A stretch of DNA of 64,000 nucleotides from Marinobacter sp. MDS2 (lineage in GTDB: Bacteria > Pseudomonadota > Gammaproteobacteria > Pseudomonadales > Oleiphilaceae): assembly GCF_030718085.1 (NCBI RefSeq), contig NZ_JAVAJF010000001.1:1860001-1924000 (forward strand), given 5' to 3'. Each line of letters opens with the position of its first letter. Within the stretch, counting starts at the first letter, position 1. Both the position numbers and the translations under genes were made by a program. The notes beneath the pieces were generated by a model that searched no databases, had not been told where the DNA came from, and was given only the letters and a program-made list of their open reading frames with translations. This document shows, piece by piece, positions 1 through 64,000 of the stretch.

Positions 1-906
1 GCCAAGCTGATCACCGGTGAAGATGTGGTGATCAAGGTGCAGAAACCGGGTGTGGAAAACATTCTGCTGACCGATCTGAATTTCCTGTACCTGTCCGCCC
101 GTATTCTGGAAACTCTGGCGCCCAAGTTGTCCTGGACTTCTCTGTCCGGGATCGTGGATGAAATCCAGAAAACCATGATGGAAGAATGTGATTTCATCAA
201 GGAAGCCAACAACTTGAAAGTATTCCGGGAATTCCTGGAAAGCACCGGCAACGAAGACGCCACAGTACCCCGTGTGTACGAGCACGGCAGCAGTCGCCGG
301 ATTCTGACGATGGAACGTTTTTACGGTGTACCGTTAACGGATCTGGAGAGCATTCGTGGTTATGCCAAAGATCCGGAACGCACCCTGATCACGGCCATGA
401 ACACCTGGTTCTCGAGCTTGACCCAGTGTGAGTTTTTCCACGCGGACGTACACGCAGGAAACCTGATGGTGTTGAAAGACGGCCGGGTTGGGTTTATTGA
501 TTTCGGTATTGTTGGCCGAATCAAACCAGACACTTGGCAAGCGGTGAGCGATTTTATTTCCGCGATTATGGTGGGTAACTTCGAAGGCATGGCCGATGCC
601 ATGATTCGGATTGGTATTACCCATCGGGAAGTACAGGTTCAGGATCTGGCCGCGGACCTTCAGCGTTTGTACAAGCAGATGGACCGTATGGTGCCGGATG
701 AAAGCGCTTATCTGATGGACCAGGCCGAAGACGACGTAAACCACATATTGATGGATATGGTCAAAGTCGGCGAAAATCATGGCTTGCACTTCCCTCGGGA
801 GTTCGCGCTGTTGCTGAAGCAGTTCCTCTATTTCGACCGCTATGTTCACATCATGGCACCGGAAATGGATGTGTTTATGGATGATCGGCTAACCATGCTG
901 CATTAA
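1..906 (+). CDS. ABC1/AarF-type atypical kinase, 5' partial
   Basis: The reading frame is already open at base 1, so the N-terminal part lies outside the window. The visible 301 residues begin in the ATP-binding region (VVIKVQKPGV) and contain the kinase-like catalytic loop HADVHAGN (near base 439) and the metal-binding DFG (near base 499). These mark the ABC1/AarF/UbiB family, whose best-known members support ubiquinone synthesis. The protein ends about 30 residues after the kinase core, at a TAA at 904-906, without the C-terminal membrane helices of canonical UbiB. It is therefore probably a UbiB-like paralogue rather than UbiB itself. A strong terminator follows, separating it from recF. 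The family call is firm; the substrate is unknown. Confidence 0.85.
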   Translation, partial: AKLITGEDVVIKVQKPGVENILLTDLNFLYLSARILETLAPKLSWTSLSGIVDEIQKTMMEECDFIKEANNLKVFREFLESTGNEDATVPRVYEHGSSRRILTMERFYGVPLTDLESIRGYAKDPERTLITAMNTWFSSLTQCEFFHADVHAGNLMVLKDGRVGFIDFGIVGRIKPDTWQAVSDFISAIMVGNFEGMADAMIRIGITHREVQVQDLAADLQRLYKQMDRMVPDESAYLMDQAEDDVNHILMDMVKVGENHGLHFPREFALLLKQFLYFDRYVHIMAPEMDVFMDDRLTMLH

Positions 907-936
907 CGAGCGAAGAAGCATAGCTTCTTGTACACT

Positions 937-976
937 AAGGCAATGCTGGTGATCAGCATTGCCTTTTGTTTTTTTA
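937..976 (+). terminator. Rho-independent terminator after ABC1 kinase gene
   Basis: A perfect 12-bp stem (937-948 with 954-965, arm AAGGCAATGCTG) and a 5-base loop are followed by a T-rich run interrupted by one G. It ends transcription from the kinase gene 40 bp upstream of recF, so recF probably needs its own promoter or some read-through. Confidence 0.85.
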
Positions 977-1016
977 AGGCTTCAAGTTTCCATCTGATAT
1001 TGAGATTCCCTCCTCT

Positions 1017-2144
1017 ATGGCGCTTGTGAAACTCCAGACTCAGTGGTTTCGAAATCTGGAGCCTGAACCGATTTGGTTCTCCCCTTCTTTTAATCTGCTC
1101 TACGGTGCCAACGGCAGCGGAAAGTCTAGTGTCCTTGAAGCCATCGGGTATTTGGGGCTTGGCCGTTCCTTTCGCATCTCCCGGCATCAGGCTGTGGTTT
1201 CTCACGGACAGAACAAACTCACGGTGTTCGGTGCCTTGGACGCAGGACTCGATGAACATGGAGATGAAGGTGCTGGAGCGGTGGAGCATCGTGTTGGTAT
1301 CTCGCGCGACATTGTCTCGAAAGAAACCTCATTGCGAGTAAATGGCGAAGCGGTTCGTAGCTTATCGTCGTTGGCGAAACGGCTACCGGTTTCGGTTATT
1401 GATCCGGGGGTTTTCGATATTGTTGCGGGAGGCCCGGGTAAGCGCCGGCAGTTTCTCGATTGGTTAGTGTTCCACGTGGAACCTTCGTTTTCATCTATAT
1501 GGCAACAATGTCAGAGAGTGACATCACAGCGGAATCAAACGCTCAGAAATGGTAGAATCGATGAGTCGTTGATGAGGGTATGGGATAATCAGTTTTCCGT
1601 GCTTGCTGAATCCCTCAGCGACACCAGAGCCGCGGTTTTCCACAGCTTTAAAAGTGCCTTTGATGAAGTGCTCAAAGAGCTGGATGCAGGATGGACCGAA
1701 GGCCTTAAGCTCGAGTTTTATCCGGGCTGGGATCGTAGTCATTCTTTAGTGGATGTACTGAAGAATCATCGCGAACAAGAACGCCGAATGGGGCATACCC
1801 TTTATGGCCCAAACCGCGCTGATATTCGCCTGAAAATGGGCGGTCGTCCGGTGGCAGAAACTTTCTCCCGCGGACAACAAAAGACCCTGGTCATTCTGAT
1901 GAAGATTGCCCAAGGCAAGGTTTTGAGTGACTTGGGTAAACAGGTCACTTTTTTACTGGACGATATTAATGCCGAGCTGGATGTCCGTCATCGGATCATG
2001 TTGGCCCGGAAACTCCAGGATTTACGTTGCCAGGTGTTTATTACGTCCATCGAACATCCGGAACCGGACGTGTTGTGGACGGATGGACAAGCGCCAGAAT
2101 ACAGAATGTTCCACGTGGAACATGGAAAATTGACGGAAGAATAA
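1017..2144 (+). CDS. recF: DNA replication and repair protein RecF
   Basis: RecF is an SMC-like ATPase that, with RecO and RecR, loads RecA at gapped DNA and stalled forks. The 375-residue protein has the N-terminal Walker A GANGSGKSS (residues 31-39) and the region after it (VLEAIGYLGLGRSFR) typical of RecF. Near the C-terminus it has the ABC-type signature FSRGQQKTL and the Walker B segment VTFLLDDINAELD. Length is normal (E. coli 357). The ATG at 1017 lacks a good Shine-Dalgarno sequence, but the N-terminus aligns with known RecF proteins. gyrB follows 75 bp downstream, the usual origin-proximal order. What is odd is upstream: an ABC1 kinase gene with a terminator sits where dnaN would be expected. 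Confidence 0.96.
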   Translation: MALVKLQTQWFRNLEPEPIWFSPSFNLLYGANGSGKSSVLEAIGYLGLGRSFRISRHQAVVSHGQNKLTVFGALDAGLDEHGDEGAGAVEHRVGISRDIVSKETSLRVNGEAVRSLSSLAKRLPVSVIDPGVFDIVAGGPGKRRQFLDWLVFHVEPSFSSIWQQCQRVTSQRNQTLRNGRIDESLMRVWDNQFSVLAESLSDTRAAVFHSFKSAFDEVLKELDAGWTEGLKLEFYPGWDRSHSLVDVLKNHREQERRMGHTLYGPNRADIRLKMGGRPVAETFSRGQQKTLVILMKIAQGKVLSDLGKQVTFLLDDINAELDVRHRIMLARKLQDLRCQVFITSIEHPEPDVLWTDGQAPEYRMFHVEHGKLTEE

Positions 2145-2183
2145 ACTGGGTAAGATTGCAGCAGATCCTTTTCGTACTGCTGA

Positions 2184-4634
<2,451 letters not shown>

Positions 4635-4652
4635 TTCGTCAGAACCTCCGGT

Positions 4653-4692
4653 AAAAAAAACGCTGGCCTCCGAGAGGAGCCAGCGTTTTTTT
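4653..4692. terminator. Bidirectional terminator between gyrB and convergent membrane protein gene
   Basis: An A-run, then a stem (AACGCTGGC with GCCAGCGTT) and an 11-base loop, then a T-run. The A-run on one side and the T-run on the other make it work in both directions. It ends gyrB on the plus strand and the gene ending at 4720 on the minus strand. Confidence 0.9.
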
Positions 4693-4719
4693 ATTGCAGG
4701 AGAACATCGAGCCTGGATT

Positions 4720-5481
4720 TTACTTGGAGGACTGTGCTCTCTTCCGCTCTTTTTCTTTCTCTTTTTCAATCAGGTGCGGAGACATGACCTCTTCCAGCGT
4801 ATGACCGGTTAGGCGCCGGATGGTGCGCCACAGGTACCAGAAAATCAGCAGCATCATCACCATGGAAGGAATGGCAATCATCGGGTAACTGACCAACGTC
4901 ATACGCCCCAGCTCTTCGTTGAAGGCTTGTGTCCCGGCCGGGCTCACCACAATCCATTTGGCCAGCACGTAGTTCATGATGGAGGAGAATAGAAAGGTAC
5001 CGGCGAAGAAGTAGCTGGCTTTCAACAAGCGGTTTTCGAACTCGTCCACACTGCCCCGTTCTTCGAGAGATTGGTGGATCTTATCCACATCCAGAACATT
5101 GGGGTTATACAGCAGTGTTCTGACCAACGGGTACTTGGTTCGGGTAGAGATCAACACTGCCAGACCGATTACCGCCGGCACAGCCGCTTCCTTGATGGCC
5201 AACCAGCCGGCATCCAGTTCGAGCAACCCGATACCGCCAGTCAGGGCGACACTGATCAGGCCCAGCAGCGCGATAAAGTTCTTCTTGCGATAGCGGATCA
5301 GTTCAAACAAGCCCCAACTCAGGGGGAATGCCAAACCGATGATCAGTGCGTTCACGCTGCCCAGATGTTCATCGCCGCTGAACTTCATCAGAATGACTGA
5401 AGGGATGACAATACTGACCAGAAGATCAATCCACGGGCGTGGTTGATGATCCGGAATACTCTGGGGATTCGGGGTGGACAT
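4720..5481 (-). CDS. Multi-spanning inner membrane protein, VC0807-like
   Basis: This 253-residue protein has about six hydrophobic segments: two near the N-terminus, two around residues 70-110, and two in the C-terminal half. It ends in a strongly charged tail rich in K, E and R (from about residue 237). The layout and the central SLEERGSVDEFENRLL segment resemble the VC0807 family of uncharacterised proteobacterial membrane proteins; I recognise the family only by memory. No catalytic motif is visible. It converges on gyrB and shares the terminator at 4653-4692. A perfect DnaA box (5091-5099) lies inside the coding sequence. Confidence 0.7.
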   Translation of the reverse strand: MSTPNPQSIPDHQPRPWIDLLVSIVIPSVILMKFSGDEHLGSVNALIIGLAFPLSWGLFELIRYRKKNFIALLGLISVALTGGIGLLELDAGWLAIKEAAVPAVIGLAVLISTRTKYPLVRTLLYNPNVLDVDKIHQSLEERGSVDEFENRLLKASYFFAGTFLFSSIMNYVLAKWIVVSPAGTQAFNEELGRMTLVSYPMIAIPSMVMMLLIFWYLWRTIRRLTGHTLEEVMSPHLIEKEKEKERKRAQSSK

Positions 5482-5611
5482 GATTACCGCCTGATAAATA
5501 AGTCAACGAAAAGATAATGCGTAGCTACAGCCACAAAGGGCTTCGGCAGTATACGACGAATTGAAAGGCCAGGGTAACCGCCCTATTGAGTGGCCCCACC
5601 TGGTTCTGCGG

Positions 5612-5643
5612 GGTATTAAAACGCCGGACAATCGCCCGGCGTA
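5612..5643 (-). terminator. Terminator after the aminotransferase gene
   Basis: On the minus strand a 7-bp stem (ACGCCGG with CCGGCGT, 5636-5642 and 5621-5627) and an 8-base loop are followed by TTTTAAT. It lies 21 bases past the stop codon of the gene ending at 5664. Confidence 0.7.
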
Positions 5644-5663
5644 ATGAGTTAACAATGATTCGC

Positions 5664-6941
5664 TCAGGCACCGGTTTCTTTGAGGCATTCCTCAACGATG
5701 CTCAAGCCCTCTTCCAATACCTCATCCTCAATCGTGACAGGCATCAGAAAGCGCAAGGTGTTGCCAAACATGCCGCAACTGAGCAGGATCAAGCCTTTCT
5801 CTTTGGCTTTCTTGGTAATCGACGCCGCGAGATCCGGAAGTGGTTTGTGTGAATCTTTGCTTTCCACAAGCTCAAAGGCTGCCATCGGGCCGAGGTTGCG
5901 GACATTATCAACGTGGGCGAACTGACTTTGCCATTGCTCGAACCGCTTTCTCAAGGTGTCGCCCAGGCGTTGGCTCTTGCCCAGAATGTCCTCTTCCTCG
6001 ATGACGTCGAACACCGCCAAAGCTGCCGCACACGCCGTTGGGCTGCCGGTGTAGGTACCCCCGAGCGAATTAGGGCCAGAGGCGTCCATTACTTTGTCGG
6101 TGCCAACCACCGCGGAAATGGGCATGCCGTCGGCCATGGATTTCGCCATGGTCATGATGTCTGGCTCAACCCCACTGTGTTCAATCGCAAACAGCTTCCC
6201 GGTGCGGCCGAAGCCACTTTGAACCTCATCAACAATCAACAGGATGTCGTTGTCATCGCAGAACTGTCGCAGCGCTTTCAGAAAGCTTGCCGGTGCGGCG
6301 TAGAAACCGCCCTCCCCCAATACCGGTTCGAGCACAATCGCTGCGGTATCCTGAGCCGGTGAGTCCGTTTTTACGGTCATCATCAGGCCACGCAGAGCGT
6401 CTTCTTCGGATACGCCGTGGTACGGAACGGGATACGGCGCACGGTAGACCAGGCCTGGCATCGGGCCGAACGAGGTTTGGTAGGGAGCGGCTTTGCCGTT
6501 CATGGCCATGGTGAAGAAGGTGCGCCCGTGATACCCGCCATCGAAACAGATGACGTTGGGTTTGCCCGTGGCCGCGCGGGCAATCTTGACGGCGTTCTCC
6601 AGTGCCTCAGCGCCGGAGTTGGCCAGCATGACCTTAGCGTGGCCGCGAACCGGTGTGACTTCGCTTAGCTTTTGAGCCACCTTCACATAGCCCTCGTAAG
6701 GCATAACGGTCTGGCACGTGTGCATCAGTTTATCGAGCTGCGCTTTGACGGCATCCACCACTTTCGGATGGCGATGGCCGATATTGAGAACGCCAATGCC
6801 CCCGGCGAAATCAATCATTCGTTTGCCATCGGCATCCCACAATTCGGCGTTCAACGCGTGGTCGGCAAATTGCTCATTGGGGCTAGCAGCTCCCGCGGCC
6901 ACGTAACGCTCTTTCAGTATTTGCAGTTCCTTGTTGCTCAC
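5664..6941 (-). CDS. gabT: 4-aminobutyrate aminotransferase family (GABA transaminase)
   Basis: A class III PLP aminotransferase, most like GabT, which moves the amino group of 4-aminobutyrate to 2-oxoglutarate to give succinate semialdehyde and glutamate. It shows ANSGAEALENAVKIAR (cofactor phosphate site), the aspartate in VDEVQSGFGRTG, and the Schiff-base lysine in TMAKSMADGMP (about Lys267). The frame extends to a TTG at 6962, but I place the start at the GTG at 6941. GGGGG lies 8 bases before it, and SNKELQILKERY aligns with the usual GabT N-terminus; the TTG has no ribosome site. This gives 425 residues. No succinate-semialdehyde dehydrogenase gene is adjacent, so another omega-amino acid substrate is possible. 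Confidence 0.88.
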   Translation of the reverse strand: MSNKELQILKERYVAAGAASPNEQFADHALNAELWDADGKRMIDFAGGIGVLNIGHRHPKVVDAVKAQLDKLMHTCQTVMPYEGYVKVAQKLSEVTPVRGHAKVMLANSGAEALENAVKIARAATGKPNVICFDGGYHGRTFFTMAMNGKAAPYQTSFGPMPGLVYRAPYPVPYHGVSEEDALRGLMMTVKTDSPAQDTAAIVLEPVLGEGGFYAAPASFLKALRQFCDDNDILLIVDEVQSGFGRTGKLFAIEHSGVEPDIMTMAKSMADGMPISAVVGTDKVMDASGPNSLGGTYTGSPTACAAALAVFDVIEEEDILGKSQRLGDTLRKRFEQWQSQFAHVDNVRNLGPMAAFELVESKDSHKPLPDLAASITKKAKEKGLILLSCGMFGNTLRFLMPVTIEDEVLEEGLSIVEECLKETGA

Positions 6942-7117
6942 GTGTTCATCCCCCTGGTTCAACGCAATGAATGTCTACCTTCAGTGTAGGAAGTACGCCG
7001 CCAGTACACAAACCGACCACGGGCACAGGCCTGCATTCTGAAGTACACTCTGGCGGTACCTGAATAACTTTATCCACAGCCCGAACACTATTTTTCCTAT
7101 GAGTTTAAGGATGCTCT

Positions 7118-8926
7118 GTGCGCGCATACGCTGATAACGATTACCCCGCCGACCACAAACCCGACTGGAAGCTCATTGCCGGGCTTTGGCCTTATCTGGC
7201 CGAATATCGGGGGCGGGTGGCATTGGCGCTGTGCCTGTTGGTGCTGGCGAAACTGGCCACTGTCGCCACGCCGGTGGCGCTGAAATACATTGTGGATTAT
7301 CTGGATCAGACCCAGGCAGCAGATGTGCTGCTGTGGATACCGGTGCTTTTGGTGTTGGCCTACGGTGGCCTGCGCTTTGGCAGTACGTTGTTCAGCGAAT
7401 TACGCGATGCGGTGTTCGCACGGGTGGCCGAACGAGCCATGCGGCGAGTCTCGCTGCGGGTGTTCGAACACTTGCACCAGCGCGAGCTGGGGTTTCATCT
7501 CGATCGTAAAACCGGCGGGCTGGCCCGGGACATTGAGCGCGGCACCAACGGCATCAGTTTTTTGCTCCGTTTCACCCTATTCAACATTGTCCCTACCCTG
7601 CTGGAAATCGTGATGGTAGCGGCCATCTTGTTGGTGGTGTTTAACGTCAGCTATGTGTTTGCGATTCTGATCGCGGTGGTGGTGTACGTGGTGTATTCCA
7701 TCAAAATAACCGAATGGCGTACCCGCTTTGTGCGTGAAGCCAACGCCCGGGACAACGAATCCAATTCACGGGCTATCGACAGCCTGCTGAACTACGAGAC
7801 GGTGAAATACTTCAACAACGAGCGTTATGAGGCGCAGCTCTACGATCAGGATCTGGATAACTGGGAGCAGGCGCGTCTGAAAAACCGGTTGTCGCTGGCA
7901 GCGCTGAATACCGGGCAAGCGCTGATTATTGGCGTTGCACTGGTTGTCATCATGACGATGGCGGTTCGGGAAGTCGCCAGCGGCGAGATTACACTGGGCG
8001 ATTTCACCATGGTGAACGCCTATTTGTTGCAGCTGTTCATTCCTCTGAACGCTCTGGGATTCGTGTATCGGGAAATCCGTCAGGCTCTGGTGAATGTCGA
8101 ACGCTTATTCAAACTGCTTGGGGATAAACCGGCGATTCAGGATGCGCCCGGCGCGAAGGATCTGGTTGTGGATAACTCCGACGTCCGTTTCGAGCAGATT
8201 CACTTTGCCTATCGGCCGGATCGGCCCATCCTTCAGGCCGTAAACTTCTCCATTCCGGCTGGCCATACCGTGGCCGTGGTGGGGGCCAGTGGTGCAGGGA
8301 AATCGACCCTCGCCCGTTTATTGTTCCGCTTTTACGATGTGGATAAAGGGCGCATCAGTATCGATGGTCAGGATATCCGGACCGTGACTCAGGCCAGTTT
8401 GCGTTCGGTGATTGGCGTGGTGCCGCAGGACACGGTGTTGTTCAACGATACCCTGTACCAGAATCTGGCATACGGCCGCCCCGACGCGAGCGAGGAAGAA
8501 GTGCACCAGGCCGCGCGCATGGCGCATCTGGATAACTTTATCCACAGCCTGCCGGAAGGTTACAACACCAAGGTGGGTGAACGGGGCCTGAAGCTGTCCG
8601 GTGGGGAGAAACAACGGGTGGCCATAGCTCGGGTGATTCTGAAAAACCCGCCCATTCTGATTCTGGATGAAGCGACGTCATCATTAGACTCATTGTCCGA
8701 GCAAGCCATCCTGAGCGCGTTGAAAGAAGTCAGCCAGCAACGCACAACCTTGGTGATTGCCCACAGGCTTTCAACGGTGCGGGACGCCAACACCATTCTG
8801 GTGATGGATAGCGGCCAAATTGTCGAGAGCGGCAGCCACAACGAGTTATTAGCACAGGGTGGCTACTACGCTAACTTATGGGAGCAGCAACACAGAAGTG
8901 ACGATAACGCCGAATCAAGCCAATGA
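7118..8926 (+). CDS. Atm1-type ABC exporter, fused membrane and ATPase domains
   Basis: A half-transporter of 602 residues. The N-terminal membrane domain has six predicted helices (about residues 30-330); the C-terminal ATPase has Walker A GASGAGKST (about residue 389), signature LSGGEKQRVA and Walker B ILILDEATSSLD. The domain order and the ERGLKLSGGEKQRVAIARV segment match the ABCB7/Atm1/HMT1 group. In bacteria that group exports glutathione-linked compounds or heavy-metal conjugates; the substrate here is inferred. The start is the GTG at 7118, with TAAGGA six bases upstream. Three perfect DnaA boxes (8167, 8338, 8538) lie in the gene and one (7070-7078) just before it. The stop codon lies inside the left arm of the palindromic element at 8920-9030. 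Confidence 0.9.
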   Translation: MRAYADNDYPADHKPDWKLIAGLWPYLAEYRGRVALALCLLVLAKLATVATPVALKYIVDYLDQTQAADVLLWIPVLLVLAYGGLRFGSTLFSELRDAVFARVAERAMRRVSLRVFEHLHQRELGFHLDRKTGGLARDIERGTNGISFLLRFTLFNIVPTLLEIVMVAAILLVVFNVSYVFAILIAVVVYVVYSIKITEWRTRFVREANARDNESNSRAIDSLLNYETVKYFNNERYEAQLYDQDLDNWEQARLKNRLSLAALNTGQALIIGVALVVIMTMAVREVASGEITLGDFTMVNAYLLQLFIPLNALGFVYREIRQALVNVERLFKLLGDKPAIQDAPGAKDLVVDNSDVRFEQIHFAYRPDRPILQAVNFSIPAGHTVAVVGASGAGKSTLARLLFRFYDVDKGRISIDGQDIRTVTQASLRSVIGVVPQDTVLFNDTLYQNLAYGRPDASEEEVHQAARMAHLDNFIHSLPEGYNTKVGERGLKLSGGEKQRVAIARVILKNPPILILDEATSSLDSLSEQAILSALKEVSQQRTTLVIAHRLSTVRDANTILVMDSGQIVESGSHNELLAQGGYYANLWEQQHRSDDNAESSQ

Positions 8927-9030
8927 GCGGGAAGCCCCGCCAAAACTGTGCGGAGCCATGGATGGCGGAGCTCAAGCGCCACAGGGAAGTGCCGAAGGAG
9001 CGTGTTTTGGAGGGGCTTCCCGCTCATTGG
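8920..9030. repeat. Palindromic element A: conserved 71-bp core with private arms
   Basis: A perfect 19-bp inverted repeat (8920-8938 and 9012-9030, CCAATGAGCGGGAAGCCCC) flanks a 71-bp core at 8940-9010. The core begins CCAAAAC and ends GTTTTGG, which pair and extend the stem. It also holds a small hairpin GCCAT-GG-ATGGC at 8955-8966. The same core, with three substitutions, recurs at 42844-42914 with unrelated arms. The element lies between two convergent genes, and each arm contains the stop codon of the gene running into it. There is no T-run on either side, so it is not a standard terminator. Confidence 0.9.
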
Positions 9031-11300
9031 CGTCTCGGAACCCCGTTATCCATAAGCCGAAGCGCCAACCCTGAAGCGCGAACCACCCGCTGGTTAACTG
9101 CTTCGCTGAGCACCTGAGCATCGCCGGTGATCAGACTGAACCAATGCCGGGCCCGGGTGATCCCGGTATACACCAACTCTTTCGTCATGACCGGGCTGAG
9201 CCGATCGGGCAGCACCAGGCAGGTGTGGATAAACTCCGACCCCTGAGACTTATGCACAGTCATGGCGTACACCGTTTCCAACTGCTGCAAACGGCTGGGA
9301 GCAATCCAGCGAATGCCTTGTGTGCCATCGCCGCTCGGGAACGCCACCAGTCTGCTCTCTATGGGCTGGCCGTTGGCGTCTTTATCCCAGGTGACCCTGA
9401 AGGTAATCCCGATATCTCCGTTCATCAGGCCGAGGTTGTAGTCATTACCGGTAATCAGCACCGGCCGGCCGTGGTACCAGGGGTGTTGTTCCTTGATCAG
9501 ATGTTGCGCACGCAAATGCTCTTCCACCCGTTCATTCAAACCTTCCACACCCCAAGGGCCGCGGCGCAAGGCACACAGAATCTGAAAGTCGTTGAAGGCC
9601 GCCAGCACCTGCGATGCCAACGCATCCCACTCCTCGCGGGGACTGTCGGCAGTGAGCCTATGGCCATTCATCATCGTCAGATAGTGGTGATAGCCGACCG
9701 GAGCCGCGAGTTCTAAGTTATTCACAACCCTACCCTGCCCGGCATTGCGAAACGCCTCCGGTGTCCCGGTGATCGCGTGCTGGCAAATTTGCTGCAGTGT
9801 GGTGTCAAGATCGGGCTTTGGCGTGTCGCCGTTGAGCCAGATCACGTCATCGAAGCCGGCTTTCCACATGTTCTGGCGCATCGAGTTATCCACAGCACTG
9901 TTGTTAACCGCTTCGGATAACGCGCGAATACCGCTGCCCTCCTCAAAACGGTAACTCTTGCGCAGCATTGCCACGGCCTGGTCCAAGGCGTGCCCCTTGG
10001 CGTCGATCAAGGACTCCGGCAATGGTGTACCGGTCATGGCCGCCAGCCAGGCCGACGTGTCGGGTGTGTAATGGCCTTCGTAGGCGCGCTGACACAACTC
10101 GCCCAACACAGCACCTGCATCCACCGAGGCTAGCTGGTCTTTGTCGCCTAACAGAATCAGTTGCGCCTGAGCTGGCAGAGCATCGAACACCGAGGCCATG
10201 AGATCGACATCCACCATGGACGCTTCGTCGATCACCAAGATATCCACCATTAACGGATTGTCCTGGTGATGGCGGAACTTGCGGGTGTCTGGCCGGCTGC
10301 CCAGTAGGCGATGCAAGGTAGTCACCTTGGTTGGAATATCATCTTGATATAGGCCGCCAGGTAGCTCGGTCAGGGGCAAATCGCTGACCGCGCCAGCAAT
10401 GGATTCGTTCAGGCGCGCAGCGGCTTTACCCGTTGGCGCTGCGAGGCGAATGCGGTATTTGCGCCCGGCTCGTTCCGGCGATTCACCTGCGATGGCTTGC
10501 AATGCCGCCAGCAGCTTCACCACGGTGGTGGTTTTGCCGGTGCCGGGACCGCCGGTGATCACCGAAAAGCGGCTGCGAGCAGCCAGCGCACACGCCAGTT
10601 TTTGGTAATCAATGTCTTCGCTTGATTTGAACAGCGTGTTCAATGACTGGGAAAGGGTGCGTGCTGCAGGTGAGTCGGGTTCTGCCACCGGTGATGGCAA
10701 CGCCAATCGCTGTTCAATGCCCTCGGCTATTTTTTGCTCGTAACGCCACAGCCGACGCAGGTAGAGCCGGCCGTCGGTCAGAATCAGCGGAGAGATACGG
10801 CTGCCGTCACTGACCGAGAGGGATTTCGACAAGGCTGATACGCAATCCTGCAGTGTGATTCGGGCCAGAAGATCCGCCGGTTTCAGGTGCTGCAATTCTG
10901 ACTGTTCAGCTGAAATCGAGTTATCCACAAGAGTCGTAGCCGCGGCTGACGGTTCCTCCGGCGGCAATGACAAGGTGGCATCGGCGTCGGCCAGCAACGT
11001 GGCCAGATTAATACACACATGGCCGCGGCCCACTTGGTGGGAAATCAGTGCCGCTAGCAGAAACACCAAGGGCGGCAGTGATTCCCCCTGCTCTTCGGAC
11101 AAATCCCGAAGCAAGCGGGCAAAACCCAGATCCAGCGGCCGAATCCATTCCGCTTGCTGCCAGTGTTCGAGCAAGGCATCGACGTTATCCACATGGGCTA
11201 ACAGTCGAGAGTTATCCACAAAGGGTTTTATCGGCTCCACGGTGGTGTCGTCGCCCAAGTCCATGGTCATTTGCTGGTCATGGTTACGGGTACGGCTCAT
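9024..11300 (-). CDS. recD: RecBCD exonuclease V, subunit RecD
   Basis: RecD is the fast 5'-3' SF1 helicase of the RecBCD complex, which processes double-strand ends for recombination and degrades foreign linear DNA. Walker A GGPGTGKTTTV lies at about residues 250-260, Walker B in LVIDEASMVD, and the C-terminal motif VYAMTVHKSQGSEF completes the helicase core. At 758 residues it is longer than E. coli RecD (608), mainly in the N-terminal third. That part contains three Val-Asp-Asn triplets (28-30, 37-39, 125-127), each encoded by an exact DnaA box. Its ATG overlaps the recB stop by four bases (ATGA), so translation is probably coupled. Its own stop lies in the right arm of element A. Confidence 0.95.
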   Translation of the reverse strand: MSRTRNHDQQMTMDLGDDTTVEPIKPFVDNSRLLAHVDNVDALLEHWQQAEWIRPLDLGFARLLRDLSEEQGESLPPLVFLLAALISHQVGRGHVCINLATLLADADATLSLPPEEPSAAATTLVDNSISAEQSELQHLKPADLLARITLQDCVSALSKSLSVSDGSRISPLILTDGRLYLRRLWRYEQKIAEGIEQRLALPSPVAEPDSPAARTLSQSLNTLFKSSEDIDYQKLACALAARSRFSVITGGPGTGKTTTVVKLLAALQAIAGESPERAGRKYRIRLAAPTGKAAARLNESIAGAVSDLPLTELPGGLYQDDIPTKVTTLHRLLGSRPDTRKFRHHQDNPLMVDILVIDEASMVDVDLMASVFDALPAQAQLILLGDKDQLASVDAGAVLGELCQRAYEGHYTPDTSAWLAAMTGTPLPESLIDAKGHALDQAVAMLRKSYRFEEGSGIRALSEAVNNSAVDNSMRQNMWKAGFDDVIWLNGDTPKPDLDTTLQQICQHAITGTPEAFRNAGQGRVVNNLELAAPVGYHHYLTMMNGHRLTADSPREEWDALASQVLAAFNDFQILCALRRGPWGVEGLNERVEEHLRAQHLIKEQHPWYHGRPVLITGNDYNLGLMNGDIGITFRVTWDKDANGQPIESRLVAFPSGDGTQGIRWIAPSRLQQLETVYAMTVHKSQGSEFIHTCLVLPDRLSPVMTKELVYTGITRARHWFSLITGDAQVLSEAVNQRVVRASGLALRLMDNGVPRRQ

Positions 11301-14300
11301 GCGGCCACCTCCCCTGAAACGGTGTCGCCATCAAACAAGGCATCCAGTTGCTCGATCAATGCTTTTGGTGGTTTGTCGGTGAAAGCGCCGCCGCTGGCCG
11401 AGTTAACGCCGCGCAGGAACAGATACACGGCGCCACCGATGTGCTGGTCGTAGTCGTAACCGGCGATACGGTCTTTCAACAAGCGGTGCAAGGCCAACAG
11501 ATAGAGCACGTATTGCAGGTCGTAACGCTTATTCAGAATGGCGTCTCCCATGGCTTGGTCGGTATAGGCGCTGTCTTCTTCACCCAAGGTATTGGATTTG
11601 TAGTCCAGCACGTAATACTGCCCGTTGTGTTCGAACACCAGATCGATGAAGCCTTTGATCATGCCATTAAAGGTGTTGGCCTGAGCCTGGGGGCGGTCGG
11701 CCCCGTTCAGGGTGTGCGCTTTCACCAACCGGTCGAGTTGTTGCACATTGACATTGCGGCTCTCGAACCAGAATTCCAGTTCCGGGCGCAGGCTGCTTAG
11801 TTGCGCCAGGCTCACCTGTTCCTCGCCCGAGCGTTGTAGGTTAATGGGGCGGGTGATCAGGGCCAGGATCCAGTTCTGCAGGGGCTCGACCCACTCGCTC
11901 CAACCGCGGGTACTGCAGCGTCGTGTCAGTTGCTCGTGCAGTTGTTCTGGGTTATCCACAACCCACTGGAAACCGTGATGGGTGCACCACTCCAGCAGTT
12001 CGTGCAGGAAGGTGCCGGGGCCGGCGCCTTTCGGGAAGTGGTGATGGTTGCGGGCGACCGATTCGGATGCGGTCTCTTCACCATCATTATTGTGCGCACT
12101 TTCTTCCAACAGGTTCTGGGTTTCGGCATCTTCGACCTCGCCGGTGAACACAACGCCGGTGCCGGCCATGCCGGTGTATTCGATCGACGAGTAACTGGCT
12201 ATCCACCAGTCTTCTTTGGCCTCCCGTCCCGACACCAGTGCCGGGCCGAGCGCTTCCGGATTCTGTTCGGTGTAGAGCGTGTCGTCCGGTTCCGGCAATG
12301 GCATTACGGTGATTTCCGGCCTGCCCTCGGCCAGTGTGTTCAGGTTCTGGCTGAGACTGTCGGCACCGCTGCCGGAAATCAGATAGCCCAGCCCGCTTTG
12401 CTGCCAGTTATCCAGGGCGGCGGCGCCCACCCAGGTAGCGAACCTGGCCCGGGTTAGCGCCACGTAGATTTTACGAATGTCTTCGCCCAAGCGTTCCTGA
12501 TCCGCTTTGGCAACGTCGTCGGCACTCGGGTCGAACACGGTGATCAGTGTGTTGTCGCTGTCGTGATAGCTGACAAAAGACTGCTTTTCACTCTGGGCCC
12601 GGAAGGCGGTGCCAAACGGCAGGAACACCAAGGGATATTCCAGACCTTTGGACTTATGCACAGTAATGACTTTCACCAAGGCCGCATCGCTTTCAAGGCG
12701 CAGGGTGCGGTGCTCGTCTTCTTCATCGGCGGCGCGCAAAATCTGAGTGAAGTGATGCACCAGAGCATGTTCACCGTCCAGCTGCAGGCTGTCTTGTTGC
12801 AGCAATTCGGCGATGTGCAGAATATCGGTCAATCGGCGCTCACCATCGGGCCGTTGCAGCAAGCGCCCGGGCACGTCGAAATCCATCAGGAAGCTGCGCA
12901 GCATGGGCAGTACGCCTTGCGTGTGCCACTGCTGTTGATAACCGATAAACCGCTCAATTTCCCGTTCCAGCGCCAGTTCATCGCTGAGCAGCTGGTTCAT
13001 CGCCTGCCAGGATTGGCCCAGTGTCGGGGTCGCCAGCGCAGCACGGATGTAAGCCAGTTGCCGGGGTTCGGCAAAGGCTCTCAGCCAAGACAACACCTCC
13101 TTGGCTTCCGGTGAGGTCAGTACCGAGCCCCGGTCGGACAGATACACACTTTTGATGCGCCGGCGGCCCAAGGCATCTCGTACGGCGGCGGCTTCATTGC
13201 GGTTGTTGACCAGAACAGCAATGTCTTGCGGGCTGACCGGTTCCAGATCACTGGAGTTGTCCGGCAATACAAAACCGGCCTTTCCGGCCTGACCCAGTGT
13301 GAGTAAACGGGCGATTTCACTGGCACAGGTTTCGGCGATATCGGCGGTGGCGGCGCCTTTTGTGATGGCTTTGGGGCTGTCGTCTTTGTTGGTTTCGTCC
13401 GATTCGTGGGTCCAGAACAACAGGCTCGGTTGTAGTTCTTCCTCTACTGACCACACCCGCTTGGTGCCGTTAGCAGCGACACCCTGAAACGGCAGCGGCG
13501 AGGTATCGCCTTGGCCAAACAGGAAGGCGCCGTCGCGGCTGTGTTGGTCGCTGTATTCGAACACCCGGTTGACGGCAGACACCATGGTTTCAGCCGAACG
13601 GAAGTTTGTCCCTAAGGTGTAGGTGCGCTCTTGTACCCCCAGGCGGGCTTGCAAGTAGGTGTAGATGTCCGCACCCCGGAAGCCGTAAATGGCCTGCTTG
13701 GGGTCACCGATCATCAGCAGGCAGGTATCCGGATGGTTCTCTTCAACCCGGTAGATGCGGTCGAAAATCCGGTACTGAACCGGGTCGGTGTCCTGGAATT
13801 CGTCAATCAGCGCCACCGGAAACTGGCGACGAATGGTGGCAGCTAACTGATCGCCTCTTGGGCCGTGCAGCGCATCATCGAGCCGGGTCAGCAGGTCGTC
13901 GAAGCCCATTTCCGAGCGCTTTTGTTTTTCATCTTCCAGCCGCTGGGCAATCCAATGACTGGCGTGGCGCAGGATGTCGGATTTCGCACTGGGTTGGTTC
14001 TGGCCGAATTCGATCAGCTCCTCGATGGCATCGAACGCCGGATGATGAGGAGCCGGGTCATCGCCTTTCAGGATGTTCTCCAGCCCTTCGGGAGTCTGGT
14101 TCTTGAAGCCCGCGGCGGAATCCAGCTTCTCCGGCAGCAAGTCGTTGGAGCCGGCCCAGTCCACCAGGGTGTCCCACACTTTCAGCATGGCGTTCTTGCT
14201 GCCACCGTGCAGCCGTTTGCTCTTGTTGAGAGCGTTCAGCAGGTCGGTGACTTCGCTTTGCCACTTGGCCCAGTCGTAGTGTTTCAGCGCGTTTGATTGA

Positions 14301-15025
14301 TTCTCTCTGTCGGTGACTGCTTGTTCGATAGCGCTGTGCACATCCGTAGGCGGCGTGCCCAGGCTTTGCGGATCGCCGATCAGGTTACGGACGGCAGCAC
14401 GCAGATCTGTTGGCGTTTTCCAGTGACTCAGGGCTTCATCCATCAGCGCCGGTGGCAGCGGGTAAACAAACGTGCGCCAGTAATCCCGGGCGACTTCATC
14501 CAGGAGTTCGTTCTGGTCGGTTTCCAGGGTGAGCTTGAACAGGCTGCCACTGTCGAAGGCGTGCTCGCTCAGCATGCGGTTGCAGAAGCCGTGGATGGTG
14601 GACACCGCGGCTTCGTCCATCCATTCTGCAGCGAGCAGCAGTTTTTTGCGGCAATCGGGCCAGCTGGCCGGGTCCGGGTAGCTGTCGTCCCGCAGCTTGT
14701 GGATAAGTGCTGTTTCCGGCGAAGGCTCAAGGTTGGCGGCGTGTTCGGAAAACACCTCGGCGGCCTGGGTGAGCCGGGTTCGGATTCGGTCCCGAAGTTC
14801 TTTGGTGGCGGCTTCGGTAAAGGTCACCACCAGCAAGTTCGGTGGCAACAGATCTTGCAACGGGCTTTGCTCTGTCTGACCGTGGCCCAGCACCAAACGC
14901 ACATACAGAATGGCGATGGTGAAGGTTTTGCCGGTGCCGGCACTGGCTTCAATCAGCGCGCTGCCGTTCAGGGGCAACGCTAACGGGTCGAGATTGGGGT
15001 TTCGGTTGCTTGGTTGCTCTGTCAT
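11297..15025 (-). CDS. recB: RecBCD exonuclease V, subunit RecB
   Basis: RecB is the 3'-5' helicase and sole nuclease of the RecBCD complex. The 1242-residue protein has an SF1 (UvrD-like) core with Walker [10 protein letters not shown] (26-34), Walker [12 protein letters not shown] and the late motif [14 protein letters not shown]-terminal PD-(D/E)XK nuclease carries GFIDLVF and the catalytic DYK at about 1141-1143, so nuclease activity should be intact. E. coli RecB is 1180 residues. The gene overlaps recC upstream and recD downstream by four bases each, making a tight recC-recB-recD operon. Confidence 0.96.
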
Positions 15026-18000
15026 GCCATCTTCTCAATCTGTTCAGCCGCGGACTTGCCCTGCTCGGTTTCCCACAGGGGCACATACAGGTCGTGCAGG
15101 AGCGCTTCAAATTCGCCACTGGCCAAGAGGGATTCCGGGGTTTCGAAGGCGCCCCGAAGGTAGCCGGTGTCTCTGCTCAACGCGGTGGTGTAGGCGTTCT
15201 CGGCTTCCTCAATGGCGCGCTCGTGATTACCCACGTATTTCTTGCTGCCGTAATAGCTGGTGATCCAGGCGAAGCCGGCGTCACTGTGAATCGGCAAGGC
15301 CCGGGTGGTGGCCTCCATCCAACGTTTCAGCACCGTATCAAAGTGCTGTTTGGCCGTGGCGATGGCCATCGGGGCGAAGGTGAACTTGCGGTCTTCCTCC
15401 TTGCCCAGGATCAGGGTGGTAAACGGTTGGCCACCGAGCTGCCCGGCCAGATGAATCAGCCAGTCTCGCATCAGGTTGGCGTAGCGCACTTTTTTGCTGT
15501 AGCCGGAGCCGGTCAGCAAACCGGAGCTGGCCACCACCAGTCGGCACAGGTCGCCGTTCGCATTTCGGCGCAAGCCGTCAATCAGGTCGGCTACTTCCAC
15601 TGCTCCGGTGGTGTTGTTAAACGCGTAGTTGAAGGCCAAGGGCTCCGCTACGGCTTCGGGCCATTCTGCCAATGCGCTTTGGTAGCGTCCGAACAGGTTG
15701 GGCAAACGCCCGGACAACTCGCTGCGCAGACGATGTTCGGTGACACCCATACCCAGATCGCCGCGCCGAGCCATGCGGTCCAACGTGGTTTCCAGCCGCT
15801 CGTGCAGTTCCTCTTCGGTGCCGGCTTTGAGCAGGCCTTGCTGAATCAGTTCGTTATCGAGGCGCCAGCGGTCCAGCCCGTTCAGGTCGAAGTTTTCGTT
15901 GTCGGTGTCTTCTTCTTCCACCTCTTCGAAGCGCACTTGCAGGCGGCGCTGGTAGAAGGTTTCGATGGGCTTTTTCAGAAAACCGGCCAGATCGTTCAGG
16001 CTGATGGGCTCTTCCGGGGCCTGGTACGGCAACGGGGTATACGCCTGTTCGCCGGTTGCCGCGCCATGGGCACTGCGCCATTCCCGTTCATAAGTGAACA
16101 GGTTGCGGCTTTCCAGAACCTCAGCCAATGGCTTGGCGGCCTCTTCCGGAGTGTTCTCTACCCCATTGGATTTGGGGAAATAATCGCGGCTGAATGGCTG
16201 TAACGGATGTTGGGTGGTCAGCGCGGTCGTCACCTTTTTATCCGGCTGGCCAGCTACGCTCCACAGACTGTCGAGATGGTCCTGAAGTTGGGCCACCAAT
16301 ACCGAGGGCGGCCGCTCTGAGTCGTCCTTGATGCTGCGCCCTACCCAGCTGATGTACAGCTGCTCACGAGCCGACAGTAAGGCTTCGAGAAACAGGTAGC
16401 GATCGTCCTCACGGCGGGAGCGGTCACCGGGGCGGTAATCCTGCGCCATCAGATCGAAATCCACCGGCGGTCGGGAGCGGGGGTAATCGCCGTCGTTCAT
16501 ACCCAGTAGGCACACCTTGCGGAAGGGTATCGCCCGCATCGGCATCAGCGTGGCAAAGTTGACCTTGCCGGCCAGGAAGCGCTGGTTCAGACCGCCTTCG
16601 TCCAAACCGGACAGTAGCACGTCTTTGACGATGTTGAGCGGCAGTGGTTGCTCGTTCAACCCGGCCGCCAGCGTATTTTCCAGCCATTGCTCAAGATGTC
16701 TTCGGAAGCGGTTAAGCAGCAACAGGTCACTGCCTTCGACCTTGTGGAAAAACTGCTCCAGCATGCCCGAGAACAGGGTTTCCCATTGCTCAGGGGTACG
16801 CTGGGTTTGCAGCGCCTGCCACAAGGTTTCCAGTTGATGCACAAAGTCGCTCAGCCGGCCCGCCAGATCCGCTTGCAAGCCGCCGATTTCGCCATAGGGC
16901 TCTACGCCCGCCCAAGGGTCGTCATCGCCCATGCCGTAGCCCAGCAGCATCGACCTTAAGCCGGATTGCCAGGTGTTGCGGTCCAGTTCTGCCGGTAAGT
17001 CCAGACTTTCCCGGTGCTGGCCGTGCAGGCCCCAGCGGATGTTGGCGCCTTCCACCCAGCGCCGGGCCAGTGGGATGTCGTCTTCGGTGATGCCAAAGCG
17101 ATCACGGATGCCGGGGACTTCCAGCAGGCTGATGATCTCGCTCACGCCGAACCGGCTGCGGGGCAACGACATCAGGGTTTCCAGGGCAATCAGCACCGGT
17201 TCGTGGTGGCGCTGACCCTGGTCGGAAATGGTGAACGGGATGTGGCGTTTGCGACCGGGCTGATAACGGCCGAACACCGCCTGAATATGCGGTGCGTACA
17301 CGTTGATGTCGGGCACCATCACGATGACGTCGCGGGGCCGGAGGTTCGGGTCGGCATTGAACGCGGCCAGCAATTGGTCGTGCAGTATTTCCACCTCGCG
17401 CTGGGGACTGTGCGCTTCGTGGAAGGCGATGGAATAATCCCGGGCCAGGTCCAGCTCCCGCGCCTGCTCACGGATTTCCTGCAGCGGTGTCAGGTTGTAG
17501 ATGTCATTCTGCAGCTGGTTCAACAGGCTGGGTGTTTCGCCGTTGCCGTGCTCGGAAAAGATGTCGATCTTCTGGTCCGGCGTCTGGAAACTGCTGCGGT
17601 ACTCGTCCGGGTTGTCGAATTCGTCCAGCAAGCGGATGTAGTCTCGGCCTTGTTTACCCCAAGCGGCCAGTAGCGGGTTGGCGTGCTGGTGTAGCTGATC
17701 TTTATCATCAATCTGCGACAGCATCGGGTGCGCCAGACCGCGCTTGCGTTTGGCGCGGAGCAATTCCCGATCGCTGATAATGTCCGCCCAATAGAACTGA
17801 CTGGGGTTATGCACACACAGCACCACCTGGCTGAAACGGCTGAGCACGTACAAGGCTTCCAAAGCTTGCCGAGGTAATGAAGACACGCCAAACACCACAA
17901 TGCGTTTGGGTAACCGGCTGGGGTCGGCCGGCGTGGTGATGCGCTGGCCCTGTTCCATAAAACGGGTGTGGATATGTGATCGGCTGGTGCCGGCGGCTTC

Positions 18001-18615
18001 GCCCACATCGTCAACCAGCTTGCGCCACAGCAACGGTTGCCAGAGGGTTTCCGGAGTCAGCGGCTTTTCTTCGCCTCTGGGCGTGATGAGAACATCCCTG
18101 CCCTGCTCCCAGGCGGCCAGCCAATCGGCGCGGAAGACCTGATACTGGTCGAACAAGTCCGCGACTTTTTCCGCCAGTTGGAAATTGCGCAGGTCGGTAT
18201 CGCTGCCATCCAGAAATCGAGCCAGCGGCGTGAATGCGTCGTCCTGCCCTACCAGCTCGGGCAGCAGCCGGTACAACCGCCAGACCAACCGGCTTTTATC
18301 AAAGGGCGATTGCTCCGGCACTTCGCCTGCCGGTAACACCGCCCGGTAGGCTTGCCAGATAAACCGGGCCGGGAACAGAAAATCCATGCCGGCAGCGATG
18401 CCCAGCCCGCCTTCTATGCCATCAACGGTGCGTTTTTCTGACAGTGCCAGCTTCAGCCACTGGGCAATACCGTTACTCTGGACCAGAAAGGTTTCGCTCT
18501 CCAGAGGCTGGAGCGGGTTTTGCCGGCAGATGTACACGACCGCCCGGCGAAGATCTTCCAGATGGTTGGCGTGAATGGCGTGAAAGCCGGGTTCAATACT
18601 GTTGGTGTCAGGCAT
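15022..18615 (-). CDS. recC: RecBCD exonuclease V, subunit RecC
   Basis: RecC is the structural subunit that splits the DNA strands and recognises Chi. The 1197-residue protein (E. coli 1122) starts with HANHLEDLRRAVVYI and has the family segments LVWRLYRLLPEL, VFGVSSLPRQAL and RKVCLLGMNDGDYPR. Residues of the degenerate helicase folds are present without an active ATP site, as usual in RecC. It is the first gene of the recC-recB-recD operon and is divergent from the VRR-NUC gene, leaving 88 bp between starts for both promoters. ATGA overlap joins it to recB. Confidence 0.95.
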   Translation of the reverse strand: MPDTNSIEPGFHAIHANHLEDLRRAVVYICRQNPLQPLESETFLVQSNGIAQWLKLALSEKRTVDGIEGGLGIAAGMDFLFPARFIWQAYRAVLPAGEVPEQSPFDKSRLVWRLYRLLPELVGQDDAFTPLARFLDGSDTDLRNFQLAEKVADLFDQYQVFRADWLAAWEQGRDVLITPRGEEKPLTPETLWQPLLWRKLVDDVGEAAGTSRSHIHTRFMEQGQRITTPADPSRLPKRIVVFGVSSLPRQALEALYVLSRFSQVVLCVHNPSQFYWADIISDRELLRAKRKRGLAHPMLSQIDDKDQLHQHANPLLAAWGKQGRDYIRLLDEFDNPDEYRSSFQTPDQKIDIFSEHGNGETPSLLNQLQNDIYNLTPLQEIREQARELDLARDYSIAFHEAHSPQREVEILHDQLLAAFNADPNLRPRDVIVMVPDINVYAPHIQAVFGRYQPGRKRHIPFTISDQGQRHHEPVLIALETLMSLPRSRFGVSEIISLLEVPGIRDRFGITEDDIPLARRWVEGANIRWGLHGQHRESLDLPAELDRNTWQSGLRSMLLGYGMGDDDPWAGVEPYGEIGGLQADLAGRLSDFVHQLETLWQALQTQRTPEQWETLFSGMLEQFFHKVEGSDLLLLNRFRRHLEQWLENTLAAGLNEQPLPLNIVKDVLLSGLDEGGLNQRFLAGKVNFATLMPMRAIPFRKVCLLGMNDGDYPRSRPPVDFDLMAQDYRPGDRSRREDDRYLFLEALLSAREQLYISWVGRSIKDDSERPPSVLVAQLQDHLDSLWSVAGQPDKKVTTALTTQHPLQPFSRDYFPKSNGVENTPEEAAKPLAEVLESRNLFTYEREWRSAHGAATGEQAYTPLPYQAPEEPISLNDLAGFLKKPIETFYQRRLQVRFEEVEEEDTDNENFDLNGLDRWRLDNELIQQGLLKAGTEEELHERLETTLDRMARRGDLGMGVTEHRLRSELSGRLPNLFGRYQSALAEWPEAVAEPLAFNYAFNNTTGAVEVADLIDGLRRNANGDLCRLVVASSGLLTGSGYSKKVRYANLMRDWLIHLAGQLGGQPFTTLILGKEEDRKFTFAPMAIATAKQHFDTVLKRWMEATTRALPIHSDAGFAWITSYYGSKKYVGNHERAIEEAENAYTTALSRDTGYLRGAFETPESLLASGEFEALLHDLYVPLWETEQGKSAAEQIEKMA

Positions 18616-18703
18616 ACCAGTGTTATCTTGATTCCGGAAAATGGGTCAGGGTGACAGGTTACCCCAAACCCGAGTTGGTTTCGTCAGGCAGGATATCCCT
18701 TTA

Positions 18704-20404
18704 ATGCGACAAGTGCGGTCGTATCCAAAAACAGCGGATCTCGAGAACCCGCTGTACTACCTGGAAAACATGAACACCTTGGTTGATTGGGTGGCCGAAC
18801 ACCACGGCGACCTGCTGACCGAAGGCGAGCGCGCCCGGCTGGAAAGTTTTCGCCAGCTGCCGTTAGCGGCGCGAGCTTTATTAACCCGAATGGTTATGCG
18901 CAGCGGTGAATTGTTTCGTGTGGATAAGTTGAATTACCCGGAACTGCCGCAGCCGGAAACCGAAGCCGTGGCCGAGCTGCTCGATCAGCAATGGCTGGAC
19001 CCTGCCCCGTTGCTCGGCCTAGACGAAGTGTTCCGGTTGTTTACGCTGGCGGAATTGCGGCTGTTGTACGGGGATTGGCTGGCGCACAACGGTTTGCCCA
19101 AAAACCTGCCCAAAGCCCGGTTACGAGAGGCGCTTGCTGACGCGGAGTCTGAACCGAAACCGGTTGATCGATGGTTCGATCAATCTGTGCCGCAGGTGGT
19201 GCAAGTACAGGGCATGGCTTTGTTCGATCGTATTCGGCTGATGTTCTTCGGCAACCTGCGCCAAAGCTGGACCGACTTCGTGCTGGTAGAGCTGGGCGTG
19301 CAGCAATTTGAAACTGTGCCTTTTACCCCCGAATCCCGGGCCTTTCAGCATCGGGCCGAAGTAGACAGTTACCTGCAAATGCATCAGTGCCGGGAGCGCT
19401 TGGATGCCGGCGAGGCGGCTGACGAGGTTTGGGCGGCTATTCCCGACCCTGTGGATAACTCGTGGCTGACCAGCCGCCGGAACCGGCTGTTGTTGGAACT
19501 GGGCCGACAGGCCGAGCGGCAGGATAATTCGGAATTAGCCTTGCAGGCTTGGGCCGCCAGTGGGCACCGGGAAGCCAGGCTTAAGCAGTTACGATTGCTG
19601 GAGCGTTTGAAGCGGTTTGAGGAGGCGTGGGACATTGCCAGTCAGTGGCAGAACGGTGAACTGAGCGATGCCGAGGCCCAGGGGCTGGAGCGCATTCTGA
19701 AACGGCTGGCACCGAAAGTGGGCGAGCCGAAACCTCAGCCGCCGCCTAAACGGTTGATTCGGGAGTTCACGGTTACTCTACCGAAACCTGATACCGGCTC
19801 GGTCGAACACGCGGCTGTGGCGTATCTCAGTACCGAAAGTGCTCCGGTGTTCTATGTGGAAAACACCCTGATCAACGCCCTGTTCGGCTTACTGTGTTGG
19901 CCGGTGATCTTCAAACCCATCGCCGGCGCCTTCTTCCACCCGTTCCACATCGGCCCGGCGGATCTGACCCGGGACGATTTTGTTGCCCGCCGACAAGCGG
20001 ATTTCGACCAGTGCTTTGCCTGGCTGGAAACCGGAGCCTATCGACAGCGAATCTTTGAAACCTACAAAGCAAAACAGGGCATTGCGAACCCGTTTGTCGC
20101 CTGGCCGGTGATCACCGAAGAGTTGTTGGCCTTGGCGATGGATTGTATACCCGCGCAGCATCTCAGGGTGTTGTTTGATCGATTGCTGACCAACGTAAAA
20201 GAACATCGCAGCGGTTTCCCCGATTTGATTCGTTTTATCCCCAACGCGGAAGCGCCCGAGCACCGGTATGAAATGATCGAAGTGAAAGGCCCTGGCGACC
20301 GGTTGCAGGATCACCAGCGCCGCTGGCTCGCCTTTTTTGACCAGCACGGTATCCCGGCCAGTGTGTGCTATGTGCGATGGCAAGACACCGGGAATCATTC
20401 ATGA
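18704..20404 (+). CDS. FAN1-like VRR-NUC domain nuclease
   Basis: About 566 residues. The N-terminus (ENPLYYLENMNTLVDWV) and the central helical region match bacterial homologues of FAN1, a structure-specific nuclease that unhooks DNA interstrand crosslinks. The C-terminal 90 residues form the VRR-NUC domain with the metal-binding motif PDL...EMIEVKGPGDRLQDHQ and a final W of the usual pattern. The frame is open from 18641, but I prefer the ATG at 18704, with AGGA ten bases upstream; the earlier ATG has no proper ribosome site. Its stop overlaps the next gene's start (ATGA), so the two proteins are probably made together. It holds DnaA boxes at 18919 and 19450. Confidence 0.88.
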   Translation: MRQVRSYPKTADLENPLYYLENMNTLVDWVAEHHGDLLTEGERARLESFRQLPLAARALLTRMVMRSGELFRVDKLNYPELPQPETEAVAELLDQQWLDPAPLLGLDEVFRLFTLAELRLLYGDWLAHNGLPKNLPKARLREALADAESEPKPVDRWFDQSVPQVVQVQGMALFDRIRLMFFGNLRQSWTDFVLVELGVQQFETVPFTPESRAFQHRAEVDSYLQMHQCRERLDAGEAADEVWAAIPDPVDNSWLTSRRNRLLLELGRQAERQDNSELALQAWAASGHREARLKQLRLLERLKRFEEAWDIASQWQNGELSDAEAQGLERILKRLAPKVGEPKPQPPPKRLIREFTVTLPKPDTGSVEHAAVAYLSTESAPVFYVENTLINALFGLLCWPVIFKPIAGAFFHPFHIGPADLTRDDFVARRQADFDQCFAWLETGAYRQRIFETYKAKQGIANPFVAWPVITEELLALAMDCIPAQHLRVLFDRLLTNVKEHRSGFPDLIRFIPNAEAPEHRYEMIEVKGPGDRLQDHQRRWLAFFDQHGIPASVCYVRWQDTGNHS

Positions 20405-22656
20405 AAGTAGCCGTGCGAACCCTGTGCGAGTTTGCTGCCCGCCACGGAGATCTGGACTTCCGCTACACCCCGGCGCCCAGCGCGGAGGAAGGCATTGCGG
20501 GCCACCAGGCGATTCAGGATAACCGCGGCTACGGCTACAAGAGCGAATACTCACTTACTGGTAACTGCCTGGGATTAGAGCTTTCTGGAAGAGCAGACGG
20601 TTATAACCCGCACAACGACCGGCTGGAAGAAATCAAAACCCACCGGGGTGATGTGTCGCGTATTCGCGAGCACCAACGGGCGCTGCATCGAGCGCAATTA
20701 CGAGCCTATGGAGCACTATTATGCCGACAGGAACAGCGCAAAAAGCTGGAGTTGGCACTGGTCTATTTCGACATTGGCAAGAGCAAAGAAACCACACAAG
20801 TGGAAACCGCCGGTGCTGATGAGCTGTGGCAAGAACTGGAAGCTCTTTGTTCGATCTATAAAGCCTGGGCCGAGCAGGAAGAACATCACCGGGAACAGCG
20901 CAATGCCCTGCTGGCCGAGTTGACCTTCCCGTTCCCGGACTTTCGCCCGCGCCAGCGGCAACTGGCGGAAACCGTGTATAAGAATGCCGCGAAAGGTGAA
21001 ACGCTGTTGCTGGAGGCACCCACCGGGTTGGGTAAAACCTTGGGCACCTTGTTCCCGGCCTTGATGGCGATGCCCGCGGCCGGGCAGGATCGGTTGTTCT
21101 ACCTCACCTGCCGCAACACCGCCCGGCAACTGGCGCTGGACGCTGTGGATAAGTTGCGTTCGGCCCAAGACCCACTGCAGCCATGGCCGCTGCGCACGTT
21201 AGAACTGGTGTCGAAAGACGACGCTTGTGAACACCCGGACAAAGCCTGTCACGGCGAGTCTTGCCCCTTGGCAAAAGGCTTTTTCGACCGGCTGCCCGAT
21301 GCACGAGCTGAAGCTGTTCAAAGCAAAAGCGCGCTGACTCAAGAAGTTTTACAGAAGATCGCGTCAGGTCATGACATTTGCCCGTATTTCCTGGCTCAGG
21401 AAATGGCCCGCTGGAGCGATCTGGTGATCGGCGATGTGAACCGGATGTTCGACCAGTCTGCGCTGCTCCACGGCTTGGTTCGCCAAAACAATTGGCGAGC
21501 CAGTGTGCTGGTGGACGAAGCCCATAACCTGGTGGACCGTGGCCGGGGCATGTACTCGGTACGTTTGGACCAGCAGCGTTTGTTGAAGGTTAAGAAAACC
21601 GCGCCGAAACCGCTGAAGTCGGCTTTGGACCGAACCGCTCGCGCGTGGCAAAGCCTGATTCGCGATCACGGTGAGCAAAGCCAGCCGGTGTTTCTGACTA
21701 CCCTGCCCTCGCAGTTATTAGGGGCCTTGCAGGCGATGGTATCCACAATCACCGATTACCTCGCCGACAACCCGCCGGACCTGCCGTTACAAGAAGTGAT
21801 GTTTGACAGCGTGGCTTTTATGAAGCTGGCAGACAGTTTCGGCGACCACTCACTGTGTGAATTTCAGCGCAGCGGCCGGGGAAGAGCCAGCTTAACGCTG
21901 CAGAACCTGATTCCGGCCGATTACCTTCGCGAACGCTTTGCCGCTGCCCACTCGGTTCTGCTCTTCTCGGCCACCCTGAGCCCCGGCGTGTACTACCGGG
22001 ACCTGCTGGGTATGACCGAAGCAACCCGCTTTACCTCTCTAGCCAGCCCGTTCAGTGCCGAACAACTGCAGGTGAACTTCACCCCCGGCATCAGTACCCG
22101 ACAGGTGCACCGGGAAGCGTCGTTGGAACCCATAGCGGAGGTGATTGCCAGCCAGTTCCGGCAACGCCCGGGCCATTATCTGGCGTTCTTCAGTAGCTTT
22201 AAATACGCTAAGGAAGCCAGTGAAACGTTGGCGGCCCAAGCGCCGGATATCCCCCAGCGCAGCCAGCGGCCCGGCATGACCCCGGAGCAGCGGCGTGAGT
22301 TTCTGGCTGAATTCCAGCAGCCCAATGGCAGCGTGGCGTTCGCGGTATTAGGCGGGGTCTTCAGCGAAGGCATTGATCTGCCGGGGGACCAGTTGATCGG
22401 TGCCTTCGTCGCCACCTTGGGCCTGCCGCCCTTCGATGCCTGGCACGAAATCCTGAAAACCCGGCTACAGCAGCGGTTTGGTAACGGCTACGAATACACC
22501 TACCTCTTTCCCGGCTTACAGAAAGTCGCGCAAGCGGCGGGACGGGTTATACGAACACCGGACGACCAAGGGGTGATCTGGCTCATTGATGACCGATTCC
22601 TAAAGCCATCGGTCAATCGGTTGCTGCCGGGTTGGTGGTTCCCGGAACCTCGTTAA
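20401..22656 (+). CDS. Rad3/DinG-type helicase with N-terminal PD-(D/E)XK nuclease
   Basis: 751 residues. The N-terminal 160 residues show a RecB/Cas4-type nuclease pattern: Asp66 in GRADG, Glu77-x-Lys79 in EEIKT, and Gln99-x3-Tyr103. The rest is an XPD/Rad3-like SF2 helicase: Walker A APTGLGKT (206-213), DEAH at 372-375, and four cysteines (276, 283, 288, 327) spaced as the iron-sulfur cluster of this family. The C-terminal half has GGVFSEGIDLPG and a QAAGRVIR motif. E. coli DinG and YoaA lack a nuclease domain of this kind. It overlaps the FAN1-like gene by four bases, suggesting joint repair of crosslinks or forks. The ATG at 20401 is chosen for this overlap. Confidence 0.88.
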   Translation: MKVAVRTLCEFAARHGDLDFRYTPAPSAEEGIAGHQAIQDNRGYGYKSEYSLTGNCLGLELSGRADGYNPHNDRLEEIKTHRGDVSRIREHQRALHRAQLRAYGALLCRQEQRKKLELALVYFDIGKSKETTQVETAGADELWQELEALCSIYKAWAEQEEHHREQRNALLAELTFPFPDFRPRQRQLAETVYKNAAKGETLLLEAPTGLGKTLGTLFPALMAMPAAGQDRLFYLTCRNTARQLALDAVDKLRSAQDPLQPWPLRTLELVSKDDACEHPDKACHGESCPLAKGFFDRLPDARAEAVQSKSALTQEVLQKIASGHDICPYFLAQEMARWSDLVIGDVNRMFDQSALLHGLVRQNNWRASVLVDEAHNLVDRGRGMYSVRLDQQRLLKVKKTAPKPLKSALDRTARAWQSLIRDHGEQSQPVFLTTLPSQLLGALQAMVSTITDYLADNPPDLPLQEVMFDSVAFMKLADSFGDHSLCEFQRSGRGRASLTLQNLIPADYLRERFAAAHSVLLFSATLSPGVYYRDLLGMTEATRFTSLASPFSAEQLQVNFTPGISTRQVHREASLEPIAEVIASQFRQRPGHYLAFFSSFKYAKEASETLAAQAPDIPQRSQRPGMTPEQRREFLAEFQQPNGSVAFAVLGGVFSEGIDLPGDQLIGAFVATLGLPPFDAWHEILKTRLQQRFGNGYEYTYLFPGLQKVAQAAGRVIRTPDDQGVIWLIDDRFLKPSVNRLLPGWWFPEPR

Positions 22657-22789
22657 TCTTGTTTTGTTTTGTAACTCTTTGAAATAAATCCGGAGTTTCG
22701 CCATCCCGCTATTGAAAGTTTAGGTTGCATGCTTACAATTCGTCAGCTTCTCACGCGTCCTTCACTTATCCCCAAGGCAGACACTGCAG

Positions 22790-23182
22790 ATGAATAACAC
22801 GGATCTTGTTTTCCAGAGCTATGGCCGTTGTTGTCGAACCGAAGAGTTTTTTGTCGATTTCTACGACTTTTTCATGGCCAGTTCAGAAGCCATTCGCAAA
22901 CGCTTCGCGGACACCGACATGTCGGCCCAACGGCATCTCCTTCGTCACGGGGTGATGCAAATTATTTTGGTGGCCCGAGGTATGCCCGACCGTAAACTTC
23001 GGGATTTGGGTGAAAGCCACAACCGCCATAACTACGATATCTCGCCGGAATGGTACGACTTGTGGGAAGAATCGTTGCTGAAAACCGTGCGCATGCACGA
23101 TCCGGAGTACAGCCCGGAGCTGCGGCAAGCCTGGAAAGAGGTATTAAAGCCAGGTATTGATTTGATTCGAGGGGCCTACTGA
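22790..23182 (+). CDS. Single-domain bacterial globin
   Basis: A 130-residue protein with the alpha-helical make-up of a globin. The pattern LGESHNRHNYDISPEWYDLW matches the F-helix and following segment of bacterial globins, with His77 as the likely proximal heme ligand. There is no reductase or signalling domain. The role (oxygen or NO handling, or redox sensing) cannot be told from the sequence. It is a single gene with its own upstream region (22657-22789) and ends at a strong terminator shared with the convergent VOC gene. Confidence 0.75.
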   Translation: MNNTDLVFQSYGRCCRTEEFFVDFYDFFMASSEAIRKRFADTDMSAQRHLLRHGVMQIILVARGMPDRKLRDLGESHNRHNYDISPEWYDLWEESLLKTVRMHDPEYSPELRQAWKEVLKPGIDLIRGAY

Positions 23183-23206
23183 GGCGCTTTGGATTGGCAA
23201 ACGTTT

Positions 23207-23240
23207 AAAAACCCTGCAGTTAGCCGCTGCAGGGTTTTTT
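23207..23240. terminator. Bidirectional terminator between globin and VOC genes
   Basis: A perfect 13-bp stem (23207-23219 and 23227-23239, AAAAACCCTGCAG) with a 7-base loop, A-run on one side and T-run on the other. It serves the plus-strand globin gene and the minus-strand VOC gene. Confidence 0.92.
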
Positions 23241-23247
23241 CTATCAA

Positions 23248-23619
23248 TCAGCCGAACTGGAAGAACGCCAGTTTGTTGCCGTCGGGATCACGCACATAGG
23301 CACCGTAGAACTGGTTCGGGATACGCTGCCCCGGCTCACCATCGCAGGTGGCGCCCAGTTCAATCGCTTTCTTGTGGAAACGGTCGACGGCTTCTTTTGA
23401 ACCCGGCTGAAGGGCCAGCATGTTGCCGTTGCCCGGGTTGTTCGGTTCACCGTTGTGCGGTGTGCACACCGCTAACATGGGTGAGCTCATGTCCTTGCCA
23501 ATAAATGCAATGCGGCCCATATCCAGTAGTACTTTTGCGCCCATGTCTGCCAGCAGGTCGCTGTAGAACTGCTTGGCTTTGTCCATATCGCTGACGCCCA
23601 GAGTAACGTATCCGATCAT
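23248..23619 (-). CDS. VOC superfamily protein (glyoxalase/dioxygenase-like)
   Basis: A small protein (123 residues) with the paired beta-alpha-beta-beta-beta modules of the vicinal oxygen chelate fold. Module 1 starts with VTLGVSDMDKAKQFYSDLL; module 2 ends with YGAYVRDPDGNKLAFF. The family includes glyoxalase I, dioxygenases and fosfomycin-resistance enzymes. The usual metal-binding His and Glu positions are only partly visible, so enzyme activity is uncertain. The gene is monocistronic and converges on the globin gene. Confidence 0.85.
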   Translation of the reverse strand: MIGYVTLGVSDMDKAKQFYSDLLADMGAKVLLDMGRIAFIGKDMSSPMLAVCTPHNGEPNNPGNGNMLALQPGSKEAVDRFHKKAIELGATCDGEPGQRIPNQFYGAYVRDPDGNKLAFFQFG

Positions 23620-23703
23620 CTTGAATCTCCGCTTGTTGTTCTGTCGGGTATAGCGCTGTTTCGAACTGCTACACTAACCCATTAATCAGAAGGAGTGTAT
23701 GCA

Positions 23704-24911
23704 TTGAATAACCGGTTCAGGCGCATGTGTCCGGGTGTCGTCGTTTTTCTTGTTACCCTTTTAACGTTGAGCGGGTGTGCCCTGCCCCCTTTAAGCGATC
23801 GCCCTGAAAGCCAATCCCTTCCCGCGCAACAAACCTCACCAGCTTCTCGCGCCTGAATCACCGGATGCACAATAAATCCTTCAATGCCGACAACCAGGCG
23901 GCGATTGTCGGCGGGCGCAATATAGCCAATGAATATTTCGGCGCGGGCTCGGGCGCGTTGTTTGCGGATCTGGATGTGCTCGCTATTGGCCCGGTGGTGA
24001 ATGAATTGTCCCGGGATTTCGACCGTTACTGGGCTAGCGCCTCCGCTTACCCGGCGTCACTGATTTTGCCCAAGGCGAGCGAGGACGATCTGGCACAGGT
24101 GGTGGAAACCGCCCGGGAGTGCGGTGCCAGCACCGAAGCCAGTCAGTACGTGTGTGCGGTGGTTGAATCCGAATTTCTGAAGAATCTGTTAGCGGGCGAT
24201 CTTGAGTTTGTCTGGTGGCCGGTGTCGATGGTGAGCGATGACCCGGCGAAAGTGCTGGGAGAAAACCCCGAAAAAGGCTTGATGAGCCGCCAATTGGCTG
24301 AAGCCATGGGTGACCCGAAGCACTCAATTACCTTGGTGTCGCCCTACTTCATCCCCACCAAAGCCGGGGTGGAGATGTTCCAGCAATTGGAGCGCCAGGG
24401 CGTACAGGTGCGCGTGCTCACCAATTCGCTGGAAGCCAACGATGTGGCCATGGTGCACGCCGGTTACGCCAAATACCAGAAACCGCTGCTGGAAGCCGGT
24501 GTGCAGCTGTTCGAGTTGCGCAAGGTGCCCGGAGAGAAGCCCGTGGAGCGCTCGTTACAGGACAACCTGATGGGCAGCTCGTCTTCCAGCCTGCATGCCA
24601 AAACCTTCGCGGTGGACGGAAAACGCCTGTTCGTGGGCTCGTTCAACTTCGACCCTCGCTCAGTTCATATCAACAACGAACTGGGGTTTGTGATTGAAAG
24701 CCCGGAACTGACTCAATTGATGGAAGATCACTTTGAGGAACAGGCCCGGGTAACCGCCTACGAGGTAGTGCTAGATGAAGACGGCGATTTGCAGTGGATA
24801 GAACGCAATGGCGATGAAGAGGTACGACACAGCCACGATCCGGGCGTTGGGGTGTTTAAGCGGATGATGGTTTCGGTGTTTTCGTTTTTGCCGATTGAGC
24901 ATTTGCTGTAG
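23704..24911 (+). pseudogene. Phospholipase D-family protein (ClsC-like) with internal deletion
   Basis: A TTG start at 23704, with AGGAG eight bases upstream, opens a 50-codon lipoprotein leader (hydrophobic run, lipobox LSGC) that stops at 23854-23856. In another frame, the sequence from about 23838 reads SFSRLNHRMHNKSF and continues to 24911. It contains both HxK phospholipase D motifs: HNKSFNAD near the front and HAKTFAVD at about 24595. In ClsC-type cardiolipin synthases the FSRLN-RMHNK segment lies well inside the protein. Roughly 130-170 codons between leader and first motif are therefore missing, and the join is out of frame. The remaining 348-codon frame from ATG 23865 has no ribosome site. 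Product was probably a membrane-anchored cardiolipin synthase; now most likely inactive. Confidence 0.8.
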
Positions 24912-24935
24912 GGGCGCGTTTTACACAACGAATGG

Positions 24936-27125
24936 TTACTCGATTACGCACATAAATTCACCCACTACTCGATATTGATGTGCATTGTCTTCGTTCAGTT
25001 CAAGCGTTTCGAAGTTTTGATCGTATGAGTTCGGCTTTAATTGAATCCGCTTATGGAGCCAGCCGTGTGCGTTTTCAGTTTTAAAGCTTTCGTAGACTTT
25101 TACTGTGTAGCGCGAACCGAAGTCAGCGTCGATGCTGTCTGTGCATTCCACCAAAACGGTTTTGCCATTTCGGCTACCACCGCGATCGGGGCGGAACAGG
25201 CATAAAGTACCATTAGGGATAACCCGATTCATTGATTCGCCGATCACCCGGCAGGCAAACATTCCTTCCCGTACTTGAATGCCGCTGGGTACGGCTACCC
25301 AATCTTTGCCCTGTGCGTTCTGTAGGTCGCTGAATGTGCCTGCAGCTGCTTGTAGATCAAACAAGGGCACAGCATTGACGTAGGGCTTGAGGTCCACCAC
25401 TTCTGAGGCTCTATTTTCTACTTGGTTGGGAGTGCGAAGAGGGATGTGTTGTTTGAGATATTCCCGAAGCGCCTTATCACAGGCATAAACGAAGGTGCCG
25501 CGAATTCCCCGAAGCATGATGGTTCGGTAGATATTGATGATGTATTGCTTCAGTTCCTCCGGGTCTTTAATGCCCTGACCACCGGTGCGGTCGAAATAAT
25601 TGGTCTTATCGATGACGATGGACTGGGTCTCCGTATCGAAACGGATCTCTTCTCCGAATATGATGCCGGCGTAGTTTAGGTCGTAGCCCTGTGTCGTGTG
25701 GATGCATCCGACTTCGTTGTGAGAGCCTTCTTTATTAATCCAGTCGGTATTGGTGCTGTTCCAGCGAAGCTGAACGCCATCGACAACAATGTCATACGCT
25801 GTGCTGTCCTTTTTCGAGATCCAGGGCCATGAATAGCCGGCGATCAACCGGGATAGACCGACCTTTGTTTCTTTCTCGTTGATGGCCTGCACCATATCGC
25901 CGAGAGATTCGAACACCTCGAATTCATAGTTGTTGGCTCGGAAGACTTCCTCTTCTCCAACACGTCCGTTGAGCAGATTATCAACAAACTCAACGTATGG
26001 CTGACCGGCCTTTACACGGAACTGAGAGAGTAGCGAGTGCTTCACTGAATCCTTGGCAGCTTTAAGGCGCAGAAAAACTTCCGTATCGGCGTCCGAAGGC
26101 TTGATCGATTGCCCTTGGTCATAGAAGAAAATGGCTTTTGCAGATTGCTGGCATACCCAATCAACTTCGCTGCAGCTGTGTTTGTCCATACTCAATGCAG
26201 CACAGGTTTTGTCAAAGCTGCCAAAGTAGGCTCCAAGGTTTTTGCGCTTTCGCAAGCGATGGGATTCGTCCACCAACACGATGTCGTAGTGCTGTTTCGC
26301 GAGTTCAGATGGGCTGATCACCATGCTGGGACTGAGGCCTGAGACGTGTTTGAAGGCCTTCTTCAGTGTGGTTCGGAAGGATGTCATCGGCACTACCAGG
26401 GCCATTTTCGGCTTGGGAGTAGCTTTTCGTAATTTGGCAAGTAAAGACTGAATTTCTGCTTCGTCTTCGGAAAAATCTCGAAGATCAACGTGATGATTTT
26501 CTGAGAGAAGCAGTTTGAATAGAAATATCGCCAAGACGGATTTTCCGGTACCTGCACCACCTTCAATAACGATGTTTTTAACACCAGGGTTTAGCAGTTC
26601 ATGCATGATGGTAAGCAGCCCCTGACGCTGATCGAACGACAGCGATTTATAGGGGGAATATTTGAACACATCGGAATTATCGAGGTGATCCAGAGTACGG
26701 GATACCACTCCTTTGGCGATCAAGCGATTCCAAACTTCTCGGAATACTTCGTTGTAGAGCGCGTCACGTTGGTAATAGTTGTGATCGGCGAGCCCGAGAT
26801 TGCCGTTCAGCAGAGTGTATTTGCCATCTGCTGCCATATACTTAATGAGCAGTGATTCAACGTCCAGCGTAGCCGATTTGTTGAAGTATTCACTGGTGAT
26901 CAGGTGGACAGCTGTTAGCAGTTGTTTTTCGTCGTGTTTCAGGTGGGTGCTCATGCGGGTGAGCGTGTCTGTGGTTTCGCCGATGTAAGCACGTCGGTGT
27001 TTTTCATCACTTAGGACGTAAACCAAGGGCCAGCTATCCGCTGCAAAAGCGTTGCTACGTAACTCGCTGATAGCGTCTTTGTTGAATGGGTAACGCTGTA
27101 CTTCTACCATCGACGATTGACTCAT
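24936..27125 (-). CDS. GIY-YIG / DUF2075 helicase-like / S24 peptidase fusion
   Basis: 729 residues in three parts. Residues 32-110 look like a GIY-YIG nuclease: VYVL, YIGET (47-51), Arg57, His61, Glu90 and LLNGN. Residues 180-560 are a DUF2075 P-loop domain: Walker [10 protein letters not shown] (189-197), LVDESH (284-289), IHTTQGYDL and [12 protein letters not shown]. Residues 585-729 resemble a LexA/S24 peptidase: an Ala595-Gly596 bond in AAAG, Ser631 in GESM and Lys676 in YTVKVY. It overlaps the MazG-like gene by four bases. Two sampled 60-base lines (24961 and 26401) each have 25 G/C, clearly below neighbouring genes, so transfer is likely. Function is unknown; a defence or stress role is inference. 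Confidence 0.82.
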
Positions 27126-27442
27126 AGCTCCGTGTATTTTTTGGCCGTTCCTTTAGCCTTGCTAACGGGGTACTTCTGTTCGTTCTTGGTAATCTTGTCG
27201 AGGACGATTTGTTCCAGATTAAGGTCGTAGCTGTCGGCCAGCAACAGGGCATAGGCAACAACATCGGCCAGTTCCTCTTTCACTTTCTCTACATTGGCTT
27301 GTTCGGGAGATTTCCAGAGAAACAGTTCCAACAACTCTGAAGCCTCAATACTCAGAGCCAGTGATAAATCTTTTGGGTTATGGAATTGTTTCCAATCTCT
27401 GTCGTCACGGAATCGACGTAGCCGGGCCAGTGCTTCTTTCAT
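27122..27442 (-). CDS. MazG-like nucleotide pyrophosphohydrolase
   Basis: 106 residues, all-alpha. The pattern [13 protein letters not shown] followed by [19 protein letters not shown] gives the two metal-binding acidic motifs (ExxE and ExxD) of MazG-like and dCTPase-type NTP pyrophosphohydrolases, which convert (d)NTPs to (d)NMP and pyrophosphate. The ATG at 27442 is preceded by AAGGAGG six bases away, a very strong ribosome site. The frame continues upstream through tRNA-Pro, but that part is not coding. It is the first gene of a two-gene unit; its stop overlaps the ATG of the DUF2075 fusion. Low G+C like its partner. It starts 138 bp past the 3' end of tRNA-Pro. Confidence 0.85.
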
Positions 27443-27579
27443 AAACGCCCTCCTTTCTGTTCTGATTAAAGATAATTGCCAGAACATTAGCAGACTTACG
27501 AAAGATACAGAAATGCTAACCCGAAAAGGGCTGTGGAGTGATAAAAACGAGGGAGAAGAACAACAGAAAAGCGGGAAAG

Positions 27580-27656
<77 letters not shown>

Positions 27657-27659
27657 ATC

Positions 27660-27691
27660 AACGGCCGGTATTATACGGATTACCGGCCGTT
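27660..27691 (-). promoter_or_regulatory. Inverted repeat with -10 box upstream of tRNA-Pro
   Basis: An 11-bp perfect inverted repeat (27660-27670 and 27681-27691, AACGGCCGGTA) surrounds a minus-strand TATAAT at 27675-27670. That is 14 bases before the mature tRNA 5' end, a typical distance for a tRNA promoter. No clear -35 box is seen. The stem could also act as a weak end for glyS transcripts, but it lacks a T-run on the minus strand. Confidence 0.45.
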
Positions 27692-27744
27692 TTGCTAGCC
27701 CCTTCCCTGGGGAAATACCTACTTAAAACTGCGCGTTAGCCTGT

Positions 27745-29826
27745 TTACCCGGCGGTGGGTAGCAGGGAAATATCGGCAACGCGCAGGAACAGGTTGCGAA
27801 GACGGTTGAGCAGCGCCAAACGGTTGTTTTTAACCGCTTCATCATCTGCCATCACCATCACTTCGTCGAAGAAGTTATCCACAGGCTCGCGCAGGCTTGC
27901 CAAGGAAGTCAGAGCGGTGGCGTAGTCGCCTTGCTCGAACAACGGCAACACTTTCGCGGCTTGCTCTTCGACTTTCTGGGCCAGAACCTTCTCGGGCTCA
28001 TCCTGTAGCAACGCGTTGTCGACGGTTTCGCCGATGCTGTCGCCGCCTTGCTTGGTCAGGATGTTCGATACCCGCTTATTGGCGCCGGCCAACGCCAATG
28101 CTTCGGGCAGCTGGCGGAACGCTTCAACAGCTTTCACCCGGCGATTGAAGTCCAGCGGGCAGGTCGGGCGACGGGCGTGCACGGCCAGATAGACTTCGGC
28201 ACTGATGCCCTGCTCGTCGTAGAAAGCCCGGAAGCGTTCGAGCATGTAGTTGACCACGGTGCTGGCGGTGTTCTCTTCGGTCAGCACTGAGAAGTTCTCT
28301 TCCGCCCATTCACACAGGGTCTGCAGATCCAGCGGCAGTTCGCGCTCGATGATGATGCGCAGCACACCGAGGGAGGCACGGCGCAGGGCGAACGGGTCAC
28401 GGGTTCCGGACGGCGGCTGGTTGATGCCAAACAGGCCGACCAGTGAATCGATACGGTCTGCAATGGCAACGGTGCAACCGGTCAGCGTAGTGGGCAGGTC
28501 GTCACCGGCGAAGCGGGGCATGTACTGCTCGTTCAGGGCCTTGGCCACGTCGGCGTGCTCGCCATCGTCGGTGGCGTAGTAGCTGCCCATGATGCCTTGC
28601 AGGTCGGTGAACTCCAGCACCATTTCAGTAACCAGATCGGTCTTGGCTAACATGGCGGCGCGCTCGGCCAGGGCTGGGTCACTGTCGATGGCTTCGGCGA
28701 TCTTTTTGGCCAGTGCAGCAACACGTACGGACTTGTCGTAAATGCTGCCCAGCTTTTCCTGGAACACGATGGGCTTGAGCGCATCGATACGTTCTTCAAG
28801 CTTGGTTTTGCAGTCGGTTTCAAAGAAGAAGGCGGCGTCTGACAGGCGCGGGCGAATGACTTTCTCGTTACCGGCAACGACCTGAGCCGGATCTTTACTT
28901 TCCAGGTTGGCGACGGTGATGAACAACGGCAGCATCTGGTCGTTGCTGTCGACCACGTGGAAGTATTTCTGATGCTCCTTCATGGAGGAAATCAGGGCTT
29001 CGGCAGGCACTTTCAGGAAGCGCTCGTCGAAACGGCCCATCAACGGCACCGGCCATTCGTTCAGGGCGGTGACTTCGTCCAGCAGATCTTCGTCAATGAC
29101 GGCAACCCCACCGGCTTCGTTCTTGGCCAGTGCGTTTACGCCAGCCCGAATCTGCTCACGACGCTCGGCGAAATCAGCCAATACGTAACCTTCTTGCTTG
29201 AGCACGGTTTCGTAGTCGGCCGGAGTCGGGATGATCAGTTCTTTCGGGCAGTGGAAGCGGTGGCCACGGGTTTTGTTGCCCGGCTTCAGGTTCATGATCG
29301 GGGTGTCGATCACGTTGTTGCCGTACAGCATGATCAGCCAATGCACCGGGCGCACGAATTCGGTGCGGTGGGCACCCCAGCGCATGCGCTTGGGAATCGG
29401 CAAGGCCGACAGAGACTGGTTGATCAGTTCGGGCAGCAGTTCCACCGTGGGCTTGCCCTTTTCAACGGTACGGAACACCAGCCAGGCACCTTTGTCGGTT
29501 TCCAGCGTGTCCAGTTGATCGGGGGTAATGCCCAATGAGGTGGCAAAGCCGGTCAGAGCGCGGGTCGGGTTGCCGGCATCGTCAAAAGCGGCTTTGACCG
29601 CGGGACCGCGTTTTTCCACAGACTTGTCGGGCTGGGCATCGGCGAGATCCCGGATGCGCACGGCCAAACGGCGTGGCGCCGCGAAGGCTTCAACGGCGCC
29701 AAAGGCAACGCCAGCGTCTTCAAGGCCTTTGGTGATGCCTTGGGTGAAGGCATCAGACAGGCCTTTGAGGGCTTTCGGAGGCAGTTCCTCGGTGCCCAGT
29801 TCGACTAGAAAATCCTGTGTAGCCAT
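27745..29826 (-). CDS. glyS: Glycyl-tRNA synthetase beta subunit
   Basis: The large subunit of the alpha2-beta2 bacterial glycyl-tRNA synthetase, responsible mainly for tRNA binding. The 693 residues (E. coli 689) begin FLVELGTEELPPKAL, the classic GlyS start, and include WGAHRTEFVRPVHW, YEMVLEFTDLQGIMG-type segment (LVTEMVLEFTDLQG) and DPFALRRASLGVLRI. The C-terminal region with DNFFDEVMVMADD resembles the anticodon-binding domain. Its ATG overlaps the glyQ stop (TAATG). One DnaA box (27875-27883) lies inside, encoding Val-Asp-Asn. Confidence 0.97.
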   Translation of the reverse strand: MATQDFLVELGTEELPPKALKGLSDAFTQGITKGLEDAGVAFGAVEAFAAPRRLAVRIRDLADAQPDKSVEKRGPAVKAAFDDAGNPTRALTGFATSLGITPDQLDTLETDKGAWLVFRTVEKGKPTVELLPELINQSLSALPIPKRMRWGAHRTEFVRPVHWLIMLYGNNVIDTPIMNLKPGNKTRGHRFHCPKELIIPTPADYETVLKQEGYVLADFAERREQIRAGVNALAKNEAGGVAVIDEDLLDEVTALNEWPVPLMGRFDERFLKVPAEALISSMKEHQKYFHVVDSNDQMLPLFITVANLESKDPAQVVAGNEKVIRPRLSDAAFFFETDCKTKLEERIDALKPIVFQEKLGSIYDKSVRVAALAKKIAEAIDSDPALAERAAMLAKTDLVTEMVLEFTDLQGIMGSYYATDDGEHADVAKALNEQYMPRFAGDDLPTTLTGCTVAIADRIDSLVGLFGINQPPSGTRDPFALRRASLGVLRIIIERELPLDLQTLCEWAEENFSVLTEENTASTVVNYMLERFRAFYDEQGISAEVYLAVHARRPTCPLDFNRRVKAVEAFRQLPEALALAGANKRVSNILTKQGGDSIGETVDNALLQDEPEKVLAQKVEEQAAKVLPLFEQGDYATALTSLASLREPVDNFFDEVMVMADDEAVKNNRLALLNRLRNLFLRVADISLLPTAG

Positions 29827-30851
29827 TATGCTTTCCCCTGTTCCTGCTGTGCCTTTTTCGCTTTTCCGGACTTCTTGCTTTTGGCTTTGGCGTCAGCCGC
29901 ATCGGCCGCTGCCAAAACCTCTTTGCGGAGGGCTTCCGGGGCCAACGGGAAGCCTTGCTTGCGGCGGCTTTCAAAATAAGCCTGAGCCACGGAGCGAGCC
30001 AGGGTACGTACACGCAGGATGAAACGCTGGCGCTCGGTCACAGAAATGGCGTGACGAGCATCCAACAGGTTGAAGGTGTGGGAGGCCTTGAGTACCTGCT
30101 CGTAGGCAGGCAGTGGCAGGCCGGCTTCGATCAGGCGGGCACTTTCCCGCTCGTACACGTCGAAGCTGTGGAACAGGAATTCGGTATCGGCCTGCTCGAA
30201 GTTGTAGGTGGACTGTTCCACTTCGTTCTGGTGGAACACATCGCCGTAGGTGACTACGCCATCCGGGCCGTTGGTCCACACCAGATCGTAAACGCTGTCG
30301 ACGCCTTGCAGGTACATGGCAATGCGCTCAAGGCCGTAGGTCAGCTCGCCGGTAACCGGGTAGCATTCCAGACCGCCCACCTGCTGGAAGTAAGTGAACT
30401 GGGTGACTTCCATACCGTTTAGCCAGATTTCCCAGCCCAGACCCCAGGCGCCCAGAGTTGGGGATTCCCAGTTGTCTTCCACAAAGCGGATGTCGTGTAC
30501 CAGAGGGTCCAGGCCCAAAGCACGCAACGAATCCAGGTACAGTTCCTGAATGTTGTCTGGAGACGGCTTCAGAACCACCTGGAACTGGTAGTAATGCTGC
30601 AGGCGGTTCGGGTTTTCACCGTAACGACCGTCGGTTGGGCGGCGGCTGGGCTGCACGTAGGCGGCGTTCCAGGTCTCGGGCCCGATGGAACGCAGGAATG
30701 TGGCCGAGTGGAATGTGCCGGCGCCGACTTCCATATCGAGAGGCTGAAGTATCACGCAGCCATGCTGCGCCCAGAAATTCTGCAATGCCAGGATCAGACC
30801 CTGAAAGGTCTTGATGTCTGGCGCGGAGTTATTGGTTGCCTTGTCTGTCAC
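29826..30851 (-). CDS. glyQ: Glycyl-tRNA synthetase alpha subunit
   Basis: The catalytic subunit that makes glycyl-adenylate and charges tRNA-Gly in the cytoplasm. Motifs include [39 protein letters not shown] and [21 protein letters not shown], all typical of GlyQ. It is 341 residues against 303 in E. coli. The extra length is a C-terminal tail from about residue 310, rich in Ala and Lys, likely disordered. It leads the glyQ-glyS operon; the promoter should lie in the 136 bp between 30851 and trkA. Confidence 0.97.
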
Positions 30852-30987
30852 GACGATTGCCTGCTGGTCAGTCTGTGTGTGGCGCCCCGTTTTAACGGAG
30901 CACTCCGAAATTTGAAAACGCGCATTATACGCTGGCTGGCGCCGCTTTTCTAAGTGCCATTCCGCGTATTGATTTGTTCTGGATCCA

Positions 30988-32391
30988 TCAGAAGAACGTG
31001 AGCCCCACGTGGAACAGTTTCTCGACGTCCCGGATTCTGGATTTATCGACCAAGAACAAAATAACGTGGTCGTTGGGTTGCACGCGCAAATGGTCGTGTG
31101 CGATCAGCACCTCGCCATGGCGCACGATGGCACCGATGGTGGTGCCCGGTGGCAGATGGATTTCATCCAGACGTCTGCCCACCACTTTCGAGGACCGGTG
31201 GTCGCCGTGGGCAATGGCCTCGATGGCCTCGGCGGCGCCGCGGCGCAGGGCGTGCACGTTGACCACGTCGCCTCGGCGCACGTGGGTCAGCAAACTGCCG
31301 ATGGTGGTTTGCTGGGGCGAGATGGCCACGTCGATGACGCCGCCCTGAATCAAGTCCACGTAGTCGGGGTTGTTGATCAGAGTCAGTACTTTGCGGGCGC
31401 CGAGACGTTTGGCCAACAGCGAGGCAATAATGTTGGTTTCGTCGTCGTTGGTGACGGCGCAAAAGACATCGGTATTCTCGATGTTTTCTTCCACCAGAAT
31501 GTCTTTGTTGGCGCCGCTGCCTTCCAGTACCACCGTTTTGCGCAATTTTTCCGACAACATCACGCAGCGTTCGTGGTCCCGCTCGAGAATTTTCACCTGG
31601 TAGCGACTATCAAGCGCTCGTGCCAGTCGGTAACCAATGTTGCCGCCGCCACAAATGAAAATGCGCTTGTAGGGCTTCGACAGCGGCTGCAACTCGCTCA
31701 TCACCGAGCGGATGTGGTCAGTGGCGGCAATGAAGAACACTTCATCGCCGTCTTCGATCACGGTATCGCCTTTCGGAATGATGGCGCGATCTTTCCGGAA
31801 AATGGCGGCAACCCGGGTGTCGATTTTAGGCATGTGGGTGCGAAGATAGGAAAGCTCACGGCCGACCAGGGGGCCACCTTCAATGGCTTTGATGGCAACC
31901 AGCCGGGTCAGGCCTTTGGAAAACTCCAACACCTGAAGTGTGCCGGGGTACTCGATCAGCCGGGTGATGTGTTTGGTGACCAGCTGTTCCGGGCTGATGA
32001 TGACGTCGATCGGAAAGCCCCGGAGTTTATCCAGATCTTTCTCGCTATCTTTGTTGTAAAACAGCGCGGGGTTGGCCAAATAGGAGCCCGCGCGAACCCG
32101 GCAGATGGTGGTCGGGGTTTTGTGCAGAAGTTTGGCCACCTGGCAGGCCACCATATTGGTTTCATCGCTGTTGGTGACGGCGATCACCATGTCGGCGTCT
32201 TCGGCATTGGCCTCGTTCAGAACCGCCGGATAAGAGGCCTTGCCGTGCACCGTGCGAATGTCGAGACGATCTTGCAATTCCCTAAGGCGCACGCTGTCGC
32301 TGTCGATGACAGTGATGTCGTTGGCTTCATTGGCGAGGTGTTCGGCCAGTGTACCGCCGACCTGGCCAGCACCGAGAATCAGGATATTCAT
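30988..32391 (-). CDS. trkA: Trk potassium uptake system, peripheral NAD-binding subunit TrkA
   Basis: TrkA is the cytoplasmic regulatory subunit of the Trk potassium transporter and binds NAD(H). The 467-residue protein (E. coli 458) is a tandem of two RCK units, each a Rossmann fold ([10 protein letters not shown] at the N-terminus and [10 protein letters not shown] at about residue 240) followed by a TrkA-C domain. The ATG overlaps the rsmB stop (ATGA), as in the E. coli def-fmt-rsmB-trkA order. No trkH gene is in the window. Confidence 0.96.
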
Positions 32392-33689
32392 GCGTCAGGT
32401 TTCTCCAGCACGGCGTAGAAAAAGCCGTCATGGCTATTGGGGTCCGGCAGCAAATTGCGGCCGGCATCCATATCCAGGCCCCAGCTCGCTTCGATGGGAA
32501 TCAGCTGCGCGTGTTCTTGCTGCTTCAGGAAGCGCTGAATGATGCGATGGTTCTCTTGTGGAAACACCGAGCAGGTGGCGTATACCAAACGGCCTCCGGG
32601 TTTCAGAATAGACCACATGGCGTTCAGCAGGCCAAGTTGAATGCCGGCCAGCGGCACAATGTCTGATTCCCGACGCAGCAGCTTGATGTCCGGATGCCGG
32701 CGGATAACGCCGGTGGCGCTGCAGGGCACGTCCAGCAGGATGCGGTCGAAGGCCTGGCCGTCCCACCACTGTTCGATGTCTGCGGCGTCGGCTTGTAACA
32801 GGCTGGCGGACAGATCCAGCCGGTCGAGGTTTTCCTGTACCCGTGGCAGGCGGTCGGCTGATTCGTCGATGGCGACTACTTCAGACAGCTCGGCGCAGTT
32901 TTCCAGAATGGCGCAGGTTTTGCCGCCGGGGGCGGCGCAGGCATCCAGTACACGTTGGCCGGGCTGCAGATCCATCAGGGTGGTGCACAGCTGGGCGGCT
33001 TCATCCTGAACACTCACCGCGCCGTCTTCAAACCAGGGCAAGTTATCCACAGGAACAGGGCGCTCCAGCTGAATACCAAGCGGGGCGAAGCGGGTGGCTT
33101 TGGCGCCAATGCCGGCATCGGTCAGTAACTTCAGGTACTCGTCGCGGCTAAAACGCAGGGCGTTAACGCGCAGGGTCATCGGTGCCTGGGTGTTGTTGGC
33201 ATCGAGGATGGCTTGCCAGTGGTCGGGCCAGTTGTGGCGCAGTTTCTCCACCATCCAGACAGGGTGGCTGTAGCGGCTGCTGTCGTCGCCCGGCTCTGGC
33301 GCCCCTTCCCGCTCGGCCGCTCTTAATACGCCGTTGACCAGTCCGGTCAGGTGGGGCCGGTCCAATGCGCGGCAGGCTTCCACGGTTTCATTGAGCACCG
33401 CGTAGGTGGCCTGCTCACTGAAGCGAAGCTGGAACAGAGCAACCAACATCAGATGGTGAATCACCCGATCGGATTTGCGAATGGGTTTTTTCAGGCGTTG
33501 ATTGAGTTCACCGTCCAGCCGGTGAAACCAGCGGCAGGTACCGTAGCAAATGGCCTGCAGCTGCGGCCGCTGCTCGGGAGGCAGTTGGCTCAGAGCGTAG
33601 GGCAAGCATTGCGACAGCGATTGGCCGTTTTCGACCGAAAGCAGCACGTCGGCGGCGACGGCGCGGAACGGCAAGGCGTCATATAACAT
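32388..33689 (-). CDS. rsmB: 16S rRNA (cytosine-967-C5)-methyltransferase
   Basis: RsmB methylates C967 of 16S rRNA using S-adenosylmethionine. The 433-residue protein has an N-terminal NusB-like RNA-binding domain (residues 1-140) and a Rossmann methyltransferase domain. That domain has the SAM loop [10 protein letters not shown], the motif [17 protein letters not shown], and the catalytic cysteine in [11 protein letters not shown]. It sits between fmt (2 bp gap) and trkA (4 bp overlap). A DnaA box at 33043-33051 encodes Val-Asp-Asn. Confidence 0.96.
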
Positions 33690-33691
33690 GA

Positions 33692-34627
33692 TCAGTTCAG
33701 CTCCTGTGCAGGCATCAGCACGGGTTTACCGCCGTTTATCAAATCGTTCACGCTCAGGGCACGGGTGCCGGGCAGTTGCACTTTGGTCACTCGCAGACTG
33801 CCGGTGCCGCAGGCAATGTCGATGCCTTCGCGCTCTCGGCGAAGCACCGTGCCAGGCGCCTTGTCGCTGCCCTGTTCCAGTGCCTGTGCCTGATGCAGGC
33901 GGATGCGCTGATCGCCCAGATCGGTGAAGGTGCCAGGCCAGGGGTTGAATGCGCGGATCAGTCGTTCGATGTCCGTGGCGCTGTTGTGCCAGTCAATGTG
34001 GCCTTCTTCTTTGGAAAGCTTGTGGGCGTAGCAGGCTTCGTTGTCGTTCTGGGGCTCGCCGCTCAGCGTGCCTTGACTCAGTTTTGCCAACGCCTCCACG
34101 ACCGCTTCGCCGCCCATATCCGCTAGCCGGTCGTGCAGGCTGCCGCCGGTATCGTCCGGGTGAATCGGGGTGGCGGTTTTCAGCAGCATGTCGCCGGTAT
34201 CCAGACCCACATCCATCTGCATGATGGTGATGCCGGTTTCGGCGTCACCGGCGGCAATGGCCCGTTGAATCGGGGCGGCACCGCGCCAACGAGGCAGCAG
34301 CGAAGCATGGATGTTCAGGCAGCCGTGGCTCGGTATTTCCAGAACCGTTTTTGGCAGAATCAGGCCGTAGGCCGCGACAATCATCACGTCCGGTTTCAGG
34401 GCGGCCAGCTCTTGTTGCGCCGTTTCGGGCTTCAGGCTCTCAGGCTGGAACACAGGGATGTTGGCATCCAGTGCCACTTGTTTTACCGGGCTCGGCATCA
34501 GTTTTCGGCCCCGGCCCGCGGGCCGGTCAGGTTGACTGTAAACGCCTACAACAGTGTGCCCCGCCGCAAGGATGGCTTTCAGGGCGATGGCAGCGAAATC
34601 CGGAGTTCCGGCAAAAACAATGCGCAC
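33692..34627 (-). CDS. fmt: Methionyl-tRNA formyltransferase
   Basis: Fmt formylates initiator Met-tRNA using 10-formyl-tetrahydrofolate. The 311-residue protein has the N-terminal FAGTPDFAA, the catalytic-core segment HASLLPRWRGAAPIQRAI and DTGDMLL, and a C-terminal tRNA-binding domain. It follows def on the same strand, but a terminator hairpin lies between them (34658-34680), so transcription from def may be only partly carried into fmt. Confidence 0.97.
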   Translation of the reverse strand: MRIVFAGTPDFAAIALKAILAAGHTVVGVYSQPDRPAGRGRKLMPSPVKQVALDANIPVFQPESLKPETAQQELAALKPDVMIVAAYGLILPKTVLEIPSHGCLNIHASLLPRWRGAAPIQRAIAAGDAETGITIMQMDVGLDTGDMLLKTATPIHPDDTGGSLHDRLADMGGEAVVEALAKLSQGTLSGEPQNDNEACYAHKLSKEEGHIDWHNSATDIERLIRAFNPWPGTFTDLGDQRIRLHQAQALEQGSDKAPGTVLRREREGIDIACGTGSLRVTKVQLPGTRALSVNDLINGGKPVLMPAQELN

Positions 34628-34657
34628 GTTGGTGTTATCTCTGTGTCGTTGAATACG

Positions 34658-34680
34658 AAAAAACCGGGTCGTAACCCGGT
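34658..34680 (-). terminator. Intrinsic terminator or attenuator between def and fmt
   Basis: On the minus strand, a 7-bp stem ACCGGGT (34674-34680 with 34663-34669) and a 4-base loop are followed by six T. It lies 44 bp past the def stop and about 30 bp before the fmt ATG, inside what is normally one operon. Confidence 0.75.
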
Positions 34681-34723
34681 CCTGAATTCGGTATGCAGTT
34701 GAGCGGCATGATCCGGCTCGGAA

Positions 34724-35227
34724 TCAGGCGCTCTGCTTGTGGAGTTTTTCCAGCTTCTTGCGAATACGGTTGCGCTTGAGAGAGCTGAGGTAATCCACAA
34801 ACAACTTGCCGTTCAGGTGATCCATCTCGTGCTGGATGCAAACCGCGAGAAGGCCGGTGGCTTCCAGTTCAAAGTCTTCACCGTTCCGGTCTTTAGCCGT
34901 AATCCGGACATGTTCGATGCGTTTTACATCTTCGTAAAAACCGGGCACCGACAAGCAGCCTTCCTGCATGGCTTCCAGATCGCCATCCAGTACTTCCACT
35001 TTCGGGTTGATGAACACCCGCGGCTCGCTCTTGTCTTCGGACAAATCCATAACGATGATCTGCTTGTGCACGTTCACCTGTGTCGCGGCCAGGCCAATGC
35101 CGGGCGCATCGTACATGGTCTCGAACATGTCGTCGATCAACGTTCGGATCTCGTCGGTTACCTCGTCTACCGGCTTGGCAATGGTGCGAAGGCGCGGATC
35201 GGGGTACTCAAGAATATCTAGAATCAT
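34724..35227 (-). CDS. def: Peptide deformylase
   Basis: Def removes the N-formyl group from new proteins and is a metal (Fe2+) hydrolase. All three family motifs are present in this 167-residue protein: [18 protein letters not shown] (metal-binding Cys) and QHEMDHLNG (the HExxH zinc/iron site). It is the first gene of the def-fmt-rsmB-trkA group, divergent from the LysM gene. Confidence 0.97.
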
Positions 35228-35526
35228 AGTGCTCTGGCTTCTCTGAAATGCGACAGCGTACTGCGCAAATTTTCTTCACAAATCTATTATGAAGCATGTG
35301 TGATGAGGGTATTATCCGATAAATTACCGATTGAGTACAAACTGATCAGTTAATAGTAGGATTCTATCGATTATTCTGCAGAATTTACTGGAAGAACAAA
35401 AGATAACATCACAAATCCCTATACATCTTCTATAGTAACGGGAATAACAGTGTAACAAGCTGCGGGTGATCTGTGGTGACGTTACCGAACGCTAAGATTC
35501 AAGGCACGCGATCAAGGATACAGACG
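35228..35526. other. AT-rich divergent intergenic region
   Basis: 299 bp between the divergent def and LysM genes, clearly richer in A/T than its surroundings. It must hold both promoters. Several candidate -10 hexamers occur (for example TATAGT near 35431), but none has a convincing -35 partner. No RNA gene or hairpin element was recognised. Confidence 0.5.
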
Positions 35527-36540
35527 ATGAGGAAATTGTTGTACGCTCTGGCGGCTACCATGCTGCTATTTACCTCTTGGGCCCAGGCACAACCCGAGTT
35601 CAAAGCTGATCATCCTGAGCGTTACACCGTCGTCAAAGGGGATACCCTTTGGGACATTTCAGGGCGTTTTTTGAACAACCCTTGGTACTGGCCGGAAATC
35701 TGGCACGTTAACCCACAGGTAGCCAACCCTCACCTGATATACCCGGGCGATCGTCTGGCGCTGGTTTACATTGATGGTAAGCCGCGCATCACCAAGGTTG
35801 CGTCCGGCGATGTGAAACTGTCTCCCCAGATCCGTTCCGAAGCCATTGATACGCCGATTCCCGCGATTCCACTGGATGCGATTGCCAGCTTCCTGACCGA
35901 CACCCGCATCGTCAGCCCTGAAGAAATCAACGGTGCGCCTTATGTGCTGGAAGGCGAAGACGGCCGGATCATCACCGGTGCGGGTGACAAGATCTATGCC
36001 CGTGGTGAAAAGCCTGCAGATCGGGTGGGCGTGTTCCGCCGCAGCCAGGAATTTGTTGATCCGGATACCGGGGAGTTTCTGGGGCTGGAAGCGCGCAGCA
36101 TCGCTCGAGGTAACGTGGCGGCCGAGAACGGCGACGTGTTGACCGTTAACCTGACCCGCTCCAGCGAAGAAGTGCGCATTGGCGACCGCTTGTTGGTGAG
36201 CGAAGATCGCCGTTTGACCACCAACTTTATGCCCAGCTCGCCTGATGAGGAGATCGAAGGCAAGATGATCTCGGTCGATGGCGGTGTGAACCAGATTGGT
36301 CAGTACAATGTGGTGGCCATTAACCGCGGCGCCCGTGAAGGCATGAAAGCCGGTAACGTGCTGGCGGTGATGAAAGCTGGCAACCGTGTTCGTGACCCGA
36401 TCACCGGTGAGACCATTGAGCTGCCTTCCGAGCGGGCCGGTTTGCTGATGGTATTCCAGGTGTATGAAAAGATGAGCTACGGGTTGGTTCTTAAAGCAAC
36501 CCGTTCGTTGTCGGTGGGTGACAAGGTCGTTAACCCCTGA
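35527..36540 (+). CDS. Secreted LysM domain protein
   Basis: 337 residues starting at the ATG at 35527, with AAGGA eight bases upstream. A signal peptide (RKLLYALAATMLLFTSWAQA) with cleavage after AQA sends it to the periplasm. A LysM peptidoglycan-binding domain covers residues 33-79 (YTVVKGDTLWDIS ... LIYPGDRLAL). The remaining 250 residues have no catalytic motif that I recognise. In related bacteria a LysM protein commonly sits between def and dprA; the role is probably in cell wall binding. Confidence 0.9.
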   Translation: MRKLLYALAATMLLFTSWAQAQPEFKADHPERYTVVKGDTLWDISGRFLNNPWYWPEIWHVNPQVANPHLIYPGDRLALVYIDGKPRITKVASGDVKLSPQIRSEAIDTPIPAIPLDAIASFLTDTRIVSPEEINGAPYVLEGEDGRIITGAGDKIYARGEKPADRVGVFRRSQEFVDPDTGEFLGLEARSIARGNVAAENGDVLTVNLTRSSEEVRIGDRLLVSEDRRLTTNFMPSSPDEEIEGKMISVDGGVNQIGQYNVVAINRGAREGMKAGNVLAVMKAGNRVRDPITGETIELPSERAGLLMVFQVYEKMSYGLVLKATRSLSVGDKVVNP

Positions 36541-36596
36541 CACTTCCCTGCCCGCGTCGCCAAAGCAGGCGGCGCGTGGTGGTAGCAGTACCATTG

Positions 36597-36632
36597 AATG
36601 GCTGGGCTGGAGCGCCCGGCCATTATTGTTTT
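36597..36632 (+). terminator. Terminator between LysM gene and dprA
   Basis: An 11-bp stem with one G-T wobble (36597-36607 with 36614-36624) and a 6-base loop, followed by ATTGTTTT. It ends just before the dprA ribosome site, so dprA may rely on read-through or a local promoter. Confidence 0.65.
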
Positions 36633-36644
36633 CAAGGATGAAAA

Positions 36645-37784
36645 ATGTCGGAACAGGAATTTCTGCAGTCTGAGGCTGGCCGTTGGCTGGTGCTTTCGCT
36701 TCTTCCCCGGTTTGGTGTGCGCGCTCGTGAACGGGTGCAGTCTAACACCGACAGTCTGGTTGATACGCTTGATCTGAACGCCGCGACCCTCAAAGCGTTA
36801 GGCCTCGGAACAGAAGCCATTGAACTGGTTCATGCCTGGCAAGCGGGGGATGTCCATCACCCCAAAATCCAGCACGCGCTCTGGATTCATCAGGCGTGCC
36901 GGCAACATGGCATCGCGATGATTGGCCAGAGTCACCCCGATTTCCCGGAGGCGCTGCGGCAGATACACAGTGCGCCGCTGGTGCTTTACCTGTTAGGCGA
37001 TAGTCGGTTGTTGTTGCAAGATCAGATTGGCGTAGTGGGCAGCCGCAACGCTACCCGGCAAGGCTTGGACCACGCCCGTCAATTCGCCGCGGAGCTGAGC
37101 AAGCGCGGTTTGCTGATCACCAGCGGCCTGGCGCTGGGGATCGACGGCGCGGCCCACGCCGGTGCGCTGGATGCGGGCCATCCGACCATTGCCGTGGTGG
37201 GGTGCGGGCTGGATCGGCTGTACCCCGCGCAGCATCGAAAACTGGCGCACCGTATTGTGGATAACGGTCTGATTGTGTCGGAATACCCGCCGGGTACTCA
37301 GGCCCGGGCCGCCTATTTCCCCCAGCGAAATCGCATCATCAGTGGCTTAAGCCGGGGTGTACTGGTGGTGGAGGCAAGTTTAAAAAGTGGGTCACTCATT
37401 ACGGCGAGAACCGCTCTTGAACAGGGCCGCGAGGTATTCGCCATTCCCGGTTCAATCCACAGTTCGGTGGCCAAAGGTTGCCATCAGCTGATCAAGCAAG
37501 GCGCTCGACTGGTGGAAACCGCCGATGATGTGCTGGAAGAACTGGGCACCTGGTGGTCGATGCAAGAAGCAACCGCACCGGTGTCTGTCCCTACCGTTGC
37601 GAAACCCGATCTGGACAGTCGGGAAATCGCGGTATTCGAGGCTTTGGGGTATGATCCACAGTCTACCGATGCACTGAGTCTTGCTACCGGACTGCCGGCC
37701 GATCAGTTGATGCAGTCGCTCCTGCTTCTTGAGTTGGAGGGGTTGGCGTGTTCTGCCCCGGGCGGGTACTTGCGGCGAGGCTGA
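36645..37784 (+). CDS. dprA: DNA processing protein DprA (Smf)
   Basis: DprA protects incoming single-stranded DNA and loads RecA during natural transformation. The 379-residue protein has the extended Rossmann fold: VVGSRNATRQGL, SGLALGIDGAAH, GCGLDRLYP, SEYPPGT and FPQRNRIISGLS, with a small C-terminal winged-helix-like domain. AAGGA lies six bases before the ATG. A DnaA box at 37256-37264 encodes Val-Asp-Asn. The gene is widespread even in species not known to be transformable. Confidence 0.95.
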   Translation: MSEQEFLQSEAGRWLVLSLLPRFGVRARERVQSNTDSLVDTLDLNAATLKALGLGTEAIELVHAWQAGDVHHPKIQHALWIHQACRQHGIAMIGQSHPDFPEALRQIHSAPLVLYLLGDSRLLLQDQIGVVGSRNATRQGLDHARQFAAELSKRGLLITSGLALGIDGAAHAGALDAGHPTIAVVGCGLDRLYPAQHRKLAHRIVDNGLIVSEYPPGTQARAAYFPQRNRIISGLSRGVLVVEASLKSGSLITARTALEQGREVFAIPGSIHSSVAKGCHQLIKQGARLVETADDVLEELGTWWSMQEATAPVSVPTVAKPDLDSREIAVFEALGYDPQSTDALSLATGLPADQLMQSLLLLELEGLACSAPGGYLRRG

Positions 37785-37830
37785 CCGGTGCATTTCCATT
37801 GTTTGACCTAGCAGGTTGTACGATTTCGTT

Positions 37831-40158
<2,328 letters not shown>

Positions 40159-40193
40159 GCCGGGTTGGATAATCCCGGCCATAAGGGAAGGTC

Positions 40194-40967
40194 ATGGATA
40201 TTCTGACGCTGGTCGGGCTGTTCGCCGGAGTTGTGATTGTGCTGCTTGCCATGTTGGCAAACGCATCGATCACAACCTTCCTGAACCTGCCCGGCCTGGC
40301 CATTGTGTTGGGCGGCACCTTCGCGGTTACGTTGATCAAATTCCGTTTGCCCACCGTTGCCAGTGCGTTCCGGCTGGCGGCGAAAACAGTATTCACTGAT
40401 CGTCTCCCCCGCCCTTCCTCGTTAATTCTGGAAGTGGGGGAGCTGGGCCGTAAGGTACGAAAAGAGGGTATTCTGGGGCTCGAAGAGCACGAAGCCAGCG
40501 ATGACTTCCTGAAAAAAGCCATCTCCCTGTGTGTTGATGGTCATCCACCGGATCTGGTGGAAGAAGCATTACTGCAGGAAAACCAGCAAATTGCCGAGCG
40601 CTATGAAGTGGCCGAGCGGGTATTCCGGGGGATTGGCGAATCCGCCCCGGCCATCGGCATGCTGGGTACCCTGATCGGTTTGGTGCAGATGCTGAATACT
40701 CTTGATGACCCTTCCACCATCGGGCCCGCCATGGCCATCGCTCTTCTGACCACTCTGTACGGGGCTTTTCTTGCCCAGTTGATTGCCCTGCCCCTGGCGG
40801 AAAAGTTGCAGCTGAAAGCCGAAGACGACGCCCGCAACCAATTGCTGATCATCACCTCCATCAAGAGCATTATGCGCGGTGAAAACCCAAGGGTGATGAC
40901 CGAGTTTCTGTCTTCCTACCTGCCCCCCGAGCATCGGACCGGTCTTGCGCCTGAAAAGGAGGCATAA
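40194..40967 (+). CDS. Flagellar motor stator protein, MotA/PomA type
   Basis: 257 residues with four membrane helices: two near the N-terminus (residues 1-50) and two around 155-205, with a cytoplasmic loop between. The start MDILTLVGLFAGV and the segment GIGESAPAIGMLGTLIGLVQML (quoted in parts) match PomA-type stators. With the following MotB it forms the ion channel that drives flagellar rotation; sodium coupling (PomA) is more likely than proton coupling by resemblance, but not proven. Other flagellar genes are absent nearby. The next gene starts 3 bp after its stop. Confidence 0.9.
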   Translation: MDILTLVGLFAGVVIVLLAMLANASITTFLNLPGLAIVLGGTFAVTLIKFRLPTVASAFRLAAKTVFTDRLPRPSSLILEVGELGRKVRKEGILGLEEHEASDDFLKKAISLCVDGHPPDLVEEALLQENQQIAERYEVAERVFRGIGESAPAIGMLGTLIGLVQMLNTLDDPSTIGPAMAIALLTTLYGAFLAQLIALPLAEKLQLKAEDDARNQLLIITSIKSIMRGENPRVMTEFLSSYLPPEHRTGLAPEKEA

Positions 40968-40970
40968 GGA

Positions 40971-41804
40971 TTGTTGCTGCCCCGGCCTCGCAAACGGCAA
41001 AAAGCCAAAAACGGTGCGCCAGACTGGATCGTCACCTTTGCCGATCTGGCGACCCTGCTCCTGACCTTTTTTATTCTGCTGCTGTCGTTTGCCGAAATGG
41101 ATGTGGAAAAGTATCGGGCCATGGCAAATTCCATGTCGGTGGCGTTTGGTTCCCAAAACGTTATTGGTGAAGGCATCGGGGGCTCGCCAATCACTTTGCT
41201 GGAGTCTGAAACGGTATCGCTGCCGGAACCATCGGAGACCTTGCAAGACCAGCCCGAATTCATTGACGAGCGAGCCGAGGAGCCGGAAATCCGCCAGATC
41301 CCGGGCGGGGTTCTGGATCTGACCTCAAGACTGGTGCGAGAGCTGGAACCGGAAGCCGCGGCCGGTAGTTTGCAAGTCAATTACGACGAAGATCAGGTGG
41401 TTATCCGCTTTGCCGAGGAAGCCACGTTTCGGTCTGGAGACGCGGCCATCAAGCCTGACATGATTCCCATTATTGAACGAGTTGTGACGGTATTAGCCGG
41501 CTGCGAGGGCGATGTGGTGGTGTCCGGACACTCGGATGACCGCCCTATTTCCAGCAGTAAATACCGTTCCAACTGGGATCTTTCTGCGGCCCGGGCGGTG
41601 TCGGTGGTGCATGAGCTGGTGATGAACCGGCAAATTCCAGCGGACCGGGTGATGGCCGCCGGGCGTGCTGAAACCCGCCCGTTGGCGGCCAACGACAGCC
41701 CGGAGAATCGAGCTTTGAACCGCCGTGTGGAGATCTCCATTCGGAATCCCGAATGCTATGCGCAGGAATCGACTGGAGACGTTTCTGTCGAAATACTACC
41801 CTGA
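40971..41804 (+). CDS. Flagellar motor stator protein, MotB/PomB type
   Basis: 277 residues. A single N-terminal helix contains the ion-binding aspartate in FADLATLLLTFF (Asp25), followed by a plug-like amphipathic segment and a C-terminal OmpA-like domain (SGHSDDRP ... NRALNRRVEI) that anchors the stator to peptidoglycan. It starts with TTG at 40971, with GGAGG eight bases upstream inside the end of the motA gene, so the two subunits should be co-translated. Confidence 0.92.
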   Translation: MLLPRPRKRQKAKNGAPDWIVTFADLATLLLTFFILLLSFAEMDVEKYRAMANSMSVAFGSQNVIGEGIGGSPITLLESETVSLPEPSETLQDQPEFIDERAEEPEIRQIPGGVLDLTSRLVRELEPEAAAGSLQVNYDEDQVVIRFAEEATFRSGDAAIKPDMIPIIERVVTVLAGCEGDVVVSGHSDDRPISSSKYRSNWDLSAARAVSVVHELVMNRQIPADRVMAAGRAETRPLAANDSPENRALNRRVEISIRNPECYAQESTGDVSVEILP

Positions 41805-41921
41805 CCCGCATTGCCTTATGCTTGCAGCGTAGATCCTCATAGTACTTTCATATAACTGACACAGTTTCAAAACCTTATACTGTGCGGCCTAAACATTTTG
41901 AATCCAGTAGGAGTGATACCA

Positions 41922-42233
41922 ATGAGCGGACCGGATAAACCGAAAGTCCTTGACGAAGTGTGGAGTGACGAGCGGGTAAAAAGCTTCCTGGACCTGGAGC
42001 CCTATGACAAGACGGTGCAAGCGGACCACTTTGTCCTGTTGCGTGCCTATGAAGCCATGCGCGCCGAGGATTTCGAGCGCTTTGTCGGATTCTTTGTCGC
42101 CGCTGGTCGTAACCTGGATGCCACCGACGAGCACGGCGAGACCATGCTGGACCGAATCTCCAAGCATGGCCGCAGCGGCGATTACGCCCGCGCACTGGAA
42201 AACGCAGGCGCCAAAGCGCCAGCCGGAAACTGA
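41922..42233 (+). CDS. PA4642 family protein
   Basis: A small soluble protein of 103 residues. KVLDEVWSDERVKSFLDLEP and the later FERFVGFFVAAGRNLDATDEHGETMLD (quoted in parts) match the PA4642 family of Pseudomonas and relatives. The second half resembles one ankyrin-like repeat. Function is unknown. The ATG at 41922 has TAGGAG eight bases upstream; in-frame codons before it are not used. It converges with the carbonic anhydrase gene (14 bp gap). Confidence 0.8.
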   Translation: MSGPDKPKVLDEVWSDERVKSFLDLEPYDKTVQADHFVLLRAYEAMRAEDFERFVGFFVAAGRNLDATDEHGETMLDRISKHGRSGDYARALENAGAKAPAGN

Positions 42234-42246
42234 GTTCCGGCGGACG

Positions 42247-42786
42247 TTATTCTGAAGCTTCGAGGTATTCGTTCTTCAGCTTCACGTAGTTGGCAGCGGT
42301 GTACTTGAAGAAGGTTTTTTCTTTGTCGCTCAACGCTCGCGCTTGTTTACAGGGTGAGCCGACATAGAGATAACCGGATTCAAGCCGCTTGCCCGGCGGC
42401 ACCAGTGTGCCGGCCCCGATGATCACTTCGTCTTCAACGACGGCTCCGTCCATGACGGTACAGCCCATGCCCACCAGCACCCGGCTACCAATGGTGCAGC
42501 CGTGTAGCAGCGCCTTGTGGCCCACAGTCACATCGTCACCGAGAATCAGCGGCCAGCCACCCGGATTAAAATCACTGGCGTGGGTGATGTGCAAAACCGA
42601 CCCGTCCTGAATGCTGCAGCGGTCGCCAATGCGGATTTTGTGCATGTCACCGCGGATCACGGTCATCGGCCAAACGGAGCAATCTTCCCCCATTTCGACG
42701 TCGCCGATTACCACGGCACTCTCGTCTACCCAGGTACTTTCACCAAATTTTGGTGTGCTACCCTTGTGAGTTCGTACATTCGCCAT
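42247..42786 (-). CDS. Gamma-class carbonic anhydrase family protein
   Basis: 179 residues forming a left-handed beta helix of hexapeptide repeats, as in the gamma carbonic anhydrase / YrdA / PaaY group. The three zinc-ligand histidines are visible in SVLHITH and TVGHKALLHG. It may hydrate CO2, but many members have no proven activity. I place the start at ATG 42786; the frame remains open upstream, but there it runs through palindromic element B and is not coding. The divergent prlC gene starts 211 bp away. Confidence 0.88.
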   Translation of the reverse strand: MANVRTHKGSTPKFGESTWVDESAVVIGDVEMGEDCSVWPMTVIRGDMHKIRIGDRCSIQDGSVLHITHASDFNPGGWPLILGDDVTVGHKALLHGCTIGSRVLVGMGCTVMDGAVVEDEVIIGAGTLVPPGKRLESGYLYVGSPCKQARALSDKEKTFFKYTAANYVKLKNEYLEASE

Positions 42787-42821
42787 TACATATACCTCTA
42801 TAACGTTTCCCGGAGGTTGGG

Positions 42822-42936
42822 GGCGCGTGTGGGATAGGTCTTTCCAAAACTGTGCGGAGCCATGGATGGCGGAGCTCAAGCGTCACATGGACGTGCCGAA
42901 GGAGCGTGTTTTGGAAAGACCTATCCCACACGTGCC
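42822..42936. repeat. Palindromic element B: same core as element A, different arms
   Basis: The 71-bp core at 42844-42914 matches element A (8940-9010) at 68 of 71 positions. The flanking arms are perfect inverted repeats over 25 bp (42826-42850 and 42908-42932) and extend to 29 bp with one G-T wobble. Outside the shared CCAAAAC/GTTTTGG ends they have no resemblance to the arms of element A. It lies in the divergent gap between the carbonic anhydrase gene and prlC, leaving 35 and 60 bp to their start codons. Confidence 0.9.
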
Positions 42937-42996
42937 GTGCACCAAAGTGTGATATCGGGAAGCTACCCTAAACATGAACCGCTGAGAAGGGGACCT

Positions 42997-45042
42997 ATGA
43001 ATAACCCGCTACTGACTGACGATCTGCTGCCGAAGTTCGAGCACATTCGCACCGAGCACATGGAAACGGCGATTGACCAGATTCTCAGCAAGAATCGGAT
43101 GAAGATCCAATCGCTGGCCGAACAGGAAGACCCGACTTGGGATACCCTGATGCAGCCCATGCAGTCGATGGAAAACGACTTGACCAATGCCTGGTCCGTG
43201 ATCTCCCACCTGAACGGCGTGATGAACAACGACGACCTGCGTACGGTGTACAAGAACTGTCTGGAAAAGCTGACCGAATACAGCACCGAAATCAGCCAGA
43301 ATGAAGCCCTATGCAATGCTTACAAGAAGCTGGCGGCACGGGACGATTTTAAAGATCTCAGTGAAGCCCAGCGCAAGTCCATCGAGAATACCCTGCGCGA
43401 CTTCCATCTGGGCGGTGTCGATCTGCCGGAGGACAAGAAAAAACGTTACGCGGACTTGTCCCGGGAATTGGCTGAGCTGTCGAACAAATTCAGTGACAAC
43501 GTATTGGACGCCACCCAGAATTGGTTCAAGCAGATTACCGATGTCAGCGAACTATCGGGTGTGCCGGAAACCGCCATCGACGGTGCCAAGCAGGCGGCCC
43601 GACAGAAAGAGCTGGATGGTTACGTGATCACGCTGGATTTCCCCAGTTTCTACCCGATCATGACATACTGTGATAACCGTGAACTGCGCCGGGAAGTATA
43701 CGAAGCCTTTGTCACCCGCGCCTCGGACCAAGGCCCGGATGCGGGCACCTGGGACAACACCCCGGTGATGGCTGAAATTCTCAAGCGCCGTCATGCCTTG
43801 GCGCAGTTGCTGGGCTTTAACAACTACGCCGAGCGTTCATTGGCCACCAAAATGGCTCGCAGCGTAGACGAGGTGCTGGAATTCCTGAACCAGCTGGCGG
43901 AGAAGTCCAAGCCGCAAGCCGAGAAGGAATTTGCCGAGCTGAAGGCGTTTGCCAAAGACGAGCACGGTGTCGATGATCTGCAAGCCTGGGACGTCGGTTA
44001 TTACAGCGAAAAGCTGCGCCAGAAACGTTACGACATTTCTCCTGAAACCCTGCGCCCCTGGTTCCCTGTGGATAAAGTGGTACCCGGTTTGTTCCGAGTG
44101 GCTGAGAAGCTGTTCGGTGTTCAGATTGAAGAAAAACCGGACGTTGAAACCTGGCACGAAGACGCCACGGCTTATTGCATCAGCCGTAACGGTGAGCCTA
44201 TTGCCTGGTTCTATCTGGACCTGTTCGCCCGCCAAGGCAAACGCGGTGGCGCCTGGATGGCCGATTGCCGGGTACGCTGGCGCAACATGCGCGGCCAGCT
44301 GCAATTGCCGGTTGCCTTCCTGACCTGTAACTTCACCCCGCCAGTAGATGGCAAACCGTCTCTGCTGACCCATGATGAAGTGACCACCCTGTTCCACGAG
44401 TTCGGTCACGGCTTGCATCACATGCTGACGCAAGTTGAAGTTATGGATGTCTCCGGCATCAACGGCGTGGCTTGGGACGCGGTCGAACTGCCGTCCCAGT
44501 TCCTGGAAAACTGGTGCTGGAATCCGGAATCTCTAGCTCTGATTGCCAGCCACCACGAAACCGGAGAACCGCTGCCGGAAGATCTGTTGCAAAAGCTGCT
44601 GGCAGCGAAAAACTTCCAATCCGGCATGGGCATGGTGCGCCAGTTGGAGTTCTCGTTGTTCGATTTCCGCCTGCACGCGGAGTTCACCGACGAAGCTCCC
44701 ACCAACCCGCTCGACATGCATCGGAAGGTACGTGAAGACATTGCCGTGGTTCAGGCGCCGGAGTTCAATCGTTTCCCGAACGGTTTCTCTCACATCTTCG
44801 CGGGTGGCTACGCAGCGGGCTACTACAGCTACAAATGGGCCGAGGTCTTGGCAGCGGATGCCTTCTCATTGTTCGAGGAAAAAGGCATCTTCGATCCGGA
44901 AACTGGCAAGGCGTTCTTGCAGAACATTCTGGAAAAAGGCGGCTCGCAGGAGCCCATGGAGTTGTTCAAAGCCTTCCGCGGCCGTGAGCCTCAGGTGGAT
45001 GCGTTGTTGGAGCAATCTGGCATTACCGGCGAAGTAGCCTGA
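42997..45042 (+). CDS. prlC: Oligopeptidase A
   Basis: An M3-family zinc metallopeptidase of 681 residues (E. coli PrlC 680) that degrades signal peptides and other short peptides in the cytoplasm. The zinc motif HEFGHGLHH lies at about residue 467, with the downstream glutamate in the ENWCWNPESL region. The ATG at 42997 is preceded by GAAGGGG. The frame extends back through element B, but that part is not family sequence. A DnaA box at 44067-44075 encodes Val-Asp-Lys. yheV follows. Confidence 0.96.
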   Translation: MNNPLLTDDLLPKFEHIRTEHMETAIDQILSKNRMKIQSLAEQEDPTWDTLMQPMQSMENDLTNAWSVISHLNGVMNNDDLRTVYKNCLEKLTEYSTEISQNEALCNAYKKLAARDDFKDLSEAQRKSIENTLRDFHLGGVDLPEDKKKRYADLSRELAELSNKFSDNVLDATQNWFKQITDVSELSGVPETAIDGAKQAARQKELDGYVITLDFPSFYPIMTYCDNRELRREVYEAFVTRASDQGPDAGTWDNTPVMAEILKRRHALAQLLGFNNYAERSLATKMARSVDEVLEFLNQLAEKSKPQAEKEFAELKAFAKDEHGVDDLQAWDVGYYSEKLRQKRYDISPETLRPWFPVDKVVPGLFRVAEKLFGVQIEEKPDVETWHEDATAYCISRNGEPIAWFYLDLFARQGKRGGAWMADCRVRWRNMRGQLQLPVAFLTCNFTPPVDGKPSLLTHDEVTTLFHEFGHGLHHMLTQVEVMDVSGINGVAWDAVELPSQFLENWCWNPESLALIASHHETGEPLPEDLLQKLLAAKNFQSGMGMVRQLEFSLFDFRLHAEFTDEAPTNPLDMHRKVREDIAVVQAPEFNRFPNGFSHIFAGGYAAGYYSYKWAEVLAADAFSLFEEKGIFDPETGKAFLQNILEKGGSQEPMELFKAFRGREPQVDALLEQSGITGEVA

Positions 45043-45051
45043 TACAATGAA

Positions 45052-45077
45052 AGCTGGCCGTGCTGATGCGGCCAGCT
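45052..45077 (+). other. Hairpin between prlC and yheV
   Basis: A perfect 9-bp stem AGCTGGCCG (45052-45060 with 45069-45077) and an 8-base loop. There is no T-run after it, so it is more likely an mRNA processing or stability element than a terminator. Confidence 0.5.
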
Positions 45078-45097
45078 GGTTAATCTGGAGTTGAGTT

Positions 45098-45349
45098 ATG
45101 CCGAGTCCAAAACGTTTTATCGCCGGTGCGATTTGTCCGCGCTGTGCGGAGATGGACAAGATCACGATGTTCACGGACGACAAAGGCGATCAGGTGCGTG
45201 AGTGCGTGGCCTGTGGGTATACCGATGCCCTGTCTGAGGTTGAGCAGCCAGCGGCTCCTGAAATTGAAACCCGCGTGAACACTCGGGGCAATGAGGACGA
45301 CCATACGGTTAAACAGGTGGTGTTTTTTAAGGCTGGTTCTGAGGACTGA
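45098..45349 (+). CDS. yheV: YheV-type zinc-ribbon protein
   Basis: 83 residues. Two cysteine pairs (CPRC at 13-16 and CVAC near residue 46) form a zinc ribbon, with FTDDKGDQVRECVACGY between and after them as in YheV. Function is unknown. It follows prlC by 55 bp, probably in one operon, and ends before the double palindrome at 45397-45661. Confidence 0.85.
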   Translation: MPSPKRFIAGAICPRCAEMDKITMFTDDKGDQVRECVACGYTDALSEVEQPAAPEIETRVNTRGNEDDHTVKQVVFFKAGSED

Positions 45350-45396
45350 TTTGCTTGGGCGACTGGCTTTGTAGCCTGGTTGTTTGGGAGATGGTC

Positions 45397-45474
45397 GGGG
45401 TTCGGGAGAGGGGGCCAAAACGGAAAACGTGGTTTTCCTGATAGTTTTGGTCCCCTCTCCCGAACCCCTTTTTT
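45397..45474 (+). repeat. Palindromic element C, also a strong terminator
   Basis: 25-bp arms (45397-45421 and 45444-45468) pair fully with one G-T wobble. The 22-bp core at 45422-45443 folds on itself (GGAAAAC-GTG-GTTTTCC). Six T follow directly, making it a working terminator for yheV. The core, bounded by CAAAAC and GTTTTG, recurs in inverted orientation in element D with different arms. The 109 bp between C and D are AT-rich and hold no gene that I can see. Confidence 0.88.
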
Positions 45475-45583
45475 GTGGCCTTTTTAAAATCGCTTGGGTG
45501 CTTGAAGCGTTTTCAGGAAAGCATCAAAAAGAGCTTTTTCGTTCTCTTTAGTCTTTACCCCAGAGATTTCTCCAAAGATTAAC

Positions 45584-45661
45584 GTTCGGGGTTGGTGGGG
45601 GGTGTCAAAACTATCAGGGAAACCACGTTTTCCGTTTTGACACCCCCCACCAACCCCGAAC
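45584..45661 (-). repeat. Palindromic element D: same core as C, inverted, different arms
   Basis: Perfect 28-bp inverted arms (45584-45611 and 45634-45661) around a 22-bp core (45612-45633) that is the reverse complement of the core of element C except at one base. The arm sequence (rich in GGGG and GGTGG) differs from that of C. It lies 32 bp beyond the stop of the antiporter gene on the minus strand. No T-run follows in that direction. Confidence 0.88.
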
Positions 45662-45692
45662 CACCCCGCAGAAAAGCAGGCTACTTACAAAG

Positions 45693-47015
45693 TTAGAGAA
45701 CCATAGCCGCCAACCAGCCAAAGCCAAGCAATGGCAGGTTGTAGTGCAGGAAGGTCGGAACAACCGTATCCCAAATGTGGTTGTGTTGACCGTCTACGTT
45801 CAGACCAGCCGTTGGCCCAAGGGTAGAATCGGAAGCCGGGGAACCGGCATCACCCAGAGCACCGGCGGTGCCTACCAAGGCAACGATGGCCAACGGGCTG
45901 AAGCCCATTTGCAGGGCCAGCGGAACATACAAAGCCGCAATAATGGGAATGGTGGAGAACGACGAGCCAATACCCATGGTAATCAGCAGGCCCACCACCA
46001 GCATCAGCAGGGCCGCGAGCGGTTTGTTCTCGCCAATGGCGGCAACCGAGCCTTCGACCAGATTGGCGATGTCACCGGTTTCGCGCATCACTTCCGCGAA
46101 ACCGTTGGCGGCGATCATGATGAAACCGATCATCGCCAGCATCTTCATGCCTTCGGTGAACAAGTCATCCGCTTCCTGCCATTTAACAACACCCGACAGG
46201 TTGAACAGCACGAAACCTGCCAGCGCGCCCAGAATCATAGAGCCCAGCCACAGCTGCACCACGAAAGCCACTACGATGGCGATCAGTGCCATAACCAGGG
46301 TTTTCGGGCTGTATTTTACGTCCACCCGCTCGGTTTGGCTGATCAGTTTGAGGTCGTAGCCACGACCGCCGCGATAACTGAAGAACACTGCGATCAAAAG
46401 GCCCACCAGCATGCCCAGCGCAGGTAGCGCCATGGCGGACATGACATTCAATTCACTGGCATCGACACCGTTGTCTGCAACGTTAGCGAGCAGGATTTCA
46501 TTCAGGTAAATGCCGCCGAAGCCCACAGGCAGGAACATATACGGCGTGATCAAACCGAAGGTCAGTGCACAGGCCACCAGGCGGCGGTCCATGTGGAGTT
46601 TGGCCATCACGTACAGCAACGGCGGGACAACCAGCGGGATAAAGGCGATGTGGATCGGCAGGATGTTCTGGGAAGACATCGCAACGGCAACCAGCAGGCC
46701 GATAATCATGAAGCGAATGCCGGTGGCTGCGCCCCCTTCGTCTTGTTTGCCCACCAGAGCGAGAGCTTTGTCGGCCAAGGCGTGGGCCAGACCGGATTTA
46801 CCGATAGCGACAGCGAAGGCGCCCAAGGTGGCGTAGGACAAAGCGACAGTTGCCCCGCCGCCCAAACCGGCATTAAAGGCATCAATGGTGGACTCGAGGG
46901 ACATCCCTGCGACAAGGCCACCAGATATGGCGCCGACAATCAGGGCAACAACAACGTGGATGCGGCACAAGCTCAGTACGAGCATGATCAGTACCGCGGC
47001 AACAACGGCATTCAT
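45693..47015 (-). CDS. Na+/H+ antiporter family protein (NhaC-like)
   Basis: 440 residues with about eleven membrane helices. The segment [20 protein letters not shown] and the glycine/serine-rich [20 protein letters not shown] near the C-terminus match the sodium/proton antiporter family related to NhaC and some amino acid carriers. Sodium export would suit a marine host, but substrate is inferred. The gene stands alone, with elements C and D after its stop. Confidence 0.82.
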
Positions 47016-47126
47016 GGCAAACTCCGGCTGAAAACTGAAGGTTAGCTGGCACCTTCAGGGCACCAGCGGTACGAAAAGTGGGCTAATGTGCAGGAAATGG
47101 CCGTGCCAGTCAAAGTGGTTATGTAA

Positions 47127-47363
47127 TTAATCTTTCGCCTCTACCCGGGCAAACCGGGGTACTTCTTCTCCGGCCACCTGGACGGTTTCGCGGAACATGC
47201 TGAGCGGACGTACCCATAAACTGTGGTCTCCGTACAGGCAGCGGTAGACCACGAGCGACTCTTCGGTTTCGCTGTGCTTGGCTACGCCGATGACTTCGTA
47301 ATCGCGCCCCTTATAGTGGCGGTATCGGCCTGGTGAAATTGTCTGCGAGGATCGGTTCATCAA
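47127..47363 (-). CDS. DUF1653 domain protein
   Basis: 78 residues. PGRYRHYKGRDYEVIGVAKHSETEE followed by VVYRCLYGDHSLWVRPLSMF (both quoted in full from the family consensus region) is the DUF1653 pattern, a small beta-rich fold of unknown function. The GRY-HYKG start and the W-RP end are conserved. It is divergent from the diguanylate cyclase gene, with 79 bp between starts. Confidence 0.88.
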   Translation of the reverse strand: MMNRSSQTISPGRYRHYKGRDYEVIGVAKHSETEESLVVYRCLYGDHSLWVRPLSMFRETVQVAGEEVPRFARVEAKD

Positions 47364-47442
47364 TGTTGCCCCGTGCGTAGTGAGCTATGCTCAAAGTGGT
47401 GCATAAAATTCAGCCAGTAGAACCCTAGTATCCAGTTGGCCG

Positions 47443-49233
47443 ATGAGCAATGGTAGACGTGTTGTGAGAGCGATTCTATTTATTTTACTAGGCCTGATCA
47501 GCCCGGCGGTTTTTTCAGCGCCTGTAGCTTTTCAATGGCTAGAAGTGCCGTATGGCGAGCTGTCTCTCGACGATGTTCGATCCGCTCCTGCAAGTCAGTG
47601 GCAATCCGTATCGGAGGGCGAGACGTTGAACCGGGGCTTCAGCGACAACGACTTTTGGTTAAGAGTCTCTTTGCCTGTGGATAAGCGCAATCGACTGTTA
47701 ACTATTGGCTATCCGTTACTGGATGAGGTGTCTGTTTACTGGATGGTTGGTGAGCAAGTCATCGAAACCCACCACACCGGCGATAAGCTTCCGTTCAATA
47801 GTCGCCCGATCAGCCATCGTAATTTTGTCTTTTTAGCCCCTACCTCTACTGATCCCTTAACCGCTTGGGTGCGTGTGCACACGGATGGTTCGGCTCAGAT
47901 ACCGGTCTCAGTAATGCCCTCTGGCGAGTTTTTGGCCAAGGAACAGGCGTCGTTTGGCTGGCAGGCCATGTTTGTCGGGGTCGTTTTGGCGCTGGCCCTG
48001 TACAACTTCTTTCTATTTACGATGGTGCGTGACACAACCTACCTGTGGTACGTGATGACCGTGCTTTCCACAAGTCTGGTTCAGCTGAACTTCAACGGGC
48101 TGTTGTTTCAGTGGCTGTGGCCAACCCTGCCGTGGCTGAACGAATTCGTAACCGCTCCGTTAGTGGGCGCCGCTTTAATTTTCGCGCTGACGTTCACGAT
48201 CAAGTTTTTGTCTATAAAACAGTTCAGCCTGGCCAGCTATCGTCTGCTTTGGGTGCTTAGATTACTGTCGTTTTTAATACTTGGGTACAGCATTTTCGTG
48301 TCCTACCACTCCGGGATTGTTCTGGTGAGTGCGCTGGCCGCTATCGGTACACCGATGGTTTGGCTGATGGCGCTGAGGCTTTGGAGTAAAGGTCAGGCAT
48401 TGGCAGGCTATTACGTGTTGGCCTGGACGCCTCTTCTGGTGGGGCATCTTGCGTTAGCCACCAGTAAATTGGGGTTGATGCCTCGAAGCTTGTTTACCGA
48501 GATGGCCCCGCAAGCCGGGGTGGCGATTGAGGCTGTGTTGTTGTCACTGGCTTTGGCTTACCGGATCAATAGAGAGCGTAAGAAACGCCAGGAAGCGCAG
48601 GATCATGCGTTGGTGGTTCAGCGCGAGGCCAACCTGACGTTGGAAACCCGGGTTCAGGAACGGACCGAAGAACTGCAAAATGCGAATCAATTGCTTAAGG
48701 CAGCGAGTTTGACGGATGGCCTGACCGGCGTCGCCAATCGCCGACGATTTGATGAAAAGCTGGGTGAGGAATGGCAGCGTGCCGTTCGGCACAAACAGGA
48801 ACTTAGTTTGATCATGGTGGATATTGATCACTTCAAAAAGGTCAACGACACCTTGGGGCACTTGATTGGCGATGATTGTCTGGTGGCGGTGGCGAGTGTC
48901 ATCGACAACGAAGTGCAGCGTTCAATTGATTTGCTTGCCCGCTTTGGTGGCGAGGAGTTTGTGGTGCTTCTGCCGACAACCGGTAGCGAAGGAGCCGGGG
49001 TGGTTGCCGAGCGTTTGAGGACAGCGGTTGAAGGCTCCCCGGTGAAGGTGAGTGATGGGGGTGCGCCGGTGAACCTGACCATCAGTCTGGGGGTTGCCAC
49101 CCTTCTGGCCACACAAGGCGCTGATCCTCAAGAGCTGATACGGCGCGCGGATGAGGCGCTGTATCGGGCCAAAACCGGTGGCCGCAACCGGGTGGTTGTC
49201 TGGTGTGATAGCCAGCCAACCACCGTTAGTTGA
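47443..49233 (+). CDS. Membrane diguanylate cyclase with 7TMR-DISM sensor
   Basis: 596 residues. A signal peptide (residues 1-25) leads to a periplasmic 7TMR-DISMED2-type domain (about 30-165), seven membrane helices (about 175-375), a short coiled coil (about 385-420) and a C-terminal GGDEF domain. The active site reads GGEEF, an accepted variant, and RSID five residues before it is a complete RxxD inhibitory site. It should therefore make cyclic di-GMP under product feedback in response to an extracytoplasmic ligand, probably a carbohydrate or lipid. A DnaA box at 47676 encodes Val-Asp-Lys. Its stop is 3 bp from the end of the convergent DoxX gene. Confidence 0.94.
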   Translation: MSNGRRVVRAILFILLGLISPAVFSAPVAFQWLEVPYGELSLDDVRSAPASQWQSVSEGETLNRGFSDNDFWLRVSLPVDKRNRLLTIGYPLLDEVSVYWMVGEQVIETHHTGDKLPFNSRPISHRNFVFLAPTSTDPLTAWVRVHTDGSAQIPVSVMPSGEFLAKEQASFGWQAMFVGVVLALALYNFFLFTMVRDTTYLWYVMTVLSTSLVQLNFNGLLFQWLWPTLPWLNEFVTAPLVGAALIFALTFTIKFLSIKQFSLASYRLLWVLRLLSFLILGYSIFVSYHSGIVLVSALAAIGTPMVWLMALRLWSKGQALAGYYVLAWTPLLVGHLALATSKLGLMPRSLFTEMAPQAGVAIEAVLLSLALAYRINRERKKRQEAQDHALVVQREANLTLETRVQERTEELQNANQLLKAASLTDGLTGVANRRRFDEKLGEEWQRAVRHKQELSLIMVDIDHFKKVNDTLGHLIGDDCLVAVASVIDNEVQRSIDLLARFGGEEFVVLLPTTGSEGAGVVAERLRTAVEGSPVKVSDGGAPVNLTISLGVATLLATQGADPQELIRRADEALYRAKTGGRNRVVVWCDSQPTTVS

Positions 49234-49236
49234 TCG

Positions 49237-49623
49237 TCAATTCTTGAGCTTGTAACGGCCCGGGCCGAGAAAGATAACCGCTAACGCAGAGAACAAGAAG
49301 AAACCTTGCAGCTCCAGTGACCAACCGCCGTTACTGCTGAGCGAGAGCAGCTGATGGCTGTGTACCAATGCAATGGCCACAACCATGTTGAAGACAACGA
49401 TGAGCGCACCGATGCGGGTCTGGTAGCCCAGAATGATCATCAGGGGCGCAAGAATTTCGCCGATGTAAACGCCATAGGCAAGAATGGTTGGCAAATTGTG
49501 GCTGGCTAACTGGCCTTCGATAAAGCCGACGCCGTTGAGCAACTTAGACACCCCGTGGAACAGCAGAAGGCCGCCAAGCGTGAGTCGAATAATCAGTTTT
49601 CCCAGGTCTGCATTGTCCAACAC
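49237..49623 (-). CDS. DoxX family membrane protein
   Basis: 128 residues with four membrane helices. LIIRLTLGGLLLFHGVSKL, GEILAPLMIILGYQTRIGAL and the end LGPGRYKL match the DoxX family. Members are often linked to thiol or quinone redox balance, but the role here is not known. The gene converges on the diguanylate cyclase with almost no spacing. Confidence 0.9.
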   Translation of the reverse strand: MLDNADLGKLIIRLTLGGLLLFHGVSKLLNGVGFIEGQLASHNLPTILAYGVYIGEILAPLMIILGYQTRIGALIVVFNMVVAIALVHSHQLLSLSSNGGWSLELQGFFLFSALAVIFLGPGRYKLKN

Positions 49624-49746
49624 GAGCGTGTATCTCCTTAATTATTTCAACCAGTAAGGTGCGTTTCGGCGTTCAGTTTAGCGGGTTGTCGGATAGCCGG
49701 AAAGGAACCGGGTGAATCTGGATTGGCTGGTGCATTGCCTGAACGG

Positions 49747-50436
49747 CTAAAGCAGTCCCGGCCGGAGTGAAAACTGAATGTGATTGCGATCCAGAAGATG
49801 CTCCCAAAACTGGCGCATCCAGTCCCAGGCCCGGTTGTTGACCTGATTTACGAAAGGTTCGAGATCAAGGCTGTAATAATCGGGCGTACCAGCGATCTGC
49901 AGTACCGTGATGGTAATGGCGTCATCCAGCTCATTGGCAAAGGGTTCGCCAATCAATTCATGAACCAGCAAGTTGGCTCGCGTGGCTTCCAGATCAATGA
50001 GTTCGCTGGCGCGGATGGAGCGGTTGTTGTCGTGCATCTCCTCCATCAGGCGGTGGCACATGTAGGCGCGGATGAGCAACCCGTCCAATCCGTCGTATTG
50101 AACCAGTAATACCGAAGGCTGGGTGAAGTATTGCGTAGCGCCGTCGATGAACGGTTTGAACAGTTCCCTGATCCCGGCTTCCTGAGCGCATGCGTCTACG
50201 CACTCGATCAGGCGCGGGGCCATTTCGATGTACTCGATGGCGAACTGGAACAGGCTGGTAGCAGGATTCGAACCTCCGACCACAATAGAAGCTGGCAAGC
50301 GGTTTACCGTTTCTTTCATCTGGCGCAGAAACGTGCCGGAGCGAGCCTCCTTACGTCGAGCATGATCAATAATCTCGAGAACTGCCTGTGGTGTCATTGC
50401 AGGAGATGCCGCTTTGTGTACGAGTTGAGGTCGCAA
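49747..50436 (-). CDS. Conserved-looking protein of unknown function
   Basis: 229 residues, soluble, mostly helical. I do not recognise the family. It has no signal peptide, membrane segment or catalytic motif I can name. The start is a TTG at 50436 with AAGGAGG a few bases upstream, a convincing ribosome site. The segment VGGSNPATS (bases near 50260-50285) is encoded by DNA that looks like the T arm of a tRNA: its minus-strand sequence matches 22 of 24 bases of tRNA-Pro in this window. It lies between the DoxX and MATE genes. Confidence 0.7.
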   Translation of the reverse strand: MRPQLVHKAASPAMTPQAVLEIIDHARRKEARSGTFLRQMKETVNRLPASIVVGGSNPATSLFQFAIEYIEMAPRLIECVDACAQEAGIRELFKPFIDGATQYFTQPSVLLVQYDGLDGLLIRAYMCHRLMEEMHDNNRSIRASELIDLEATRANLLVHELIGEPFANELDDAITITVLQIAGTPDYYSLDLEPFVNQVNNRAWDWMRQFWEHLLDRNHIQFSLRPGLL

Positions 50437-50592
50437 GGCCCCTCCTTGGTTCTACCAAGAGCAACCGGGAGCAGGTAACCGGGTGGTTTAGCCCCGATAT
50501 GCCTGCCGTTTCTCGTTATTGTAGCCAAAATTCACGAGAGTGCTGCCGTCGAATGCTAAATAACGTTATCACCGGAGCTGCGTGAATTGGCC

Positions 50593-51933
50593 CTAGTGGG
50601 GCTGAAACCAGCGGTCGTGGCGCGTGTAGTGCCAGCATAGCCAACCCATACTGACGGCCCGCGCCAGCATCAGACTGATCAGGGACAACCACAGCCCGTG
50701 GTTGCCCAAGCCGGTTGTCAGCCACCACACCGGAAGAAACACTCCGATGGCCGAAAACAGCATGGTGTTTTGCATCTCCCGGGCGCGGGTAGCGCCGATG
50801 AAGACACCGTCCAGCAAGAACCCCCAGACCGCCGCGAAAGGCAGTAACCAGAGCCAGGGTAAATACTGCCAGGCGGTGAATTGCACCCCCTCGATGTCGG
50901 TCAGCAAGCTGATCAACCAGCGGCCGCCAAGCACGAAGGCGATGGTAAGCAGCAGGGCACCCCAGATGGACCAACGCAGGGCGCTACTGAATACGGTTTT
51001 GAACCGCGCCTTGTTGCCTTTGCCGATGGCTTCGCCGATCAATGCTTCGGCGGCATTGGCAAAACCATCCAGAGCGTTGGAGATCACCAGCAGAAAGGTG
51101 ATCAAGACCGCATTTGCAGCAAGAATAATGTCCCCTTGCCGGGCTCCCTGAGCGGTAAAAAAGGCGAGCACCAGCAGCAGTGCGATGGTGCGCACCATGA
51201 TGAAACGATTGACCTGAAGAATGCGCAGGTAATCGGACAGTTGCCCGAACAGCTCTTTGGTCAGCGTTTGCCCGTCGGGCATGCGTTTGAGCACGATGGC
51301 GAAGCCGATGGCGGTAGCGCCGTACTCGGCCAGAACGGTGGCCATGGCAACACCACGGCTGTTCCAGCCCAGCACGGTCACAAAGAAGATATCCAGAATA
51401 ATATTGATGCCGTTGGCAATGATGAGCATCACCATCGGGCCACGGGGATACTGGGTGCCAATCAGCCAGCCCACCAACGTGTATTGGCAAAGAACAGCGG
51501 GCGCACTCCAGATTCGAATCGAGGCGTACTCAGCCGCCAGCTCGGCCACCGATGGGCTCGGGTTCATCAAATGCAAACCGAGCGCAATCAAAGGCTGATG
51601 AAACAGAATCAGCAGCAGGCCAATGCCCACCGCAAGCATCAGCGAGCGCAGCAACAGCGCGACCTGGGCAAAGGAATCCCGTTGCCCCCAAGCTTGGGCG
51701 GCCAGTCCGGTGGTGCCCATGCGCATAAAACCGAAGGTCCAGTACAAAATACTGAACAGGTTCGCCCCGACAGCAACCGCACCCAGATACTCGGGGTTAT
51801 CCAAATGACCAAGCACCGCGGTATCCACCAGGCCCAAAAGCGGCACCGTGAGGTTCGTCAGCATCAACGGCCAGGCAAGCAGCCAGAGGCGCTGGTCTGT
51901 GGCGCTGAAAATCTTGTTATGCAATTTGCTCAT
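50593..51933 (-). CDS. MATE family efflux transporter (DinF-like)
   Basis: 446 residues with twelve predicted helices. The start LWLLAWPLMLTNLTVPLLGLVDTAVLGHL and the internal repeat (ALDGFANAAEALIGEAIGKG) match the DinF branch of MATE pumps, which export drugs or toxic metabolites with proton or sodium gradients. No LexA box was recognised upstream. The 191 bp between it and coxB serve as a divergent promoter region. Confidence 0.92.
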   Translation of the reverse strand: MSKLHNKIFSATDQRLWLLAWPLMLTNLTVPLLGLVDTAVLGHLDNPEYLGAVAVGANLFSILYWTFGFMRMGTTGLAAQAWGQRDSFAQVALLLRSLMLAVGIGLLLILFHQPLIALGLHLMNPSPSVAELAAEYASIRIWSAPAVLCQYTLVGWLIGTQYPRGPMVMLIIANGINIILDIFFVTVLGWNSRGVAMATVLAEYGATAIGFAIVLKRMPDGQTLTKELFGQLSDYLRILQVNRFIMVRTIALLLVLAFFTAQGARQGDIILAANAVLITFLLVISNALDGFANAAEALIGEAIGKGNKARFKTVFSSALRWSIWGALLLTIAFVLGGRWLISLLTDIEGVQFTAWQYLPWLWLLPFAAVWGFLLDGVFIGATRAREMQNTMLFSAIGVFLPVWWLTTGLGNHGLWLSLISLMLARAVSMGWLCWHYTRHDRWFQPH

Positions 51934-52124
51934 TAAAACGGGCCGTTTATCTCATTTAGGTTTAACTGGATTTTTAGTGTTTTGCTAATCAGTGTCTACA
52001 CTGAGCAGTGATGTATCCATAAGCAGGCTTTCACTCGCGGACGTTTTGGTGTTGCGAGCACCGGAACCGACCGCCGAGGGATGACGCAAAATCCGACAAG
52101 AATAACACTCTGTGGAGACACAGT

Positions 52125-53249
52125 ATGCGCGTGCATGCCAAGCGGGCACTTGCCCTAGTCACTGGTCTGTTGCTACCGGGTATGGTCATGGCGGACTGGA
52201 CCATGAACATGACGCCGGGTGTAACCGGTACCAGCAATCAGATATTCAGCCTTCACATGACCATCCTATGGATCTGCGTAGCCATCGGCGTGGTGGTGTT
52301 CGGGGTTATGTTCTGGTCTATCTTTGCCCACCGCAAATCCCAAGGCTATAAAGCGGCCAACTTCCATGAACACACATGGGTGGAAATACTTTGGACAGCC
52401 ATTCCGTTTGCGATTCTGGTCGCCATGGCGGTGCCGGCCACGGCAACGCTCATCGAAATGTACGACACCACCGAATCCGAGGTCGATATCAAGATCACCG
52501 GGTATCAGTGGCGTTGGCAGTACGAGTATATCAATGATGACTTCGGTTATTTCTCCAGCTTGTCGACCCCTCGTGATCAGATCGAAAACCGTCAGACGAA
52601 GGGGGAGAACTATCTGCTGGAGGTGGACAAGCCGCTGGTGATACCGGTCGGTAAGAAGGTTCGTTTCCTGTTAACGGCGAACGACGTGATCCACTCCTGG
52701 TGGGTGCCGGCGTTTGGTGTGAAGAAAGATGCTATTCCGGGCTTTATCAATGAAACCTGGACCCGTGTGGACGAACCCGGAATTTACCGCGGGCAGTGCA
52801 CCGAGCTGTGCGGCAAAGATCATGGCTTCATGCCCGTGGTCGTTGAAGCTGTACCCGAAGAGGAGTATGTGGCCTGGGTTGAGGAGCAAAAACAAGCTGC
52901 GGAAGCTGAACGGCAGCTTACTCAAAAAGACTGGACGCTGGATGAATTGATGGCTCGTGGCGAAAAAGCCTATGCCAGTGCCTGTGCAGCTTGCCACCAG
53001 CCGAACGGCGCAGGTATGCCGCCAGCGTTCCCCGCACTGAAAGGCAGCCCGGTCGTCACCAGCGACATGGCGGCACACATCGATATTGTGGTGAACGGGG
53101 TATCCGGCACCGCGATGCAGGCCTTTGGCGGGCAGTTGAGCGAAGTAGACCTGGCGGCGGTCATTACCTACGAGCGTAACGCGTGGGGTAACAACACCGG
53201 AGAGATGGTCACGCCGAAAGAGATCTTCGACTTCAAGAATAAAGAGTAG
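52125..53249 (+). CDS. coxB: Cytochrome c oxidase subunit II with fused cytochrome c domain
   Basis: Subunit II of an aa3-type oxidase accepts electrons from cytochrome c. The 374 residues comprise a signal peptide (to about residue 23), two membrane helices (about 42-65 and 87-110), and the periplasmic CuA domain with the ligand run RGQCTELCGKDHGFM. A C-terminal cytochrome c domain carries CAACH. This caa3-like subunit lets a fused heme feed CuA directly. GGAGA precedes the ATG by six bases. First gene of the oxidase operon. Confidence 0.95.
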   Translation: MRVHAKRALALVTGLLLPGMVMADWTMNMTPGVTGTSNQIFSLHMTILWICVAIGVVVFGVMFWSIFAHRKSQGYKAANFHEHTWVEILWTAIPFAILVAMAVPATATLIEMYDTTESEVDIKITGYQWRWQYEYINDDFGYFSSLSTPRDQIENRQTKGENYLLEVDKPLVIPVGKKVRFLLTANDVIHSWWVPAFGVKKDAIPGFINETWTRVDEPGIYRGQCTELCGKDHGFMPVVVEAVPEEEYVAWVEEQKQAAEAERQLTQKDWTLDELMARGEKAYASACAACHQPNGAGMPPAFPALKGSPVVTSDMAAHIDIVVNGVSGTAMQAFGGQLSEVDLAAVITYERNAWGNNTGEMVTPKEIFDFKNKE

Positions 53250-53306
53250 TTGACGCCAGATAACAACAATCACCAGCCATAAAAAACGGCGGTAACGGGG
53301 GTTTTC

Positions 53307-54890
53307 ATGAGTGCGGTTGCAGATACCCACAACCAGGAACATCACCACGGCCCGGCCAAAGGCATCAGCCGTTGGTTGTTGACCACCAACCATAAAGATA
53401 TCGGGTCTATGTACCTGATCTTCAGCTTCGCTATGTTCCTGCTCGGCGGCAGCATGGCGATGGTCATACGAGCGGAATTGTTCCAGCCGGGATTGCAGAT
53501 TGTTCAGCCCGAGTTTTTTAACCAGATGACCACCATGCACGGGCTGATCATGGTGTTCGGCGCGGTTATGCCGGCGTTCGTCGGTTTGGCCAACTGGATG
53601 TTGCCACTGATGATCGGTGCGCCCGACATGGCGTTGCCACGGATGAATAACTGGAGTTTCTGGCTGCTGCCCTGTGCCTTCCTGATTCTGGTGTCCACAC
53701 TGTTTATGGAAGGCGGCGCACCCAATTTCGGCTGGACCTTCTATGCGCCTTTGTCCACCACCTACGGCCCCCCGAGCACTACCTTCTTCATTTTTGCCAT
53801 TCACATTATGGGTGTGTCATCCATCATGGGGGCCATCAACGTGATCGCCACCATCCTGAACTTGCGCGCGCCGGGCATGACTCTGATGAAAATGCCCTTG
53901 TTCGTCTGGACCTGGCTGATCACGGCATTTCTGTTGATTGCCGTAATGCCGGTACTGGCCGGTGCGGTCACCATGATGCTGATGGACATTAACTTCGGCA
54001 CCAGCTTCTTCGATGCCTCCGGCGGCGGCGATCCGGTGTTGTTCCAGCACGTGTTCTGGTTCTTCGGGCATCCCGAGGTGTACATCATGATCTTGCCGGC
54101 GTTCGGAGCCGTTTCCCATATTGTGCCGGCTTTCTCTCGTAAACCACTATTTGGATATGCCTCCATGGTGTATGCCGTGGGTGCCATTGCAGTGCTCTCG
54201 TTTCTGGTTTGGGCCCACCACATGTTTACCGTTGGCATCCCGCTGGCGGGGCAACTGTTCTTTATGTACGCAACCTTGTTGATTGCGGTGCCCACCGGGG
54301 TGAAGGTGTTCAACTGGGTGACCACCATGTTCCGCGGTTCGTTAAGCTTTGAAGCCCCCATGCTGTTTGCAGTGGCTTTTATTATCCTGTTTACCATCGG
54401 CGGTTTTTCCGGCTTGATGCTGGCGATTGCACCGGCTGACTTCCAGTACCACGACACCTATTTCGTGGTGGCTCACTTCCACTATGTGCTGGTACCGGGC
54501 GCTATCTTCGGTATCTTCGCTTCCGCCTATTTCTGGTTGCCCAAATGGACCGGCAACATGTACGACGAAACGCTCGCCAAAACCCACTTCTGGCTGTCGT
54601 TTGTCGGCATGAATCTGGCGTTCTTCCCGATGCACTTCCTGGGTTTGGCGGGCATGCCACGGCGGATTCCGGATTACGCGCTGCAGTTCGCGGATTTCAA
54701 TATGGTGTCCAGCGTCGGGGCCTTTATGTTCGGCGTGACGCAACTGTTGTTCCTGTTCATCGTGGTGAAGTGTGCCCGTGGCGGTGAGAAAGCACCGGCC
54801 AAACCGTGGGACGGTGCCGAAGGTTTGGAGTGGACTGTGCCCTCGCCTGCGCCTTATCACACGTTCACAACACCCCCTGAAGTGAAGTAA
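53307..54890 (+). CDS. coxA: Cytochrome c oxidase subunit I
   Basis: The catalytic subunit with heme a, heme a3 and CuB. The 527-residue protein has twelve helices. Key signatures are HPEVYIMILPAFG (CuB histidine and the cross-linked tyrosine), the HH pair in WAHHMFTVG, and VVAHFHYVLVPGA (heme ligands). The acidic residue of the D channel lies in the GHPEVY-type segment, marking an A-type proton-pumping oxidase. It follows coxB by 57 bp and is followed by ctaG. Confidence 0.97.
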   Translation: MSAVADTHNQEHHHGPAKGISRWLLTTNHKDIGSMYLIFSFAMFLLGGSMAMVIRAELFQPGLQIVQPEFFNQMTTMHGLIMVFGAVMPAFVGLANWMLPLMIGAPDMALPRMNNWSFWLLPCAFLILVSTLFMEGGAPNFGWTFYAPLSTTYGPPSTTFFIFAIHIMGVSSIMGAINVIATILNLRAPGMTLMKMPLFVWTWLITAFLLIAVMPVLAGAVTMMLMDINFGTSFFDASGGGDPVLFQHVFWFFGHPEVYIMILPAFGAVSHIVPAFSRKPLFGYASMVYAVGAIAVLSFLVWAHHMFTVGIPLAGQLFFMYATLLIAVPTGVKVFNWVTTMFRGSLSFEAPMLFAVAFIILFTIGGFSGLMLAIAPADFQYHDTYFVVAHFHYVLVPGAIFGIFASAYFWLPKWTGNMYDETLAKTHFWLSFVGMNLAFFPMHFLGLAGMPRRIPDYALQFADFNMVSSVGAFMFGVTQLLFLFIVVKCARGGEKAPAKPWDGAEGLEWTVPSPAPYHTFTTPPEVK

Positions 54891-54904
54891 CCGGGAGTTT
54901 TGTC

Positions 54905-55495
54905 ATGGCTGATCAGCAGCAAGGCAAGCGCAGTAACAGCCGGGTCATTGCCTGGTGCATGGCCGGTGTGGTGGGCATGTTCGCGTTTGGGTTTGCCCTG
55001 GTTCCCTTGTACGACGTGTTCTGTGACATCACCGGAATAAACGGCAAAACCAGTGGCCGCTACGAAGCAGGCAGTAGTGAACAGGTGGATCAGAATCGGA
55101 CAGTCACCGTTCAGTTTCTGGCCAGTAACGGCCCTGGTATGAGTTGGGAATTCCGGCCGGTGGTGCGCAGTGTGAAGGTGCATCCCGGAGAGCCGATGAC
55201 GGTGAATTTCTTCGCGGCCAACCCTACCGAACGTGACATGGTCGGGCAGGCAGTGCCCAGCCTGTCGCCCTCGGAAGGCACCTTGTATTTCCACAAAACG
55301 GAGTGCTTCTGTTTTAACCAGCAGCCACTGCAAGCGGGGGAAAGCGTGGAGATGCCGCTGGTTTTCATCGTGGACCCGGAGCTGCCGGAACACATTACCA
55401 AACTGACGTTGTCTTACACCCTGTACGATCAGGGTAAGCCTGTGGAAGTTTCTGGCCCGGCAGCGGCAGACACAATAACCAACAATAACGGCTAA
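54905..55495 (+). CDS. ctaG: Cytochrome c oxidase assembly protein CtaG (Cox11)
   Basis: CtaG delivers copper to the CuB site of subunit I. The 196-residue protein has one N-terminal helix and a periplasmic domain with the copper motif KTECFCFNQQ (paired cysteines) and ending in the LPEHITKLTLSYT region. GGGAG precedes the ATG. It lies 14 bp after coxA and 16 bp before coxC. Confidence 0.96.
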   Translation: MADQQQGKRSNSRVIAWCMAGVVGMFAFGFALVPLYDVFCDITGINGKTSGRYEAGSSEQVDQNRTVTVQFLASNGPGMSWEFRPVVRSVKVHPGEPMTVNFFAANPTERDMVGQAVPSLSPSEGTLYFHKTECFCFNQQPLQAGESVEMPLVFIVDPELPEHITKLTLSYTLYDQGKPVEVSGPAAADTITNNNG

Positions 55496-55511
55496 GCCAT
55501 CGGAGAGAACT

Positions 55512-56399
55512 ATGGCGGATCACCAGACCTACTACGTTCCCGAACAGAGTAAGTGGCCCATTGTCGCCACCGTTGGCCTTGGGGTTACCCTCTACGGTGC
55601 CGCATCCATCATGGTCAATGGCAATCAGGGTGAAAGCACCACCGGTTCTTGGGTGATGTTCTGGATTGGCGCACTGATTATGGCCTACATGCTGTTCGGT
55701 TGGTTCGGCAGTGTGATTCGGGAAAGCCGGGCCGGCTTGTACAGCGAACAGATGGACCGTTCGTTCCGCTGGGGCATGAGTTGGTTCATTTTTTCCGAGG
55801 TGATGTTCTTTGCCGCCTTTTTCGGGGCACTGTTCTACGTGCGGGTGTTTGTGGTGCCCTGGTTGGGCGGCGAGGGTGACAAAGGCAGTACCAACATGCT
55901 GTGGGAAGGTTTTCAGGCCAGTTGGCCACTGGTCAATAACCCCGATCCTCAGGCGTACCAAGGCCCCAAAGAGGTCGTTGGCCCTTGGGGCTTGCCACTG
56001 CTGAATACTATCTTGTTGGTGGCATCCTCCTTCACCGTCACCATTGCCCATCATGCGTTGAAAGCCAGCAATCGCGCCAAGGTGAAATTGTGGCTGGGGC
56101 TGACGCTGGTGCTGGCGGTCGTATTTTTGTTCGTTCAGGGTTATGAGTACGCCCACGCCTACAGCGACCTGGACCTGACTCTGCAGTCGGGCATCTACGG
56201 CAGCACCTTCTTCATGCTGACCGGGTTCCACGGCGCCCATGTGTTGCTGGGTACCATCATGCTGACCATTATGCTGATTCGGATTGCCAAAGGGCATTTC
56301 ACCGCCGACAACCATTTTGGTTTTGAGGCGGCCGCCTGGTATTGGCATTTTGTGGATGTGGTTTGGTTAGGGTTGTTCGTATTTGTTTACGTACTTTGA
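55512..56399 (+). CDS. coxC: Cytochrome c oxidase subunit III
   Basis: Subunit III supports proton uptake and the stability of the oxidase. The 295-residue protein has seven helices, with SWFIFSEVMFFAAFFGALFY, FFMLTGFHGAHVLLG and the C-terminal AAWYWHFVDVVWLGLFV. GGAGAG precedes the ATG. The C-terminal Trp-rich end is the usual family signature. It is followed on the opposite strand by a small DUF2909 gene that ends 13 bp past it. Confidence 0.96.
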   Translation: MADHQTYYVPEQSKWPIVATVGLGVTLYGAASIMVNGNQGESTTGSWVMFWIGALIMAYMLFGWFGSVIRESRAGLYSEQMDRSFRWGMSWFIFSEVMFFAAFFGALFYVRVFVVPWLGGEGDKGSTNMLWEGFQASWPLVNNPDPQAYQGPKEVVGPWGLPLLNTILLVASSFTVTIAHHALKASNRAKVKLWLGLTLVLAVVFLFVQGYEYAHAYSDLDLTLQSGIYGSTFFMLTGFHGAHVLLGTIMLTIMLIRIAKGHFTADNHFGFEAAAWYWHFVDVVWLGLFVFVYVL

Positions 56400-56412
56400 G
56401 CGCCGGAGTTGA

Positions 56413-56616
56413 TTACGGTGTCGGGTTGAGGGTAATCGATCCGGACCAGAGCGCGATCACCAGCAGGACGAGCAACATCACACTCAAGGCAACCCGAACC
56501 GCCAGGGAATTCACCACCCGCCGGGTTTTGCCGCCGTCGTGGATCAGGAAAAACAGACCGCTGAACAAGCTCACGATGACGGCGAACAGCAGTACGACGA
56601 TGGCAATTTTAAGCAT
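56413..56616 (-). CDS. Twin-transmembrane DUF2909 family protein
   Basis: 67 residues, two membrane helices (about 3-23 and 43-62) with the short linker HDGGKTRRVVNSLAVRVALS. This is the DUF2909 pattern found in cytochrome oxidase clusters of Pseudomonas relatives. It reads against the cox operon, between coxC and SURF1. I place the start at ATG 56616; the frame stays open upstream without family sequence. Confidence 0.8.
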   Translation of the reverse strand: MLKIAIVVLLFAVIVSLFSGLFFLIHDGGKTRRVVNSLAVRVALSVMLLVLLVIALWSGSITLNPTP

Positions 56617-56713
56617 GGGGCATCCCGTTGTTATTGATTGTCTTGGCAGTGGCCGAAGTGATTCCGCTTCTTGCCTTCTCTTCACTATAGCAAAGCATGG
56701 GTAGGCCGTTTTG

Positions 56714-57412
56714 ATGGATCGCCGATGGCATTTTGATTGGCGTCTGCTGATTTTTAGCGGCTTACTTTTGCCACTTCTTTTGAGCTTGGGCGTCTGGCAA
56801 CTGGACCGCGCTGGTGAAAAGCAAACCCTGCTGCAAGCTTGGCAACAGCGAGCCAACGACACGCCTTGGGCAAGCGTGGTTACAGGCGATCTGCAGCCGG
56901 GGTTGCCGGTCTACCTCACGGGGTTTTACGACAAGCAAAGCTGGTTGTTGGATAACCGTACCCGGGATGGCGTACCCGGTTACGAGGTGCTGACTCTGTT
57001 CCGGCCCCTTGAAGGCCCCCCGGTAGTGGTTAATCGAGGTTGGATACAGGGCACTCGAACCCGGGATACCTTGCCGGCGATTGAAACCCCGAATGAACTC
57101 CTGACCTTGGAAGGCCGCTTGGCTGAGTATCCGGAACCGCCGGTTCTGGCCGAGGTAAAATCATCCGGGACCGGCTGGCCGCGACGAGTGCAAGCGTTGC
57201 CGAAAACCGATGTTGCCGAATTCGTGCGTGAGCCGGCGCCGATGACCGTTATGCTTTCGGACCCCAAACAGCCCGGAGCCTACCGGGCCGACCGGGTTCC
57301 GGATGTGATGGGGCCACAAACTCATTATGGATATGCCGTGCAATGGTTTGCGCTTGCGGCAGTGCTGACTATATTGACTGTAGTAGCGAGTTATAGGCGT
57401 AGCGAGACATAA
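56714..57412 (+). CDS. SURF1 family oxidase assembly protein
   Basis: SURF1 (Shy1) helps insert heme a into subunit I. The 232-residue protein has N- and C-terminal helices around a periplasmic domain, with the family start SLGVWQLDRAGEKQ, WLLDNRTRDGVPGYEVLTLF, and the C-terminal HYGYAVQWFALA. The ATG at 56714 directly follows an in-frame TTG. It continues the assembly part of the oxidase cluster. Confidence 0.93.
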   Translation: MDRRWHFDWRLLIFSGLLLPLLLSLGVWQLDRAGEKQTLLQAWQQRANDTPWASVVTGDLQPGLPVYLTGFYDKQSWLLDNRTRDGVPGYEVLTLFRPLEGPPVVVNRGWIQGTRTRDTLPAIETPNELLTLEGRLAEYPEPPVLAEVKSSGTGWPRRVQALPKTDVAEFVREPAPMTVMLSDPKQPGAYRADRVPDVMGPQTHYGYAVQWFALAAVLTILTVVASYRRSET

Positions 57413-57447
57413 AACAACAAAGAAAGACTGAAAGGCAGGAGCCGACA

Positions 57448-58089
57448 ATGACAACGACAACGGCTGACTCCATGAGTGGTCGCGAAACCGCGAGCCCGGA
57501 ACAGATTCGGCGTGGCCGGCGCACGGCGATCCTTCTGTTTGCCGTGGGCTTTGGGCCTATGGTGCTGGCGACCATCATGTTCTACACCGGTTGGCTGAAC
57601 CCGGCAGGACACACCAATAATGGTGAACTTTTGCAGCCGGTTGTGCCGGTAAAGGCTTTGAATCTCGAAACCCGCACCGGTGAGCCGCTGGTTGATCGCT
57701 TCGGTGCGGATCAGGTCGATCCCCAATGGCTGATGCTGGTTGCAGCGGGCAATTGCACCGAAGAATGCGAGCAATTGTTGTACTTGGCGCGACAGGTCAA
57801 TATCGCCCTCGGCAAAGAGGCTCCGCGAGTCAGCCGTGCTGCCTGGTTGGGTACAACGCCCGCAGCGTTGGATGTGCGCTGGGCTCAGGATTATCAGCGC
57901 ATGGAACGGCTAACGTTAATGCCAGGCACAACACCGGCCTGGCCGGATGGCGTTAATCCTGACGCAGAGCCTCGTATCCTGCTGGTTGATCCGTTTGGCA
58001 ATGTCATGATGCATTACGGCACCGAGCACACCGGCAAACAGATGCTCAAAGACATCAAGCAACTGCTGAAGCTATCGCAGATTGGCTAA
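57448..58089 (+). CDS. Membrane-anchored Sco-like protein of the oxidase cluster
   Basis: 213 residues. One N-terminal helix (about 27-47) anchors a periplasmic domain. That domain has a CxxxC in GNCTEECEQLLYLARQVN and ends with ILLVDPFGNVMMHYG, which resembles the thioredoxin-like fold of Sco proteins. The conserved histidine of SCO1 is not obvious. The position between SURF1 and ctaA suggests a helper in oxidase metalation. Its stop lies 16 bp before the GTG start of ctaA. Confidence 0.75.
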   Translation: MTTTTADSMSGRETASPEQIRRGRRTAILLFAVGFGPMVLATIMFYTGWLNPAGHTNNGELLQPVVPVKALNLETRTGEPLVDRFGADQVDPQWLMLVAAGNCTEECEQLLYLARQVNIALGKEAPRVSRAAWLGTTPAALDVRWAQDYQRMERLTLMPGTTPAWPDGVNPDAEPRILLVDPFGNVMMHYGTEHTGKQMLKDIKQLLKLSQIG

Positions 58090-58105
58090 CCGGGAGGGCG
58101 ATGCG

Positions 58106-59203
58106 GTGAACCAGACTTCAACAGACGTCTTGGCCCGAAAGCTGGCGATTTGGTCAACATTTGCCTGTGTATTGGCGGTAGTGGTTATCATGCTGGGTGC
58201 CTGGACGCGATTGGTTCATGCCGGCCTTGGCTGCCCGGATTGGCCCGGTTGTTATGGTTTTTTAACCGTGCCCCAAGGCGAAACCAACATCGCGATCGCG
58301 AATGCCCGCTTCCCTGATACCCCGGTAGATGTCGCTAAAGGTTGGCCAGAAATGATCCATCGATACGCCGCCGGTACCCTGGGGCTGGTGGTTTTCGGGT
58401 TGGCCATTGCTGCCATTCGCCATCGTCGTGAACACATACCATTGCGCTTGCCGTTGTTCATTGCGGGCTTCATCGTGTTGCAAGGCGCTTTTGGCATGTG
58501 GACGGTCACGCTGAAGCTATGGCCACAAGTGGTGGCCCTGCATCTGTTGGGTGGCTTTACCACGCTCAGCCTGCTGCTCCTGCTGACGTTAAGGCTACGC
58601 AAGTGTGCCGGTATTCAGACATTATCGGCAGGGCGGGTGGCGTCAAGCCTCAGCAAGATGCGCCCTTGGCTCTATGGCGGTTTGATATTGGTTGTCCTGC
58701 AAATCGGGCTTGGTGCCTGGACAGCCGCCAATTACGCGGCGGTCGCCTGTACGGATTTGCCAACTTGTCAGGGCCAGTGGTGGCCGGACGGGATGGATTT
58801 TCAGCACGGATTCGATATTGCGCAGCAGGTCGGGCCGAATTACCTGGGCGGGCAACTGACGGATGACGGTCGTGTTGCCATCCATGTTACCCATCGTCTG
58901 GGCGCTGTGGTTGTGCTGTTCTACCTCGGTCTGATGCTGCTACGGCTCTGGCGACAACGGAGTGGCAGTGGGCTGGACCACAGCATCTTGCTAGTGGCGT
59001 GCGTACTGGCGATGCAGTTCAGTCTGGGCCTGGCCAACGTCTGGTTTCATATTCCGCTCGGCATTGCCGTGGCTCATAACGCCATGGGCGCCGGGTTACT
59101 GCTGTCGATGATCAATCTGATTTGGCGGCATTCTCAACTACCGCACTCGAAAACAGCGACAGCATCCCACACAACAACCATAACTCGGGAGGTAACGGCA
59201 TGA
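58106..59203 (+). CDS. ctaA: Heme A synthase
   Basis: CtaA (Cox15) oxidises the methyl of heme O to give heme A. The 365-residue protein has eight helices in two repeats, with the start of repeat 1 at LGAWTRLVHAGLGCPDWPGCYG (quoted here in part) and the heme-ligand histidines in MIHRYAAG and VTHRLGAV. I chose the GTG at 58106 because GGGAGG lies 8 bases before it; an earlier in-frame TTG has no ribosome site. It overlaps ctaB by four bases. Confidence 0.94.
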   Translation: MNQTSTDVLARKLAIWSTFACVLAVVVIMLGAWTRLVHAGLGCPDWPGCYGFLTVPQGETNIAIANARFPDTPVDVAKGWPEMIHRYAAGTLGLVVFGLAIAAIRHRREHIPLRLPLFIAGFIVLQGAFGMWTVTLKLWPQVVALHLLGGFTTLSLLLLLTLRLRKCAGIQTLSAGRVASSLSKMRPWLYGGLILVVLQIGLGAWTAANYAAVACTDLPTCQGQWWPDGMDFQHGFDIAQQVGPNYLGGQLTDDGRVAIHVTHRLGAVVVLFYLGLMLLRLWRQRSGSGLDHSILLVACVLAMQFSLGLANVWFHIPLGIAVAHNAMGAGLLLSMINLIWRHSQLPHSKTATASHTTTITREVTA

Positions 59204-60117
59204 GCGAAAACGTGAAAGCACTGCCGGTGCAAGAATCGACAGGCTCAACAACACATATCTCATGGCGGGATTATCTGGAACTCACCAAGCCACGGGTGGT
59301 GGCGTTGATGATTCTGACCTCTTTGATCGGTATGTTGCTGGCAGCACCGGGGGTGCCGGGCTGGGGCGTACTGTTGTTCGGCAACCTCGGCATCGCTTTT
59401 CTGGCCGGTGCCGCGGCCGTGGTCAATCACGTAGTGGATCAGAAAATCGATACCGTAATGGCCCGAACCCGAAAGCGCCCGGTCGCGACCGGCCGCATAG
59501 CGCCCTTCGATGCCCTTCTGTTTGCCGTGGTGCTGGCCGCCGTCGGGATGATTGTGTTGATGTGGCAAGTGAATGAGCTTACGGCCTGGCTCACACTGGC
59601 GTCGTTGGTCGGCTATGCAGGCATTTATACCCTGTTCCTGAAGCGCGCAACGCCGCAGAACATAACCATCGGCGGCCTTGCCGGGGCGATGCCACCCCTG
59701 CTCGGTTGGACCGCGGTCACCGGTCAGGTGGAAGGCCATGCGCTGCTTTTGGTACTGATTATATTTGCCTGGACTCCACCCCACTTCTGGGCTCTGGCCA
59801 TTCACCGTAAAGAAGAATATGCGAAAGCGGGCATCCCGATGTTGCCAGTCACCCATGGCAACAAATACACCGAACTGCACATCGTGCTGTATACCGTCAT
59901 GCTGTTGGTGGTCAGCCTGCTGCCTTTTGCCACCGGCATGTCCGGAGGCATATATCTGGCGGGGGCTCTGGCCTTAGGTTTGCGGTTCCTGCAATATGCC
60001 ATTCGCTTGCTGAAAGGCGATGACCGCCGGGTTGCCATGGATACCTTTAAATACTCCATCGTGTATCTGATGGCGCTGTTTGTGGTGCTGCTGGTGGATC
60101 ACTTCGTTTTTTTCTGA
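59200..60117 (+). CDS. cyoE: Protoheme IX farnesyltransferase (heme O synthase)
   Basis: CtaB/CyoE attaches a farnesyl group to protoheme to make heme O, the substrate of CtaA. The 305-residue protein has nine helices and the prenyltransferase motif NHVVDQKIDTVMARTRKRP (first aspartate-rich site) with TPPHFWALAIHRKEEYAKAG as the second signature. The ATG overlaps the ctaA stop (ATGA) with GGGAGG before it, so both steps of heme A synthesis are coupled. Confidence 0.96.
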   Translation: MSENVKALPVQESTGSTTHISWRDYLELTKPRVVALMILTSLIGMLLAAPGVPGWGVLLFGNLGIAFLAGAAAVVNHVVDQKIDTVMARTRKRPVATGRIAPFDALLFAVVLAAVGMIVLMWQVNELTAWLTLASLVGYAGIYTLFLKRATPQNITIGGLAGAMPPLLGWTAVTGQVEGHALLLVLIIFAWTPPHFWALAIHRKEEYAKAGIPMLPVTHGNKYTELHIVLYTVMLLVVSLLPFATGMSGGIYLAGALALGLRFLQYAIRLLKGDDRRVAMDTFKYSIVYLMALFVVLLVDHFVFF

Positions 60118-60153
60118 ACAGTGGGCATGACACTCATTTGACAGGGAGGCCCT

Positions 60154-60819
60154 ATGGGGCGTTCGCTACGGATTACGCTGATTGCGTTGTTTTTGATCGT
60201 TGCACTGATTTTTGGCCTGACCTTGGGGCGGCAGGTGTTTCTGGCGAACAGTGAGCCCACGCCGGCGCCAGACCTGAGTGAATACAACACCTACGTTTAC
60301 GAGCAACCCCGTGAGCTGGTGGAATTTACCCTGACGGATGAACAGGGGAATACCGTGACCCGGGAAGACTTGAAAGGCCGGTGGAGCTTTGTGTTTGTCG
60401 GTTACACCAACTGCCCGGATATCTGCCCTGCGGCCATGGCGAACCTGCGGCAAACCGACAAATTGTTGCCTGCGGAGCTGCCGCAGCCGGATTACCTGCT
60501 GGTGACCGCAGATCCGGAACACGACACCCCGGAAAAACTGAAAGCCTATACCGGCTTCTTTGGTGAACATTTTCACGGCCTGACCGGTGAACTGGATACG
60601 CTCAGGGCGCTGGCGAAAAGCCTGAGTGCGGTCTTCGTACACCGTGAAGTGGACGGTCAGCTGCTGGTGGACCACAGCGGTCATTTTGCGTTGTTAAATC
60701 CGGATGGCAAGCTTCAGGCTCTGATTCAGCCCCCGCACAACCCGCAAGAACTAGCGGAAGCGTTTGAACGAATCTACAGCTGGGCCAAGGAAAATCACCC
60801 CAGAGCAGCGGGCGCCTGA
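60154..60819 (+). CDS. SCO1/SenC family copper chaperone
   Basis: 221 residues, membrane-anchored by one N-terminal helix, with the thioredoxin-like domain of SCO1. The copper ligands are visible: TNCPDICPAAM (CxxxC) and the histidine in VDHSGHFALLNPDG. It supplies copper or reduces cysteines for the CuA site of subunit II. GGGAGG precedes the ATG. It closes the oxidase cluster. Confidence 0.95.
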   Translation: MGRSLRITLIALFLIVALIFGLTLGRQVFLANSEPTPAPDLSEYNTYVYEQPRELVEFTLTDEQGNTVTREDLKGRWSFVFVGYTNCPDICPAAMANLRQTDKLLPAELPQPDYLLVTADPEHDTPEKLKAYTGFFGEHFHGLTGELDTLRALAKSLSAVFVHREVDGQLLVDHSGHFALLNPDGKLQALIQPPHNPQELAEAFERIYSWAKENHPRAAGA

Positions 60820-60909
60820 TCCCGTGTGTCCAAGGTCTGACTGACAAACCCCATCGTCTGCCATACACTGCCCGGCTGTAACTTTTTAATGCTTAGCCGG
60901 GTAGTATCC

Positions 60910-62109
60910 ATGACATCCTCAAGTGTTTCTCCCAAACAGCTGTTCACTGTCCTGTTGGCTGGTGGGCTCGTGTTGTTGGTGGTGCATACCTTGGGCCGGT
61001 TTATTTATACCCCGTTAATGCCCTACCTGGTGGCGGACGATCAGATAAACGCCTCCCAAGGTGCTGCCATCGCGACATGGAATTATCTGGGTTACCTGAT
61101 GGGAGCCATGTTGGCGATACGCTGGCACCGGATCGACCAGATCCGCTTCCTGTTACCTTTGTTCATGCTGGTGCATGTCATCACGACCCTGATCATGACC
61201 CAAACCGATGATCTCACGCTGATGTCGGTGGTTCGCTGGCTCAATGGGGTGGCCAACGGCGTGATCTTCGTACAGGCCCCGGCCCTGATTCTGGAATGGT
61301 TGGTTCTACGAAACCGCGCGTCTCTGAGCGGGCTGGTGTATATCGGTGTGGGTACAGGGCTGCTGGTATCCAGCGGGTTGGTGACCGGCCCCGCCGATTT
61401 TCTTGACGGTGCGCAGCGCTGGTGGCCTGCCCTGTTGGTATCTATCCCGTTGGGCTGGTGGGGCGTTGTGCAACTGCGAAAGCTTGATGTGCCCGTTCGC
61501 GACCAAGACGATTCCGGCAAAGCCATCACCACCACGCCGTTGCTGGATCGCGCCAGTGTGCCGCTGTTCCTGAGTTACGCCGGCGCCGGTCTGGGATACA
61601 TCCTGCCCATGACCTTTTTGCCGCTGCTGGCGAACCTTGAATTGCCGGCCGACCATTTCCTGCAAGACGGCACCTGGATGCTGGTGGCCATCGTGACCAT
61701 TCCTTCGCCGTGGCTCTGGAACAAACTCGGTGCCGTTATGGGTGATCTCCGAGCGTTAAGACTGAATTTTATCATCCAGTTGGCGGGCGTACTGGCCGCA
61801 GTCGTATGGCCGGGCGCCGTTGGTTTGGTGTTGTGCGCGGTGCTGGTGGGTAGCACCTTTGTTGGGACGGTTCTGCTCACTCAAAGAACCGGCCGAGCGT
61901 TGCACCCGCACCAAGGGCCAAGGCTGTCGGCTGCGATGGTGGCGCTCTATGGTTTTACCCAAATGGTCGGCCCCTGGTTAACCAAGCAGTGGCTGGATGC
62001 CGGTGGCACGCTGTTGTCGGCATTCGGTATTGGTGTGGCGGCGCTGGCCTTTGGCTTGGTGTTCGCGTTCTTTGTGCCTCGTCCGGAGGTTTGGCATTCT
62101 CGGTCTTGA
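60910..62109 (+). CDS. YbfB/YjiJ family MFS transporter
   Basis: About 399 residues with twelve helices. The start GRFIYTPLMPYLVAD and GYLMGAMLAIRW pattern match the YbfB/YjiJ branch of the major facilitator superfamily. Substrate unknown. Two starts are possible: ATG 60889 with no ribosome site, and ATG 60910 with a weak GGGTAG ahead; I use the second. It stands alone after the oxidase cluster and before palindromic element E. Confidence 0.85.
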   Translation: MTSSSVSPKQLFTVLLAGGLVLLVVHTLGRFIYTPLMPYLVADDQINASQGAAIATWNYLGYLMGAMLAIRWHRIDQIRFLLPLFMLVHVITTLIMTQTDDLTLMSVVRWLNGVANGVIFVQAPALILEWLVLRNRASLSGLVYIGVGTGLLVSSGLVTGPADFLDGAQRWWPALLVSIPLGWWGVVQLRKLDVPVRDQDDSGKAITTTPLLDRASVPLFLSYAGAGLGYILPMTFLPLLANLELPADHFLQDGTWMLVAIVTIPSPWLWNKLGAVMGDLRALRLNFIIQLAGVLAAVVWPGAVGLVLCAVLVGSTFVGTVLLTQRTGRALHPHQGPRLSAAMVALYGFTQMVGPWLTKQWLDAGGTLLSAFGIGVAALAFGLVFAFFVPRPEVWHSRS

Positions 62110-62177
62110 GTCTGGCGTAGCCAACTCAACCGTTGTTCAACCATGGTAATCTTTAAACATATCTCATCGTTCTGCAG

Positions 62178-62270
62178 GGTGTGGGAGGGGTTTTGAATTT
62201 TGGGTCGAACAAAGGTGTCTGAGCGAAGCGAGTTCTTTTTCGGCCCAAAATTCAAAACCCCTCCCGCACC
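62178..62270. repeat. Palindromic element E: third core type with long arms
   Basis: 27-bp arms (62178-62204 and 62244-62270) pair with one T-G wobble. The 39-bp core at 62205-62243 contains GAGCGAAGCGAG. The inner part of the arms, GTTTTGAATTTTGGG, may belong to the repeat, while the outer GGTGTGGGAGGG is probably private; only one copy is in the window, so this cannot be tested here. It lies 70 bp after the MFS gene and 37 bp before hrpB. No T-run follows. Confidence 0.8.
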
Positions 62271-62306
62271 ACCCCCAAACAAAAAGGCTAAACCCAACAA
62301 CGCCCC

Positions 62307-64000
62307 ATGCTCCCAATAGAAACCATACTCCCAGAGCTAACCCAGTCCCTGACCCAAAGCACCACAGCGTTGCTACAAGCCCCCCCAGGAGCCGGTAAAA
62401 CCACCCGAGTGCCCTTGGCTCTGTTGGATGCACCATGGCGGGATGACCGGAAAATCCTGATGCTGGAACCCCGGCGGTTGGCGGCCAGATCGGCGGCACG
62501 GTATATGGCGAAACAGTTGGGAGAAGCCCCGGGGCAAACGGTCGGCTACCGGACCCGGCTGGATACCAAGGTTTCTGCGAACACCAAGATTGAAGTGGTC
62601 ACCGAAGGCATTCTGACGCGCCTGATTCAGAACGACCCCATGCTGGAAGACTACGCCGCTGTGTTGTTTGATGAATTTCATGAGCGTTCCCTGCAAGCCG
62701 ATCTGGGCTTGGCATTGGTGCGGGAAACCCAGCAGGCGTTGCGGGAAGATCTGCGGATACTGGTGATGTCGGCGACTCTGGATACCGCGCCAATCGCCAA
62801 AGTGCTGGGCGATGTGCCGGTGATCAGCAGCGAAGGCCGGGCGTTTCCGGTGGAGGTGATGTACCGACCTCTGCCTCGCAATGGCCGGGTGGTGGATCAG
62901 GTGGTTGAAGTGGTGCAGGAAACCATGGCCGAGCAGACCGGTTCGGTGCTGGTGTTTTTGCCGGGGGCCGGGGAAATTCGGCGGGCTGCACAGCAATTGC
63001 AGGGGCAGTTACCCGCCAATGTTCTGCTTGCTCCGCTCTACGGCAATTTGAAATCCGAGGAACAGGACCGCGCCATATCGCCTGCCCCCGAGGGCTCGCG
63101 CAAGATTGTGTTGGCCACCGCCATTGCCGAAACCAGTCTGACCATTGAAGGCGTGCGGGTGGTGATCGATGCTGGCCAGCAGCGCCGGGCGGTTTTTAAC
63201 CCGAACAGCGGTATGACGCGCTTAGTGACTGGCCGGGTCTCGAAAGCGTCAGCGGAACAACGTAAAGGCCGGGCCGGTCGTATCGAGCCCGGTGTGTGCT
63301 ACCGGCTGTGGAGCGAATCCGAACAGTTCGGGCTGGCGGATTTTACCCCGCCAGAGATTCAAGAAGCCGATCTGGCCCCTTTGGTGTTGGAGTTGGCCCA
63401 ATGGGGTGCCCGTTCGCCCGAGCAGGTGGCGTGGATCGACGCACCACCCGTCGCTCACTGGCAGCAGGCTGTGACTTTGTTGCAGTGGCTGGAATTGCTG
63501 GATGCCGATGGTGCCATTACGGACCACGGCAAGGCCGCGCGAGCGTTGGGTATGCACCCACGGTTGGCGCACATGGTGCTCAGGGGGCGCGATCTCGGGC
63601 TCGGGCAATTGGCGGCTGAATTGGCCGCGCTGCTGGAAGAGCGGGATTTGTTGGGCCCCGGTTCAGGGGCAGACCTGCATGAACGCATTCGGGTATTACA
63701 CGGCGAAAGCGGTCATCGCGGGCTAGATGTGGCGCGGTTAAACGCGATCAAACAAGCCGTAAAACGCCTTTGTCGAGGAGAAAACACAACCGGATTGCCA
63801 TCCGAAACTGATGTTGGCCGGGTGTTGGCTCAGGCCTACCCGGATCGCATTGCCCGCCGCCGGCCGGGCAGCACGCCCCGTTACCAGCTGAGCAACGGCA
63901 AAGGTGCGATATTACGGGAAGACGACGCCTTGGCGCGGCAAGAATGGCTGGTCGCTGCCGATCTGGACGGCAAAGCCCGGGAAGCCACCATATACCTGGC
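62307..64000 (+). CDS. hrpB: ATP-dependent helicase HrpB, 3' partial
   Basis: The frame starts at ATG 62307 and is open to the end of the window (564 codons seen; E. coli HrpB 809). It is a DEAH-box RNA helicase: Walker A GAGKTTR (28-34), LLEPRRLAARSAARYMA (written as LEPRRLAARSAA), DEFHERSLQADLGLAL at about residue 121, SATLD, and the C-terminal QRKGRAGRIEPGVCYRLW. HrpB also carries a helicase-associated domain, and the visible part ends in it. The first 25 codons are AT-richer and less typical than the rest, but the start aligns with other HrpB proteins. Confidence 0.94.
   Translation, partial: MLPIETILPELTQSLTQSTTALLQAPPGAGKTTRVPLALLDAPWRDDRKILMLEPRRLAARSAARYMAKQLGEAPGQTVGYRTRLDTKVSANTKIEVVTEGILTRLIQNDPMLEDYAAVLFDEFHERSLQADLGLALVRETQQALREDLRILVMSATLDTAPIAKVLGDVPVISSEGRAFPVEVMYRPLPRNGRVVDQVVEVVQETMAEQTGSVLVFLPGAGEIRRAAQQLQGQLPANVLLAPLYGNLKSEEQDRAISPAPEGSRKIVLATAIAETSLTIEGVRVVIDAGQQRRAVFNPNSGMTRLVTGRVSKASAEQRKGRAGRIEPGVCYRLWSESEQFGLADFTPPEIQEADLAPLVLELAQWGARSPEQVAWIDAPPVAHWQQAVTLLQWLELLDADGAITDHGKAARALGMHPRLAHMVLRGRDLGLGQLAAELAALLEERDLLGPGSGADLHERIRVLHGESGHRGLDVARLNAIKQAVKRLCRGENTTGLPSETDVGRVLAQAYPDRIARRRPGSTPRYQLSNGKGAILREDDALARQEWLVAADLDGKAREATIYL

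Follow-up and report, generated by a model that had tools for sequence, protein, structure and literature searches.

The locus studied here raises the question of why a small nucleotide pyrophosphohydrolase should be encoded together with a single protein that carries a nuclease-like domain, a helicase and a LexA-type peptidase. The two genes lie on the minus strand of a contig of Marinobacter sp. MDS2, within the 64,000-nucleotide stretch of DNA that was analyzed as a whole and is called the window below. The first gene (27122..27442) encodes a MazG-like protein of 106 aa (Pfam MazG-like, E 9e-19), and the second (24936..27125) a protein of 729 aa. The stop codon of the former and the start codon of the latter overlap as ATGA, which indicates translational coupling. 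A tRNA-Pro(CGG) gene (27580..27656, also on the minus strand) is situated 138 bp upstream of the first gene and forms the border of a variable site. The two coupled genes and the adjoining tRNA were thus found as a preliminary description of this DNA had reported them. That description had also pointed to a low G+C content. The G+C fraction does fall, to 0.486–0.504 in three 1-kb segments between 25001 and 28000 compared to about 0.54–0.60 around them, but the dip is modest and values nearly as low (0.50–0.51) occur elsewhere in the window, at 1–3000 and 35001–36000.

The small protein had been described as a MazG-like pyrophosphohydrolase, which is appropriate for the family but not for MazG proper. 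This is because its closest solved relatives are the pyrophosphatase 4qgp and chains of DCTPP1/RS21-C6 (E 1e-19 to 3e-19), and on this resemblance the protein is better read as DCTPP1-type. Residues E33, E36, E57 and D60 make up an ExxE...ExxD motif, which we take to be the metal site of the all-alpha NTP pyrophosphohydrolases, and all four were kept in each of the 90 MazG-like ORFs that were aligned (at least 90 aa, loci L001–L094, some genomes being represented twice). DCTPP1 (RS21-C6) is a dCTP pyrophosphatase, and DCTPP1-like enzymes clean nucleotide pools. That the small enzyme might hydrolyze dCTP or a modified dCTP and so starve phage replication is a guess.

Three regions were distinguished in the large protein, all on the minus strand. 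The central region (residues 157–567; 25425..26657) is an SF1 helicase with the Walker A motif GGAGTGKS and the Walker B motif DESH, and was matched by the Pfam family SLFN-g3_helicase (formerly DUF2075, PF09848) with an E-value of 1e-62 and 212.9 bits against a cut-off of 24. The C-terminal region (residues 575–729; 24939..25403) is a LexA-type S24 tail, for which Peptidase_S24 scored 26.0 bits, above its cut-off of 23.3; with a putative scissile bond at Ala595-Gly596 (25338..25343) and a putative catalytic dyad of Ser631 (25233..25235) and Lys676 (25098..25100), this substantiates the peptidase that had been assigned earlier. The N-terminal region, at about residues 30–110 (26796..27038), resembles a GIY-YIG nuclease (PF01541), with a Pfam score of 20.7 bits, below the cut-off of 22.6. 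An alignment of 44 homologues that are 50–86 percent identical to the 729-aa protein (alignment A2) was informative for all three. Y36, Y47, G49, R57, H61 and E90 were invariant, and the columns of Y36, Y47, R57 and E90 presumably correspond to the catalytic Tyr, Tyr, Arg and Glu of GIY-YIG nucleases. In the helicase, G189–G192, G194, K195, D286, E287 and H289 were invariant and T193 was present at 90 percent or more, in contrast to Ser196 and Ser288. A595, G596, S631 and K676 of the tail were likewise invariant.

A database search with the large protein retrieved 5066 homologues at E ≤ 1e-3 among 7997 candidates scored. Precomputed PF01541 labels were carried by two of the 120 matches listed in that search, and by 100 of the 120 listed in a search with the tail of an HNH nuclease that is described below. 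When the fold of the large protein was compared with known structures, the rows shown were filled by helicases and LexA, the S24 domain having the LexA fold, and no GIY-YIG structure was among the matches listed. The protein had also been called Schlafen-related. This is accurate for its helicase, but the Schlafen (AlbA-type) nuclease core was absent from its Pfam matches up to an E-value of 1.

To what extent the two genes belong together was apparent from their distribution. A profile of 18 homologues was scanned against one genome per species for 84,980 species; 568 stretches matched, 555 of which encode a relative, and the counts that follow refer to the best 80 of these 555 loci. They were from Pseudomonadota (36 loci: 25 Gamma- and 10 Betaproteobacteria and one unplaced), Bacteroidota (43) and Fidelibacterota (1). 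Of the 80, 79 have a MazG-like ORF upstream of the large gene and on its strand, so that the pair is far from rarely conserved, the outcome that the preliminary description had named as telling against it; in the remaining locus (L064), for which merely 218 bases of upstream sequence were present, no such ORF was found. The MazG-like and helicase ORFs overlapped by 4 bases in 65 loci and by 1 base in 9, and abutted in 2. The overlap at L053, where the helicase ORF runs past the contig end, was inferred from match coordinates, the called ORFs of L080 are 109 bases apart, and the small gene of L030 is in two pieces. The arrangement is not due to chance, because it is kept in 79 of the best 80 loci and the large protein has thousands of homologues. 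No third component was evident, as no neighboring gene recurred in more than 7 of the 80 loci, and several of the larger clusters of neighbors are shared Marinobacter flanks.

Closer to the window, 13 of 97 genomes (that of the strain itself and 96 relatives; 61 are of the genus, its own included) had a match to the large protein. The full-length GIY-type protein was patchily distributed, being present in 7 of the 61 genus genomes with its own counted. A form of 34–38 percent identity, described below as a second type of tailed SLFN-g3 helicase, was found in five of the 97, four of the genus and one of the order (G095). G095 also gave a weak additional match, in a protein that by eye resembles a phage repressor; the match in G008 is the tail on another protein. 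There was no relative of the large protein on viral contigs. Carriage as phage or plasmid cargo was considered and set aside, as the 4 phage and 39 plasmid records that matched were distant and none had a single place covering 80 percent of the protein. The tail of the window protein matched one plasmid record, the same one as the tail of an HsdR protein (below), and the HsdR tail matched no phage record. Overall, the two genes are conserved together as a unit, one that occurs patchily.

The position of the pair next to tRNA-Pro is one that varies within the genus. Among 30 glyS loci from the 61 genus genomes, in 26 of which ARAGORN detected a tRNA, the pair was directly 3' of tRNA-Pro in four (G000, G005, G013 and G018). 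In longer stretches from 20 congeners the pair was also at the site in G038, with 125 bp between it and the tRNA, and in G031, about 4.5 kb from the tRNA with two genes between. Six of the seven genomes with the GIY-type protein therefore use the tRNA-Pro site, and in the seventh (G014) the pair and glyS are on separate contigs. The 20 stretches had the pair in three (G018, G031 and G038), type I restriction genes in four (L153, L156, L164 and L169), other genes in nine, and in four (L159–L162) an ordinary PLD-family flank straight after the tRNA, or in L159 after one small gene. The distance from the tRNA to the start of HsdR is about 100–120 bp in L156 and L169, and 4–5 kb in L153 and L164, and PADLOC REase_I matches were below 1e-190 in all four. 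Of the proteins scanned from L156 and L169, PADLOC recognized a methylase and an AbiLi-type ATPase in both and a specificity subunit in L156. We also noted AbiLi/AriA-like ATPases at this site, 3' of tRNA-Pro(CGG) by glyS, in some species of the genus. Over the whole set, 11 of the 80 pair loci were within 1 kb of a tRNA, compared to 5.6 percent when positions in those loci were drawn at random; the 11 include six from Marinobacter at tRNA-Pro and two that share tRNA-Leu, which leaves about five independent sites.

Comparisons made with the tail alone revealed that it is not confined to this protein. Among 369 genomes of the class, nine had a match to it, on open frames of 142 to 1235 aa; a tail profile gave matches in 5 genomes out of 398 from the phylum, and those that were read are all on SLFN-g3 proteins. 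Five types of body were found to carry it. The first is the GIY-YIG/SLFN-g3 protein of the window. The second is an SLFN-g3 helicase of 793–797 aa with a D...ExK motif at an N-terminus that has no Pfam match there; all six of its loci also have a MazG-like ORF, which precedes the helicase gene in five and follows it in L139. The others are a type I HsdR (L142 by Pfam, and L143 by resemblance to L142 and with a Pfam-positive HsdS adjoining), an HNH_4 nuclease (L141) and a 1981-aa MrfA-like DEAD/MZB helicase (L134); at L134, L141, L142 and L143 a MazG-like ORF was not found. A PD-(D/E)xK reading of the N-terminus of the 793–797 aa form was not adopted, as it has the motif only (D80, E98 and K100 in six of six); the AlphaFold pLDDT there was 34.5, and Pfam and PDB comparisons of it gave nothing useful. 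Nor was L146 accepted as a stand-alone tail, since its 171-aa ORF starts 15 bases from the contig end and may be a cut piece.

Several of these loci were of interest in their own right. At L134:4-15677 the tailed MrfA-like helicase is clustered with an Eco57I-type methylase and a NERD helicase, and the three may be an unnamed restriction-like system. The MazG/SLFN-g3 variant at L139:8167-19899 is part of an island that also includes a recombinase-like gene and a number of short TIR-like genes, and the tailed HNH nuclease at L141:9780-12402 is beside an IS30-type transposase-like gene (both by eye). On a Halomonas megaplasmid (L174:5173-8106) the helicase and the tail of the variant are in two overlapping frames with a MazG-like gene downstream. 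Three proteins of 1817–1830 aa (P0205, P0225 and P0232) combine S24 with Pfam labels for type ISP, helicase, methylase and further nuclease-type domains.

A search with the tail of the L142 HsdR returned 2290 proteins at E ≤ 1e-3 among 3424 candidates of 648–2063 aa. The 120 matches listed, with tails 72–80 percent identical to that of the query, included 64 with PF18135, which we take to be the label of type ISP restriction enzymes, 55 HsdR and one MrfA-like protein; one source names its PF18135 protein a "type ISP restriction/modification enzyme". A search with the HNH tail returned 588 proteins, and of the 120 matches listed 119 had the SLFN-g3 label and one the HNH label. There was no match to PDB sequences at E ≤ 0.01 with the tail profile. 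In a tree of 89 tails, body type changed 12 times where the least possible number is 5; starred branches force only one change per group, however, and repeated swapping of the tail between HsdR and type ISP enzymes is at most suggested. The earlier account had noted the LexA-type domain correctly as a peptidase, and what it missed was the most informative part, that this tail is portable, keeps its cleavage residues and recurs on a range of enzymes of the restriction type.

The scissile Ala-Gly and the Ser-Lys dyad were kept in all 11 tails of a further alignment (A3), which covers the five known body types and one tail cut by a contig end, and in 349 of 360 listed homologues, although the proteins of the L142-tail and HNH-tail searches had been found by tail similarity and conservation among them is biased accordingly. 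These residues bear on whether the tail is a dimerization or RecA-docking domain that has lost cleavage. S24 domains of LexA and UmuD also dimerize, as such a reading would have it, but docking alone would not require the scissile bond and the dyad, and we regard the loss of cleavage as improbable.

Whether the pair is a defence module, as first proposed, was also considered from its neighbors, for which 118 near and 114 far proteins were scanned; tallies by family come from the first 25 rows and do not give a rate per gene. PADLOC families at E ≤ 1e-10 numbered 178 near and 112 far. Among the matches listed, PADLOC gave PDC-S05 (up to four proteins) and PDC-S23 (three) near the pair, and GajB, MzaB, a DRT helicase, SoFic and a type III methylase (one protein each) far from it, while Pfam gave RhuM (3), IrrE-type (3), dCMP deaminase (3), Fic (2) and AIPR (1) near and McrBC (1) far. 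HTH/IrrE-like and DUF4411/PIN-like genes, labeled by eye and from the Pfam tally, were adjacent to each other on the downstream side of the pair in four of the 80 loci (e.g., L048:12442-14162). The window also has a probable VRR-NUC/FAN1-like gene beside a DinG-like helicase gene at 18641-22656, and matches among the far neighbors to VRR_NUC (2), FAN1_HTH (2) and a DinG model (1) probably represent orthologues of these.

Near and far neighbors, then, did not differ clearly in defence genes, and this agrees with an alternative in which the pair would serve the damaged host in DNA repair or nucleotide sanitation and not in defence. The pool-cleaning role of DCTPP1-like enzymes, the occurrence of GIY-YIG nucleases and SF1 helicases in repair, and the LexA/RecA theme of the tail are compatible with it as well. 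It is less readily reconciled with presence in so few genomes of the genus while three phyla are represented, with a tRNA site in common with type I restriction genes, or with a tail common to restriction enzymes, and we consider it improbable. The defence proposal draws on the same shared site and tail and on the conservation of the unit, although not on the neighbors, and the two genes form a real, conserved and mobile module whose function is probably defence.

What might the tail do on such enzymes? LexA, as described in PMC9578287 and PMC3834820, cleaves itself at Ala84-Gly85 by a Ser-Lys dyad when triggered by RecA, and according to PMC10584840 latent ClpX signals are exposed in cleaved LexA. 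In damage-induced restriction alleviation, HsdR of types IA and IB is degraded by ClpXP (PMC12707154). The genome of the strain encodes both RecA and ClpX. We hypothesize that the SF1 motor of the large protein would move on DNA while the GIY-YIG domain cuts it, and that the coupled DCTPP1-like enzyme would hydrolyze a (deoxy)nucleotide triphosphate, with phage-modified dCTP as a possible substrate. Should the enzyme cut host DNA, or the host be damaged otherwise, a RecA-ssDNA filament would form and induce the tail to cleave itself at Ala595-Gly596. The nuclease-helicase would be left with a new C-terminus, ...AAA-COOH, that resembles the end of the LexA fragment, and would then be removed by ClpXP. 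The tail would in this way provide, within the protein itself, what restriction alleviation does for type I enzymes, and would act likewise on HsdR, type ISP, HNH and MrfA-like bodies. That the pair is a mobile, defence-type nuclease-helicase module with the tail as a RecA-triggered, self-cleaving off-switch acting via ClpXP is our preferred reading, held tentatively and at somewhat below an even chance. The broader proposal, that the portable tail is a general DNA-damage fuse by which RecA filaments switch restriction off (or on) through cutting HsdR, type ISP, HNH, MrfA-like and SLFN-g3 enzymes, outside transcriptional SOS control, comes only just short of an even chance. SOS transcription of the pair was not used as support for either: upstream of 33 proteobacterial loci, several of one genus, there was no strict LexA box and there were four relaxed matches.

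The same sequence data would be expected if the tail were an on-switch, with the nuclease-helicase inactive until RecA filaments arise from damage or phage replication and self-cleavage frees an active nuclease for abortive infection, accompanied by nucleotide depletion through the MazG-like enzyme. UmuD is activated by the same kind of RecA-induced cleavage (PMC9578287), and pairing with a nucleotide pyrophosphohydrolase fits an abortive program. The off-switch is nevertheless favored, because the tail sits on constitutive restriction enzymes, HsdR and type ISP, which must act on incoming DNA before SOS; moreover, the residue that precedes the scissile Ala is of the LexA kind and not the commoner UmuD kind. 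Activation by cleavage therefore appears rather unlikely. Several observations nonetheless count against the preferred reading. The tail was absent from the three complete HsdRs at the tRNA-Pro site (the fourth, in L153, ends at a contig edge), the AAG at the cleavage site may be kept for the peptidase alone and not as a degron, and a fuse leaves the MazG-like enzyme unexplained. The GIY-YIG score below the Pfam cut-off, the tail profile that matched no PDB sequence, the lack of strict LexA boxes and the absence of a clear difference between near and far neighbors weigh against it too. As a MazG-like ORF was found only beside the tailed SLFN-g3 forms, this partner is probably outside the fuse.

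From the pair the analysis led to a more general finding, namely that a portable LexA-type tail is present on enzymes of the restriction type; this links SOS, restriction and a defence-type MazG/helicase operon found in three phyla. Carriers of a restriction nuclease must spare their own DNA when damage repair makes it unmodified. In types IA and IB, ClpXP achieves this through restriction alleviation (PMC12707154), and how other nucleases are restrained seems less clear. A LexA-type tail on a nuclease would let the DNA-damage signal act directly on the enzyme. The parts are known, and the combination and its proposed control were not found described in the open-access literature, where DUF2075 did not occur together with GIY-YIG or MazG and the papers naming DUF2075 were unrelated by title; preprints and most subscription papers are outside that scope, and an earlier account may exist elsewhere. 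Term searches of the main texts of PMC10853773, PMC12839542 and PMC11090510 found none of LexA, S24 and UmuD, and PMC12707154 contains neither LexA nor UmuD.

Comparison with known systems places the pair near several of them. The preliminary description could not name the combination, and no PADLOC 2023 model covers the pair; matches to the helicase and the GIY-YIG domain are partial, and the small protein has no match in that collection. Identity as Nhi, AbiO or PDC-S14 was rejected, as their PADLOC matches were only partial. The helicase region matches Nhi and AbiO with E-values of 7e-12 and 3e-11, but over residues 163–420 only, leaving the GIY-YIG domain, the S24 tail and the MazG-like partner uncovered. 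Tailless GIY-YIG/DUF2075 helicases of Bacillota, two of which were examined, have a similar body (25–33 percent identity) but no S24 tail, and no MazG-like ORF at those two loci. Human SLFN11 and Schlafen group 3 differ in the Schlafen nuclease core that is lacking among the Pfam matches of the window protein. DCTPP1/RS21-C6 is matched by the small protein at E 2.9e-19 and in the ExxE...ExxD residues, whereas here the enzyme is the operon partner of a nuclease-helicase. LexA, UmuD and phage CI are like the tail in fold, Ser-Lys dyad and scissile Ala-Gly, but they carry a DNA-binding domain or a short N-terminal arm, while here S24 is C-terminal on nucleases and restriction enzymes. In proposed outcome the pair is like the ClpXP-dependent alleviation of EcoKI, in which the nuclease subunit is removed after damage; no self-cleaving tail is mentioned for it in PMC12707154, whereas in the enzymes described here the trigger would be built in, and would be so on enzymes other than type I as well.
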